Below are positions 1-64,000 of a stretch of 64,000 bases of DNA, piece by piece. The notes under the pieces are model-generated. The model did not search any database. It worked only from the letters and a program-made list of their open reading frames with translations, and was not told where the DNA came from. The position numbers were made by a program, and so were the translations under genes. Each line of letters begins with the position of its first letter. The first letter of the stretch is position 1. The DNA lies in contig JAAYDJ010000026.1 in the NCBI GenBank assembly GCA_012729335.1, positions 1-64,000 on the forward strand, in the 5' to 3' direction. This stretch comes from Bacteroidales bacterium. GTDB lineage: Bacteria > Bacteroidota > Bacteroidia > Bacteroidales > Prolixibacteraceae.

Positions 1-75
1 ATTGTTTTAATATCTATTTATCAACAATTTAGGGTTAATTTGAAGGCATGGTAAAAAGTGGTAAAATACCTATAA

Positions 76-122
76 TTTGACTACGGATCAGAAGGTTGGG
101 GATTCGAATTCCTCCGGGATCA
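76..122 (+). other. 3' half of tRNA-Arg(ACG): anticodon arm, T arm and 3' acceptor strand only; probable att site
   Basis: Anticodon stem TTTGA/TCAGA closes loop CTACGGA (anticodon ACG, 83-85); T stem GGGGA/TCCTC closes loop TTCGAAT; 3' acceptor strand CGGGATC + A. No matching 5' acceptor strand or D arm upstream. Confidence 0.7.
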
Positions 123-143
123 CAAGAAAAAGCGATGATTATC

Positions 144-174
144 AAGGGCTTCCGAAAGGAGGCCCTTTCTTTTT
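144..174 (+). terminator. Rho-independent terminator
   Basis: AAGGGCTTCC-GAAA-GGAGGCCCTT stem-loop followed by a T-rich tail. Confidence 0.75.
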
Positions 175-376
175 GCTTGCATTTTCGACGCTTTATGCCT
201 GGCCTTGACAATAGAAACTTATAAATAGTTTATAAATATGGTTCCATGTGAAGGGCCTGACCTTCATGGTGGGCGGCGACATTATCTTGAGCACATCATG
301 TGAGAACCTGGACGGGGAATACTGATAAGTGCCGTTTTTTTCTAAATTTACTGGCAGATCAACTTGAATTTTTATT

Positions 377-808
377 ATGGCCGAATTGAAAACCAAAAAG
401 AATGACGCCAATGTGCGGGAGTTCATCCTTTCTTTTGCCGATACGGAACAAAAGCGCAACGACAGCTTTGAACTGCTGAAAATGATGCAGGAGTTCACAG
501 GCTTCGAACCTCAGATGTGGGGGACCTCCATCATCGGATTTGGCTCCTACCATTATAAATCGGAGCGGAGCCGGCAGGAGGGGGACTGGCCCCTCGTGGG
601 ATTCTCCCCCCGGAAAGCGGCGATTTCCCTTTATGTCTATTCAGGAATGGAAGAACATGAACCCCTCCTGAAAAACTTGGGAAAATTCAAAATGGGAAAG
701 GGATGTATTTATGTAAAAAAACTCTCCGACATCAATCAGGAAGAGTTGAAAAAGATCATGGGTGCAACCATCCGCTTTCTGCAAGCGAAATATGGCGGCC
801 AGGGATGA
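377..808 (+). CDS. DUF1801 domain-containing protein
   Basis: ORF of 143 aa; PLVGFSPRKAAISLYVY...LGKFKMGKGCIYVKKLSDI pattern typical of DUF1801. Confidence 0.8.
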   Translation: MAELKTKKNDANVREFILSFADTEQKRNDSFELLKMMQEFTGFEPQMWGTSIIGFGSYHYKSERSRQEGDWPLVGFSPRKAAISLYVYSGMEEHEPLLKNLGKFKMGKGCIYVKKLSDINQEELKKIMGATIRFLQAKYGGQG

Positions 809-927
809 GGGGCTCCCGGATCCCTTTAAATATCTGTTTCCTGAAACAGATTATCTGAAATTGAAAGTGGCCGGCCTGCAGATACGGTAACTTTAACCCC
901 TCCGGGAAAGGTATGGCTCGTCCATAG

Positions 928-1815
<888 letters not shown>

Positions 1816-1870
1816 GCCTGGTCCGGGAATCACCAGAAGCCTATGCATCATGCAGTGTTAACCGGCATGA

Positions 1871-3670
<1,800 letters not shown>

Positions 3671-3704
3671 TTCTTTAGTTTTTCAGGATTTGTTCAGTTT
3701 TTTG

Positions 3705-3737
3705 GGGGGCCGGTTAATCAACCGGCCCCCTTGCTTT
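3705..3737 (+). terminator. Rho-independent terminator
   Basis: GGGGGCCGGTT-AATC-AACCGGCCCCC perfect 11-bp stem followed by TTGCTTTTT. Confidence 0.8.
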
Positions 3738-3986
3738 TTATCACAGCCTCCACGCAGGTATTTAAATGCAGGTTCCCCTGACTGAAACCGCATAAATGTC
3801 CGGAATTAAAAATGGAATACCTGAAATTGGAACTCTCCCCCAAATGCACAGGCTAATTTAGCAGGACTAAAGCCAGAATTCTAAACCTGTAAATCCAAAT
3901 TGTAAACCAAACCAACGATTTCTTTCTGATCATAAAGAAGGATCATTTTTTATAACTAACCAATTATTAACTCATTAATCAGTACT

Positions 3987-6900
3987 ATGATGAAAAAAAG
4001 CAAACTAGTGTGGTTGGCGTCTGTTTTGTTGCTTCTGATGATGATTCCCCAATGGGGAATAGGTCAGACCAATCCCGTCAGGGGTAAGGTAAGTGATGAA
4101 TCAGGGATGCCCATGGCAGGGGTCAACGTGGTCATCAAGGGGACCGTTCAGGGGACCATAACCGATGCCGACGGAAGGTATCAGATCGAGGCCCCTGCTG
4201 GGGCGGTGCTCTCTTTTTCCTTTATTGGGTACGAGTCGCAGGAGATTCCTGTAGGTCCTCAAAGGGAAATTAATGTCAAGATGGTGCTCAGCGCTCTCTT
4301 TGTCGATGATGTGGTGGTGGTGGGTTATGGTACCGTGCGGAAAAGCGATATCTCCGGTTCTGTAGCCTCTGTCAACACGGAAGAGATGATGAAAAAGGCC
4401 CCGACGAACATATTGGAGGGGTTGCAGGGTGCAGCAGCGGGGGTGTTGGTGCTCAGGCAGGACGGGGCTCCCGATGCCAATGCGGCCATCCGGATCCGTG
4501 GTGTGGCCACCATCAACGGCAGTGCCAATCCACTTTATGTGGTCGATGGCGTCCAGGTGGGTACCAATGCCAATTTTGTGGCTCCGGGTGATATTGCGAG
4601 CATTGAGGTGCTCAAGGATGCTTCAGCCACGGCCATCTACGGTGCTGCCGGAGCCAACGGGGTGATCATGATCACCACCAAACGCGGAAAAGCGGGCACT
4701 TCCAACATCAGCGTATCGGCCGACTTCGGCTTACAAACCCTCGCCTCCACCCTCGATGTGGGGGATATCGACCAGTATGCCAAGAATATCCGCGTTGCCA
4801 GGGCCAATGACGGAGCCCTTTTGGCCAACGAGATCTTTGCTGAGAAATATGATGGAAAAAGAAACCACATCGACTGGCAGGATGTGATGACACGTACTTC
4901 CCTGAAGGAGCAATACGGTATATCAGCTTCAGGAGGCACCGAAAAAACCCAGGCCAACCTGTCGCTGAACTTTCTGAACAACGATGGGATTGTGGTCAAT
5001 ACCAATTTCAAACGGTTGACGGCCAGGGTCAATATGTTATCTAAAGTAGGTGACTTCCTGGAAGTGGGTGGCGATATCAATTTTGTCCATTCCCAAACCC
5101 GGGGCAGCAATGCCGGTTTTGGGAACAATGGCAACCTCTCTTCATTGCGTGACATGGCCTATTATTGCCCCACGCTGGATTATGTTACCCCCGCCGGCGT
5201 CCTGGTGAGCCCCAACGTCATTAACGCCAACGGAACTTATGGTACTTCCATTCAAAGTTCGGTCGGCTCTTATGACGGCGGACTAGGGGATAATATTTAC
5301 GCCGTCCAGATGGAGAACAACGGCCTGACAAAACACAACCGTGTCTTGACCAATTCCTATCTCCAGGTCAAATTGTTGAAGGGACTGACCTTTAAGACTA
5401 TAGGTTCCTACATCCTTCAAATGCGCAATTTCGAAAATTTCTGGGGCAACAAGCAGCGGTATGAGGCCGATGGCGTCACCAAGGTGGCCCTTGCCAACTA
5501 CGATGCCCGCTACAGGTTACAAATCGACAACAGCCAGAGCAATACCCTGGCCCTGGAAAGCTATCTGACCTACAACCTGAATAAGGATATCCATAATCTG
5601 ACGGTGATGATGGGTAATTCGGTTAACAAGAGTTTTGGCAGCTGGACCTCCGCTACGGCCACTGATTTCCCCGGTGAAAACATCAGGGACATCAGTCTGA
5701 CCAAGGATCTGACCACCCGTACGGGCAGCGGGGCCTATGACCTTGAAGTCCGCGGGATTTCCTACTTTGGTCGCGCCATCTACAGCCTGATGGATCGCTA
5801 TATCTTTACTGGGACTCTCCGCAGGGATGGTTCTTCCAATTTCGGTGCCGGCAACCGGTGGGGAACGTTCCCTTCGGCAGCATTGGCCTGGCGCATCTCC
5901 GAGGAGAACTTCCTGCAAGGCCATCCCACCATCAGCAATCTGAAGCTCCGCCTGGGATGGGGCCAGACCGGTAATTCCGGCGGACCTACCGACCGCTCCG
6001 TGGCAGCGCTCACCTCCAATACCATTGCCTATTATTACTATCCGCAGGGTGGACCTTCAGGGCTGGGAACCAGCCGCCAGACCGCCAACGGATATGCCAT
6101 TCCGCTGGTCGACACCCGGCTGAAATGGGAAACCAACGAGCAAAGCAATATTGGTGTGGACCTGGGCCTGTTCAACGAAAGCCTGAACATCACCCTTGAT
6201 TACTTTATCCGCACGGCCAAAGACCTGCTGCTCAACCAATCCATCAGGCCATCGGCAGGGTATACCTCCGTATATACCAACTACGGTGAGATCCGCAATA
6301 GTGGGATTGAATACAGCATTCAGTACAAGAAGCAGGTCAACCGCGACTGGAGTTTCGGGGTTGCCCTGACAGGTTCCAGTCTGAAGAATGAGGTGATCTC
6401 CATGGGCGCCGACCTGTTAAGTGTGAATGAAACCACCACCAATGACGGCTCCAACGTAGGACCGGTGGCCGCCACCTCAGGCGTCCACTGGGACGGCCAT
6501 TCGATCTGTCGCGAAGGTTACGCCGTAGGATCTTTCTATGGTTATAAGGTAGATGGGATCTTTCAGAACCAGGCTGAAGTCGACGCAGCCAATGCTGCTG
6601 CCAGGGCCAAAGGCCATACCCAGTTCCAGAATGCCAATACCGGCCCGGGGGACTTTAAATACAAGGATCTTAATGAAGATGGATTCATCGACCAGAAGGA
6701 TATGACCATCCTGGGGCATGGTTTTCCCAAACTGAACTATGGGTTAAACTTCAACGCCTCCTACCGGAACTGGGACTTCTCGGTGCACACCCATGGTGTG
6801 GCAGGACAGGACATCTATTCCTATTCGGCGATGACCCTTTCCAACATTTACCCGGGTGACAACCAGACCATCCCCAATATCCTGACTTCATCGTCAAAGG

Positions 6901-7241
6901 CAGCCTGGACCAAAGAAAACCAGAGCACTACCCTGGCCAAGCTGACCATTCTGGATTACAACTACAACATGCGTGGTTCCGATGCCTGGGTCAAAAAAGG
7001 AGACTACTTCAAGATTGACAATGTACAGGTAGGTTACAATTTTGATTCCGCCCTGTTGAGGTCGGTGAAAATGGAGGGCGCCAGGCTTTACCTTTCCGTA
7101 CAGAATCTGATCTGTATCTCAGGATACAATAAATATGGCGATCCGGAGGCAGGGCAGGGGAGTGTCCTCTTTACCGGCTTGGATACCGGCCGTTATCCGT
7201 TGCCCCGCATTTATTCCGTAGGAATGAATATCCAATTCTGA
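3987..7241 (+). CDS. susC: SusC/RagA family TonB-linked outer membrane protein
   Basis: 1084 aa; carboxypeptidase-like N-terminal domain, VVVGYGTVRKSDISGSV TonB/plug region, ending GMNIQF. Confidence 0.97.
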   Translation: MMKKSKLVWLASVLLLLMMIPQWGIGQTNPVRGKVSDESGMPMAGVNVVIKGTVQGTITDADGRYQIEAPAGAVLSFSFIGYESQEIPVGPQREINVKMVLSALFVDDVVVVGYGTVRKSDISGSVASVNTEEMMKKAPTNILEGLQGAAAGVLVLRQDGAPDANAAIRIRGVATINGSANPLYVVDGVQVGTNANFVAPGDIASIEVLKDASATAIYGAAGANGVIMITTKRGKAGTSNISVSADFGLQTLASTLDVGDIDQYAKNIRVARANDGALLANEIFAEKYDGKRNHIDWQDVMTRTSLKEQYGISASGGTEKTQANLSLNFLNNDGIVVNTNFKRLTARVNMLSKVGDFLEVGGDINFVHSQTRGSNAGFGNNGNLSSLRDMAYYCPTLDYVTPAGVLVSPNVINANGTYGTSIQSSVGSYDGGLGDNIYAVQMENNGLTKHNRVLTNSYLQVKLLKGLTFKTIGSYILQMRNFENFWGNKQRYEADGVTKVALANYDARYRLQIDNSQSNTLALESYLTYNLNKDIHNLTVMMGNSVNKSFGSWTSATATDFPGENIRDISLTKDLTTRTGSGAYDLEVRGISYFGRAIYSLMDRYIFTGTLRRDGSSNFGAGNRWGTFPSAALAWRISEENFLQGHPTISNLKLRLGWGQTGNSGGPTDRSVAALTSNTIAYYYYPQGGPSGLGTSRQTANGYAIPLVDTRLKWETNEQSNIGVDLGLFNESLNITLDYFIRTAKDLLLNQSIRPSAGYTSVYTNYGEIRNSGIEYSIQYKKQVNRDWSFGVALTGSSLKNEVISMGADLLSVNETTTNDGSNVGPVAATSGVHWDGHSICREGYAVGSFYGYKVDGIFQNQAEVDAANAAARAKGHTQFQNANTGPGDFKYKDLNEDGFIDQKDMTILGHGFPKLNYGLNFNASYRNWDFSVHTHGVAGQDIYSYSAMTLSNIYPGDNQTIPNILTSSSKAAWTKENQSTTLAKLTILDYNYNMRGSDAWVKKGDYFKIDNVQVGYNFDSALLRSVKMEGARLYLSVQNLICISGYNKYGDPEAGQGSVLFTGLDTGRYPLPRIYSVGMNIQF

Positions 7242-7258
7242 TTCACCACTAAATCCTA

Positions 7259-9100
7259 ATGACAATGAAAAATAGAATAAAAACATACCTGGTGGTGGCT
7301 TGTACGATAATGCTGACAGCCATGACCTCTTGTGACAACGACAAATTCCTGACGGTGGACCACTATTCCATTCTGGCGGCTGACCAGATGTTCAAGACCG
7401 ACGAAGATGCCAAGGCGGGTCTGGTCGGGTGCTATGACATGATGTTACCGGTCACGGAGACCAACGGGGACTGGGGTTTCAAACCCAATCTTTTCATCGG
7501 GGGGCACCCCACGATGGATACCCAGGCCACGGGCTGGGACAAGGACTGGAACACCCAGAACTGGAACCCGGGAAGCCCTGAGTTGCTCAGCGGGTGGCGC
7601 CATGCCTACAAGGCGATTTCACGGTGCAACGATTTTCTGGACGGGCTCGCAAAGGCCGACAACATCACCCCGGCCCTTAAAACGTCGCTGGAGGGACAGG
7701 CACGTTCCGTCAGGGCTTTCTTTTACATGTGGCTGGCCAAGGCTTTCGGCCGCGTACCCATGCTGGCCACCGGGGAAACCTACATCAACACGCCCGACAA
7801 AGCCCGTGCGGAAACCTACGGGGAGATGTGGGACTTTATCATCGATGACCTGAAAGCTGCCGTTGATCTGCTCCAATGGGATCCTCTCAACGGGGAATAT
7901 GGCCGTTGTACAAAGGGTTTTGCCCTTTCCTACCTGGGAGAAGCCTATATGTGGAAAGCCTACAGAATGCCGGAGAAGGCCAATGAAAACTATACCCTGG
8001 CCGCCGCTGCCCTCAAACAGGTCATCGAAAGCGGAAAGTATGAACTGAATCCTTCCTTTACCACCCTGTGGGATCCGGGAGCCGTTTGGACCAAAGAGTG
8101 TGTTTGGGAGGAAGTGCTTGACGAGGGATCTCAGTGGAACAGCTGGAGCAACCTCACCGACGCCCATGCCTGGGTGACCTATTTCTCTGCCTGCCCGGCA
8201 GTAGGTGGATGGGGTTCCCTTTATCTTTCCTGGGAGTGGTGGAGCTCCTACGAACAGGGCGACAAACGCAGGGACGCCTCCGGGGTAACAGGAGCTGTAC
8301 CCGGCATCGACCCCCAGTGGAAATCAGCCACCAACTATGGTTACAATCCTTATCTGCAGCAGAGCATTGTGACGCCCGATGCACTCACCTCCCATTTCCA
8401 TTATTACAAAGACGGTGAAGCCGCTCCGGCCATCTGGAGCCTTAAGTTGTGGCGCAGCTGCCGGGCCGACTGGAATGCCATGTGGGGGCCACAGCAAATC
8501 TACTATAAACGTTATGCCAACGTCCTGTTCGACTATGCCGAATGCCTCTTCCGTATCAACGGTGAAAATGATGCCACCGCCTGGGGAATCATCAAACAGA
8601 TCCGCGAACGGGCCTTCGGGAACCTCGAAGTTGGAAAGAAAGCAACCCTTACAGCCACCTACCTTCCCTACTACCAGCAGATCGCGCAGTTCTATATCAG
8701 TAAGGGGGATACCAAGGTTAAAGTTCCCGAGGAATATCCTATCCCCTTCAACGAAACCACCGTCAATGTACCCGATGCCAAAACATATTATACTTCGGTA
8801 AAATCTGCCAAAGGATTTACCTCCCCGGTATGGCTGGTGGCCCTGGGTATGGAACGCCGCAAGGAGTTCAACGCCGAATGGACCCTCGCTCCCGACCTGG
8901 TGCGCTCAGGCTTCATCGAAGACCATATCATCCACAACTATCCCAAGGGAGTAGGCTTCCCCAATACCGATCCCAAGGTCCAGGATGCCTGGCAGACCTA
9001 CCGCATCTTCGATTATGACCACAAGAAAATGGACATGCCTATCCCCACCGAGGAGCTGTTGAAAAACAAATTGTGCGATCAGAATGAAGCATATAAGTAA
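7259..9100 (+). CDS. susD: SusD/RagB family nutrient-binding outer membrane lipoprotein
   Basis: Lipobox (MTSCDN), immediately downstream of susC, SusD-type C-terminal RxxEFxxEW region. Confidence 0.95.
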   Translation: MTMKNRIKTYLVVACTIMLTAMTSCDNDKFLTVDHYSILAADQMFKTDEDAKAGLVGCYDMMLPVTETNGDWGFKPNLFIGGHPTMDTQATGWDKDWNTQNWNPGSPELLSGWRHAYKAISRCNDFLDGLAKADNITPALKTSLEGQARSVRAFFYMWLAKAFGRVPMLATGETYINTPDKARAETYGEMWDFIIDDLKAAVDLLQWDPLNGEYGRCTKGFALSYLGEAYMWKAYRMPEKANENYTLAAAALKQVIESGKYELNPSFTTLWDPGAVWTKECVWEEVLDEGSQWNSWSNLTDAHAWVTYFSACPAVGGWGSLYLSWEWWSSYEQGDKRRDASGVTGAVPGIDPQWKSATNYGYNPYLQQSIVTPDALTSHFHYYKDGEAAPAIWSLKLWRSCRADWNAMWGPQQIYYKRYANVLFDYAECLFRINGENDATAWGIIKQIRERAFGNLEVGKKATLTATYLPYYQQIAQFYISKGDTKVKVPEEYPIPFNETTVNVPDAKTYYTSVKSAKGFTSPVWLVALGMERRKEFNAEWTLAPDLVRSGFIEDHIIHNYPKGVGFPNTDPKVQDAWQTYRIFDYDHKKMDMPIPTEELLKNKLCDQNEAYK

Positions 9101-9146
9101 TTGGTTCAAAAAGTTTTATTACTTTTAATAATCACTTTTAAAGACA

Positions 9147-9181
9147 GAAATCCGGCAGGCCCCGCCTGCCGGATTTCTTCC
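9147..9181 (+). terminator. Hairpin terminator after susD
   Basis: GAAATCCGGCAGGC-CCC-GCCTGCCGGATTTC perfect 14-bp stem. Confidence 0.7.
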
Positions 9182-9268
9182 GGGTAATTTCCACATTTTA
9201 GAGCCTTGAGACGAGCATGGTGCTTCTGCCACTCCTCTATATCATCCTGAAATGCAATTTATTAATAA

Positions 9269-10438
<1,170 letters not shown>

Positions 10439-10657
10439 CCGACTCATACACCTGTGCCCATGTATAAGATCTATATGCTTTGAAGGACTCAGGCATGGGC
10501 ATTGTGCCGTGACAGGGATAATCTGCTCTGTCTGCCCAACTGAAAAATGACCTGAAGGAAGAGAATTATCCCTTCTTTGAACCACAGACTTGTAATGGTT
10601 AAAGGAAAAATATATGTTTGTACAAACAGGCCAATTATAACGTAATAACATACACAG

Positions 10658-10797
10658 ATGAAAGTCGCATGGTGCTTTGACCACAAAAGGAGATGTATAT
10701 TTGCTCCATGAGAGTTCCATGGGCGTGAAGCATTTAAAGTGGCTTCATTACGATATACAACTGAAGAGCAAGTCATTAATAAACAACTATCCAAATG
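10658..10797 (+). repeat. Dispersed promoter/leader-like repeat, copy B
   Basis: Sense strand matches the reverse complement of 36682-36851 over nearly its whole length, and of 62580-62668 over its 3' half; ends on the ATG of the downstream GH43 gene. Confidence 0.8.
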
Positions 10798-13700
10798 AAA
10801 AATAAAGCTGGATTTCTCATTTTTTTGGCATTTTTTACATGGGTATCTATGGGTATGATATATGCTTCAGACCTGACCTCCGGGGTATCTGCGAACAAGC
10901 CGGATGGGGCAGTGAAGGCCCCTGTTTTCTCGAAGTTCGTCTACCAGGGCAACGACCAGGTTTACAATGATTATCCCTTGAATCCCGGAGAGTTCTACAA
11001 TCCCATTTTGCAGGGTTGTTACCCCGATCCGAGTATCACCCGCAAGGGAGACGATTACTACGTGGTATGTTCTTCATTTGCCATGTTCCCCGGGGTACCC
11101 ATTTTCCATTCCAGGGATCTGGTGAACTGGACCCAGATCGGGCATGTTCTTGACCGCAAATCACAGCTGATCGTCCACGATTGCGGAATCAGCGCAGGTA
11201 TTTATGCCCCCCAGATCATTTATAATCCGTACAACGACACCTTTTACATGATCACCACCCAGTTTGCCGGCAACATCGGGAACATGGTGGTCAAGACCAA
11301 AGATCCCATGAAAGGGTGGAGTGATCCGATTAAACTTGCATTTGACGGCATTGATCCATCCCTCTTTTTCGATGAAGACGGAAAGGGGTATGTGGTCCAT
11401 AACGATGCTCCTGACCGGGGAAAAGAGTTATACAATGGCCACCGGGTGATCAAGATCTGGGATTATGATGTGGCCAACGACAGGGTGGTTCCCGGAACCG
11501 ACAAGATCATTGTAGACGGGGGAGTGGATCTTCGGGAGAAGCCCATTTGGATTGAGGCTCCCCACATTTATAAGAAAAACGGCCGTTATTACCTGATGTG
11601 TGCCGAGGGAGGCACCGGTGGCTGGCACAGTGAGGTCATATTTGTCAGTGACCATCCCAAAGGGCCGTATACACCAGCTCCTGGCAATCCCATTCTCACG
11701 CAGCGCTACTTCCCGCGGGAACGCGCCAATAAGGTGGACTGGGCCGGGCATGCCGACCTCGTTTTAGGTCCCGATAACCAGAAATATTACGCTGTTTTTC
11801 TGGCTGTACGCCCCAATGAAAAACAAAGGGTCAACACCGGCCGGGAAACCTTCATCCTCCCTGTCGACTGGTCAGGAGAATGGCCAGTATTCGAAAACGG
11901 ACTGATCCCCATGAAACCGCTGCTGAAAATGCCCGCAGGGGTGACCGAAAACAAAACCGGAAAGGAAGGTTTCTTTCCCAACGGCAATTTTACCTTCAGC
12001 GACGATTTCACTTCCGGAAAGCTGGACTACCGCTGGATTGGCCTGCGCGGTCCCCGGGAAGATTTCATTACGGTTACCCGGGAGGGATTGCAGGTGAATC
12101 CCTTTACCACGCATATCAAGGAAGTGAAACCGACTTCCACTCTTTTTATGAGACAGATGCACCGGACCTTTTCCTTTGCTGTGGATATGAATTACAAACC
12201 CGCCTCGGAGAAGGACCTGGCGGGAATTGTCGCCCTGCAGAGTGAAAGTTTCAATTATGTGTTCGGAGTGACCCGGTGGGAAGGGAAGGACTACCTGGTA
12301 TTGCAGCGCAATCAGCGCCAACCCAGGCGGCGTAATACAGAGTCGAAAATCATGGCCAGTACAGAGATTGATCTTGCGAAACCCCTGCGCCTGCAGGTCT
12401 CGGCCGAGGGCGATGCATACACCTTCAGCTATTCGCACGACGGAACCCATTTTCAGAGCGTGGGGGGCACCCTGTCGGGCGATATCCTGTCAACGGATGT
12501 GGCCGGGGGATTTACCGGCTGTCTGCTCGGACTCTATGCCACCACGGCCAACGATGCCCATCCGAAAGCCCAAAACCCAATTGTCTTTGCTGATGTTCCC
12601 GACATGTCGATGCTCCGTGTGGGGGATACCTATTACATGAGCAGCACCACCATGCACATGAATCCGGGAGTGCCCATCATGAAATCCAAAGACCTGGCCA
12701 ACTGGGAAATCGTCAATTATGCCTACGACATACTCGATGATGTCGACGCCCTGAACCTGGCCAATGGCAAAAGTACCTACGGAAAGGGGACCTGGGCCAG
12801 CTGCCTCCGCTATCACAACGGTTTTTATTATCTCTCCACCTTTGCACAGACCACCGGCAAAACCTATATTTATAAGACCAGGGACATTGAAAAGGGCCCC
12901 TGGGAAGCCATCTCCTTCAAACCTTCCCTTCATGACCATACGCTTTGGTTCGACGACGACGGCAAGGTCTACGTGGTTTGGGGTAACGGCAAGCTTAGCC
13001 TGGCAGAACTTAAAGAGGACCTTTCCGGGATTAAGGAGGGGACCGAAAGGGTGCTCATTGAAAACGCCAGCGCCCCGGCAGGCCACAACATCGGTTTGGG
13101 TGCCGAAGGATCCCAATTATTCAAGCATGATGGAAAGTATTACCTTTTTAATATCACCTGGCCACGCGGCGGTATGCGCACCGTAGTGGTACACAGGGCC
13201 GATCACATTACCGGTCCATGGGAAGGAAAAGTGGCCTTTCAGGACCTGGGTGTAGCCCAGGGGGGCATGGTTGATACCCCTGATGGCCGCTGGTTTGCCT
13301 ATCTCTTCCGTGATTCCGGATCGGTAGGCCGCATCCCTTACCTGGTTCCCATCACCTGGGAGGAGGGTTGGCCCGTTATCGGCGTGGATGGAAAAGTACC
13401 TGAGTCCCTGGAGCTGCCCGTTAGCAGAGGACTTATCCCCGGGGTAGTCAGTTCCGACGAATTCAACCGCAAAAAGGGCGAACCGGCCCTGCCCCTGGTG
13501 TGGCAGTGGAACCACAACCCCGATCCTTCCCTTTGGTCGGTTACCCGCAGGAAAGGATTTCTGCGCCTGACCACCGGCCGCGTCGACACATCCTTTGTGA
13601 TGGCCCGGAATACCCTTACACAAAGGACATTTGGCCCGGTCAGCTCGGCAGCCATCAGATTGGACCTCTCCGGAATGAAAGAGGGTGATTTCGCCGGACT

Positions 13701-14055
13701 GGCCTTGCTCCAGCGCAAGTTCGGTCAGATCGGGGTGAAACTGGAAAACGGCCGGAAGTCGGTATTGATGGTCAGCAATGAAACCGACCGGCCCACAGAA
13801 CTGGCACGCGTCCCCCTCAACCAGAATTATATCTTCCTGAAGGCGGCCTGCGATTTCCGGGATAGAGCCGACCTGGGATATTTCTATTACAGCCTCGATG
13901 GCAGCAACTGGTCCCCACTTGGCAGGGAGATCAAAATGCAATACACACTCATGGAACATTTTATGGGCTACCGGTTTGCCCTTTTCAATTACGCCACCCG
14001 TCAGCCGGGAGGAAATGCCGACTTCGACTGGTTCCGGATTAGCCCTCAGCTGTGA
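10795..14055 (+). CDS. Double glycoside hydrolase family 43 protein, each half with a beta-sandwich C-terminal module
   Basis: First propeller: GCYPDPSITRKGDDYYVV...GIDPSLFFDEDGKGYVVH...IEAPHIYKKNGRYYLM. Second: FADVPDMSMLRVGDTYYMSSTTMHMNPGVPI...LGAEGSQLFKHDGKYYLF. Concanavalin/DUF1349-like tails (DDFTSGKLDYRW; FALFNYATRQPGGNADFDWFRI). Confidence 0.9.
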   Translation: MKNKAGFLIFLAFFTWVSMGMIYASDLTSGVSANKPDGAVKAPVFSKFVYQGNDQVYNDYPLNPGEFYNPILQGCYPDPSITRKGDDYYVVCSSFAMFPGVPIFHSRDLVNWTQIGHVLDRKSQLIVHDCGISAGIYAPQIIYNPYNDTFYMITTQFAGNIGNMVVKTKDPMKGWSDPIKLAFDGIDPSLFFDEDGKGYVVHNDAPDRGKELYNGHRVIKIWDYDVANDRVVPGTDKIIVDGGVDLREKPIWIEAPHIYKKNGRYYLMCAEGGTGGWHSEVIFVSDHPKGPYTPAPGNPILTQRYFPRERANKVDWAGHADLVLGPDNQKYYAVFLAVRPNEKQRVNTGRETFILPVDWSGEWPVFENGLIPMKPLLKMPAGVTENKTGKEGFFPNGNFTFSDDFTSGKLDYRWIGLRGPREDFITVTREGLQVNPFTTHIKEVKPTSTLFMRQMHRTFSFAVDMNYKPASEKDLAGIVALQSESFNYVFGVTRWEGKDYLVLQRNQRQPRRRNTESKIMASTEIDLAKPLRLQVSAEGDAYTFSYSHDGTHFQSVGGTLSGDILSTDVAGGFTGCLLGLYATTANDAHPKAQNPIVFADVPDMSMLRVGDTYYMSSTTMHMNPGVPIMKSKDLANWEIVNYAYDILDDVDALNLANGKSTYGKGTWASCLRYHNGFYYLSTFAQTTGKTYIYKTRDIEKGPWEAISFKPSLHDHTLWFDDDGKVYVVWGNGKLSLAELKEDLSGIKEGTERVLIENASAPAGHNIGLGAEGSQLFKHDGKYYLFNITWPRGGMRTVVVHRADHITGPWEGKVAFQDLGVAQGGMVDTPDGRWFAYLFRDSGSVGRIPYLVPITWEEGWPVIGVDGKVPESLELPVSRGLIPGVVSSDEFNRKKGEPALPLVWQWNHNPDPSLWSVTRRKGFLRLTTGRVDTSFVMARNTLTQRTFGPVSSAAIRLDLSGMKEGDFAGLALLQRKFGQIGVKLENGRKSVLMVSNETDRPTELARVPLNQNYIFLKAACDFRDRADLGYFYYSLDGSNWSPLGREIKMQYTLMEHFMGYRFALFNYATRQPGGNADFDWFRISPQL

Positions 14056-14110
14056 CCCATCCTGAATGAAACAGCCCAGCCCCGATGCAAAACTGAACAT
14101 TAATTGAGAT

Positions 14111-15457
14111 ATGAATTCAAAGAGATTCCTTTTCCTTCTGGCCATGCTGGCTGCCCCCTCCCTGTGGGGTCAGAACCCGGTCATTCGTGACCAGTTTACC
14201 GCCGATCCCTCTGCGAGAGTTTTCAACGGGAAGGTATACCTCTATCCTTCTCATGATATTCTGGCGCCCGAAGGAAAAAACCTGCGGAAAGAGTGGTTTT
14301 GCATGGCCGATTATCATGTCTTCTCATCAGATGACCTGATCAGATGGACCGACCATGGAGTAATCGTCAGTCAGGAGCAGGTGCCCTGGGTCGATTCTAC
14401 CTCATACAGCATGTGGGCACCCGATTGCGTGGAACGTAACGGCAAGTACTACTTTTACTTTCCGGCCAATAAAAAAACACAGGGTCCCAATGGCCGGAGG
14501 GGGTTTGGTATTGGGGTGGCCGTTGCCGATCACCCTGAAGGCCCTTATATCCCCCAACCGGAGCCTATCCAGGGGATTTTCGGGATCGATCCCAACGTGC
14601 TCATTGATAAGGATGGCCAGGCATACATCTACTGGTCCATGGGCCAGATATTCGTGGCCAAACTGAAAGAGAATATGCTGGAACTCGATTCGGAACCTCT
14701 GGCTATTCCTAACCTTCCCAACAAAGGCCTGAAGGAAGGTCCCTGGGTTTTCGAACGTAATGGGATCTATTATCTCACCTTCCCGCACGTGGAGAACAAA
14801 ATTGAGCGTCTGGAATATGCCATGGGAAACCATCCCATGGGGCCTTTCACAATGACAGGAATCATCATGGATGAATCGCCCCTGAACTGCTGGACCAACC
14901 ACCAGTCCATTCTGGAGTGGAAAGGGCAGTGGTTCCTTTTTTACCACCAGAATGAGCTTTCACCTAAATTTGACAAGAACCGTTCGACATGCATTGACAG
15001 CCTTTTCTTCAATGCTGACGGGACCATCAGGAAGGTGACGCCTACCTTCCGGGGGGTGGGATTGACGCATGCCGGTGATGAGATCCACCTTGACCGGTAC
15101 AGCCTGAAAAGTGAACCCGGGGCTGCCATCGCCTTTCTGGATACGACCGATACCTTTGCCGGCTGGAAGACCCTGTTGCAAAGTCCGCAGGCCTGGGTGC
15201 AATATAATTCCGTCGATTTTAGAGCGGAGCGGTTCAAGTCGGTCAGGGTGAAAACCTTTGCTCCCCGTGGAGGAGCCCTGGAGATCAGGCTGGATTCTCC
15301 CGAAGGAGCCGTTATAGCCCAGGTAAACCTGCCCGCACACGACGCCTGGCAGGAATGGGAGGTGAAAACCAAAAAAGTGAAACCTGCGGTGCATAACCTG
15401 GTGGTGGTGGCCACACAGGGAAATCCCGTTGAACTGGACTGGATAAAGTTTGAGTAA
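14111..15457 (+). CDS. GH43 glycoside hydrolase with C-terminal CBM6-like module
   Basis: FTADPSARVFNGKVYLYPSHD, MWAPDCVERNGKYYFYFP, IDPNVLIDKDGQAYIYWS, KEGPWVFERNGIYYLTFPH; C-terminal LEIRLDSPEGAVIAQVNLP...LDWIKF. Confidence 0.92.
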   Translation: MNSKRFLFLLAMLAAPSLWGQNPVIRDQFTADPSARVFNGKVYLYPSHDILAPEGKNLRKEWFCMADYHVFSSDDLIRWTDHGVIVSQEQVPWVDSTSYSMWAPDCVERNGKYYFYFPANKKTQGPNGRRGFGIGVAVADHPEGPYIPQPEPIQGIFGIDPNVLIDKDGQAYIYWSMGQIFVAKLKENMLELDSEPLAIPNLPNKGLKEGPWVFERNGIYYLTFPHVENKIERLEYAMGNHPMGPFTMTGIIMDESPLNCWTNHQSILEWKGQWFLFYHQNELSPKFDKNRSTCIDSLFFNADGTIRKVTPTFRGVGLTHAGDEIHLDRYSLKSEPGAAIAFLDTTDTFAGWKTLLQSPQAWVQYNSVDFRAERFKSVRVKTFAPRGGALEIRLDSPEGAVIAQVNLPAHDAWQEWEVKTKKVKPAVHNLVVVATQGNPVELDWIKFE

Positions 15458-15479
15458 CCACGTTTCCGTCATCCGAGTT

Positions 15480-18400
15480 ATGAGGATCAGGCTGACCATT
15501 TGTTTGGTTTGCCTTGCTGCCCTGGCAGCCACCTCGGCCCCTGTAAATTTCTACAGTGTCAATAACCTGTTTGGCATTTCCATGCGGGTGACCAACTCGA
15601 TTTGCAAGGATGAGAATGGATTTATCTGGGCCTCCTCCAAGACGGGCATTTTACGGTTAACCGACGACGACTACAGGATTTACCAGCTTCCCTTTGAAAC
15701 CACGGGGGCCATTAGTGTCAAGCTGGTTTACCGTAACGGGAAGCTGTTCGCCTATACCAACAACGGGCAGGTTTTTTCCTATCATCCCCAGCTTGACAGA
15801 TTCGGAATGGTGCTGAATCTGGCACAGTTCATCGGGAATTCCCATTTTGATGTGTACAACCTGCTGATCGATCCTTCGGGAGGGTTGTGGTTTGCCCTGG
15901 ACATAGGTCTCTATAAATTCCACGACGGGCAACTGACGCTCGTGGGGGAGATTTCGCGCGAGAGATACGGGATCACATGGTATAATGACCAGCAGATTCT
16001 GGTGGCACGGCCGGGCGGGATTCTGCTTTTTGATGTGAACGGTCAGAAGAGAAAGGAGGTGTGCCGGTTCACCGGGAACAGGCCTTTGTCAGTCTCTTCA
16101 CTTTTTTATGATCAGGTTTATCGTCACCTCTGGATGGGGACCCTTTCCAATGGATTGTTTTGCTATGATTTTGAATCTGCGACACTGCTTCAACCCCTTG
16201 AGGAGGTGATCCCGCACCAGCCCGTGCTGGCCCTGGCCGAAAATTCCGATTCGACCATCCTGGCCGGAATCGACGGGCAGGGCATCTGGGAACTGGAGAA
16301 ATCAAGCAAAGGATTGCTCTCGGTGTTCAAGGACGATGATGAGAATCCCTTTTCCCTGCGGGGTAACGGGGTATACGATATTTTTTGCGAACCCGGGAAA
16401 AGGGTTTGGATCGCCACCATCAGCGGGGGGGTCTCCTTTTACAACCTGGCTTCCCCTGTGGTGGATCAGTTTGTCCATCATGCCAATGATCCCGGCTCAT
16501 TGGTGAACAATGACGTCAATGCCATCCTGGAGGATCGGGATGGAAAGATCTGGATAGCCACCAACAACGGCATCAGCTGCAGGGACGTCAAAAACGACCG
16601 GTGGAGCAGTTTTTACCATAACAAACTGGAGCAAGCCCAGGTATTCCTTGCCCTGGCCGAAGACGGGCATGGCCATGTCTGGGCAGGCAGTTATTCCTCC
16701 GGGTTTTATTTGCTCGATCAGAAAACGGGAAAGGAGGTGGCGCATTATTGCCGGTGCGACCAGATGCCTGCCATGAGTAATTTTATTTTCGACTTTCTCA
16801 GGGACGGCGATGGAGATATGTGGATCGGCGGAGTCAACGGCGACTTTCTATGCTACTCCTTTCGGGATAACCAGTTCAGAACGTATAGCGAAGAACCGGT
16901 GAGCTCCTTTGCCGAACTGGCACCCGGGGAAATCCTGCTGGGATTCAGCTATGGGCTCTCCCTTCTCAACAAAAAATCAGGAGAACTCAAAAACCTGCTG
17001 ACGGGTGTAGTCGTTCAGGACATTCTGGTTGACGGGGAGGTGATCTGGCTGTGCACCAGCGGTGAAGGATTACTGGAATACGATTACAAGGGTGGTTCCA
17101 TGGAAAAATACGATACCAAAAGCGGGCTGCCCTCCAATTTTGTGAACAGCATACTTTCCGATGGCCGTTATCTCTGGCTGGGAACCGAAAACGGATTATG
17201 CCGGTTTAATCCCGCCGACAAATCCACCAGTACCTTCCAGTCGATATTCCCCTTATCCTCCGTCTCTTTTAACAAAAGTGCGGCCGCACTGCTGAAAAGC
17301 GGGCGGATGGCCTGGGGTACCAACTACGGATTGGTCGTTTTTGATCCGGAATCCCTGCGGGAAATCCCCGCCAGTGGCCGTATCTTTTTTCAGGATCTCA
17401 CCATTTCAGGAAGATCAGTGCGGGAAATCCCGGCTTTTGGTCTCGACAGGCCTGTAGACAGTCTCCAGTCGGTGAAGCTGAAGTATTTCCAGAATACCAT
17501 TTCACTGGAGGTTTTGCCCCTGGGAGTACCTCCGGGAGCCACTTTTTCATGGCTGCTCGAAGGATTTGACAAGGACTGGAACCGTCCCTCCCACAACAGG
17601 ACCATCACCTACACCAATCTGCCCAGTGACCGCTATACCCTCCACATCAAAATGATGGACAACTCCATGAGCCATATTCTGAGCGACCGTTCCCTGGATT
17701 TAAGGCTGATCCCCCCCGTCTGGAGAAGAAGCTGGTTCTGGGCTCTGGTGCTGGCCTTCGTCCTGGGGATCGTACTCCTCTACCTGCTGCTATACATCAA
17801 TGGACTGAAGCAGAAGCATACCGAAGAAAAGGTCCGCTTTTTTACCCAAACGGCACATGATTTCCGTACCTCCCTGACCCTGATCAAAGCGCCGGTGGAG
17901 GAACTGGGCCGTGAAACCCATCTCTCCGATGCAGGACGCTATTACCTTCAGGTGGCACGGAAACAGGTAAGCCAGCTGACCTCCATGGTCACCCAGCTGA
18001 TGGACTTTCAGAAGGCCGATATCGGAAAGGAGAACCTGGTTTTGACGGAAACCGACGTGGTAAGGCTGGTATCGGGCCGAATTATGATGTTTAAGGCGCT
18101 GGCCGAAAGCCGGAATATCGCCCTTGGATTTCATGCCGACTGCGACCACTGTGTGACTGCGGTGGATGAAACTAAACTGGAGAAAGTGGTCGATAACCTG
18201 GTGTCCAATGCCATCAAGTATTCCAATTCCGGAACATGTGTACAGATCGACATGAAATGCGGCAAAAAGTCCTGGACCCTGCTGGTCAGGGACCAGGGCA
18301 TCGGCATGGACAAAAAGGCGCTGCGCCATCTTTTCAGGGAGTTTTACCGGGGTGAGAATGCCATGAACGCCCGGGTGCCGGGGTCAGGGTTAGGCCTGCT

Positions 18401-19601
18401 GCTGGTGAAGAAATATGTCACCCTGCATGGTGGGGAGGTCAGCTGTGAGAGCCATGAAAACGGAGGTTCCACGTTCAAAATAAACATTCCCATCCGGGAA
18501 GTTCCGGAATCCACGCATACTCTCCGTGATTACTCAGAACATCCACCCTCAGAGCATCCACCCTCAGAACATCCTACCTCCGGGACTGAACCTGCTGTGC
18601 AAGAACAGAAGGGGGCCATGCGCAATGTGCAGGATAAAGCAGGCCTTTTTTCCTCCGACCATTATTCCTCAGGGAATGGGCAGTTTGAGCATGAACGTGC
18701 TGTTAATGAACATGCAGTGAATGAACGTGCTGTGCCTGATTGTGTCTCTGAACTCCTCTCAGGTGATGCCCTCCCGTCAGACGCAGGCACTTCCCGGTCA
18801 GACTTAGCAGCCAAACCCTCACTGGTCAAAGAAGGAGCGTCGGCCCGTGATATGAAGGTGTTTATTGTTGAGGACCACGAGGATTTACTGAATTTCATGG
18901 AAACCGCCCTGGAAAGTGAATTTATGGTTTCGGTGGCCCGTGACGGGGAAGAAGCGTGGAAAACCATTTATAAGCAGTTGCCCGACCTGGTGGTTTCCGA
19001 TGTGGTGATGCCCCGGATGAATGGCTTTGAACTTTGCCGGCAAATGAAATCTACCTGGGAAACCTCACACATCCCGGTCATCCTGCTTACTGCCTTGACC
19101 GACCCAAAGGACCAGCTGCAGGGTTTGGGACTGGGGGCCGACGACTACCTCACCAAACCTTTTGACATGAACCTGCTCATTCAACGGATCAAAACCCTGA
19201 TCCAGAACCGGGGGCTCGTCAGGGAGAAAGCACTGAAGCTACTGGTGCAGAATGACCCGGCTCCCCTGATGGAAAATGAGCATAATGAAAAGTTCGTCCG
19301 CAGAATCATGGAAGTCGCCAAAGACCACCTGTCAGACGGCGCTTTTGACAAAGAGGGGTTCGCTATGGCCATGAATGTGAGCAGCTCCCTGTTATACAAG
19401 AAAATGAAGGCCCTGACAGGTTTGTCTCCTACCGACTTCATGAAGACCATCAGGCTGCAACACGCTTGCGAATTGTTGCAAAGCCATCACTATTCGGTTA
19501 CCGATGTCAGTGAAATGTGCGGCTTTTCCAGTGTGGGCTACTTCAGTACCGTATTTAAAAAGCATTTTAAGAAATCCCCGAGTGACCTGCTTGATCATTA
19601 G
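15480..19601 (+). CDS. Hybrid two-component system sensor/regulator (HTCS) of the PUL
   Basis: Two-component propeller repeats, Y_Y_Y domain, HisKA (FTQTAHDFRTSLTLIKAP), HATPase, REC (VFIVEDHEDLL...VVSDVVMPRMNG), AraC-type HTH. ORF track start 15450 is a TTG; ATG at 15480 precedes a signal peptide. Confidence 0.93.
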   Translation: MRIRLTICLVCLAALAATSAPVNFYSVNNLFGISMRVTNSICKDENGFIWASSKTGILRLTDDDYRIYQLPFETTGAISVKLVYRNGKLFAYTNNGQVFSYHPQLDRFGMVLNLAQFIGNSHFDVYNLLIDPSGGLWFALDIGLYKFHDGQLTLVGEISRERYGITWYNDQQILVARPGGILLFDVNGQKRKEVCRFTGNRPLSVSSLFYDQVYRHLWMGTLSNGLFCYDFESATLLQPLEEVIPHQPVLALAENSDSTILAGIDGQGIWELEKSSKGLLSVFKDDDENPFSLRGNGVYDIFCEPGKRVWIATISGGVSFYNLASPVVDQFVHHANDPGSLVNNDVNAILEDRDGKIWIATNNGISCRDVKNDRWSSFYHNKLEQAQVFLALAEDGHGHVWAGSYSSGFYLLDQKTGKEVAHYCRCDQMPAMSNFIFDFLRDGDGDMWIGGVNGDFLCYSFRDNQFRTYSEEPVSSFAELAPGEILLGFSYGLSLLNKKSGELKNLLTGVVVQDILVDGEVIWLCTSGEGLLEYDYKGGSMEKYDTKSGLPSNFVNSILSDGRYLWLGTENGLCRFNPADKSTSTFQSIFPLSSVSFNKSAAALLKSGRMAWGTNYGLVVFDPESLREIPASGRIFFQDLTISGRSVREIPAFGLDRPVDSLQSVKLKYFQNTISLEVLPLGVPPGATFSWLLEGFDKDWNRPSHNRTITYTNLPSDRYTLHIKMMDNSMSHILSDRSLDLRLIPPVWRRSWFWALVLAFVLGIVLLYLLLYINGLKQKHTEEKVRFFTQTAHDFRTSLTLIKAPVEELGRETHLSDAGRYYLQVARKQVSQLTSMVTQLMDFQKADIGKENLVLTETDVVRLVSGRIMMFKALAESRNIALGFHADCDHCVTAVDETKLEKVVDNLVSNAIKYSNSGTCVQIDMKCGKKSWTLLVRDQGIGMDKKALRHLFREFYRGENAMNARVPGSGLGLLLVKKYVTLHGGEVSCESHENGGSTFKINIPIREVPESTHTLRDYSEHPPSEHPPSEHPTSGTEPAVQEQKGAMRNVQDKAGLFSSDHYSSGNGQFEHERAVNEHAVNERAVPDCVSELLSGDALPSDAGTSRSDLAAKPSLVKEGASARDMKVFIVEDHEDLLNFMETALESEFMVSVARDGEEAWKTIYKQLPDLVVSDVVMPRMNGFELCRQMKSTWETSHIPVILLTALTDPKDQLQGLGLGADDYLTKPFDMNLLIQRIKTLIQNRGLVREKALKLLVQNDPAPLMENEHNEKFVRRIMEVAKDHLSDGAFDKEGFAMAMNVSSSLLYKKMKALTGLSPTDFMKTIRLQHACELLQSHHYSVTDVSEMCGFSSVGYFSTVFKKHFKKSPSDLLDH
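18537..18581 (+). repeat. 15-bp tandem repeat x3 inside the HTCS linker
   Basis: gaacatccaccctca / gagcatccaccctca / gaacatcctacctcc, encoding (S)EHPP units. Confidence 0.85.
18693..18737 (+). repeat. 15-bp tandem repeat x3 inside the HTCS linker
   Basis: gaacgtgctgttaat / gaacatgcagtgaat / gaacgtgctgtgcct, encoding ERAVN/EHAVN units. Confidence 0.8.
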
Positions 19602-19691
19602 CCCCCGGCTTTGAAGATCGCATCCGGATCCTTTGCCCCTTGAACCATTATTTGCATATTTGCAGGGCATACCATTGATTACCTGCAGGGA

Positions 19692-20519
19692 ATGACCGAC
19701 CTTTTCAGAATTTATACCGTTGATGGTGTTGAAGCGACAAAAATTGCCTCCATGCCCGATGTGCCCCATTGCCATGACTATGAGGAGTTGCTGATCGGTG
19801 TGGATGGCTACCTTGAGCATTTCATAGATTTCAGATCAGAGAAGGTCTTCGCACCCTATGTCACATATGTTGCCCGAGGTAAGGTGCACCGGGTTGTTCC
19901 GGGAACCGTGGAGGGAAAATGTCTGATCTGGGTCCTGCGTTTTAAAAGCGAACTGGTTCCTGAAACCATCTTTCAGTGGTATGCTCATTTCCATCATACG
20001 GCAAACATTGTCCTGAACGACCACCACCGGTTTAAAAGAGTGGTTGCCCTCTGTGAAATTCTCAATGGCGAAATGGAACAGGAATCCCCCAACTTCTCCG
20101 TCATCAAGCCGCTGTTGACTTCACTCCTTACTCTTATCGAAGCAGAAAAGAAAAAAGCCGAAATCGCGGGAAGTGCCAACCCCAATACCCAAAACATCAC
20201 CTTCAGAAACTTCCTGAAGATACTGGAGGAAAACTTCCGCAGGTCGTTGGGAGTAGCGTATTACGCAGAGAAGCTCTTTATGTCGTCACGGAACCTGAAC
20301 ATCATCTGCCAGAACGTTATGCAGCAAAGCGCTTCAGAAATCATTGAGACCCGCAAACTTATTGAAGCCAAGAACCTCCTCGTAGGCACCGAAAAATCCA
20401 TCTCCGAAATCGGCTACGAATTGGGTTACAAAGAGAAATCCTATTTTACCAGCGTTTTCAAAAAGATAGCCGGTCAAACCCCCTCGGAATTCCGGAAGGA
20501 GATGAGAAAGCTGTTATAA
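19692..20519 (+). CDS. AraC family transcriptional regulator
   Basis: Cupin-like N-terminus; C-terminal SISEIGYELGYKEKSYFTSVFKKIAGQTPSEFRK HTH. Confidence 0.93.
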   Translation: MTDLFRIYTVDGVEATKIASMPDVPHCHDYEELLIGVDGYLEHFIDFRSEKVFAPYVTYVARGKVHRVVPGTVEGKCLIWVLRFKSELVPETIFQWYAHFHHTANIVLNDHHRFKRVVALCEILNGEMEQESPNFSVIKPLLTSLLTLIEAEKKKAEIAGSANPNTQNITFRNFLKILEENFRRSLGVAYYAEKLFMSSRNLNIICQNVMQQSASEIIETRKLIEAKNLLVGTEKSISEIGYELGYKEKSYFTSVFKKIAGQTPSEFRKEMRKLL

Positions 20520-20587
20520 GCCTTTATATTTCCGGATATTAACACTCTTTTTCCGAAAACTGTAACAACTGTTAAGGGATAAGGGTC

Positions 20588-20595
20588 TATTTTTG
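20588..20595 (+). promoter_or_regulatory. Candidate Bacteroidota -7 element (TAnnTTTG) upstream of the YceI gene
   Basis: TATTTTTG matches TAnnTTTG; a TAACA-AC-TGTTA inverted repeat lies just upstream. Confidence 0.4.
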
Positions 20596-20638
20596 TGCCG
20601 TAAATAAAAAGATATTAATATATAATAATCTTATACAA

Positions 20639-21178
20639 ATGGAAAAGAACAATTCAAACGTCAAGTGGGTCCTGGATCCTTCGCACAGCGAACTCTTGTT
20701 TAAGGTGAAACATCTGATGATCTCCAATGTGAAAGGGGAATTCAGGAAATTTTCGGCTGAAATCGGTGGTGAGGATTTTACCAAGGCTCCGATAAAAGTA
20801 GTGGTGGATGCCACCTCCATTTTTACCAATGAAGACAACCGGGATGCGCACCTGAAGGGTGCAGACTTCTTTGATGTGGACAACCACAAGGAGCTCACTT
20901 TTGAAGGGACCACTTTAAAGAGGGTGGACGATGAGAATTACACGCTTACCGGTCAACTCACCATGAAGGGGATCAGCCGGGGAGTGACGCTGGATGTGGA
21001 ATTCGGAGGTATCAACAAGGACCCGTGGGGTAATGAGAAGGCGGCTTTCAGCATTGCCGGAAAAATCAACCGCAAGGAGTGGGGTCTGAACTGGAATGCG
21101 GCCCTGGAAACCGGAGGGGTTTTGGTCAGCGACGAGGTGCGGATCAATGCGGAAGTTCAGTTTGTCAAACAGGCCTGA
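20639..21178 (+). CDS. YceI family protein
   Basis: WVLDPSHSELLFKVKHLMISNVKGEF ... LTGQLTMKGISRGVTLDVEFGG. Confidence 0.95.
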   Translation: MEKNNSNVKWVLDPSHSELLFKVKHLMISNVKGEFRKFSAEIGGEDFTKAPIKVVVDATSIFTNEDNRDAHLKGADFFDVDNHKELTFEGTTLKRVDDENYTLTGQLTMKGISRGVTLDVEFGGINKDPWGNEKAAFSIAGKINRKEWGLNWNAALETGGVLVSDEVRINAEVQFVKQA

Positions 21179-21234
21179 CAGGTTTAATTATTTCTGTTTT
21201 GTCACAAATGGATTCATTACCTGAATTTTAACCG

Positions 21235-21660
21235 ATGTGGAAGTTGGTGTTTCATCCGGGTTCCCTTTCGGGACCCGGAAATCTAGCCATATTGTTGCTT
21301 CGGCTGACCGCCGGAATCCTGATGCTGACCCATGGGGTGGGGAAGTTGCACCTTTTACTGGGAAGTGAAGCCATCAACTTTCCCGATCCCCTGGGGGTCG
21401 GGGCCACGGCATCGTTGGCCCTGGCTGTTTTTGCGGAACTCTTCTGTTCGCTATTTCTGATATTCGGTCTGGCGACACGGCTTTCAGTGGTTCCTTTGAT
21501 CATTACCATGGTCGTGGCTGCCTTTATCATCCATGCCGGAGATGCCTTCAAGGCAAAAGAGCTTCCGCTGTTTTACCTTACTGTATATATTGCTCTGGGT
21601 CTGACCGGTGCCGGAAGAATCTCTGCAGATCATTTCATATATAAGAAACTAAATCGCTGA
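21235..21660 (+). CDS. DoxX family membrane protein
   Basis: LLLRLTAGILMLTHGVGKL ... LAVFAELFCSLFLIFGLATRLS. Confidence 0.93.
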   Translation: MWKLVFHPGSLSGPGNLAILLLRLTAGILMLTHGVGKLHLLLGSEAINFPDPLGVGATASLALAVFAELFCSLFLIFGLATRLSVVPLIITMVVAAFIIHAGDAFKAKELPLFYLTVYIALGLTGAGRISADHFIYKKLNR

Positions 21661-21670
21661 TTCCGGTCCC

Positions 21671-22561
21671 GTGGACAAAAGGAAATTCCTGAGATCACTG
21701 GTGTTTTTGCCATTAACTGTATCCGTTATGCATCTTGATGAATTGGCTAAAGTGACTGCTCCTCTGACCAGCACTGAAAAAATGCCCGTGCTGTTTCTCG
21801 GCCATGGCAGTCCGATGAATGCCATTGAAGAGAATGAATTTGTGGATGGCTTCCGCCAGGTGGGGAAAGAAATTCCCCGGCCAGCCGCCATCCTCTGTAT
21901 TTCTGCCCATTGGGAAACCCGTGGCACCTATGTCACGGCCATGGAAAAACCCATGACCATTCATGATTTCGGTGGTTTTCCTCAGGAGTTGTTCGATGTG
22001 CAGTATCCCGCTCCCGGAAGCCCCAAGCTGGCCCTTGAAACCCAATCGCTGGTGGAAACTGCTGAGGTCGGACTGGATGAGAAATGGGGTCTTGACCATG
22101 GCGCATGGAGCGTCATCAAACACCTTTACCCCGAGGCCGACGTTCCTGTGATCCAGTTGAGCCTGGATTACTACCGGACCCCCCGTGACCACTATGCACT
22201 GGCCAGTGAACTGAAAGCCCTGCGGGAAAAAGGGGTTCTGATCATCGGAAGCGGCAACATGGTTCACAATCTCAGGATGGTGGCCTGGAATAAGCTGCGG
22301 GAACCGGGATATGGCTTCGATTGGGCCCTGGAGGCCCAGGGGAAAATGAGAAAATTGATCCTTGATGGTGACCATACCTCTCTGATCGACTACTCTTCAC
22401 AGGGCAAAGCTTTCGAACTGGCCATTCCTACCCCTGAACATTTCCTGCCCCTGCTTTATGCACTGGCCCTGAAGGATGCAAAAGATCAGGTGATCCTGTT
22501 CAACGACAAAGCTGTCGGCGGATCGCTGACCATGACTTCGGTGAAAATCAGTCGGGCCTAA
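21671..22561 (+). CDS. LigB/DODA-type extradiol dioxygenase (YgiD-like), GTG start
   Basis: MPVLFLGHGSPMNAIEEN, CISAHWETRGTYVT, DHGAWSVIKHLYPEADVPVIQLSLD, GSGNMVHNLR. Confidence 0.93.
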   Translation: MDKRKFLRSLVFLPLTVSVMHLDELAKVTAPLTSTEKMPVLFLGHGSPMNAIEENEFVDGFRQVGKEIPRPAAILCISAHWETRGTYVTAMEKPMTIHDFGGFPQELFDVQYPAPGSPKLALETQSLVETAEVGLDEKWGLDHGAWSVIKHLYPEADVPVIQLSLDYYRTPRDHYALASELKALREKGVLIIGSGNMVHNLRMVAWNKLREPGYGFDWALEAQGKMRKLILDGDHTSLIDYSSQGKAFELAIPTPEHFLPLLYALALKDAKDQVILFNDKAVGGSLTMTSVKISRA

Positions 22562-22786
22562 TCCCCACGCTGACCAGACTTATCAAAGCATATGAATACG
22601 CATGCGACAAGGATGGTTGCCATTTTTTTTGTTTTTATGTTAATTGGTTAATTTGTCAGGAATTCACCTGGCCAAAGAACCATTTTGCTATTTCTATTGT
22701 TCATTATGTCGGAAGACTCCTCCGGGTATCAGTTTTACTGCGCATATTTCCGGAGAAAAGAGATTTGAGGCAATAAAACAGATCAT

Positions 22787-23137
22787 ATGGTTAACAGGAC
22801 TTGGAGTAAGGAGGAGCAAGATAAACTGCTCATGACGTTGAAAAACCGTTTCGAGCTAAACCGAAACCGCCACCCGGGTATGGAGTGGGAGCAGGTAAGG
22901 GCCAGGCTTGACAACTATCCTGAAAAACTCAGGTCTCTTCAGCACATGGAAATGAGCGGAGGGGAACCCGATGTGGTGGGAGTTCATCCTTCGGGCGGAG
23001 AAATTCTTTTTTTCGACTGTTCTGCTGAAAGTCCGGCAGGCCGCAGAAATCTGTGTTATGATCATGTTTTCGTTTATCACAATGGTGCCGGTTCATACTA
23101 CGCTGTCAGAGGATTCCGCACCCTGCTTAAAGTGTAA
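22787..23137 (+). CDS. DUF4256 family protein, apparently carrying an in-frame internal deletion
   Basis: GMEWEQVRARLDNYPEKLRSLQHMEMSGGEPDVVG...FFDCSAESPAGRRNLCYD joined directly to HVFVYHNGAGSYYAVRGFR. Confidence 0.7.
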   Translation: MVNRTWSKEEQDKLLMTLKNRFELNRNRHPGMEWEQVRARLDNYPEKLRSLQHMEMSGGEPDVVGVHPSGGEILFFDCSAESPAGRRNLCYDHVFVYHNGAGSYYAVRGFRTLLKV

Positions 23138-23148
23138 TTCCGTCTACC

Positions 23149-23781
23149 ATGTGGGCCCATACCAAGGAATCGCAGGAAAAGATCACCCCCCTTCTGGCGC
23201 TGGAATACCTGAAAGAAGGGAACCTTCGTTTTGTGAATAACCTGAAGGCTGACAGAAACTTGCTCAGGCAGGTGAACCAGACTTCCGAGGGGCAGTTTCC
23301 CTTTGCCGCCATACTGAGTTGCATCGATTCACGTACTTCTGCCGAATTGATCTTTGACCAGGGACTGGGTGATATATTCAGTATCAGGATTGCAGGCAAC
23401 ATCCTTAATGAGGATATTCTGGGCAGCATGGAATATGCTTGCAGGATAGCTGGTTCCAGGATTATCGTTGTTCTGGGTCATACCAAGTGTGGTGCCATAA
23501 TCGGGGCCTGCGACAATCTGGAATTGGGACATATCACCGGATTGGTTGCGAAAATTAAACCAGCCATTGCCAGGGAATTGACCATTACGGAAAACCGGAA
23601 CGGCCAAAATCTGGAATTGGTCAATAGGGTGGCTGCCATCAATGTCCACTACACTCTGGACCAGATCAGAGAGAGAAGCCAATTATTGCGGGATATGGAA
23701 TTAAGTGGCCGGATAATTTTGATTGGGGCGCTTTATGACATAGATAATGGCCATGTTACATTTTTTGACCAGAAACCATAG
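23149..23781 (+). CDS. Beta-class carbonic anhydrase
   Basis: SCIDSRTSAELIFDQGLGDIFSIRIAGN and VLGHTKCGAI (zinc ligands C, D/R dyad, H-x2-C). Confidence 0.95.
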   Translation: MWAHTKESQEKITPLLALEYLKEGNLRFVNNLKADRNLLRQVNQTSEGQFPFAAILSCIDSRTSAELIFDQGLGDIFSIRIAGNILNEDILGSMEYACRIAGSRIIVVLGHTKCGAIIGACDNLELGHITGLVAKIKPAIARELTITENRNGQNLELVNRVAAINVHYTLDQIRERSQLLRDMELSGRIILIGALYDIDNGHVTFFDQKP

Positions 23782-24125
23782 AATCATGCTTGCTTCATAA
23801 TGTGATAAGAAAGGGTAAAGAATTTTCAGGAGTGAATTGATCCGCGTGTGCCTTTGGTGATTTTTTACTATGTGATATGATTACAAATTCATAATATAAT
23901 TCTGAAAAAGTTGATCCTGATATCATGCAAATGTCATTTCATATCTATATCTTTGTAATGAATTCATAAAAGGGTTATTCCAATCGATATCTGATAAAAT
24001 GAAACAACTCTCTCACTTTGTAGATTGAGACATCTTATACATGTTTTGATTATTTAAGTGGGTGTTTGAAAGATTCAGAAATTAATACATTATAAGGGTA
24101 GTAATCATTTAAAAATTAAAGGAGT

Positions 24126-24437
24126 ATGAAGATCACATTGACAAACGAGCAGGTGAATTCTCTGGTTGAAACTGAAGTGGCCAAGAGGGTAGGTGATTAT
24201 CAGGAGAGTTACCGGAGGGAACTGGAAAAACTCCAGGCCCAGCTGAATGAAATGCAGGCAACGGTCAGTGCTCTGATGGGGGCTGAAATTAAAGTTGTCA
24301 AAAAGAAAAAAACCACCAATGAGGAATTTGTGGCGATGTTTGAAAATGGGATGACCAATGCCCAGATTGCCAAGGAAACTGGGTATAATCCCTCATATAT
24401 TTCCCTTAAAAGGAAAAACCTTTTCAAGAAGGACTGA
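24126..24437 (+). CDS. Small coiled-coil + helix-turn-helix protein
   Basis: TTNEEFVAMFENGMTNAQIAKETGYNPSYISLKRKNL resembles a DNA-binding HTH. Confidence 0.65.
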   Translation: MKITLTNEQVNSLVETEVAKRVGDYQESYRRELEKLQAQLNEMQATVSALMGAEIKVVKKKKTTNEEFVAMFENGMTNAQIAKETGYNPSYISLKRKNLFKKD

Positions 24438-24476
24438 TATGAATTCTGGCTCCGGCCAGATCTGGTGTAATCTTCA

Positions 24477-24523
24477 TCCCGGGGAAACGGTGTATATCAT
24501 ACCTGATTCCCCGGGAGTTTTTT
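24477..24523 (+). terminator. Inverted repeat with T-tract, probable terminator
   Basis: TCCCGGGGAA ... TTCCCCGGGA perfect 10-bp arms, 20-nt loop, then GTTTTTT. Confidence 0.55.
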
Positions 24524-24675
24524 ATAATATAACAATGTTTACCTTACGCATGGCGCATATTTAAACTTATGGAGGTTCCATCGCCTTCGGATTCCAGGTG
24601 GCCTCAGAACCATTTTCCGGTTTTGGTATTCCTGGAGTGAATAGATGTGCAACCCTGTAAGGCAGATTCAGGATA

Positions 24676-25356
24676 TCACTTGAAACGGTATCCTATTCCC
24701 GATTCCGTGACGATCATGGCAGGTTTGGAAGGGTCATCTTCCAGTTTCTTCCGGAGTTGGGCGATAAAAACCCTCAGATACTGGGATTGTTCGACATATC
24801 CGAATCCCCAGACATGTCTGAGGATGAACTGATGGGTAAGCACACGCCCGCGGTTTTGCGCTAAAAGCGCAAGAAGACTGAATTCGGTAGAGGTGAGTTT
24901 AATGATCTCATCTTTTTTTCTGACGATATGGTTGGCCAGGTCAATACTTACTTCTGCAGAGAGAATTACGGCCTCTTCTTTTTTGCTTTCTCCTGTACGG
25001 AGGGCCGCTCTGACCCGGGCCAGCAGCTCTCCCGTGCGGAATGGCTTGGTCAGGTAGTCGTTGGCTCCATTGTCCAGGGCTCTGACGATCTCCTCCTCGC
25101 TGCTGCGTACTGACAGAATCAGAACCGGTCTGGAATACCATTCCCTCAGTTTCCTGAGCAATTCCTGCCCGTCGATATCGGGAAGCCCCAGATCCAGAAT
25201 GACCAGTTCAGGATGATGCGTAGCAGCCATGATCAGTCCCTCCTTTCCGCTGGTGGTCAGAAGTGTCCTATAACCGTTGGCTGTCAGGGTGATGTCCAGC
25301 AATCTGCGGATCTGGTTCTCATCATCGATAATTAATATGATCTCTTTTTCCGGCAT
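24676..25356 (-). CDS. kdpE: KdpE-like response regulator (REC + winged helix)
   Basis: IDDENQIRRLL, LDLGLPDIDG, GANDYLTKPF; RHVWGFGYVEQSQYLRVFIAQLRKKLE. Confidence 0.9.
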   Translation of the reverse strand: MPEKEIILIIDDENQIRRLLDITLTANGYRTLLTTSGKEGLIMAATHHPELVILDLGLPDIDGQELLRKLREWYSRPVLILSVRSSEEEIVRALDNGANDYLTKPFRTGELLARVRAALRTGESKKEEAVILSAEVSIDLANHIVRKKDEIIKLTSTEFSLLALLAQNRGRVLTHQFILRHVWGFGYVEQSQYLRVFIAQLRKKLEDDPSKPAMIVTESGIGYRFK

Positions 25357-25417
25357 AGCGTCATCTTATGTGATTCACAAAGGGTGGTTGTTTTAAAGCA
25401 GGCCATCCCTGATCAGT

Positions 25418-26965
25418 TCATTCCGTATTCAGGGGGCTGCTCCATCCTGTGATGTCGGGTCGTTCCGAAGGGATAATCAGGGTGAAAACGGCCCCGCCCC
25501 CTGGCCGGTTGGCTGCGGAGATGGTCCCGTTGTGTGCGCTGACGAATCCTTTTACGATAGAAAGGCCCAATCCCAGGCCTCCGGTGTGGCTTCCTTTACC
25601 CCTGTAAAACTTGCGGAAGATATCTCTCAGTTCGTTTTCAGGGAAACCGGGCCCCTGGTCGCAGACTTCAAGCACCAGGTTGCCATGAAGGTAGTGGCAT
25701 CTGATGGTGATCTCCGATGCCGGTGGCGCATATTGTGTGGCATTATAAACCAGATTGTAGAGTACTTGTTCCATCAGACCGAAATCCATTTTTACCAGGG
25801 GCATCTCTTCTACGATTTCCACTTTCAGTGAGAAGGGTTTCAGTTCATCGGCAAGGTCTCCTGCCACTTTATTAATCAGGTCATTGATGTCGTGCCAGTT
25901 GGTACGGGGAGTGATGTGCCCGCTTTCTATCCGCGACATGTTGAGGAGGTTTTCAATTAAGCGGTTCAAACGGAGGGAGGCGGTGAAGATTTCCCGGGAG
26001 AGGGCGGTCTGCATCTTACGTGGCACCGTTGTATTGGCCATGGTATCGGATGCTCCCATGATGGTGGCCACCGGGATTCTCAGCTCATGCGAAATCGAAT
26101 TGAAGAGCGTTTTGTAGAGCCGGTCCGATTCGTGGAGAAACCTCACCATTTGTGCAGATTCAGCCAGAAATTCACGCTCAATGGCGTTGGATGCCAGTGT
26201 GATGAAGGCTTCCCAAAAAGTGTTGAGTTCTGTTTCGAAAGGATGCTCCCTGACCAATGCTACTACTCCGGGATTTAGCCGGGAACCTGTAAGCGGATAC
26301 CAGGTGTAACGGCTGTCAAAGGGTTGACTGGTGAAGGTGCCTGCTTTGCGGGAATGGGTAAACACCCACTGGGCAATCTGAAATTCCGACTCCGGAAGCT
26401 GACCGCTTCTTGCCAGTCCCACCGGTGCCCCCTGACGAGCGTCCCCCTCTCTCAGGATAAAAACCGATTCCGGGGAAAAGTAAGTGGTAATGCCTTCCGT
26501 GGCCACCCTGATGACTTCATCCATTCCGCTGGCCTTGGAGAGATCGCGTGTAAGCAGGAACAATGCATTGGTTTTCCGCTCCCGCTCCCTTGCCAGCAGT
26601 TCCTGGCGCCTTACCCGTGTGGTCAGGACTCCGCTGACTACGACAATGACGAAAAACAAACCGAAAATCAGAATATCTTCGCTCCTGTCAATCTTGAAGG
26701 TGTTGTGAGGGGGAATGAAGAAATAGTCCCAGGCCAGTGCACTCAAAGCCGAAGCCAGCAATACGGGGCCTGTTCCCAGAAAAGTGGAAAGAAAAGATAC
26801 TACAAACAGCAGGATAAAGGAAAACAGATGGTAATCACTTTCCGTGCGGAAGGAAAGACACAACAACAGGGCCACCCCTGTGATCAGAAGGGCAAGAAGG
26901 TATTGGACCCACCCCTTGGAGAGCAGAAATGCCGTTTGCTCCCGTATCCTTTTTTTGGTTTCCAT
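25418..26965 (-). CDS. KdpD-like sensor histidine kinase lacking the N-terminal KdpD/Usp region
   Basis: DUF4118-like membrane region followed by HisKA (HELRIPVATIMGASDTM) and HATPase (GLGLGLSIVKGFVSAHNG). No KdpD N-terminal sensor. Confidence 0.88.
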   Translation of the reverse strand: METKKRIREQTAFLLSKGWVQYLLALLITGVALLLCLSFRTESDYHLFSFILLFVVSFLSTFLGTGPVLLASALSALAWDYFFIPPHNTFKIDRSEDILIFGLFFVIVVVSGVLTTRVRRQELLARERERKTNALFLLTRDLSKASGMDEVIRVATEGITTYFSPESVFILREGDARQGAPVGLARSGQLPESEFQIAQWVFTHSRKAGTFTSQPFDSRYTWYPLTGSRLNPGVVALVREHPFETELNTFWEAFITLASNAIEREFLAESAQMVRFLHESDRLYKTLFNSISHELRIPVATIMGASDTMANTTVPRKMQTALSREIFTASLRLNRLIENLLNMSRIESGHITPRTNWHDINDLINKVAGDLADELKPFSLKVEIVEEMPLVKMDFGLMEQVLYNLVYNATQYAPPASEITIRCHYLHGNLVLEVCDQGPGFPENELRDIFRKFYRGKGSHTGGLGLGLSIVKGFVSAHNGTISAANRPGGGAVFTLIIPSERPDITGWSSPLNTE

Positions 26966-27012
26966 TGTGCTTTGTCAAATCAAAAGTAGCAAAAATTGTC
27001 ACGCCCATAGGC

Positions 27013-28464
27013 TCAGCTTTTCCAGAGCTCACGGGTAAACAGCATCAATACGGTATAAATCTCTAGTCTTCCGAGAAGCATGAGCCCGGAAAGGATGAGT
27101 TTCGCGGTATCGGGAATGTGGGCGTAGTTCCCCACTGGTCCCACGCTGCCCAGTCCGGGCCCGATTCCGGCCATGCAGGTAGCCACGGAACTGGCCGACA
27201 CCTGAAAATCAAGGCCATGGAGCATGATCATTATCGTCCCTGTGATGAAAACAAGAAAATAGAGGACGATGAAGCTGAGAATGGAGTTGTTCAGGGCGTC
27301 ATCGATTCCTCTTTTATTGATCTGGATACGCAGGACAGCCCCGGGATGCACCATCGTTTTGAAATAGCGTTGCAGATTCCTGAACACAATCAGGTGCCGG
27401 GCCATCTTGATGCCCCCTGCCGTAGAGCCGGTACTTCCCCCCAGGAACATGGCCAGAAAGATAATAGCCCATGCAAAAGCCGGCCATTGCATATAATCAG
27501 CCGTGGCAAAGCCCGTGCAGGAGATGATGGAAATCACCTGGAAGTAACTCTCCCTGAAGGATTCCTCCACTGGTTTCCCCATGGTGAAATGCAACGGGAA
27601 GGCAATGACCAGTCCGATGAGCAATACCACGACCATGTAAAATCTCAGCTCATCATTGGCTTTGATCCTGTTGAAGTTCCCATTGACCAGTGAAAAATGG
27701 ATCATGTAATTAATCCCCGACAAAAACATGAACAGCATGATCACATACTGGATATAGGGCGAATATTCTATGATGCTGGTGTTTTTGGGAGAGAATCCTC
27801 CGGTGGCTACAGTGCCGAAGGCGTGGCATGCACTTTCAAAGAGATTCATGCCTCCCAGCAGGAGTAGAACCATTTCAAGGAAAGTCAGGGCCAGATAGAT
27901 CATGAGTAACCTGATTCCCACCGCCTTAATCTTGGGTTGTATCTTCTCCTGAAGGGATGATTCCAGGGTGAAGAGTTGGTATCCTCCCATCTTCAGCGAG
28001 GGCATGACCAGGATTACCAGCACGATGATCCCGATACCCCCGATCCAGTGGGTCAGGCTTCGCCAAAGCAGCACCGATTTGGGCAAGGCTTCAATGTCGG
28101 TGAGAATGGAGGCCCCGGTGGTGGAAAACCCTGATATGGATTCGAATAAAGCGTCGACAAACGACGGAATGCTATGGGAAAGCAGGTAAGGCAGAGTTCC
28201 CGCCAGACTGATGATCAGCCATGAAGCGGTGACCGTCACATAGGCATCCTTCCGGGTAATCTGGACCTCATTTCTCCTCCTTCCGCTGAAGAGATGAAAC
28301 AGGAATCCCCCGGCCAGGGACACCAGGGCAGGAATCAGCAGTGGCGCCTCCTCCTCCCTGTAATACCGGGCTATCAGGGTGCAGAAAAGAAGAAAGCCAG
28401 CAACGATGAAAAGGTTGCTGCTGATCACCCTGAATATTAGCCTGAATTTTACCGGTTCACCCAT
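27013..28464 (-). CDS. trkH: TrkH/KtrB family potassium uptake protein
   Basis: SGFSTTGASI, GTVATGGFSPKN, SCTGFATADY, GGSTGSTAGGIK pore motifs. Confidence 0.95.
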   Translation of the reverse strand: MGEPVKFRLIFRVISSNLFIVAGFLLFCTLIARYYREEEAPLLIPALVSLAGGFLFHLFSGRRRNEVQITRKDAYVTVTASWLIISLAGTLPYLLSHSIPSFVDALFESISGFSTTGASILTDIEALPKSVLLWRSLTHWIGGIGIIVLVILVMPSLKMGGYQLFTLESSLQEKIQPKIKAVGIRLLMIYLALTFLEMVLLLLGGMNLFESACHAFGTVATGGFSPKNTSIIEYSPYIQYVIMLFMFLSGINYMIHFSLVNGNFNRIKANDELRFYMVVVLLIGLVIAFPLHFTMGKPVEESFRESYFQVISIISCTGFATADYMQWPAFAWAIIFLAMFLGGSTGSTAGGIKMARHLIVFRNLQRYFKTMVHPGAVLRIQINKRGIDDALNNSILSFIVLYFLVFITGTIMIMLHGLDFQVSASSVATCMAGIGPGLGSVGPVGNYAHIPDTAKLILSGLMLLGRLEIYTVLMLFTRELWKS

Positions 28465-28603
28465 TCTGATTGTTCGGGACCAACAGACAGTCCATCGGTC
28501 ATGCCGTCATGCAAAAGCACTTCTTTTATCATTTACGGCACTGCAAACTAACTACGGAATGGATTAACGCTGTATTAAGATTAACCCGAAGGGCATAAAG
28601 ATT

Positions 28604-30145
28604 TTATAAAGATGGAGATGTGGCGATAGCCAGGGCGATGCGGATCCCGTCGGCGGCGCTGGAGATAATGCCGCCGGCATAGCCACTCCCTTCTCCGGCC
28701 ATGTAAAGGTTGGTGAATCCCTCGCATTTTCCGGTTTCATCACGGATGACCTGCACCGGACTGGAGGTTTTGCTTTCAAGGCCCAGGAGGATGCCGTTTT
28801 CGTAGCCTTTCAGTTTCCTGCTGAAATCCTGAAGGCCGAGAGTCAAAGCTTCCATCACGGGGTGGGGGATCATTTCCCAGAGGGGAGCAGGGATCAGCCC
28901 CAGAGGGTAGGAGGTGTCGTGGTCCTGGACCCGGTTTTTACGGCTGAGGAAGTCGCGGATGGTGCAGAAAGGGGCCCTGTACCCCTCGCTGAATCGGTAG
29001 AAGCTCTCCTCGAGGTCCTGGAGTCTGTCGAGGGCTTCGGCGGCATTTATAGGGCTATCTGCCAGCAGGTCAGGGTGAAGACCTGCCACGCAGGCGGCAT
29101 TGGCGAACCGGCCATTGCGACGGTACAGGCTCATGCCGTTGACAATATTGGTGGTGGCATATGCGGTAGCAGGAACCACCATGCCCCCGGGGCACATACA
29201 GAAGGTAAAGACCGGAAGCTCTCCTTCGTTATTGGAGGTGAGCCGGTATTCGGCGGCTTTCACCCCCGGAAGTTTCGCTACCCCCCATTGACCCCGGTTG
29301 ATGATCTCCTGCTCATGTTCTGCCCTGAATCCCAGGGCAAAATTCTTGGTACGGAAGGGCACTCCCCGCCGCATCAGCATCCGGTAGGTCTCATACGCCG
29401 AGTGGCCCGGCGCCAGCACGAACACCGACCCCTCTAAATCCCCGGCGGTGGTCATGGCATGTTTTATCGTGCCATTTTCGACCGACAGATCTTCCAGCAG
29501 CGTTTCAAAAAGGATGGTCCCTCCCAGTTCAATGAACTCCCGCCTCAGGTTCTTCACGATGACCTTGAGGTTGTCGCTCCCCACGTGCGGATGGGTGAGG
29601 TAAAGGATCTCTTCCGGTGCTCCGGCACGCACATAGCTCTCCAGGATAAACTGTTTCTCACGTGAGATATGCTTGGACCTGGAGGTGAGTTTCCCGTCGC
29701 TGAAGGTTCCTGCACCTCCTTCCCCGAAGGCATAGTTGCTTACGGGATCAAAGAGACCTCGCTCCTCAAAACGCTGAATTCCCCGGTCTCTCTGGCCTAC
29801 TTTGCTCCCCCGCTCCACGATGGTGGTCTCAAAACCAGCACGCTGTAACACCAGAGCAGCAAAAAAACCGGCCGGACCGCTGCCCATGACCACCGCCCTG
29901 CGGTCCCTCTTCTTATACGGAATCTCCAGCGGCGCTTCCACAGGAGCCGCGCCACCCTTGATCTCGCCCGAAGTGACCGCCACACGAACCGCCCAATGGA
30001 TGTTCTCCTTCTTACGGGCATCAAGGCTTTTGTGGATGATCTGAAAGGTGAAATTCTTCAGCCGCAGCTCCTTGCTGATCCGCTGTTGAAGCATCTCCCC
30101 GCTGTAACCTGTCGGTAGTTTCAGGTCTAGTTCTTTGTAACCCAT
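28604..30145 (-). CDS. NAD(P)/FAD-dependent oxidoreductase
   Basis: VMGSGPAGFFAALVLQRAGFETTIVERG dinucleotide fold; C-terminal GEGSGYAGGIISSAADGIRIA. Confidence 0.92.
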   Translation of the reverse strand: MGYKELDLKLPTGYSGEMLQQRISKELRLKNFTFQIIHKSLDARKKENIHWAVRVAVTSGEIKGGAAPVEAPLEIPYKKRDRRAVVMGSGPAGFFAALVLQRAGFETTIVERGSKVGQRDRGIQRFEERGLFDPVSNYAFGEGGAGTFSDGKLTSRSKHISREKQFILESYVRAGAPEEILYLTHPHVGSDNLKVIVKNLRREFIELGGTILFETLLEDLSVENGTIKHAMTTAGDLEGSVFVLAPGHSAYETYRMLMRRGVPFRTKNFALGFRAEHEQEIINRGQWGVAKLPGVKAAEYRLTSNNEGELPVFTFCMCPGGMVVPATAYATTNIVNGMSLYRRNGRFANAACVAGLHPDLLADSPINAAEALDRLQDLEESFYRFSEGYRAPFCTIRDFLSRKNRVQDHDTSYPLGLIPAPLWEMIPHPVMEALTLGLQDFSRKLKGYENGILLGLESKTSSPVQVIRDETGKCEGFTNLYMAGEGSGYAGGIISSAADGIRIALAIATSPSL

Positions 30146-30295
30146 ATATGCGAATGAGGTAATTGGTATGAATGAAATAGTATGTCAGGCTGCATCCAGG
30201 GTAAAACCTTGCCTTATTCAGGAAAGGAAAAGATCACGGATAATCCTTAAAGGGCAGGCCGCAGAAGGGCTGAGAAGGGCGTATCAGGGGCGGAG

Positions 30296-32062
30296 TCAGG
30301 GCTGGGAGGAGAAGATCCTGCCCACCGGGTACCTTCGCCAGCTTTTCTCGAACCAGGGGGAGTTGTTGTAAATAAAAGCCATCTGGGCGTTGTGGCTGGC
30401 GGCAAAGGCAGGGTCAGCCGACCGCCGCTTTTCCAGCTCTTTTTTTAACTCCGGAAGCTCAGTGAGGGTCCGCAGGGCATTCTCCTCAAAGCCGTAAGGC
30501 GAAAAATACTCCCGCTGGTCCAGTACCGAGTCGTAAAAATTCCATCGGAAAAAGGAATCATTGGCTTTGGGCTCAAGCATCTCGATAATGTAGCGCATGC
30601 CTTTCTGGCGGACGGGTACGAGCCAGTCGCCGGCATAAAACCTGATCTCCTGTACCTCACTGCGGGTGGTGAAGCTGTCGTGGTAATAGTGCCCGTTATA
30701 GGGGCGCACCGCACCCTTCAGATCTTCGATATAGTCGACGGTCACCCTGATCACCGTATCGCGCAGGAGTTTCGTATGTTGGATGCGGTTCAGCGCCATC
30801 CTTTCCAGGACCGGTTTCCAGGCCTGGGGCACCACGTAGTAATCGGGAACGGGCACACTTTCGGCCGGTACATACTTATTGTAGTATCGGATGGAGTCGG
30901 TATAGGGCCGGCTGCGGTCGTACCCTTTGCGGGCCACACCGGTTACGGCGCTGACCTGCTGTTCGTCCATCTCATATCCCTTGAACTCGATCATCTGCCA
31001 GCTGGTGGAATCGAGCCTCCAGCTGAGGGGAAACTCCCTGGCCTCCATGGTTTCCCGGAGGGCTTCCTCGCGCAGTTCCCTGATCTTCTTCCCGTTTTCG
31101 GCGGTATAACCGGTCAGAAGTGTGAGAAACTGATAGACCGATTTGACCCGGTCGGGGAAAGGCTTGTATATGAGATTCTCGGTGATCATCCCCAGGGAGT
31201 GGAACAATCCGCTGTAGCCAATGGAGTAACGGGGCGATTCGAAAGTGCCCACGATGCCGCTTCGGGCATCCTCATAAAACCAGTCGACATAGGGAATCAA
31301 TTCATATTCTCCCTGTTTCATCCCGGTATAGAGGGCCGGCAGCATTTCCCGGTCGAGGAAGCGGCTGAGCGCCGGCGGGTACTGGTCAGGGTGGGGCGGA
31401 ATCAGGGTGATGCAGTACTGGTGGTCAGATCCATTGGTGGTATGGGTGTCGAGAAAAACATCGGGATCCCATTGGTGGAATATCTGCGTGAAACTGCGCG
31501 CATTTTCCGAATCGCACTTGGTGAAGTCCCGGTTGAGGTCAAGATTGGCAGCGTTGCCCCTGAATCCCGTCTCATAGGGAGTGGCCTGACCCGACCGGTT
31601 GTAGGCACTCCGGTTCAGGGCTCCACCAATGTTGTACACCGGAATAATGACCACCACCACCTCCTCGAGCCAACGGCCCATATTCTGGTGGTTGCGCAGC
31701 AAATCCCCGGCAAAGAGCAGGCTCGCATCGATCCCTTCCGGCTCACCAGGGTGAATCCCGTTGTTGACCAGCAGAACCGTCTTCCCGGAAGCCTTCACCT
31801 TCGCAGGATCAAATGTGCGGTCACTGCTGATGATGAAGGTATGCAGGGGCTTCCCGCAATCGGTCATCCCTGCCTCCACCAGAACCGCCTCCTTATACGC
31901 TTCATCGAGCAGACGAAACATGCCGATCGTCTCCTCCCATGTAGGCGAGTAGTTTTCTTCATAGCGGAGCTTTACCAGCCGCTCCTCCGGATCTGCGGCC
32001 GTCGCCAGTCCGGGCAGCAAAAGTGCCATGCCCAGAATGAAAGGAAAATATTTAAGATGCAT
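30296..32062 (-). CDS. M14 family zinc carboxypeptidase, secreted
   Basis: Signal peptide at MHLKYFPFILGMALL; NNGIHPGEPEG zinc motif; DVFLDTHTTNGSDHQ. Start refined from 32107. Confidence 0.9.
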   Translation of the reverse strand: MHLKYFPFILGMALLLPGLATAADPEERLVKLRYEENYSPTWEETIGMFRLLDEAYKEAVLVEAGMTDCGKPLHTFIISSDRTFDPAKVKASGKTVLLVNNGIHPGEPEGIDASLLFAGDLLRNHQNMGRWLEEVVVVIIPVYNIGGALNRSAYNRSGQATPYETGFRGNAANLDLNRDFTKCDSENARSFTQIFHQWDPDVFLDTHTTNGSDHQYCITLIPPHPDQYPPALSRFLDREMLPALYTGMKQGEYELIPYVDWFYEDARSGIVGTFESPRYSIGYSGLFHSLGMITENLIYKPFPDRVKSVYQFLTLLTGYTAENGKKIRELREEALRETMEAREFPLSWRLDSTSWQMIEFKGYEMDEQQVSAVTGVARKGYDRSRPYTDSIRYYNKYVPAESVPVPDYYVVPQAWKPVLERMALNRIQHTKLLRDTVIRVTVDYIEDLKGAVRPYNGHYYHDSFTTRSEVQEIRFYAGDWLVPVRQKGMRYIIEMLEPKANDSFFRWNFYDSVLDQREYFSPYGFEENALRTLTELPELKKELEKRRSADPAFAASHNAQMAFIYNNSPWFEKSWRRYPVGRIFSSQP

Positions 32063-32130
32063 TCTGTAAACCGGTTTGTTTATTATGAATTGGTGTGGAT
32101 AACTCATCTGTTCTTCTTCCTGGTCTCAGA

Positions 32131-32637
32131 CTATGGCAGTTCACTCTGCTCTTTTTTTTCCAAATTGAGATAGGAATAGGCAAATCCGTTGGTTTCATCG
32201 AAATGGTCTTCGCGGCTGGTCTCCCTCCAGTCGGAATAGTTGATTTCAGGAAACCAGGTGTCGGCGTCGAAGGGCTGGTGGACCAGCGTGAGGTAGAGCT
32301 TTCGGGCGAGAGGAAAGAACTGCCTGTAGATGGATCCCCCTCCGATCACAAAAGCCTCCTCCTCGCCTGCAACCTTTGCCATGGCTTGCTCCACGCTAAA
32401 TACCGTTTCGCATCCCGGGAAATCATCCTCCAGGTTGTCGGTGATCACGATGTTCCTTCTTCCGGGTAAGGGCCATCTGGGCAGTGACAACAGGGTATTG
32501 CGCCCCATTATAACCGGATGTCCCAGGGTAATCCTCTTGAACCTCTTCAGATCATCAGGTAGGTGGAACAACAGATCGTTATCCTTCCCGATGGCAAAAT
32601 TCTCTGCAATGGCTACGATGATGGAAATATTATTCAT
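32131..32637 (-). CDS. folA: Dihydrofolate reductase
   Basis: ISIIVAIAENFAIGKDNDLLFHLPDDLKRFKRITLGHPVIMGRNT ... FVIGGGSIYRQFFP. Confidence 0.97.
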   Translation of the reverse strand: MNNISIIVAIAENFAIGKDNDLLFHLPDDLKRFKRITLGHPVIMGRNTLLSLPRWPLPGRRNIVITDNLEDDFPGCETVFSVEQAMAKVAGEEEAFVIGGGSIYRQFFPLARKLYLTLVHQPFDADTWFPEINYSDWRETSREDHFDETNGFAYSYLNLEKKEQSELP

Positions 32638-32642
32638 AAAAT

Positions 32643-32761
32643 GAGTCTTGAGTCTGGAATCTGGAATCTTGAGTCTTGAGTCTGGAATCTGGAATCTGGA
32701 ATCTGGAATCTGGAGTCTGGAATCTGGAGTCTGGAATCTGGAATCTTGAGTCTTGAGTCTT
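32643..32761. repeat. 7-bp tandem repeat GARTCTK x17
   Basis: 17 consecutive perfect-period units of gagtctt/gagtctg/gaatctg/gaatctt. Confidence 0.97.
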
Positions 32762-32816
32762 GAGTAATGCTGCCTTCCCTGGTTTCGTTGGCACTGAGGG
32801 GCAGGTAGGGTAAGGT

Positions 32817-33611
32817 TCAGACGGCTACCTTGCCGGGAATGTGGGGGTGGGCCTGGTAGTTGACCAGTTCGAAGTCCCCATATGTGAACCCGAAGATGTT
32901 GCTCACCTCCGGGTTGAGTTTCATTTCCGGGAGGGGCAGGGGTTGACGGGTGAGCTGCAGTTTGACCTGCTCGAGATGGTTGGTATAAATATGTACGTCG
33001 CCGCCGGTCCAGATGAAGTCTCCCGGCTGGTACCCTGTGACCTGGGCCATCATGAGGGTCAGCAGGGCATAGGAGGCGATGTTGAAGGGTACTCCCAGGA
33101 AGACGTCGCAGCTCCGCTGGTAAAGCTGGCAGGAGAGTTTACCTCCGGCCACATAAAACTGAAAGAGGAGATGGCATGGGGGAAGATGCATTTTCTCCAG
33201 GTCGCCCACATTCCAGGCGCTGACGATATGCCTGCGTGAATCAGGGTTGTTCTTCAGGCTATCCACCACCTGGCTGATCTGGTCGATGGTGTGGCCGTCG
33301 GAGGCGGTCCAGCTCCGCCACTGCGCCCCGTATACCGGCCCCAGCTCTCCGTCTTCACCTGCCCACTCGTTCCATATGCGAACCCCGTTCTCCTGCAGAT
33401 ACCTGACATTGGTATCTCCCCGCAGAAACCACAGAAGTTCGTGAATGATCGATTTCAGATGCAACTTCTTGGTGGTCACCACCGGAAATCCCTCTTGCAG
33501 GGAGAACCGCATCTGGTGCCCGAATATGCTCAGGGTGCCCGTTCCCGTGCGGTCCTTCTTCTCGGTACCTTCCCTCAGGATGGTATCCAGCAGGTCAAGA
33601 TATTGTCTCAT
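32817..33611 (-). CDS. thyA: Thymidylate synthase
   Basis: [50 protein letters not shown] active site. ATG at 33611 preferred over ORF start 33683. Confidence 0.97.
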
Positions 33612-33765
33612 CAGTCTGTTCTTGCTTACCGGCAAATATACACATTTTGGATCACCGGCGGGATTCCGGATTCTACAGTGCAAATTTACCCGCTACCGGG
33701 CAATGCCTGTCGGTTTATCCTAAATCGTGAAGGATTGGCCTGCCTTGCGGGCCCCGGGAAGGAAC

Positions 33766-35049
33766 CTATTTCAGAAAGGCAGGTGTCACGGAAAACATCA
33801 GGTAGGCCCAGTTCTGGGTGGACTGGTGGTCGCCGCCTGGTTTGACCAGTTCCATACTTTCCCCGGCAAACATATGTGAATAGCCCAGAGAAATCTTCGC
33901 CGCCGGATTTACCGTCCAGGTGAGGTCCCAGTCCACTTCGGTCCCCAGGTATTTCCTGGCCGCTCCGGGGAGGGCCGCCGCTGCTCCGAAGTAGTGAATA
34001 TGCAGGTTCCACTGCACCTTTTTAAACCGGCTGCAGGCCCATTTGAAATAAATGTCGTTCAGACCCGGCCCGTTGATGTGCTGCCCCCCTACATAGAAAT
34101 AGTCCATGAATCCGTTGAACTTGTGGTTGGTTCCGTATAACGGATTAAAGGCTTTGTTTTCGGAGATTTCCCCGGCATCGTTGCCAGAAAGGTATTCATA
34201 GCCGAAGGTGGCTGTCGCCGTGGGATTCATCTTCGCCGACAATTCCGCCAACAGGTTCAGGGCGTTCACATCGCGGTTGAGGTTGTCCTTGCCTGTCTGA
34301 TAGTAGAAATTGGCGGCCAGAGAAACCGCCGAGGCGGGTTTTACGGTGAGCCGGCCCCCTAATGTCTGTGCATAGCGGGTTTCCTGCTCGCCACCCGATA
34401 TCACCGGCACCCCGTTGTTGAGAAACAACAGGCTCAATGATTCGTTTTTCCAGCTTTTATGAAACCAGGCAAACTGCATGTCCTTGTAGGCGTCGGGCCC
34501 GTCATAGCGGTTGTTCCGGCGGTTGCTATTTTCATGGTGGGCCACACCCAGATGTACCTTGACCTCTTTTTCATATTTAAGGAGAAAAAGGTCGTGGGAG
34601 CGGGCTTGCTGGGTCCAGCCCACATTCCCGAAAATACGGTGATCGTCATAATTAAGTTCCTGCCTGCCTGCTTTCAGCGAGAAAACAGGTGTGAAGAGGA
34701 TTTCGGCCCAGCCTTCGTGCAGGGAAACCGCTTTTTCCTGGTTCTCGACCAGCTGGGGTTGGTTCCCCCATACGCGCACATCCTGCAGAACCAGTCCGGT
34801 GCGAATGTGCTCACTGCTGAAAAGAAGATTCAGCCGTGTGCGTTGTGACGTGAACAGCGAACCCTTCTGGTCCTCTCCGGCCAGGGTTCCGTAACCATGG
34901 CTCATCTCGGAACGCGGCCGGTATTCCCCCGTCAGGGAAAACTGTGCACCAGCGACCGCCGGTAACAGAAGCCATAATGTACACCAAACCATGATCCCTG
35001 AACAGGGAAGTACCCTGCACTGATTCCGGCTTACCTCCATATTTCCCAT
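33766..35049 (-). CDS. Alginate-export-domain outer membrane beta-barrel protein
   Basis: GEYRPRSEMSHGYG ... SQRTRLNLLFSSEHIRTGLVLQDVRVWG ... KAGRQELNYDDHRIFGNVGWTQQARSHD. Confidence 0.85.
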   Translation of the reverse strand: MGNMEVSRNQCRVLPCSGIMVWCTLWLLLPAVAGAQFSLTGEYRPRSEMSHGYGTLAGEDQKGSLFTSQRTRLNLLFSSEHIRTGLVLQDVRVWGNQPQLVENQEKAVSLHEGWAEILFTPVFSLKAGRQELNYDDHRIFGNVGWTQQARSHDLFLLKYEKEVKVHLGVAHHENSNRRNNRYDGPDAYKDMQFAWFHKSWKNESLSLLFLNNGVPVISGGEQETRYAQTLGGRLTVKPASAVSLAANFYYQTGKDNLNRDVNALNLLAELSAKMNPTATATFGYEYLSGNDAGEISENKAFNPLYGTNHKFNGFMDYFYVGGQHINGPGLNDIYFKWACSRFKKVQWNLHIHYFGAAAALPGAARKYLGTEVDWDLTWTVNPAAKISLGYSHMFAGESMELVKPGGDHQSTQNWAYLMFSVTPAFLK

Positions 35050-35181
35050 CTTCTGATTATTAAATTAATTCTATCAATCTCGTGATCGGTCCCGTGGAAT
35101 CGCGGGAATTCAACTGCATTAAGGGAAAGGATGGCCCGGGAAAGGTGAAGGTTGTGGTTTCGAACTACCGGGCCCGGGGAT

Positions 35182-36684
35182 TCAGTTCCACTTGCTTTCA
35201 CGTTCGGCGGCCGTGGCTTTCCATCCCGGAACAATCTCCTTCAGGAAGGCGGCTTTCTCCTCGTTGAATTTCTTCATATCCAGTCCGATAAACTCCTGGG
35301 CCTTGGCTTTGGTGTCGATATCGGGGTAGGGGATCTCTTCGTTGAATCCGAGGGCTGAGAGGAGACGGGCAAGCTTTATGCGGGTTTCCTGGGCGATGGT
35401 CTGGCCATGGGAGACGATGCGTGCGCATTCCACTGGCGCGTGAAAGGAGCCTCCATGGGTGGCCGCCACATAGTCCCAGCGCCATTGGGCACGTCTGATG
35501 CCGTCGAGGATATCTTTCATCTGATCTTCGGTGGCTCCCAGGTCCCAGGCTTTTTTAGCTTCCACATGGGCGCGTACCAGCGATTTCTCCAGTTCGTGGC
35601 GGGCAGCGAGCACCTTGTCCTGCCGGTCGTAGACGTTTTGCACCAGGGTTTCGGCTTCTTCGCGGTGGCACACCTGGCAGGAGGCGGCAATGTTGTTGAG
35701 GGGGCTCTGCATCTTATGGTTGGTGAATTTCACCCCGCCTTCACTCTGGTAAGGCATGTGGCAGTCGGCACAGGCCACCCCCCGCTGGGCATGAATGCCG
35801 TGCTGCGCCATCTCATAATCGGGGTGCTGGGCTTTCAGCATGGGCGCTTTGCTCAGGGCATGCGTCCAGTCACTGAAGGCAATGCCATCATAGTAAATTT
35901 CCATCTCTTCGACCGTCATCCCTTTGTCCCACGGAAAAGTCAGGTAGTTGGCCCCTTCGGCTACCTTCTTATTGAAATAGTATTCGACGTGGCACTGGGC
36001 GCAGACCAGCGTGCGCATCTCCTGATAGCTGGCTTTGGTGATGTCCCTGCCTTGTCTTTCGAAGGCTTCGATCAGCGCGGGTCTCGAAATGTGCAGATTG
36101 GCGGTTTTGGCATCGTGGCAATCGGCACAGCCGATCGGATTGACGACCTCGGGTCCTAACCGGGCCCACTGCCCTGTGTAGTACTGGGTGATCCCTTCCT
36201 CTTTCATCATTCGAGGCACGTCGGGACTCTTACACGTCCAGCAGGTGGTGGGCTGCGGCCCCGCATCGGGGGTCATAGGCGCACCGGTCCGCAGCGTATT
36301 AAGAACATCCTCCACCGCATAGAAATGGCCACGCCCCTGCTTGTAGTCACGCGAGAAAAGATATCCCGCCCAGAGCACCACCATCTCGGGCACCTCCTCC
36401 AGCATGTCGACGGTGGCATTGCCTCCGTGCTTGCTCCGGAAGGTGGTGTCGGCCGTGCCGTAATAGGACTGGAATTCACGGGGATAATTCTCTCCCCACA
36501 CTTCGTTTCTGACTTCTCCGTCACGGATCTCCGTCTTGGGCGTATTTACGAACAAGGCTTCGGCGCGGCGCTCGATGATCGAGGAGGCCAGCAATCCGAG
36601 CAAAAAGACAATAACAATGGTGACGAAAAACAACAGCCATGCCAGGCCGGGCTTTTTCTGGGTCAGTTCGGTGATCGATTTCAT
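35182..36684 (-). CDS. nrfA: Ammonia-forming cytochrome c nitrite reductase, pentaheme catalytic subunit
   Basis: CWTCK catalytic heme motif plus four CxxCH (CADCH, CAQCH, CADCH, CQVCH). Confidence 0.97.
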   Translation of the reverse strand: MKSITELTQKKPGLAWLLFFVTIVIVFLLGLLASSIIERRAEALFVNTPKTEIRDGEVRNEVWGENYPREFQSYYGTADTTFRSKHGGNATVDMLEEVPEMVVLWAGYLFSRDYKQGRGHFYAVEDVLNTLRTGAPMTPDAGPQPTTCWTCKSPDVPRMMKEEGITQYYTGQWARLGPEVVNPIGCADCHDAKTANLHISRPALIEAFERQGRDITKASYQEMRTLVCAQCHVEYYFNKKVAEGANYLTFPWDKGMTVEEMEIYYDGIAFSDWTHALSKAPMLKAQHPDYEMAQHGIHAQRGVACADCHMPYQSEGGVKFTNHKMQSPLNNIAASCQVCHREEAETLVQNVYDRQDKVLAARHELEKSLVRAHVEAKKAWDLGATEDQMKDILDGIRRAQWRWDYVAATHGGSFHAPVECARIVSHGQTIAQETRIKLARLLSALGFNEEIPYPDIDTKAKAQEFIGLDMKKFNEEKAAFLKEIVPGWKATAAERESKWN

Positions 36685-36851
36685 TTGGATATTTGTTTGT
36701 TAATGACTTGCTCTTCAGTTGTATTTCAAGATGAAGCCAGTTGATGTGCTTCACGCCCATGGAATTGGCTTCGCGGTGCTCCGCCGAACTTCGTTTCGCA
36801 TGGAGCAAATAAACATGTCCTTATGTGGTCGAAGCACCAAGCGACTTTCAT
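36682..36851 (-). repeat. Dispersed promoter/leader-like repeat, copy A, in the nrfH-nrfA spacer
   Basis: Reverse complement matches 10658-10797, with an extra segment of about 30 nt (GCGAAACGAAGTTCGGCGGAGCACCGCGAAGCCAA region); ends on the nrfA ATG. Confidence 0.8.
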
Positions 36852-36862
36852 AGGTTTCGGTT

Positions 36863-37438
36863 TTAATTCTCTTTTGAATTTTTACGGAGCCATTCGGGAA
36901 CAGGGCTTTCCAGAAGGGGGACTCTGGCATAGGGTACGCTTGACAGGCTGTTGACCTTTCCGTGGGGTACTTCCCGGTGACATTCAATACAGCGGCGGCC
37001 TTCCCTGACTCCCCGGTACATGGCCACGGAGGCTTCCAGTTTGGGATCAACCAGAAGCTGCTCATGACACCTGATGCAGTTGTTGTGAACCACCCGGGCT
37101 CCGGGCTCCAGAATGCGGATCACCTGCCGCTCCATCCGCAGGGTGAACAGCGTGGAATGACGCAATCCGTCGTTGGCCTTGAAATAGTACTTGTTGAACA
37201 CGTTGTTGTGAGGCACATGACAGTCGTTGCAATGGGCTTTCTCCCGGTGGGAGCTGTGGTTCCACGTGGCATACTGGGGCGCCATGATGTGACAGTTGAC
37301 ACACGCCTCCGGCCGGTCGGAAAGGTAAAGATGCGCCTTCCCCAGGTAAACGGAAAAAAGTCCGAGCCCGGTAAAAATCCCCGCCAGAATCAGTACCGGG
37401 AAACGCCATTGCGGCGGTGGCAGAAATCGTCGGAACAT
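36863..37438 (-). CDS. nrfH: Cytochrome c nitrite reductase small subunit (NrfH, tetraheme NapC/NirT family)
   Basis: Four CxxCH motifs (CVNCH, CNDCH, CIRCH, CIECH), N-terminal TM helix, adjacent to nrfA. Confidence 0.95.
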   Translation of the reverse strand: MFRRFLPPPQWRFPVLILAGIFTGLGLFSVYLGKAHLYLSDRPEACVNCHIMAPQYATWNHSSHREKAHCNDCHVPHNNVFNKYYFKANDGLRHSTLFTLRMERQVIRILEPGARVVHNNCIRCHEQLLVDPKLEASVAMYRGVREGRRCIECHREVPHGKVNSLSSVPYARVPLLESPVPEWLRKNSKEN

Positions 37439-37613
37439 AAGTAGCGGTTTATGGTGTTTTGTGCAAGTTAGTGATTTAGTTAAAACGATTTCCGGTTTAT
37501 GTTATACAATACCTTTTTATATGACTTTTGTTCAATGAACTTCCTGGCGCTGCAGTGCCGGATCCCGTTTCACGACTGCCGGTCGCTTCCTGAGATAAGG
37601 AGGTTGGGAAGGA

Positions 37614-38417
37614 TCACTCTTCCAGCGAGGCCCCACATCTCTTGCAGAAGCGGGCGTCGTCATCGTGTTTTTCAAGCAGGCAATTGCGGCATACCTGTGT
37701 GTTGTAATTTTCCCGCTTTCCCAGGAGGCTGGCCGTGACAATTCCCGTGGGAACCGCAATGATCGAATAGCCCAGGATCATCACCAGACTTGCCAGAAAC
37801 TTGCCCAACCCTGTCACGGGCGAGAGGTCGCCATACCCCACGGTGGTGAGGGTGACGATGGCCCAGTAAATGCTGGTGGGAATGTCGGTGAATCCCGCTT
37901 TCTCCCCTTCAACCAGATACATGACGGTGCCGATGATCAGGGCCAGTGTCAGTACAAAAATGATGAACACACTGATTTTCTCCCGGCTGTGCCAGAGGGC
38001 TCCGGCAATAAGCCGCCCCGCCCGGGTATAGCGGCTTAGCTTCAGAATCCTGAAAACCCGCAACAGCCTGATGGCGCGGATCACAATCAGACTGTGTCCT
38101 CCTGTAAACAATAGCCCCAGATAAGTGGGAAGCAGCGCAAATAAATCCACCATGCCATAAAAACTGAAAACATATTTCCACGGCCTGTTGACGACCCAGA
38201 TGCGCGTAAGGTATTCCAGGGTGAAAATGGCGGTGATCACCCATTCCAGGCTCCTGAGCAGGGTGTGGTAGCGTACTCTGATGGTGGGTACACTTTCCAG
38301 CATGACCAGCAGAATGCTGAAAATGATGGTCCCGAGCAGAATTTCATCGAAGAGCTTGCCTTCACGGGTATCGGCTTCGAAGATAATGCTGTAGAGTTTT
38401 TGCTTAAGTTCCTTCAT
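37614..38417 (-). CDS. Voltage-gated-like potassium channel with C-terminal zinc ribbon
   Basis: S4-like IRAIRLLRVFRILKLSRYTRAGR; selectivity filter TTVGYGD; C-terminal CRNCLLEKHDDDARFCKRCG. Confidence 0.93.
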   Translation of the reverse strand: MKELKQKLYSIIFEADTREGKLFDEILLGTIIFSILLVMLESVPTIRVRYHTLLRSLEWVITAIFTLEYLTRIWVVNRPWKYVFSFYGMVDLFALLPTYLGLLFTGGHSLIVIRAIRLLRVFRILKLSRYTRAGRLIAGALWHSREKISVFIIFVLTLALIIGTVMYLVEGEKAGFTDIPTSIYWAIVTLTTVGYGDLSPVTGLGKFLASLVMILGYSIIAVPTGIVTASLLGKRENYNTQVCRNCLLEKHDDDARFCKRCGASLEE

Positions 38418-38476
38418 ATTTGTTGGTTTTAACCTGTCAGGGATGGTGGTGTCGTTCAGGGGTCAGCAGGCCCTGG

Positions 38477-40579
38477 TCAGCTGATCACCGACCATTCGAA
38501 ATCTGTTTTTTTGCCCTGTGAGAGGGATTTGCGCAAAATAAGGTGTTCTTCGTTTTCGAGGCGGGGGTCGGTGTCGAGGAGGTCGCGGGCCTCGTGGCGG
38601 GCCATGTCCAGGATCTGTCCGTCTTTGGCCAGGTTGGCGATCTTCAGATCGAAGCCCATGCCGCTCTGCTGGGTACCTTCCATATCTCCGGGGCCCCGCA
38701 GCCGCATATCCATTTCCGCGATTTCAAAGCCGTCGTTGGTGCGAACCATGGTGGCCAGCCGCTTCCGGCTTTCATTGGTGACCTTATACGACGACATCAG
38801 AAGGCAAAAAGACTGCTCAGCCCCCCGGCCCACACGCCCCCGCAACTGGTGCAGCTGTGACAGTCCGAACCGCTCTGCACTCTCGATGACCATCACCGTG
38901 GCGTTGGGCACATCCACGCCCACCTCTATGACGGTCGTGGCTACCATGATTTGCGTCTTCCCCTCCTTGAACCGGGACATCTCCCGCTCTTTCTCCTGGG
39001 GCTTCATGCGGCCATGAACCATGCATACCTCAAACTCCGGAAAGGTTTCCGTCACATGACGAAATCCCTCCTCCAGGTTTTTGAGATCCAGGTTCTCCGA
39101 TTCCGAAATCAGCGGATATACAATGTAAATTTGTCTTCCTTCCGCGACCTTGCGGCGGATGAACTGAAATACTTCCGCGCGGCGGTTTTCGAAGTAGTGC
39201 AGGGTTTGGATCGGTTTCCGCCCTGGCGGCAGCTCGTCGATCACCGAAACGTCAAGGTCGCCGTAGACCGTCATGGCCAAAGTCCGGGGAATGGGAGTCG
39301 CCGTCATCACCAGGATGTGCGGCGGAATGGTGTCGTTTTTCTGCCATAATTTGGCCCTTTGGGCCACACCGAAGCGGTGCTGCTCATCGATGATCACCAG
39401 CCCCAGATTGCGGAAGACCACCACATCCTCAATGAGGGCGTGGGTGCCGATGAGCAACTGAAGGCTCCCGTCGCCCAGTTTCTCATGGAGCAGGCTTCTC
39501 TCCGCCGCCCTGGTAGATCCGGTCAGAAGCCCGCAGCCGATGTGCATTCCTTCCACCAACCGGGTGATGGTGGCAAAATGCTGTTGGGCAAGGATTTCCG
39601 TGGGGGCCATCAGACAGGCCTGGAAGCCGTTGTCAAAGGCAATCAGAGCCGTCATCAGCGCCACCAGCGTCTTCCCGCTGCCCACATCACCCTGAAGCAG
39701 CCGGTTCATCTGGATCGGCCGCGACAGATCCCGCCTGATCTCCCTGAGAACCCGCTTCTGGGCTTCCGTCAGTGGAAAAGGAAGATAATCATGATAAAAG
39801 GTGTTGAAATTAAAGCCTACCTGCGTGAAGGGATACCCTTTGAATTTGCTTTCACGCGCGTGCTTTAACCCCAAAATTTTAAGCTGTATCAGAAAAAGCT
39901 CCTCAAATTTCAGCCGGAACCGCGCGTTTTTCAGATCGAGGGTAGTGGCAGGCTTATGAATGGAAATGAGGGCTTCCTCGAGCGACATCAGCTTCAGCTT
40001 ACCGATGAGCGGTCCGGGTAGTGTCTCGGGCACCCGCCCCTTCATCTTTTCCACCAGCAGCAACATGATCTTGTGCAGTGCTTTGGAAGTGACGAATTTC
40101 TTCTTCATCTTCTCGCTGGTAATATAATGGGCCTGAAAAATGCCCGACGGCTTTAGCGAGATATCCCCTTCGGCTTCAATTTCGGGATGCACTACATTGA
40201 TGACCCCATTGAACTCGGCGGGTTTCCCGAAGATGGTCACCGTGGTGTGGAGCTTCAGGTTCTCCTTCATCCATTTCACCCCCTGGAACCAGATCAGCTC
40301 CATCGATCCGGTTTCGTCACGGAAAGTGGCCGTCAGACGCTGCTTGTTCCCCACGCCGACCACTTCCATAGAGACAATCTTCCCCTTAACCTGAATGTGT
40401 GGCATCTGGGCGTGCACCTCACTGATTTTGTAGAATTTGGTGCGGTCAATATATTTGTAGGGGAAATAGTAGACCAGGTCACGAAAGGTGTGCAGGTTCA
40501 GCTCCTTTCTGAGCAATTCGGCCCTGACAGGCCCCACACCCGGCAGAAATTGAATATCTTGGTCAAGGAATTCGGTCAT
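38477..40579 (-). CDS. recG: ATP-dependent DNA helicase RecG
   Basis: LQGDVGSGKTLVALM, DEQHRFGVAQR, ATPIPRTLAMTVYGDLDVS, QLRGRVGRG. Start refined to [17 protein letters not shown] at 40579. Confidence 0.97.
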   Translation of the reverse strand: MTEFLDQDIQFLPGVGPVRAELLRKELNLHTFRDLVYYFPYKYIDRTKFYKISEVHAQMPHIQVKGKIVSMEVVGVGNKQRLTATFRDETGSMELIWFQGVKWMKENLKLHTTVTIFGKPAEFNGVINVVHPEIEAEGDISLKPSGIFQAHYITSEKMKKKFVTSKALHKIMLLLVEKMKGRVPETLPGPLIGKLKLMSLEEALISIHKPATTLDLKNARFRLKFEELFLIQLKILGLKHARESKFKGYPFTQVGFNFNTFYHDYLPFPLTEAQKRVLREIRRDLSRPIQMNRLLQGDVGSGKTLVALMTALIAFDNGFQACLMAPTEILAQQHFATITRLVEGMHIGCGLLTGSTRAAERSLLHEKLGDGSLQLLIGTHALIEDVVVFRNLGLVIIDEQHRFGVAQRAKLWQKNDTIPPHILVMTATPIPRTLAMTVYGDLDVSVIDELPPGRKPIQTLHYFENRRAEVFQFIRRKVAEGRQIYIVYPLISESENLDLKNLEEGFRHVTETFPEFEVCMVHGRMKPQEKEREMSRFKEGKTQIMVATTVIEVGVDVPNATVMVIESAERFGLSQLHQLRGRVGRGAEQSFCLLMSSYKVTNESRKRLATMVRTNDGFEIAEMDMRLRGPGDMEGTQQSGMGFDLKIANLAKDGQILDMARHEARDLLDTDPRLENEEHLILRKSLSQGKKTDFEWSVIS

Positions 40580-41558
40580 GACAAGCAAAGATAGAAATCT
40601 GAAGGATATCATGTCACCTGAAAATTCACCGATCGGTGACCAGGCCAACAACGTATTGTACGCACCCGGAAACCTCATCCGGACTAATCCCTATGGTTTC
40701 GGGATTCATTCTCCCTTTGCCTACCATCTGGTGGCCAGGGTGCTTTTCGGAAAGGCACTTTCCTTTCCGGGCGAAAAGGAGGCGTTGGCGGCGCTCAGAT
40801 ATGGTGACAGGAGCCTGGCAGCCAGGATCCTGCGGCTGGCCCGCTATTTTTCCCCCGAACTCCTTCTCACCGGCGATGAGGGGTCTCCCCTGATGGCCAC
40901 CCTCACTCCACTTTGGCCGGTTCTCCTTCCCAATACACGGGTCTGTTCAGTAACCCGGAAAAAAGATCCATACTATTCCCGGCCTTTCCCTGCCGGTGAC
41001 CAATCATCAGGTGACCGGTCATCAGGTTGCCAATCATCCGGTGATCAGCCCTCAGGTTGCCAATCGTCAGCTGACCAATCACCATGCGGCCCAATGTCAG
41101 TTAATCGGTTGTCAGATAAGCTGTTGCCGGGTCAACGGCCGTCAGATAACGTGTTGCCGGGTCAACGGCCTTCAGATAACGTGTTGCCGGGTCAACGGCC
41201 GTCAGGTGTCCTGCCATCGGATCCTCAGCATTCAGTTGACCGGTCGCCGGAAAATCAGCCTCCCGTTGCTCCCGGTTCTGGTTATGAAAGTCAGGCCGGA
41301 AACAGGAAACCCAGGGTGGAGACCATGGTCATCGGAAGCCTGGTCTGTCATTTTCCCTCCTCCCTCACCAGGGTGAACGCCCCGGCCTGCTGGATATTGA
41401 CCGACCTGGGGAATTTGGAGTTAAAAGGATTTTTTAATATCTTGCGCCTTTCTGACACCACCTCACTCACCTTTGAAGTAAAGAAAACGGGAATCGTTAT
41501 CTTTGACCCGAGATTTAAGAAACAGAATTACTTCGTCAGGGAGTGGTTCCGGTTCTGA
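40578..41558 (+). CDS. Degenerate SAM-methyltransferase-family-like protein with tandem-repeat insertion
   Basis: N-terminal [21 protein letters not shown] and C-terminal [33 protein letters not shown] resemble the ends of a Bacteroidota methyltransferase family; the centre is repetitive. ATG 40611 is an alternative start. Confidence 0.55.
40995..41082 (+). repeat. 15-bp coding tandem repeat (about 6 units)
   Basis: ggtgaccaatcatca / ggtgaccggtcatca / ggttgccaatcatcc / ggtgatcagccctca / ggttgccaatcgtca / gctgaccaatcacc. Confidence 0.85.
41113..41204 (+). repeat. 30-bp coding tandem repeat (about 3 units)
   Basis: (tcagataa[gc][cg]tgttgccgggtcaacggccg/t) repeated three times, encoding SDxxLPGQRP. 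Confidence 0.9.
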
Positions 41559-41577
41559 ACTTGCAGGAAATTTTCAG

Positions 41578-42276
41578 ATGGAGAAAATTATTCACTTGGA
41601 CAGGATCACCAAGAATTATAAGGTAGGCCCCTCGGTGGTCAGGGCTTTGCGTGCGGTGACCCTTGATATTCACAAAGGGGAGTATGTGGCGGTGATGGGG
41701 GCCTCGGGATCGGGAAAGTCGACCCTGATGAACATTATTGGCTGCCTCGATACCCCGTCGGGAGGAAACTATATCCTCAACGGCACCGAGGTGAGCAGCA
41801 TGAGCGACAACCAGCTGGCCGAAATCAGAAACCGTGAGATTGGTTTTGTATTTCAGGTGTTCAATCTTCTTCCCCGGAATACGGCCCTGGAAAACGTCAT
41901 GCTTCCCCTGATTTATGCCGGGGAGAAGAAGCACATCAGGCGGGAGCTGGCCCTGAAGATGCTCGAAGATGTGGGATTGGGTGACAGGGTGGAACACAAG
42001 CCCAATGAGCTTTCCGGGGGACAGCGGCAGAGGGTCGCCATTGCCCGCGCCCTGGTCAACCGCCCCTCCCTGATCCTGGCCGATGAACCCACCGGGAACC
42101 TCGACTCACGCATTTCTGAAGAGATCATGAAACTCTTTGCCGACATTCACCGGAAGGGAAACACCCTGTTGATGGTGACCCATGAGGAGGACATTGCCCG
42201 TCATGCCCACCGCATCATCAGGCTCAAAGACGGCGAAATCGAATCTGACGTGCCCAATCTCCATCCCATATACTGA
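41578..42276 (+). CDS. ABC transporter ATP-binding protein (MacB/LolD type)
   Basis: Walker [25 protein letters not shown], Walker [13 protein letters not shown]. Start refined from 41503. Confidence 0.95.
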
Positions 42277-42281
42277 AAGGC

Positions 42282-42839
42282 ATGGAATTTAAAATATATA
42301 CCAAAACGGGAGATGACGGAACCACCGGACTGGTGGGGGGAAACCGAGTGAAAAAGAGCGCCCTCAGGCTCGAAGCCTATGGAACGGTTGATGAACTGAA
42401 CTCATGGACAGGCCTGGTCCGGGCACTTGCTGACGACCAGGCCGTCGGAGAGGTGCTCCTTCGCGTACAGAACACCCTTTTTGTAATGGCTTCCAAACTG
42501 GCCTCCGACGAAAAGGGAAGAGCCATCACCGGCAGTCTGACCATCGCCCCGGAAGAGATTTCCCTGCTCGAGGAAGCCATCGATCAATACGAGAAATCCC
42601 TCACCCCGCTGAAAAACTTCATCCTTCCGGGCGGATCGCCGCTGGTGAGCTATTGTCACCTTGCCCGGACGGTTTGCAGACGTGCCGAACGGAACATCGT
42701 CAGACTTGCGGAGTCAGAAGCGGTGGAAGAGGTCATCATCCGTTACATAAACAGGCTCTCCGATTACCTTTTCGTATTGGCCCGAAAACTCGCCGCCGAT
42801 ACCGGAGTGGCCGAAATCCCATGGATATCAGGGAAATAA
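42282..42839 (+). CDS. Cob(I)yrinic acid a,c-diamide adenosyltransferase, PduO type
   Basis: YTKTGDDGTTGLVGGNRVKKSALRLEAYGTVDELNSWTGL ... FILPGGSPLVSYCHLARTVCRRAER. Confidence 0.95.
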   Translation: MEFKIYTKTGDDGTTGLVGGNRVKKSALRLEAYGTVDELNSWTGLVRALADDQAVGEVLLRVQNTLFVMASKLASDEKGRAITGSLTIAPEEISLLEEAIDQYEKSLTPLKNFILPGGSPLVSYCHLARTVCRRAERNIVRLAESEAVEEVIIRYINRLSDYLFVLARKLAADTGVAEIPWISGK

Positions 42840-42943
42840 ACAGCATATAAGTGGCCGGTGCGGAACGTTTCCCGTTTTTCCGGCAGTACACCTGTCCCTG
42901 GTTGTACGGGTTGAACTTAATAACTATATAATATACTTTACAA

Positions 42944-44386
42944 ATGAAGATAGATATCGGTGAATCATTGGTGAACAGCTATCTGAGGCATGTTATGGGT
43001 TGCTGCATTGTACAGTCCAACTGGAAACCTTCAGATAACTGGCCGGTCGGGGAAATGGATCTTGCCCTGGCCCGCAGGGAATTCGAGAGGATCCAGCGAC
43101 ACAAAGCCTTTACTGAAATTTTTAAGACCGGTTTCGAACAAACCGTGCGGCAGACCGAAGTGGACGTGCTGGGATACACCCATGACAAAACCATATATGC
43201 GGCCAATGTCACCTTTCATGAGTACGGCATCAATTTCGGTTCCCGTACCGATACCCGTAACCGGGTCATTAAAAGCCTCCTCAGGGCTTACCTGGCCCTG
43301 ATCTGTTATTTTCCGGGATATAAACATGTCCTGCTCTACTGCTCCCCCAAGGTCACCGGGATTACAGAGGAGGTCCTGCAGGACTATTTCCGGATTCTGA
43401 AGCAGGATTTCAGTTCGGAGGAGGTGGAGTTCAAATACCTTTCCAACGACAGTTTCCGTGACCAGGTGCTGATGCATACCCTCGACAGTGCCCAGGAGCA
43501 TTTCGATACCAGTGAGCTTTTCCTGCGTTCATTCAAACTGCTGACCGTGTACGCTGGTGATGAGGCCGAGGAGGAAGGAGAGGGGGCTGAACCTCCCGCC
43601 GAACCTCAGGAACGGAAAAGCGTTCGCACCCGGCGCACATCCGGCGAAGAGCGTGGGGGAGGTGCACCGGTGGCGGAAGACCCCCGGTCTGACCCTGGAA
43701 GGCAGTCAGGCCCGGCAGCCTCTCCACCTGTTTACTCCCAAGCTGTGGATCCTGTGGCCGGAGAGGGCAGTGCCGCAGCCACAGGTTATCCTGCGCCGGA
43801 ATCCATGCCGGAGCCCGAAAGGAAAGAGGCTGAACAGATCCTGCCCGGTTCTGAAACCCCCGGGGAATCTGCGGCCACACCCCCCGCCCGAACCCGTAAA
43901 AGAGAAAGAATAAAGTCGGCGACCCCCGTCAGACCTGCCGTTTCCTTCGTCAGGGAGGAAATCCCCGTACAGGAAGAACCTGCCACCGTCGAGGAATCAC
44001 CGGAGGAAACTCCCAGGGTAAACGATGAGGCGCCAACCGTGCAGGAAGAAGATGCGGAGACCCTCATCGAACAGGAAATCGCCAAGGTGAAAAGCCGCGT
44101 GCCCAAATGGTTCCAGCGGTCTTCCCAAAATAACAGCAAAATCCTGATCCGCTTTATGGAGCTTTATGAAAAGGACGAAAACGTCTCCCTCCGTCAGCTC
44201 TCCGAGATGTGTGGCGATGTGAAGAACTTTGCCGTCAACTTCGCCCAGATGAACAAAGTCAATGGCAGAAACCATGGCAAGGTATTCACAGTGAAGGGCG
44301 AAACTGTCGTGCTGTGGGAACCGGTAAGGGATTATATTATTCAGGAATATATCGCATTCAAAAAGTCTTACTATTCAGAAGAATGA
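42944..44386 (+). CDS. PD-(D/E)XK-nuclease-like domain + long acidic/proline-rich linker + C-terminal helical (HTH-like) domain
   Basis: TEVDVLGYTHDKTIYAANVTFHEYGINFGS core; low-complexity 555-aa-scale middle; C-terminal VSLRQLSEMCGDVKNFAVNFAQMNKVNGRNHGKVF. Confidence 0.65.
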   Translation: MKIDIGESLVNSYLRHVMGCCIVQSNWKPSDNWPVGEMDLALARREFERIQRHKAFTEIFKTGFEQTVRQTEVDVLGYTHDKTIYAANVTFHEYGINFGSRTDTRNRVIKSLLRAYLALICYFPGYKHVLLYCSPKVTGITEEVLQDYFRILKQDFSSEEVEFKYLSNDSFRDQVLMHTLDSAQEHFDTSELFLRSFKLLTVYAGDEAEEEGEGAEPPAEPQERKSVRTRRTSGEERGGGAPVAEDPRSDPGRQSGPAASPPVYSQAVDPVAGEGSAAATGYPAPESMPEPERKEAEQILPGSETPGESAATPPARTRKRERIKSATPVRPAVSFVREEIPVQEEPATVEESPEETPRVNDEAPTVQEEDAETLIEQEIAKVKSRVPKWFQRSSQNNSKILIRFMELYEKDENVSLRQLSEMCGDVKNFAVNFAQMNKVNGRNHGKVFTVKGETVVLWEPVRDYIIQEYIAFKKSYYSEE

Positions 44387-44503
44387 TCAATAGATTGAAA
44401 ATAGGCTAAAATAAACGGGGTCAGTTAAGAGTGTTACCATAATTTTATTATATTCGCGGAAATTTTGAAACAGGCTTTTGTAACACCTTAATAATCAACG
44501 ATT

Positions 44504-44725
44504 ATGTATTGGACACTCGAATTAGCATCTAAACTGGAGGATGCGCCCTGGCCGGCGACCAAAGACGAACTGATTGATTTTGCCATACGCTCAGGAGCTC
44601 CGCTGGAAGTGATAGAGAACCTTCAGGAGATTGAGGATGAGGGGGAAGTGTATGAAAGTATTGAAGACATTTGGCCCGATTATCCCAGTAAGGATGACTT
44701 TTTTTTCAACGAGGACGAGTATTGA
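44504..44725 (+). CDS. DUF2795 domain-containing small acidic protein
   Basis: MYWTLELASKLEDAPWPATKDELIDFAIRSGAPLEVIENLQEIEDEGEVYESIEDIWPDYP. Confidence 0.85.
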   Translation: MYWTLELASKLEDAPWPATKDELIDFAIRSGAPLEVIENLQEIEDEGEVYESIEDIWPDYPSKDDFFFNEDEY

Positions 44726-44737
44726 CACATAGTAAAA

Positions 44738-44764
44738 GAACAGGCTTCGGGCCTGTTTTTTGTT
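44738..44764 (+). terminator. Rho-independent terminator
   Basis: AACAGGC-ttcgg-GCCTGTT followed by TTTTG. Confidence 0.75.
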
Positions 44765-44784
44765 AATGAGAGGGTGTTTACGGA

Positions 44785-45453
44785 ATGCAAAAGCTGGCGA
44801 TATCAGAGGAATTGTGGGGCAAAGTCCCGGGGCTCAGGTTGTGGTGCATTGAGAGTGATGTGGTGACCGGGGTGTCTCCTGCGGGGCTGCTTCAGCTTCT
44901 GGAGGAGCGGTGCCAGGAACTGCGCGGTCGTTTGAAGACGGAGGAGATCAGTATGCTGCCGGCCATCAGGGCCTCCCGGGCGGCATACCGGATAACGGGC
45001 AAGGATCCCGCCAGATACCGGCTGTCGGCCGAGGCGTTGTTGCGGCGGGTGGTCAGAGGTGAAGCGCTTTACCGGATCAGCAATGTGGTTGATTTGCTCA
45101 ACCTGGTTTCACTTACCTCGGGCTTTTCGATCGGGGGTTACGATGCGGAGGCCATTGACGGGGAAGTGGAGTTTGGAATCGGCAGGGCAGGGGAGCCTTA
45201 CCAGGCCATTGGCAGGGGAGAATTCAATATCGAAGGGTTACCGGTGTTCCGTGACCGCCAGGGCGCCTTCGGAAGCCCCACCAGCGACTCGGAACGGACC
45301 AGCGTTACCCCCGGAACGCGCCGTTTCCTGATGGTCATCATCGACTTCGGATCTCCCGGAACCCTCCGTGAAACAGGCAGTCAGGCTGCCGCCTTGTTGC
45401 GCGAATTCGCAGGTGCTCAAAATATGGAAACGCAGTTAATAGAAAAACCATGA
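44785..45453 (+). CDS. B3/B4 (tRNA-editing-like) domain protein
   Basis: LPAIRASRAAYRITGKDPARYRLSAEALLRRVVRGEALYRISNVVDLLNLVSLTSGFSIGGYD. Confidence 0.85.
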   Translation: MQKLAISEELWGKVPGLRLWCIESDVVTGVSPAGLLQLLEERCQELRGRLKTEEISMLPAIRASRAAYRITGKDPARYRLSAEALLRRVVRGEALYRISNVVDLLNLVSLTSGFSIGGYDAEAIDGEVEFGIGRAGEPYQAIGRGEFNIEGLPVFRDRQGAFGSPTSDSERTSVTPGTRRFLMVIIDFGSPGTLRETGSQAAALLREFAGAQNMETQLIEKP

Positions 45454-46001
45454 AACAGGAATTTTGCAGGCTGATGATCAAATGGTGGGGGTGGAAAGTG
45501 GTCAGCGGGGAGATGCCCGATCAGAAGGCGATCATCATTGGTGTACCACACACCAGTATCTGGGATTATGTCATTTCATGGCTGTATTACACCTCGGTGG
45601 GGGGAACCGCCCATACCGTCATCAAGAAAGAGATGTTTTTCTGGCCTATGGGGTGGCTGCTCCGCCAAACGGGGGCCATTCCGGTTGACCGTTCACGGGG
45701 AGCATCCCTGGTCAAGCAGATCATCGACGAATTCAACCGGCGCGAGAAATTCCATCTGGCCATTACGCCCGAGGGAACCCGCAAGCTCACCCGGCGGTGG
45801 AAAGGAGGCTTTCACGCCATCGCCAGGGCCACCGGCGCCAAAGTTTACCTGGGTTTCTTTGACTGGGGCAGGAAGGAAATTGGCTGGTATCAAACCCTGG
45901 AACTCACCGAAGATGTCGATGCCGACATCCGCAGGATGAAAGCGTATTATCGTGAGCTGGGAGTCACAGGCAAACATCCTGAGTTGTTTACCACGGAATA
46001 G
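45450..46001 (+). CDS. 1-acyl-sn-glycerol-3-phosphate acyltransferase-like protein
   Basis: IIGVPHTSIWDYV (HxxxxD variant), GAIPVDRS, TPEGTRK. ATGA overlap with the upstream gene. Confidence 0.88.
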   Translation: MKQEFCRLMIKWWGWKVVSGEMPDQKAIIIGVPHTSIWDYVISWLYYTSVGGTAHTVIKKEMFFWPMGWLLRQTGAIPVDRSRGASLVKQIIDEFNRREKFHLAITPEGTRKLTRRWKGGFHAIARATGAKVYLGFFDWGRKEIGWYQTLELTEDVDADIRRMKAYYRELGVTGKHPELFTTE

Positions 46002-46005
46002 GGAT

Positions 46006-46776
46006 ATGGAGCTCAGGGTCACAGTGGTGCAGTGCCGGCTGGAATGGGAAAATCCTGCGGCCAACCGGGAGCGGATCTCCCGGATGATGGAGATGGCCGG
46101 GGTCACCGATGTGATTCTGCTTCCGGAGATGTTCACAACCGGATTCACCATGGCTTCGGAACGGCTGGCAGAGAGCATGGATGGCCCCACGGTGACCTGG
46201 ATGCAAGGCAAAGCCACGGAACTGGGAGCCGCCCTGGCCGGAACAGTGATCATCAGGGAAAACGGCAGCTGCTTTAACCGCCTGGTGTGGGTGAGCCCCG
46301 GCCGGGACCCCCTGTATTACGATAAAAAACACCTGTTTACCATGGGGGGGGAATCCCTCCATTTCAGCCCGGGTCTCCGGCGCGTCACCCTGGAATTCAA
46401 AGGATGGAAGATTAGACCCCTGATCTGCTACGACCTCCGGTTTCCTGTGTGGAGCCGTAACCACGACGACTATGACCTGCTCCTTTACCTGGCCAACTGG
46501 CCCGCAGCCCGGCACCATGTATGGAAGATCCTTCCCCAGGCCAGAGCCTTGGAAAACCAAAGCTACTGCATCGCGGTCAACCGGGTCGGCACCGACGGCA
46601 CCGGTCTTGCCTACCACGGCGATTCCATGATGGTCACTCCCAAAGGGGAAACCACCCTCATGGGCGGAGAGGAAGCCGTCCACACCTTTACCCTGAACAG
46701 ACATGAACTCCAGGCCTTCAGGGAAAAATTCCCCGTCCTGCGCGACCGCGACACTTTTGGAATGTCAGAATATTAA
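46006..46776 (+). CDS. Nitrilase/omega-amidase family hydrolase
   Basis: LLPEMFTTGF (Glu), YDKKHLF (Lys), LICYDLRFPVW (Cys). Start refined from 45952. Confidence 0.92.
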   Translation: MELRVTVVQCRLEWENPAANRERISRMMEMAGVTDVILLPEMFTTGFTMASERLAESMDGPTVTWMQGKATELGAALAGTVIIRENGSCFNRLVWVSPGRDPLYYDKKHLFTMGGESLHFSPGLRRVTLEFKGWKIRPLICYDLRFPVWSRNHDDYDLLLYLANWPAARHHVWKILPQARALENQSYCIAVNRVGTDGTGLAYHGDSMMVTPKGETTLMGGEEAVHTFTLNRHELQAFREKFPVLRDRDTFGMSEY

Positions 46777-46906
46777 ATTGTCAGAATATTAAATTGTCAG
46801 AATAACTGATTGTCGGGGTATCTGATTATCGGGGTATCTGAGTGTCAGGATAACAGAGTGTCAGAATATCTGAGTGACAGGATATCTGAGTGACAGGATA
46901 TCAGAA
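46763..46906. repeat. 16-bp tandem repeat x9 between convergent genes
   Basis: tgtcagaatattaaat-type units at exact 16-bp spacing. Confidence 0.95.
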
Positions 46907-49096
46907 CAAGAGCTGCTGTTTGAGGAATTCTTCCATTTTGGCATAGAGGTGCATGGTGGTATTTCCTCCGCGGATGCCATGGTTTTTATCGGTATAGACG
47001 GCCATGTCGAAGGGAACGCCGGCCTGTACGAGGGCTTCGGCAAAGGTCATGGAATTCTGGACGTGGACGTTATCGTCGGCGGAGCCGTGGACCAGCAACA
47101 GGCGCCCCTTTATTTTGCCGGCATGTGTCACCGGGGAGTTGTCGTCATAACCCTGCGGGTTTTCCTCAGGTTTGCGCATGTACCTCTCGGTGTAGATGTT
47201 GTCGTAGAACCTCCAGTTGGTCACGGGGGCCACTGCAATGCCCGCTCTGAAGAGATCCCCTCCTTTGGCCATGGTCAGAGCCGTCATAAATCCGCCGTAG
47301 CTCCATCCCCAGATGGCGATCCGCCGGCTGTCGACCCACGGTAGGGATGCCAGGTAACGTGCCGCCTCCACCATGTCGTCTGACTCATACCTCCCCAGCT
47401 GCATGTAGGTCACCTTCCTGAAGTCTTCACCCCGGGCTCCCGTGCCACGGGGATCAACACACACTACCGCAAATCCCTCCTGGGCCAGGTATTCGTTCCA
47501 GCCCACACTCCAGCTGTCGGTGACCTGTTGCGAGTTGGGACCGCTGTACTGGGTCATCACCACCGGGTATTTCCGGGAGGCGTCAAAGCCCGATGGCCTG
47601 ATCATCCACCCGTTCAGTCCGATCCCTTCCGAAGTGGTAAAAGAGAAAAATTCCCTGGCGGGAATGGCGTACTCCGCAAGCTTGGTTTTCAGGGCTTCGT
47701 TGTTTTCCAGCACCCTGATCTGTTTCCCTTTCCAGTCGTGAAGGGTGATCAGGGCAGGGGAGACGCTGCTGGTATGGGTGTGGATATAGTAATTGAAGTT
47801 GCGGCTGAAATCGGCCCGGTTGGTGCCGGGCTGCGGGGAAAGGGTGCCTCTCTTTTTTCCGTCGGCACTGACAAAGTAAACCTCCCTGCGCAGGGGCGAT
47901 TCGGCGGCCGCCTGGTAATAAAAGAGCTTCCGTACCGCATCGTAGCCATAAAAGGCGGTGACATCGTACGCACCCGACGTGAGCTGCCTGATCTCAAATC
48001 CTTCTTTGTCATGCAGATAGAGATGGGCGTAGCCGTTGCGCTCACTGGTCACCACAAACTGGCCATTGTCGAGAAACGTGAATTTGTCGAGGAAATCCTC
48101 GTCGACGAATTTCTCATTTTTCTCGGTGAAGAGCGGACGGGTGTCGCCCGTATAGGGATTGGTCAGCAGCAGATCGAGCTGATTCTGGCGGCGGTTCAAC
48201 CGCATGACCACCAGGTGGGCGGCGTCGGGAGTCCACCTGACCCGCGGAAGGTATATATCGGGTTCCTTTCCCGTGTCAGCCAGGATGTTGGCCCGCGATT
48301 TGGTGTCATAAATCCGGACCGTCACGCGGGAGTTATCTTCCCCCGCACGGGGATATTTGAAGGTTTCCAGCCGGGGGTATTCTACCTTCCCGGGGTTTCC
48401 TTCCGTAGAATTGAAAAGCGTCATGGTAAACTCCCTGACTGCCGACTCGTCAAAGCGGATGTAGGCCAGAAAACGGCTGTCGGGCGACCAGGCAAACGCC
48501 TTGCTGAACCCGAATTCCTCTTCATAAACCCAATCGGGTGCCCCGTTGATGATCCGGTTTTTCTCCCCGTCGCTGGTCACCTGGGTCTCGGTCCCGAATT
48601 TCAGATTCTTGATAAAAAGGTTATTCTGGCGCACAAAAGCCACACGCTCCCCGTCAGGCGAAAAAGTCGCCAATTGCTGCTTCCCCTTTTCCGAAAGGGG
48701 CAGAAGTTCCCTTGTCACCGAGTTCCAAACATAATATTCCGCCATGAAAGAATGACGGTAGATGGGCTCCATCGCCGTCATCAGCAGGATTTTGGTTTCG
48801 TCGTCACTCAGCTCATAACTCATGAATCGCTGCAGGGGGGCGTCTGTAACCTCTTTCAGGTCGAAAAGGGTGGCCACTTTCTGCCCCGACTGAAAACTGT
48901 ATTTAACGATCTTGGTGCCCTCCTCCATCAGCGTGTAATGGTTGCCGTCTTTCATCGATTGCAGTCCGGGCAACTGCCGCTGCACAAAACTACGCGACTT
49001 GAAAAGATCTTCCATCGTGATCTTCTTCAGCGTTTGCGCATAGGTCGCGGACCACACCAGGGCCAGCAGGGTGATAAGAAATACTCTGGTCTTCAT
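46901..49096 (-). CDS. S9 family peptidase, dipeptidyl peptidase IV-like
   Basis: IWGWSYGGFMT (GxSxG), LLVHGSADDNVHVQN, MAVYTDKNHGIRGG. Start refined to MKTRVFLITLLALVWS. Confidence 0.95.
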   Translation of the reverse strand: MKTRVFLITLLALVWSATYAQTLKKITMEDLFKSRSFVQRQLPGLQSMKDGNHYTLMEEGTKIVKYSFQSGQKVATLFDLKEVTDAPLQRFMSYELSDDETKILLMTAMEPIYRHSFMAEYYVWNSVTRELLPLSEKGKQQLATFSPDGERVAFVRQNNLFIKNLKFGTETQVTSDGEKNRIINGAPDWVYEEEFGFSKAFAWSPDSRFLAYIRFDESAVREFTMTLFNSTEGNPGKVEYPRLETFKYPRAGEDNSRVTVRIYDTKSRANILADTGKEPDIYLPRVRWTPDAAHLVVMRLNRRQNQLDLLLTNPYTGDTRPLFTEKNEKFVDEDFLDKFTFLDNGQFVVTSERNGYAHLYLHDKEGFEIRQLTSGAYDVTAFYGYDAVRKLFYYQAAAESPLRREVYFVSADGKKRGTLSPQPGTNRADFSRNFNYYIHTHTSSVSPALITLHDWKGKQIRVLENNEALKTKLAEYAIPAREFFSFTTSEGIGLNGWMIRPSGFDASRKYPVVMTQYSGPNSQQVTDSWSVGWNEYLAQEGFAVVCVDPRGTGARGEDFRKVTYMQLGRYESDDMVEAARYLASLPWVDSRRIAIWGWSYGGFMTALTMAKGGDLFRAGIAVAPVTNWRFYDNIYTERYMRKPEENPQGYDDNSPVTHAGKIKGRLLLVHGSADDNVHVQNSMTFAEALVQAGVPFDMAVYTDKNHGIRGGNTTMHLYAKMEEFLKQQLLF

Positions 49097-49134
49097 ATTG
49101 TTACATCTGTTAAACATAAATCATTCCTCTCCAG

Positions 49135-49302
49135 GAGATCCTCCCCGAAACAGGCCTAGAGATCCTCCCCGAAACAGGCCTAAAGATCCTCCCCGAAACA
49201 GGCCTAGAGATCCTCCCCGAAACAGGCCTAGAGATCCTCTCCGAAACAAGGCTGGAGTTCCTCCCCGAAACAAGGCTGGAGTTCCTCACCATAGTGGGCG
49301 TG
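49135..49302. repeat. 24-bp tandem repeat, about 7 units, degenerating to the right
   Basis: gagatcctccccgaaacaggccta repeated at 24-bp spacing. Confidence 0.95.
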
Positions 49303-49478
49303 AATTCCTTCCCGGAAAGGGTCGTGAAACCTTACCCGGAGGAGGAAACTACCCTGTATTGGGCTCAGGATCCCCTTATCTGCAAAGTAAACCAAAAAAT
49401 ACAAAAGTAAAATGTTCAGGCCCATATCATGTGTGTCAGGAGACAGAAGTCATGGAGAGGCCTGCAGGTTATCATTGA

Positions 49479-49618
49479 TATGGCCCATCCTGCATTGTTA
49501 TGGCCCATCCTGCATTGATATGGCCAATTCTGCATTGATATGGCCAATCCTGCATTGATATGGCCAATCCTGCATCGTTGTGGCCCAGCCTGCATCGTTG
49601 TGGCCCAGCCTGCATGGA
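49479..49618. repeat. 20-bp tandem repeat x7
   Basis: tatggcccatcctgcattgt-type units at exact 20-bp spacing. Confidence 0.96.
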
Positions 49619-49831
49619 ATGGACATCATCTTAAAGCCGGGGGGGCATATCAGTCAGGGGCCGAACGTGGTATTATGAACGATATGAGACGGCCGGCTGG
49701 GTCGGTGAAGACGGGCCACGGGTCAGGAGTGATTTCCAGGGGATGGTTATCGGGTGAGCAGGCGGGGATTCTGCATGTTTTTTTTACCAATTAAATACGG
49801 GCTCCGGAATTATTGTTTTGCAGGAAAGTAT

Positions 49832-49839
49832 TATCTTTG
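49832..49839 (+). promoter_or_regulatory. Candidate -7 element upstream of thrS
   Basis: TATCTTTG (TAnnTTTG), with an upstream TATTG/TTTTG region. Confidence 0.4.
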
Positions 49840-49869
49840 CGGACTTAAATTTGAAGAGATCCTATACTG

Positions 49870-51819
49870 ATGATTAAGATAACTTTACCTGATGGGAACG
49901 TCAGGGAATTTAAAGCCGGAGTGACGGGTATGGAGATTGCGGAAGCGATTTCCAGCCGGTTGGCCAGGGAAGTGCTGTCGGTGTCGGTCAATGGTGAGGT
50001 GTGGGACCTGGGCCGGCCGATCACTGCTGATGCCCTGGTGAAACTCTATACCTGGGAAGAACGGGAGGGCAAGGAGACCTTCTGGCACACCTCGGCCCAC
50101 CTGATGGCGCAGGCCATAGAGGAGTTTTACCCCGGCACCCTTTTCGGCATCGGGCCCACTGTGGACAATGGTTTTTACTACGATATTGATCTGCCGGGAG
50201 GCCAGCAGCTGTCGGAAAAGGAGCTGGAGAAAATTGAAAAGCGGATGATGGAGCGTTCACGGGAGAAACAGCCTGTGGTGCGTCAGTCCATCTCCAAAGC
50301 CGAGGCCATCAGGCTGTTCACGGAAAAAGGGGATCCCCTCAAGCTGGAGTTGATCAGCGAACTGGAAGACGGGACCATCACCCTTTACAGCCAGGGGCAG
50401 TTTACCGATCTCTGCCGGGGGCCTCACCTGCCCGATACCGGATACATTAAAGCCGTGAAGCTCACGGCCATCGCCGGCGCTTACTGGCGTGGCAATGAGA
50501 AAAATAAAATGCTCACCCGCGTTTACGGGATTACCTTTCCCAAGCAGAAGATGCTTGAGGAGTATCTCGTGATGATCGAGGAGGCCAAGAAACGGGACCA
50601 CCGGAAAATCGGCAAAGAGATGGAACTCTTCACCTTCTCGGAAGCGGTGGGCCTTGGACTTCCCCTGTGGCTGCCCAAGGGCGCACAGCTCCGCGGGCTG
50701 CTGGAGGATTTTCTCCGGAAGATTCAGAAGAACTTCGGCTACGACCAGGTCATCACGCCCCATATTGGTGACGTGAACCTCTACAAGACCTCGGGCCATT
50801 ACGAGAAATACGGCAAAGATTCCTTCCAGGTGATCAAAACCCCGGCGGAAGGGGAGGAGTACATGCTTAAACCCATGAACTGCCCTCACCACTGCGAGAT
50901 TTACAAGTCAAAACCCCGCTCCTACAAAGATCTTCCCGTGCGGATGGCCGAATTCGGAACAGTATACCGTTACGAGCAGAGTGGTGAACTTCACGGGCTG
51001 ACCAGGGTGCGTGGGTTTACCCAGGACGACGCCCACATCTATTGTCGTCCCGACCAGCTCAAGGAAGAGTTCAAGAAGGTGATCGACATTGTATTCATCA
51101 TCTTCAGGGCGCTTGATTTCAAGGATTATACAGCCCAGATCTCCCTGCGCGATCCCGGAAAACCCGAGAAGTATATCGGTTCGGCCGAGAATTGGGACAA
51201 AGCCGAAAGGGCCATTGTGGAAGCCTGTGAAGAGAAGGGTCTTCAAACCCGGACCGAGCTGGGTGAGGCGGCGTTTTATGGGCCGAAACTCGACTTCATG
51301 ATCAAGGATGCCCTGGGCCGCAACTGGCAGCTGGGGACCATCCAGGTCGACTATAATCTTCCGGAGAGGTTCCAGCTCGAATATATCGGCTCCGACGACA
51401 AACGTCACCGGCCGGTGATGATTCACCGTGCCCCCTTTGGTTCCCTGGAACGCTTCGTGGCCGTTCTGATCGAGCATACCGCGGGAAAATTCCCCCTCTG
51501 GCTCACACCCGAACAGGTGGTGGTGCTCCCCATCAGTGAAAAATTCAACGATTATGCCCGCAAAGTTTCAGATGAACTGAATTTTTCCGATATTCGCACC
51601 GTCGTAGACGATCGTAACGAAAAGATTGGCAGAAAGATACGTGACAATGAGCTGAAACGTGTGCCCTATCTTCTCGTTGTGGGTGAAAAAGAGGAGGAAA
51701 CCGGAAGCGTCGCCGTACGCCGGCAGGGCGAAGGCGATAAAGGCACGATGACCGTTGGGGAGTTTGCCGGCTTCATCAGGGAAGAAATCAAGAGACAATT
51801 AACCGGATTATATAACTAA
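49870..51819 (+). CDS. thrS: Threonyl-tRNA synthetase
   Basis: TGS, editing ([15 protein letters not shown]) and class II catalytic motifs; [14 protein letters not shown]. Confidence 0.98.
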
Positions 51820-51837
51820 TTTAAGGAGGACCAGACT

Positions 51838-52398
51838 ATAGCAATCAAGAAATCTTTGAACAGACCCGATAGGCCGGAAAACAACGACCCCGGCAATTAC
51901 AGGGTTAATGAGAAGATCAGGGCACAGCAGGTGCGCCTGGTGGGAGACAATCTCGAGAACCCAGGCATTTACTCCCTGCGCGAAGCCCTGAAGATCGCCG
52001 ACGCAATGGACTTAGACCTTGTCGAAATCTCTCCCAAGGCCGAACCTCCGGTATGCCGGATCATTGATTATTCCAAGTTCCTTTACCAGCAGAAAAAGAA
52101 ACAGAAGGAAATCAAAGCCAAAACCGTGCAGGTGGTCGTCAAGGAAATCCGCTTCGGTCCGCAGACCGATGACCACGATTTCAATTTCAAGCTCCGGCAC
52201 GCCGAGAAATTCCTTCAGGAAGGCGCCAAGGTCAAAGCCTTTGTCTTCTTCAAGGGACGCTCCATCCTCTTTAAGGAACAGGGGGAAATCCTCCTGCTCA
52301 AGTTTGCCACCCTCCTCGAGGAATACGGGAAAGTGGAACAGCTTCCCAAACTGGAGGGTAAAAGAATGACCATGTTTATTTCACCGAAAAAGAAATAG
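51838..52398 (+). CDS. infC: Translation initiation factor IF-3, inferred AUA start
   Basis: In-frame ATA GCA ATC AAG AAA TCT TTG AAC upstream of the tracked TTG start (51856); AAGGAGG at 51823-51829; [16 protein letters not shown] ... [13 protein letters not shown]-type core. Confidence 0.93.
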
Positions 52399-52432
52399 GA
52401 CGTACAAGTAATTATTATTAAAAAGTAGGAAA

Positions 52433-52630
52433 ATGCCAAAAATGAAAACCAATTCCGGTGCCAAGAAGAGATTCAAACTTACCGGAACCGGCAAGATCAA
52501 GAGAAAACATGCCTACAAAAGCCACATTCTGACCAAAAAGAGCACGAAGCGCAAGCGGAATCTCGGGTACTGGACGACCATTGACAGTACCAACGTCAAC
52601 AATGTGAAGCTGATGTTGAACATGAAGTAA
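52433..52630 (+). CDS. rpmI: 50S ribosomal protein L35
   Basis: [33 protein letters not shown]. Confidence 0.98.
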
Positions 52631-52667
52631 AGATCTTTCCACAAAAAATTAAAAGAGTAAATAACCC

Positions 52668-52708
52668 GGTGATGCGGCCATAAGTCCCGGCGACGGGCGC
52701 CCTTCACC
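52668..52708 (+). promoter_or_regulatory. Structured RNA candidate between rpmI and rplT
   Basis: Outer arms GGTGA (52668-52672)/TCACC (52704-52708); inner hairpin CCCG-GCGA-CGGG with a GNRA loop. Confidence 0.5.
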
Positions 52709-52723
52709 AAAAAAAGAAAAAGT

Positions 52724-53068
52724 ATGCCAAGAAGTGTAAATCATGTAGCATCACGAGCCCGAAGGAAAAAATTATTGAAATTAACCAGAGGTTATTTCGG
52801 TTCTCGTAAAAATGTTTGGACAGTTGCCAAGAATACCTGGGAGAAGGGTCAGCAGTATGCATACCGCGACAGGAAGGCGAAAAAACGGAATTTCCGTGGT
52901 TTGTGGATCCAGCGTATCAACGCGGCCGCCCGTCTGGAAGGACTTTCCTATTCCAGGCTGATCGACCTGCTCCGGAAAAACAACGTTGAAATCAACCGTA
53001 AGGTATTGGCTGACCTGGCCATGAACCACCCTGATGCATTCAGGGCAGTGGTCGCCAAGGTGAAATAA
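52724..53068 (+). CDS. rplT: 50S ribosomal protein L20
   Basis: [37 protein letters not shown]. Confidence 0.98.
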
Positions 53069-53097
53069 TGTAAATTCTCAACGGTGAAATAAGTGGC

Positions 53098-53127
53098 AAC
53101 CCGGGGAAATCTTTCTCCGGGTTTTTT
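53098..53127 (+). terminator. Rho-independent terminator after rplT
   Basis: AACCCGGGGAAA..TTTCTCCGGGTT stem followed by TTTTT. Confidence 0.85.
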
Positions 53128-53501
53128 ATGTAATTTTGACTGTATAAAGTACAAACATACAGACTAATCGTGTTCTTTACCTGAAGTCTGTCTTTACTCC
53201 ATGGAAAGTCTGTTATCTCATGTTGCCGGACGGCTTTCGGTTTTTTGGGGCGGCAGGTACCTCTGATCCCCGGCTTGCACCCGACCACCTCCGCATCGAA
53301 ATTGCAGACTTTCCCTCTTTTATGCTTTTTGGCATAAATTAGGGTGGTAAATTGCCTATTTTTGCAATTTTATTGGCGACATTTACTTGTTTCCAACCCG
53401 GGCGGCCATTCCGCACCATTCTTCTGTTCTGGAGCGAAGAACGGGAATCTGGTCAAATTTATGGGGAAGAATGTAACAAATCATAATAATACTTTATTGA
53501 T

Positions 53502-54503
53502 ATGAAAGTACTGCAAGAGATTATCGCTAATGCGAAGAGAGCGCAAAAGCGGATTGTACTGCCCGAGGGGCTGGAGCCACGGACCCTGCGGGCTGCTGAC
53601 ATTATTCTGAAGGAGGGGATTGCCCGGCTGATCATACTGGGGAATCCTGCTGAGGTGCGTCAGGAGGCCGAGAAACTGGGTGTAAACCTGACCAGGGCGG
53701 TGATTGTTGATCCGGCCACTGATCCGCGGCGTGAGAAGTATGCGGACATGATGGTTGAGATCAGGAAGAACAAAGGATTGACCATGGAGGAAGCCCTGGC
53801 GTTGCTGAATAATCCTCTTTATTTTGCGCCGCTGATGATCAAAGCGGGCGATGCCGACGGGGAGCTGGCGGGGGCCATCAACGCCACGGGCGACGTACTG
53901 CGTCCTGCCTTCCAGTATGTGAAGACCCTTCCGGGAGTGAGTGTGGTCTCAGGGGCTTTTCTCATGTTTATCAATGATCCCAATATTGGCCATGAGGGTA
54001 TTCTGGTATTTGCCGATTGTGCCGTGCTGCCTGATCCCGATGAGAACCAGCTGGCTGAGATTGCCGTGACCACGGCGCGTACCGCCAGGGCCATCGTCGG
54101 TCTCGAGCCGCGGGTGGCCATGCTCAGTTTCTCCACCAAGGGGAGTGCTTCCCACATTATGGTGGACAAGGTGGTCAACGCGACCCGCAAGGCCCGTGAG
54201 ATGGACCCCGATCTGAAGATCGAGGGAGAGCTGCAGGTCGACGCCGCCCTGGTCAAGGAGGTGGCCCAGTTGAAAGCTCCCGGGAGTGAAGTGGCCGGGA
54301 GGGCCAACATTTTGGTGTTCCCTACCCTTGAGTCGGGGAATATCGGTTATAAGCTGGTGCAGCGCCTGGCCAAGGCCGAAGCCATCGGCCCCGTACTCCA
54401 GGGCATGGCCGCCCCCATCAACGACCTCTCCAGGGGCTGTTCCGTGACCGATATCGTGAATATGGTGGCCATCACCGCCAACCAGGCCGCCGCAACCTTT
54501 TAA
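53502..54503 (+). CDS. pta: Phosphate acetyltransferase
   Basis: RIVLPEGLEPRTLRAADIILKEGIARLIILGNP ... GLEPRVAMLSFSTKGSA ... NILVFPTLESGNIGYKLVQRL. Confidence 0.95.
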   Translation: MKVLQEIIANAKRAQKRIVLPEGLEPRTLRAADIILKEGIARLIILGNPAEVRQEAEKLGVNLTRAVIVDPATDPRREKYADMMVEIRKNKGLTMEEALALLNNPLYFAPLMIKAGDADGELAGAINATGDVLRPAFQYVKTLPGVSVVSGAFLMFINDPNIGHEGILVFADCAVLPDPDENQLAEIAVTTARTARAIVGLEPRVAMLSFSTKGSASHIMVDKVVNATRKAREMDPDLKIEGELQVDAALVKEVAQLKAPGSEVAGRANILVFPTLESGNIGYKLVQRLAKAEAIGPVLQGMAAPINDLSRGCSVTDIVNMVAITANQAAATF

Positions 54504-54513
54504 AACTACCTGT

Positions 54514-55485
54514 ATGGCCAGTGACATCATCAGGGAGCCCATCGAAGATTTCGGGCTCAGCAAAAAAGGGAAATCCAACGCCCTCTTTTCCAAGATCGGC
54601 ATCATCGGTTGTGGTCTCGTGGGGCAAAACCTGGCCCGCGTGGCCAGTTATTACGGACTGGAGGTGATCTTCATCGAAGTATCCCAGGAGAAAATAGATG
54701 AAGCCTTTGCCGGGATCACACGTATGATGGACCACCGGATTTCCCATTGGGGCCTCACCGAGAGCGAAAAACGGGCGAACCTGAGCCGTATCCAGGGAAC
54801 CACCGACTACAACCTGCTGAAGGGGTGTGATTTTGTGATCGAGGCGATCCGGCCTGTGGACCGTGGCATCAAAATCAAGGAGCGCAAGGAGATCTTCCGG
54901 AGAATAGAAGCCGTCGTCGATCGCAACTGCATTATCGCCACCAACTCCACCACCGTCATCATCACGGAACTTGCCTCCGACATGGAATACAAGGACCGCT
55001 GCATCAGCCTCCATTTCTTTGTCAGCTCGCCCGAAGCACGCATCGTGGAAGTGGTGAAGGGACTTTACACCTCCGAGGAGAGCTACCAGAAGGTGTGTAA
55101 ATTCGTCAAACTGATCAACCGCACCATTGTTCCGGTGGAGGAGTCGGCCGGACTGATCAGTATCAGGTTGTTTGTGGTGGCCCTCAATGAAGCCTGCGAG
55201 GTCCTCATGGAAGGGGTCAGCTCCATGGAAGACATCGACCTGACCATGCGCGTGGGATTCGGCATGCGGATGGGCCCCTTCGAGGTGGCCGATAAAATCG
55301 GACTCGACAAGGTGGTCCGCTGGATGGAAAACATCTACAGTGAATTCGGTGACGTGAGATACAAACCTTCCCCGCTGATCAAAAAGCTGGTCAGGGCCAA
55401 GCATTACGGCTTATCGGTGGGACAGGGATTTTACAGTTACGATGAAGAGGGCAACCGGATCTGCAATAAACCCAAACCTTGCTAA
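54514..55485 (+). CDS. 3-hydroxyacyl/3-hydroxybutyryl-CoA dehydrogenase
   Basis: GIIGCGLVGQNLARVASYYGLEVIFIE Rossmann; NSTTVIITELASDMEYKDRCISLHFF; VGFGMRMGPFEVADKIGLD. Confidence 0.9.
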   Translation: MASDIIREPIEDFGLSKKGKSNALFSKIGIIGCGLVGQNLARVASYYGLEVIFIEVSQEKIDEAFAGITRMMDHRISHWGLTESEKRANLSRIQGTTDYNLLKGCDFVIEAIRPVDRGIKIKERKEIFRRIEAVVDRNCIIATNSTTVIITELASDMEYKDRCISLHFFVSSPEARIVEVVKGLYTSEESYQKVCKFVKLINRTIVPVEESAGLISIRLFVVALNEACEVLMEGVSSMEDIDLTMRVGFGMRMGPFEVADKIGLDKVVRWMENIYSEFGDVRYKPSPLIKKLVRAKHYGLSVGQGFYSYDEEGNRICNKPKPC

Positions 55486-55504
55486 ACTTAATTTTTATTG
55501 GATT

Positions 55505-56725
55505 ATGAAAGTATTGGTTTTGAACTGCGGAAGCAGTTCCATCAAATATCAGCTTTTCGACATGACCGGCCAGCGGGTAATCTCTAGGGGAGGTGTGGAG
55601 AAGGTAGGCATGAAAGGGTCGTTCCTGAAGCATATCCGCGAAGATGGACAGGCGGTCCTTTTCGAAGGGGAAATCATCGATCACAAGTCTGGCATCGAAT
55701 ACATCCTGGGGATTCTGACCAGCGTCAAGCATGGATGCCTGAAAAGCCTTGAGGAAATCGATGCCGTTGGACACCGCGTGGTCCACGGTGGAGAAAGGTT
55801 CAAATCAAGTGTTTTCATCGATGAGGAGGTGAAGAGTGTTCTGGAGAAGAATGTGGGATTGGCGCCCCTTCACAATCCACCGAACCTCAAGGGGATTTAT
55901 GCCATGGAAGAGCTCATCCCGGGGATTCCCCAGGTGGGGGTCTTTGACACGGCCTTCCACCAGACCATGGAACCTTATGCTTACATGTACGGCATTCCCT
56001 ATGTGTTGTACAAGAAACACGCCATCAGAAGATATGGTTTTCACGGGACCAGCCACCGTTATGTGAGTCAGCGGGTGTGTGACCTTCTGGGAAGAGATAT
56101 CTCCACCCAGAAGATCGTCACCTGCCATCTGGGCAATGGAGCTTCCATTGCAGCTGTTAAAAATGGCCGTTCCGTAGATACCTCCATGGGATTTACCCCC
56201 ATTGAGGGGTTGATCATGGGCACCAGGGCGGGGGACCTCGATATCGGGGTAGTCACCTTTATCATGGAAAAAGAGGACCTGGGACTTCGTTCGATCAACT
56301 CGATGCTCAACAAGCACAGTGGCATGCTGGGGCTTACAGGCGTTTCCTCCGACATGCGGGAGATCGAGCATGCCGCCCATGAAGGCAATGAAAGGGCCAC
56401 ACTGGCCCTGGAAATGTACAGCTACCGGGTCAAGAAATACATTGGCGCCTATGCCGCCGCCATGGGGGGAATCGATATCCTGGTGTTCACAGGGGGAATC
56501 GGCGAAAATGCATCCCAGATCAGGGAAGATTCGGTTGCCGGACTGGAGTTTCTTGGGGTGGAAATGGACCGCGAGAAAAACAATGGATTCCGGAGTGAAG
56601 GTGAAATCAGCCTTCCCGGATCGCGGGTGAAGGTTATGGTCATACCTACCAACGAGGAGCTGATGATCGCCCGCGATACCGAAACCATTATCAGGGAAAA
56701 GAAGGAAGACCTTATCCCCTCCTGA
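55505..56725 (+). CDS. ackA: Acetate kinase
   Basis: MKVLVLNCGSSSIKYQLFDM; VGHRVVHGGERF; FHGTSHRYVSQR; HLGNGASIAAV. Start refined from 55442. Confidence 0.97.
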   Translation: MKVLVLNCGSSSIKYQLFDMTGQRVISRGGVEKVGMKGSFLKHIREDGQAVLFEGEIIDHKSGIEYILGILTSVKHGCLKSLEEIDAVGHRVVHGGERFKSSVFIDEEVKSVLEKNVGLAPLHNPPNLKGIYAMEELIPGIPQVGVFDTAFHQTMEPYAYMYGIPYVLYKKHAIRRYGFHGTSHRYVSQRVCDLLGRDISTQKIVTCHLGNGASIAAVKNGRSVDTSMGFTPIEGLIMGTRAGDLDIGVVTFIMEKEDLGLRSINSMLNKHSGMLGLTGVSSDMREIEHAAHEGNERATLALEMYSYRVKKYIGAYAAAMGGIDILVFTGGIGENASQIREDSVAGLEFLGVEMDREKNNGFRSEGEISLPGSRVKVMVIPTNEELMIARDTETIIREKKEDLIPS

Positions 56726-56803
56726 ATGAGGGGTAATAGCCTTCCCATTTCGACAATTTGTTAAATTTACCGTGTCACACTCCACACCGAAGCCTTACAC
56801 AGC

Positions 56804-57709
56804 ATGATGGAAATAAGACATCTCGAAGAAATCATCACCACGGTGCAAGGGAGGATTCCCCGGCGGCTGGTGGCCGTGAATGCCGTGGATGACCACACCC
56901 TTGAAGCCGTAAATGCCGCGGTGGACCGGGGAATCGTCAGGGCAATTCTCACGGGGGATCGCGGGCAGATTGAAACCACCTGTGCCTCCCTGGGCATTGA
57001 CCCGGAAAAGTTCACCATCGAAGATGTCGCGGGGGAAGAGGGGGCCGCCCGAAGGGGGGTGGAACTCATCACCGAAGGCAAGGCTGACCTGATGATGAAG
57101 GGGCTGCTCAGTACCGACAAATACATGAAAGCCATTCTGAATAAGGATTTCGGCCTTTTGCCCCCAAAGGGAGTCCTCAGCCACGTGACGGTCATGGAGA
57201 ACCCGGGTTACCATAAACTGCTTGTCGTGGGCGATGTGGCCATCATTCCCTATCCCGATCTGGCTCAGAAAATCGTCATGACCGGTTATCTGATCCGTAC
57301 TGCGCAGGCTCTGGGTATTGAAAAACCCAAGGTGGCCCTGATTGCCGCCACCGAGCAGGTGCTTACGGCCATTCCGGCCTGTACCGAGGCGGCCATCATC
57401 GCCAAGATGGCTGAACGTGGGCAGATCTCCGGGGCGCTGATCGACGGGCCTATGGCGCTGGATGTGGCCATCGATGCCGAATCGGCCGCCATAAAGAAAA
57501 TAAGCAATCCGGTAGCCGGCGATGCCGACTGTCTTCTCTTTCCCAACATTGATGCGGGAAATGTTTTTTACAAGATGAGTGCCAGGATGTGCCGCTCTGA
57601 GCAGGCGGCCATTGTTGCCGGTGCCCGTGTTCCCCTGGTACTCTCCAGCAGGGGAGATACCATGCAAACCAAACTCTATTCCATAGCCCTGGCTGCCATG
57701 CTGGGATAA
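56804..57709 (+). CDS. ptb: Phosphate butyryltransferase-like protein
   Basis: KADLMMKGLLSTDKYMKAILNKDFGLLP; GQISGALIDGPMALDVAID; LLFPNIDAGNVFYK. Confidence 0.9.
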   Translation: MMEIRHLEEIITTVQGRIPRRLVAVNAVDDHTLEAVNAAVDRGIVRAILTGDRGQIETTCASLGIDPEKFTIEDVAGEEGAARRGVELITEGKADLMMKGLLSTDKYMKAILNKDFGLLPPKGVLSHVTVMENPGYHKLLVVGDVAIIPYPDLAQKIVMTGYLIRTAQALGIEKPKVALIAATEQVLTAIPACTEAAIIAKMAERGQISGALIDGPMALDVAIDAESAAIKKISNPVAGDADCLLFPNIDAGNVFYKMSARMCRSEQAAIVAGARVPLVLSSRGDTMQTKLYSIALAAMLG

Positions 57710-57724
57710 ACCGACCATGAGCCT

Positions 57725-58831
57725 ATGAGTGACATTCTTGTACTTGCCGTCAACCCGGGATCCACTTCCACCAAATTCGCCGTCTATGAAGGTGAAAAGC
57801 CCGTTTTGGTGAAGACGTTGCGCCACAGCATCGAGGAGATCTCCAAGTACAAGAGCATTGTGGCCCAGTTTGACTTCCGCAAGGGGCTGATCATTGACGC
57901 CCTGGTGGAAGAGGGGATTCATGTGGACGCCATCAAGCACATCATTGGCCGCGGGGGGTTGACCTGGCCCATGGAGTCGGGGGTCTACCTGGTGAACAAC
58001 CTGATGCTGGAGCATGCCCGCGAGGGGGTGATGGGGCAGCATGCCAGCAACCTGGGTCCTCTGATTGCCGATTACGTAGCCCTGCAGATCCCCGGAGCCA
58101 GGGCGTATATCGCCGATCCTGTGGTGACCGACGAACTGGAGGAGATCGCCCGTATTGCCGGCCATCCCCGGTTTGAAAGGGTTTCCATTTTCCACGCCCT
58201 CAACCAGAAGGCCATTGCCCGTTTGCACGCCCGTACGACCGGCAAAGCCTACGAAGAGCTGAACCTCATCGTCACCCACCTGGGAGGAGGCATATCGGTT
58301 GGCGCCCACAAAAAGGGAAGGGTCATCGATGTGAACAACGCCCTCAACGGCGAGGGCCCCTTTAGTCCGGAGCGGTCGGGAACCCTCCCTGTATACCAGG
58401 TCGTCGACCATTGTTTCTCGGGGAAGTTCACCCGCGATCAGATCCTGCGGATGGTGGTGGGAGAGGGGGGCTATGTGGCTTATCTGGGAACCAACAACGC
58501 CCAGGAGGTGCAGCAGATGGCCGAAGCCGGGGATCCCCGGGCCCGGCTGATCCAGGATGCCCTGGGGTACCAGGTGGCCAAGCTCATCGGCGAGATGGCT
58601 GTGGTCCTATGCGGCAACGTCGACGCCATCCTGCTCACGGGCGGACTGGCCCACAACCGGTATCTCACCGATTACATCACGGCCCGGACCGGTTTCATCG
58701 CTCCCGTGAAGGTATATCCCGGGGAGGACGAACTCCAGGCTCTGGCCATGAACGCCCTGAGGGTGGCACGCGGCGAAACCGAACCCCGGATATATACCGG
58801 CCACCCCCCGACAAAACCCACCCGCACTTAA
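57725..58831 (+). CDS. buk: Butyrate kinase
   Basis: LAVNPGSTSTKFAVYEGEKPV; IGRGGLTWPMESGVYLVN; THLGGGISVGAHKKGRVIDVNNAL. Confidence 0.96.
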   Translation: MSDILVLAVNPGSTSTKFAVYEGEKPVLVKTLRHSIEEISKYKSIVAQFDFRKGLIIDALVEEGIHVDAIKHIIGRGGLTWPMESGVYLVNNLMLEHAREGVMGQHASNLGPLIADYVALQIPGARAYIADPVVTDELEEIARIAGHPRFERVSIFHALNQKAIARLHARTTGKAYEELNLIVTHLGGGISVGAHKKGRVIDVNNALNGEGPFSPERSGTLPVYQVVDHCFSGKFTRDQILRMVVGEGGYVAYLGTNNAQEVQQMAEAGDPRARLIQDALGYQVAKLIGEMAVVLCGNVDAILLTGGLAHNRYLTDYITARTGFIAPVKVYPGEDELQALAMNALRVARGETEPRIYTGHPPTKPTRT

Positions 58832-58852
58832 CCCCACCTTTACCTGCCGCCG

Positions 58853-61015
58853 ATGGATTTGCTTACGGTTTTCAATATTACACTTCCCCTGACCAATCCG
58901 GTGCTTATCTTCTCGGTGATTCTCTTTGTCATCCTTTTCACCCCTATTCTTCTTGACCGCCTCTCCATTCCCCACCTCATCGGCCTGATCATCGCCGGAA
59001 TCCTCATCGGACCCTACGGTTTCAATCTGATCACCCGCGACAGCAGCATCGTCCTCTTTGGAACCGTGGGACTGCTTTATATCATGTTCATTTCCAGCCT
59101 GGAAATGGATATGGACGAATTCCGCAAAAATACAGGAAAAAGCAGCCTCTTTGGATTCTATACTTTTCTGGTGCCCATGGTACTGGGAACACTGACCAGT
59201 TTTTATCTACTGAAGTTTTCCTGGATCACTTCGGTGTTGCTGGCCAGCATGTACGCTTCCAATACGCTGATCACCTATCCCATTGTCAGCAAACTGGGTA
59301 TCGCCAAGACCAGGGCGGTCAATATTTCGATTGGAGCCACCATCATTACTACCGTGGCAGCCCTTCTTGTGCTGGCCATTATTGTCGGAATGACCAGAGG
59401 GGAAATCACCCCTGCCTTTTGGATCAGGATGGCCATTTCCTTTCTTTTATTCGGGGTGGTGATCATTTTTGTATTTCCCCGCATAGGCCGGTGGTTTTTC
59501 AAGCGGTATCACGAGAGCGTCGGGCAGTACATTTTTGTGCTGGGGATGGTTTTTCTGGGGTCCTTTCTGTCGCAGCTGGCAGGTATTGAACCTATTGTGG
59601 GGGCCTTCCTGGTCGGGATGTCGCTGAACAAGCTCATACCCGCCACTTCCCCGCTGATGAACAGAATCGAGTTTGTTGGCAATGCCTTATTCATTCCCAT
59701 ATTTCTGATCGGTGTGGGCATGCTCATTGATTTGCGCTCCTTTCTGACCGACCGGAACACCATTGTCGTAGCCCTGGTCATGACGGTGGTAGCCACTGCA
59801 GCCAAGTGGATTGCCGCCTGGATGGCCCAGAAAACCTTTAAATACAGCGCCACGGAACGCGGATTGATGTTCGGGCTGACCAATTCCCAGGCGGCTTCGA
59901 CGCTGGCTGCCGTACTGGTGGGTTATAATGTGATCCTGGGAACAGCCGCCGACGGTACTCCCATACGGCTTCTCAACGATGCCGTGCTCAATGGCACAGT
60001 CATCATGATCCTTATTACCTGTACCATTGCCTCCTTTGTGACTCAAAAAAGCGCCCAGCAAACGGTTTTGGGTGAAATCACCACCGATGAAATGCCCGGG
60101 GAAGCCGATATGGAAGAGAAAGTCCTGATTCCCCTGGGAAACATCGACAATGTGGAGGAACTGGTCAATCTGAGTGTCACTGTAAAGTCCAATGCGCGGA
60201 GCGGGGTTCTCATTGGTCTGAACATCATCAACAACATGCAGCAGAATCTGGCCGCCGAGAAGAATGCCCTTCGCCTGATGGAAAAAGCCCAGAAGGTGGC
60301 TTCCGCCACGGAGAACACCCTTCTGCCACTGGTCCGCTACGACATCAACCTGGTCAACGGCATCAGCAGTGTGGTGAAGGAGAACAAAGTCACTGACCTC
60401 ATCATCGGTCTGCATGAAAAACGGGGCATCACCGACACCTTCCTGGGAGACCTGACCAACGGAATCCTCAATACGTGCAATACAACCACCCTTATTTACA
60501 GGGCCGTGCAACCCCTCTCCACCATCAGGAGAACCATTGTTTACGTTCCCGACAATGCCGAAAAAGAGATTGGTTTTCCTTACTGGCTGGTGAAAATTTG
60601 GAATATAGGCCGCAATACGGGGTCTGACCTCATCTTTTATGGTGCCGCGGAGATTATGCAGCTCCTGCAGCGCATCCATTTTAAGCATCCGGTGACCGCC
60701 GAATTCAGGACGTATAACGATTGGGACAATTTCCTGGCGCTGTCAAAGGAAGTCAGGCGCAACGACAACCTGGTTTTTGTACTCAGCCGGAAAGATTACC
60801 CATCCTATCACCCTTTGATGGCCCAGATTCCCTTATTCATCAACACCTATTTCAGCACGCAGAGTTTCACGCTGGTGTTTCCCATGCAATCGGGTGTGGC
60901 GGAAGAAGTTCAGTTTAATGCCACCAGTCCCTCGATGTACGAACCTTTGTCCGGAGCTTTTGACAAGGGTGACGACCTGCTCAGGATCGTGTCCCGGCTT
61001 TTCCGGAAGAAATAG
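58853..61015 (+). CDS. Cation:proton antiporter (CPA2-like) with C-terminal Usp-like region
   Basis: Multi-TM Na/H exchanger-like domain (HLIGLIIAGILIGPYGFNLI); soluble C-terminal half. Confidence 0.9.
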   Translation: MDLLTVFNITLPLTNPVLIFSVILFVILFTPILLDRLSIPHLIGLIIAGILIGPYGFNLITRDSSIVLFGTVGLLYIMFISSLEMDMDEFRKNTGKSSLFGFYTFLVPMVLGTLTSFYLLKFSWITSVLLASMYASNTLITYPIVSKLGIAKTRAVNISIGATIITTVAALLVLAIIVGMTRGEITPAFWIRMAISFLLFGVVIIFVFPRIGRWFFKRYHESVGQYIFVLGMVFLGSFLSQLAGIEPIVGAFLVGMSLNKLIPATSPLMNRIEFVGNALFIPIFLIGVGMLIDLRSFLTDRNTIVVALVMTVVATAAKWIAAWMAQKTFKYSATERGLMFGLTNSQAASTLAAVLVGYNVILGTAADGTPIRLLNDAVLNGTVIMILITCTIASFVTQKSAQQTVLGEITTDEMPGEADMEEKVLIPLGNIDNVEELVNLSVTVKSNARSGVLIGLNIINNMQQNLAAEKNALRLMEKAQKVASATENTLLPLVRYDINLVNGISSVVKENKVTDLIIGLHEKRGITDTFLGDLTNGILNTCNTTTLIYRAVQPLSTIRRTIVYVPDNAEKEIGFPYWLVKIWNIGRNTGSDLIFYGAAEIMQLLQRIHFKHPVTAEFRTYNDWDNFLALSKEVRRNDNLVFVLSRKDYPSYHPLMAQIPLFINTYFSTQSFTLVFPMQSGVAEEVQFNATSPSMYEPLSGAFDKGDDLLRIVSRLFRKK

Positions 61016-61038
61016 TTCTGCCCTGTTCCAAGGGATAA

Positions 61039-61070
61039 AAAAGGTTGCCTCTTGAAGGAAGCAACCTTTA
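61039..61070. terminator. Bidirectional terminator between convergent genes
   Basis: AAAGGTTGC ... GCAACCTTT stem between the antiporter and gnd. Confidence 0.75.
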
Positions 61071-61092
61071 TATATATATGAATTATAAAGAC

Positions 61093-62547
61093 TTATACCA
61101 CGTAGGTTGAACTGGCGGTTTCACCTCCCCGGCCGGTCCAGTTGGTATGGAAGAACTCACCGCGGGGTTTGTCTACTCTTTCATACATATGGGCGCCGAA
61201 GTAGTCGCGCTGGGCCTGGAGCAGGTTGGCGGGAAGCCTTTCGCTGCGGAAGCCGTCGAAGTAGCAGAGGGCAGAGGTGAGGGCAGGCACCGGAATGCCG
61301 TTGGTCAGGGCTGTGGCGCATACCCTTCTCCACCCAGCCTGGGCCGCTTCCACCTTCTCCTTGAAGAAAGGATCCAGCAGCAGGTTGGGCAGGGCAGGGT
61401 TGGTCTCAAAGGCTTTCTTGATGTCGCCCAGGAAAACCGAACGGATGATGCACCCTCCGCGCCACATCAGGGCAATGCCCCCATAGTTGAGGTTCCAGCC
61501 ATACTCTTTGGCCGCTTCCATCATCAGGTTATAGCCCTGTGCATAGGAGATGATCTTGGCGCCGTACAGGGCCATCTTCAGGTCGTCGATGAACTGCTTT
61601 TTGTCACCCGTGAAGGCTGGTTTGGGACCGCGGAGCACCTTGCTGGCCTCCACGCGGAGTTCCTTCTGGGCTGACAGGCAGCGTGAGAAAACCGACTCGC
61701 CGATGAGGGTCAGTGGAATCCCCAGATCGAGGGCCGCCACACCTGTCCACTTACCCGTACCTTTCTGTCCGGCCGTGTCTAAAATCTTCTCTACTATTGG
61801 CCCGCCGTCTTCATCCTTATAAGCCAGGATGTCGCGGGTGATTTCGATGAGATAACTGTCGAGTTCTCCGGTATTCCATTCCTTGAAGATCTCGTGCTGT
61901 TCAAAGGCATCCATTCCCAGGAGGTCTTTCATGAGGTGGTAGGCTTCGTTGATGATCTGCATGTCGCCATATTCGATGCCGTTGTGCACCATTTTCACAA
62001 AATGGCCGGCACCACCTTCGCCCACCCAGTCGCAGCAAGGGCTTCCGTCTTCCACCTTGGCGGCCACCGCCTGGAAGATCTCCTTCACATGGGGCCAAGC
62101 CGCGGGAGATCCTCCGGGCATCATCGACGGGCCGAGAAGGGCTCCCTCTTCACCACCTGATACCCCTGTGCCGATGTACAGCAGGCCTTTGCTCTCCACG
62201 TATGCGGTGCGGCGGATCGTGTCAGGAAAATGGGAATTCCCTCCGTCAATGATGATATCGCCCGCCTCCAGATGCGGAAGCAGCAACTCAATGAAATCAT
62301 CGACAGGTTTTCCCGCCTTGACCAGCATCATCACCTTGCGGGGGCGCTCAAGCGAGGCCACCAACTCTTCGATGGAATGGGCCCCGATAAATTTCTTCCC
62401 GGCGCCCCGCCCCTGAATGAAATCGTCGACCTTCGACACGGTCCTGTTGTATACAGCTACCGTGAATCCTTTACTCTCCATATTCAATACCAGGTTCTCG
62501 CCCATCACGGCCAACCCGATCAATCCAATGTCAGCTAACTTCTTCAT
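61093..62547 (-). CDS. gnd: NADP-dependent 6-phosphogluconate dehydrogenase, decarboxylating
   Basis: IGLIGLAVMGENLVLNMESKGF; IIDGGNSHFPDT; GTGVSGGEEGALLGPSMMPGG. Confidence 0.97.
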   Translation of the reverse strand: MKKLADIGLIGLAVMGENLVLNMESKGFTVAVYNRTVSKVDDFIQGRGAGKKFIGAHSIEELVASLERPRKVMMLVKAGKPVDDFIELLLPHLEAGDIIIDGGNSHFPDTIRRTAYVESKGLLYIGTGVSGGEEGALLGPSMMPGGSPAAWPHVKEIFQAVAAKVEDGSPCCDWVGEGGAGHFVKMVHNGIEYGDMQIINEAYHLMKDLLGMDAFEQHEIFKEWNTGELDSYLIEITRDILAYKDEDGGPIVEKILDTAGQKGTGKWTGVAALDLGIPLTLIGESVFSRCLSAQKELRVEASKVLRGPKPAFTGDKKQFIDDLKMALYGAKIISYAQGYNLMMEAAKEYGWNLNYGGIALMWRGGCIIRSVFLGDIKKAFETNPALPNLLLDPFFKEKVEAAQAGWRRVCATALTNGIPVPALTSALCYFDGFRSERLPANLLQAQRDYFGAHMYERVDKPRGEFFHTNWTGRGGETASSTYVV

Positions 62548-62579
62548 TTCTTATTGGTGTTAATTAATGATTTGTAACT

Positions 62580-62668
62580 CATTTGTATATTTGTTTGTTA
62601 ATGAATTGCTCTTCAGTTATATACCGTGGTGAAGCCAATTTGTGTGCTTCACTCCTGTGGAAGTCACA
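62580..62668 (-). repeat. Dispersed promoter/leader-like repeat, copy C (shorter), between pdxB and gnd
   Basis: GTGAAGCACACAAATTGGCTTCAC..GGTATATAACTGAAGAGCAATTCATTAACAAACAAATATACAAATG on the minus strand aligns with copies A and B. Confidence 0.7.
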
Positions 62669-63794
62669 TGTGGAATCCAAGCTTCTTTAGTTTACAAATT
62701 GTATCGTCGGGTACATTTGTAACCCTTAGCGTATAGGTATGGAATTCCCTTCTAACGGGATAGTCGCCTCTCATTTTCTCGAAGAGGGCGGGATGGCTGC
62801 GTAGTTCACGGTCATCGGCGGAGATGTCGTAGGTAGCCAGGATGGCTTCTCTGAGGAGGTTTTCTGAATCCCGGCCGGTTCCGTCAAGGGAAATCGTGCG
62901 TTGTTCGGGGAGTTCCACATCGTGGGGTTGCCAGTCGTCGAGGCCCAGGGAGAAAAAGCGGCTGACGGCCCTCACGCTCATCATGGTGCCATTGGCTTTT
63001 CCGTCGCGGGAATACCCGGCGATATGGGGAGTGGCCAGCAGGCATTTCTGCATCAGTTCCAGGCTGAGATCAGGTTCGTTTTCCCAGCAGTCGATGACCA
63101 GGTCACTTAACTGGTTGCTTTTAATGGCTTCCATAACAGCATCCGTATCAAATACTTCCCCGCGGCAACTGTTGATAAGCAGGGGTTTTCGGGAGAGGCT
63201 GGCCAGGAACTCCCGGTTCACCATATGCCAGGTGGCGTCTTCGCCTTCCAGGTTGAGGGGGACATGAAAGGTGAGGATATCAGCGTCTTTGCATAAGGTC
63301 TCCATGGTTACAAAAGTACCCGCACCTTCTGTTCTTTCGCGCGGGGGGTCGTTCAGGAGCACCCGCATGCCCAGGATCCGGCAGAGTCGTTCCACCTTTT
63401 TGCCGACGTTGCCCACGCCCACGATGCCGATGGTGGTATCCCGGAGGGGAATGTTCCTGTGGGCGGACCATACGGCAAGGGCGGCGGCAATATATTGTTC
63501 TACGCTTCCGGCATTGCACCCCGGGGCGTTGGTCCAGCCAATGCCCGCCTGCTCGCACCACGTCGTGTCGATATGGTCAAAACCAATGGTGGCCGTGGCG
63601 ATGAACTTAACCGCCGACCCTGCCAGCAACGCTTCATTGCAAAGCGTCCTGGTTCGCGTCACCAGTGCATCGGCATCCCGGACTACTTCCCGGGTCGTTT
63701 TGCTCCCAGGCAGGTATACCACCTCTGCAAATGGTTCAAACACTCCCCTGATGTAGGGGATTTTATCATCGACAACGATCTTCATATGATTCAA
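62664..63794 (-). CDS. pdxB: 4-phosphoerythronate dehydrogenase
   Basis: MKIVVDDKIPYIRGVFEPFAEVVYLPG; GIVGVGNVGKKVERLCRILGMRVLLNDPPR. Confidence 0.95.
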   Translation of the reverse strand: MNHMKIVVDDKIPYIRGVFEPFAEVVYLPGSKTTREVVRDADALVTRTRTLCNEALLAGSAVKFIATATIGFDHIDTTWCEQAGIGWTNAPGCNAGSVEQYIAAALAVWSAHRNIPLRDTTIGIVGVGNVGKKVERLCRILGMRVLLNDPPRERTEGAGTFVTMETLCKDADILTFHVPLNLEGEDATWHMVNREFLASLSRKPLLINSCRGEVFDTDAVMEAIKSNQLSDLVIDCWENEPDLSLELMQKCLLATPHIAGYSRDGKANGTMMSVRAVSRFFSLGLDDWQPHDVELPEQRTISLDGTGRDSENLLREAILATYDISADDRELRSHPALFEKMRGDYPVRREFHTYTLRVTNVPDDTICKLKKLGFHM

Positions 63795-63904
63795 TAAAAA
63801 CTATAGTTTAATTATTCTATGAAACAGAATTACAATTTATTATATCAGACATTTCTTTTGGTGTTTACGGTTGTGAGCAAGGAGCACTTCCGATTCAGGA
63901 GGTT

Positions 63905-64000
63905 CTAACCTTGTGCATAATACGCTCTGACGGTTTCCTCCAGGATGTGGCTGGTGCGGGCAGCGGATTCCCCGGTGCTGACGCATTCCCCTTCACCGCG
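63905..64000 (-). CDS. C-terminal fragment of a CDS entering from beyond the window; product unknown
   Basis: Minus-strand open frame RGEGECVSTGESAARTSHILEETVRAYYAQG* running off the window end. Confidence 0.4.
   Translation of the reverse strand, partial: RGEGECVSTGESAARTSHILEETVRAYYAQG

Follow-up and report, generated by a model that had tools for sequence, protein, structure and literature searches.

A small repeat dispersed through a Prolixibacteraceae genome is, with a probability of roughly 0.78, a non-autonomous transposable element of 90-170 nt, which would insert at ATGAA under the direction of an internal guide and be mobilised by an enzyme supplied in trans. This reading is drawn from sequence comparison: the boundaries of the copies, insertion-free sites in relatives, and a helix between the guide and the element's own 3' end that covaries across the family.

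The window, the whole 64,000-nt stretch that was analysed, is part of contig 18 of a genome congeneric with Prolixibacteraceae bacterium UBA1413. An earlier note on this DNA had described three copies of the repeat placed exactly 5' of three genes. A covariance model built from 27 sequences, copy A among them, recovered all three (E-values of 5e-27, 1e-25 and 4e-13) and added copy D (Table 1), so the dispersed repeat is real. The orientation of the copies relative to the genes and their co-directional neighbours are as first described, as is the ending of copies A and B on the start codons downstream. For copy C, the 3' part does lie upstream of gnd, but the copy ends short of the gnd start. 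Copy C keeps mainly its 3' half, from 62580 to ~62668, and the covariance model extends it to 62704. The 5' end of copy D resembles the UBA1413 subfamily (ACGAGCATGG). The window also holds intergenic arrays of short tandem repeats at 49111-49342, 49453-49638, 32622-32784 and 40995-41214, with units of 24, 20, 7/14 and 15/30 nt; similar 'GAATCTGGAGTCT' arrays occur near other copies of the element and at contig ends.

Table 1. Copies of the element and their parts in the window, and ends of the longer member in the same genome
Feature	Coordinates	Strand	Remarks
Copy A, complete short type (140 nt)	10658-10797	+	upstream of the double-GH43 gene
Copy A, 5' NTG (ATG)	10658-10660	+	start-codon-like triplet at the left boundary; flank counts and empty sites
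Copy A, stem A 5' arm	10662-10669	+	partner 10709-10716; two mismatches here
Copy A, hairpin B (TGGT-GCTTTG-ACCA)	10670-10683	+	covarying family-wide
Copy A, conserved loop	10684-10699	+	family consensus ACAAAAGnnCATGTATAAA; overlaps TATATTTG (10696-10703), the -7 box of the earlier note
Copy A, stem A 3' arm	10709-10716	+	
Copy A, internal guide CCATGGG	10717-10723	+	CAT complementary to the terminal ATG
Copy A, 3' terminus CAAATG	10792-10797	+	terminal ATG is the start codon of ORF 10795-14055
Copy B, complete long type (170 nt, 30-nt internal insert)	36682-36851	-	terminal ATG is the start codon of nrfA (35182-36684)
Copy C, degraded 5' half	62580-62704	-	last triplet is an ATG, 35 nt before the gnd start
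Copy D, fourth copy, degraded and internally deleted	9206-9283	+	E 3.8e-4; missed by the earlier note; ends on the start codon of ORF 9281-10438, a putative esterase gene
Long member, left end	L039:1-126	-	identical to the other left ends
Long member, left end	L062:1-118	-	identical to the other left ends
Long member, left end	L063:3107-3224	+	identical to the other left ends
Long member, right end	L143:1-124		
Long member, right end	L152, 3' end		

The element is many-copied and carries no gene of its own. The model found ~66 copies in the 3.66-Mb genome, and blastn with copy B as query gave 49 matches there. Most copies in this genome measure 140-170 nt and fall into two sizes, ~140 and ~170 nt, which differ by the 30-nt insert; the commonest form among relatives is ~97-102 nt. 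Many are degraded or truncated. In eight cases among the 65 copies examined, a second copy comes next and has the ATG in common with the first; tandem copies with exactly the ATG in common also occur in a second genus, and newer copies are nested in older, diverged ones at their terminal ATG. Of 120 genomes of the family, from 23 genera, a model search detected the element in 16, from 7 genera, and a pattern scan of public genomes gave at least 113 stretches, mostly in Anaerophaga, Thermophagus, Marinilabilia and Draconibacterium, with a few in Proteiniphilum and others. The architecture is the same in Marinilabiliaceae, Prolixibacteraceae and Proteiniphilum; the pattern was not found in viral contigs. 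Some copies hold ~100 nt of unrelated cargo between the loop and the 3' end. Other repeats (a AGATTCTTCG...CATTCTGAG palindrome and GGCAGAAGTGCACAGGCAGAAGG repeats) occupy that place at L188, L196, L200, L214 and L240 in Anaerophaga and at L193, L197, L201 and L243 in Thermophagus. Further repeat units that are many-copied in Anaerophaga strain Valhall adjoin the element at L240:476-859 and 1234-1396.

The boundaries of the copies are NTG|AAA on the left and NNNATG|A on the right. The gene that follows copy C31:226876 has an ortholog in UBA1413 whose native leader passes straight into ATGAAACACCCG, with no element, whereas in the genome under study the same leader runs into an ATG, two tandem elements and then the gene. 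The empty junction reads 'aataatctaaacac|ATGAAACACCCG' and the filled one 'aataatctaaacag|ATG[...]', with five extra nucleotides (ATGAA) at the right junction. At two Anaerophaga genes, strain Valhall has the native leader directly on ATGAAA, and DSM 12881 has leader, ATG, elements, ATG and gene. Because the one UBA1413 comparison and the two Anaerophaga comparisons agree, the insertion point is placed at NTG|AA. The Anaerophaga sites L211 and L216 gave no clean empty site (upstream sequence could not be aligned at one, and an element remnant persists in Valhall at the other), and an automatic flank search returned no further empty sites among the loci compared. The triplets at the left flank of 65 copies were ATG 42 times, GTG 10 times, TTG 5 times and CTG never, a composition that differs from the background, in which the first base of non-coding NTGAA sites was T 190, A 167, C 161 and G 119 times. 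The target is NTGAA, with ATGAA strongly preferred. Since ATGA(A) is present at both ends of an element with the fixed target ATGAA, a target duplication is indistinguishable from sequence borne by the element. The dispersed and tandem copies, the nesting of newer copies in older ones and these three insertion-free sites bear out the word 'mobile' in the earlier note.

The 5' half of the element is structured, and hairpin B and a conserved ACAAAAGnnCATG loop lie within its stem A. To the 3' side of this half come the internal guide, TTCCAYNNN, and a 3' end that is rich in A+T and finishes NNNRTG|A(A). Two helices covary, namely hairpin B and the pairing of the guide CAYNNN with the element's own 3' end NNNRTG. 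Across 32 diverse copies, helix 2 was 84.8% and helix 3 was 91.1% paired, against at most 39% in slid controls, and in hairpin B and the guide/3'-end helix 64 cells were changed on both sides (22.8 in shuffles). Guide and 3' end were exactly complementary in 54 of 91 copies, compared with a mean of 15.6 and a maximum of 30 in 5000 shuffles, a comparison from which relatedness was not removed. The match tracks CAT with ATG and CAC with GTG, plus the three preceding bases; the subfamily of the window has lost the extended 6-nt match of other subfamilies, and only CAT/ATG is left. Stem A, which hardly varies, contains a tandem G-A mismatch (CGAG/CGAG); by inspection, its full pairing is restored by GTCG/CGAC in the same genome and by CCTC/GAGG in one relative.

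The 3' end coincides exactly with a start codon in 30 of the 57 terminal copies, and in three of these 30 the codon opens the frame of the longer member described below. Another 4 copies lie within 10 nt of a start and 15 within 150 nt, which leaves 8 without a nearby start. The ATGs are true starts, as several Pfam domains set in within six residues of them. Non-coding ATGAA sites are themselves often start codons: 93 of 230 (40%) in this genome, and 24% at the loci of relatives, whose copies coincide with starts in 40 of 99 cases. An ATGAA target combined with loss of intragenic insertions predicts 40%, so the start-codon position mostly needs no special recognition and is largely explained by these two factors. 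The genome scan with start-codon distances that the earlier note had proposed thus revealed a positional bias, although one only ~1.3-1.5 fold above the ATGAA expectation. The frame embedded in the element is either broken or runs no further than the terminal ATG, and a conserved leader peptide was rejected because that frame is so often broken.

We propose that insertion takes place between NTG and AA of the NTGAA target. In IS200/IS605 transposons, guide sequences complementary to the cleavage site select the cut (PMC6006769, PMC8266576); by analogy, the guide of the element would pick the cut site by pairing with ATGAA at the target site and, where the ends are joined, with NNNATGAA. At start codons, the element's own 3' end becomes the leader and start codon of the gene. 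Such insertions would be tolerated because leader and ATG are restored, and those inside genes would be lost.

The earlier note had read the repeat as a recombining promoter and leader cassette that puts unrelated genes under shared control, which is the least probable of the explanations weighed. Copies are oriented as the gene, more than half of the terminal ones end on its start codon and some contain TATATTTG, all as a cassette would have it. However, a consensus test of 46 copies located TAnnTTTG in 18, never preceded by TTG at 18-22 nt, the -7 box is not conserved in related subfamilies, and the stretch conserved across the wider family is ACAAAAGnnCATGTATAAA rather than TTTG. A conserved functional promoter was therefore rejected; single copies may carry one. 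The downstream genes are functionally unrelated, as the earlier note had seen for three of them, and so diverse in theme that shared control finds no support, and 23 of the 57 terminal copies lie more than 10 nt from any start. What survives of the cassette is its leader half, in that the 3' end of the element takes the place of the native leader and brings the ATG.

Two further readings start from the pairing of the guide with AUG. If the element were a translation-regulating RNA leader, one whose start codon NNNRTG is masked by CAYNNN and whose copies spread for that function, helix 3 would be expected to include the start codon and to covary, CAC with GTG included, as it does, and the element does occupy the leaders of many genes. 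This is nonetheless unlikely: guide pairing averages 5.43 of 6 in copies away from start codons and 4.91 at start codons, and as it is no worse where there is no gene to control, it is not kept for gene regulation. By analogy with IS200/IS605, this speaks for a pairing that serves mobility rather than gene control. The absence of a gene theme, the lack of a credible match in an Rfam search and the numerous degraded or truncated copies also weigh against a regulatory leader. Somewhat less likely again is a short element moved through RNA, by reverse splicing or reverse transcription into mRNA at an accessible start codon. Sense orientation, start-codon positions, the structured 5' half and the guide itself would suit it, but the excess at start codons over the ATGAA background is modest (53-60% versus 40%), many intergenic Anaerophaga copies lie away from starts, and there is no sign of splicing, since insertions in coding sequences, which splicing could rescue, were not seen among the copies examined.

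For guide-directed transposition, the enzyme would act in trans, and its best candidate is the product of a longer, multi-copy member of the element family, which lies unassembled at five contig ends of the genome (Table 1). Its left end, ATG|AAAGCC...ACAAAAGGACATGGATATA, always stands directly behind a short copy (three seen), and its right end reads ...CATTAATCTATAATATATCCAAATG. One right end is followed by a thioredoxin-like gene that starts on that ATG, and the other by a lipoprotein-like frame out of phase with the terminal ATG, both named by reading the sequence. The long member has the loop and both termini in common with the element, and the ATG it captures opens its reading frame; this member may be autonomous and encode the mobilising enzyme. 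Its N-terminal peptide had no Pfam match, one spurious match in 295 genomes and nothing convincing in plasmids, and the 5'-only copies of the genome, examined as left ends of long copies, revealed no transposase. A Y1 transposase (PF01797) was not found in this genome, UBA1413 or Proteiniphilum, nor a TnpAREP like that of Bacteroidetes subclass 2.6 in this genome. A Y1 transposase was rejected as the partner, being absent here, and in two other carriers the Y1 genes that were inspected have different repeats on either side. Thermophagus L306 carries at 1246-1788 (-) a Bacteroidetes-type TnpAREP-like gene (NHLH...YIHMNP) with GGATTGCAAATCC repeats at its flanks. It is a tentative and rather doubtful possibility that these parts make up a previously undescribed Bacteroidales transposition system, with a non-Y1 enzyme, an internal nucleic-acid guide and insertion at ATGAA and so at start codons, in which the frame of the long member begins on a captured start codon and the ends restore the leader and start of the host gene.

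The closest known parallel is IS200/IS605 with its non-autonomous derivatives, which likewise have no terminal inverted repeats (here the ends AAAGTCGC.../...ACTAATG are not complementary), subterminal hairpins, a short fixed target and a guide complementary to the cleavage site (PMC6006769, PMC8266576). The element shares this last trait, though with a guide of different position and length, lying 3' of the stem and pairing over 5-8 nt with its own end and ATGAA; unlike in IS200/IS605, several genomes that carry it have no Y1 transposase. REP sequences and REPtrons (TnpAREP), including Bacteroidetes subclass 2.6 with its atypical repeats, also form many small structured intergenic copies and tandem arrays, but the element is not a GTAG-tagged palindrome of 20-50 nt, its genome has no TnpAREP, and the subclass-2.6-like gene of Thermophagus is flanked by repeats other than the element. 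MITEs such as Correia elements and BrickBuilt of Porphyromonas gingivalis are small, non-autonomous and found upstream of genes, and sometimes carry promoters (PMC10969869); the element differs in having neither terminal inverted repeats nor a conserved promoter, and in inserting at ATGAA with the start codon restored. Rickettsia palindromic elements are similarly ~100-150 nt long, dispersed and tolerated by genes, but they integrate inside genes as in-frame fusions (PMC10969869), whereas the element sits between the native start codon and the coding sequence, with copies at or upstream of starts. Since one defining feature of each of IS200/IS605, REP and MITE was tested and found lacking, we do not file the element under any of them; by analogy, it appears to behave like a non-autonomous derivative of a guide-directed single-strand transposon. 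No description of it was found in the open-licence literature searched.

The covarying guide suggests that the insertion site is set by base pairing. Hitting start codons yet returning a leader and an ATG is an unusual way to insert without killing the host gene. The element has rewritten the 5' leaders of dozens of Bacteroidales genes, and start-codon annotation and expression studies in these bacteria are affected as a result.
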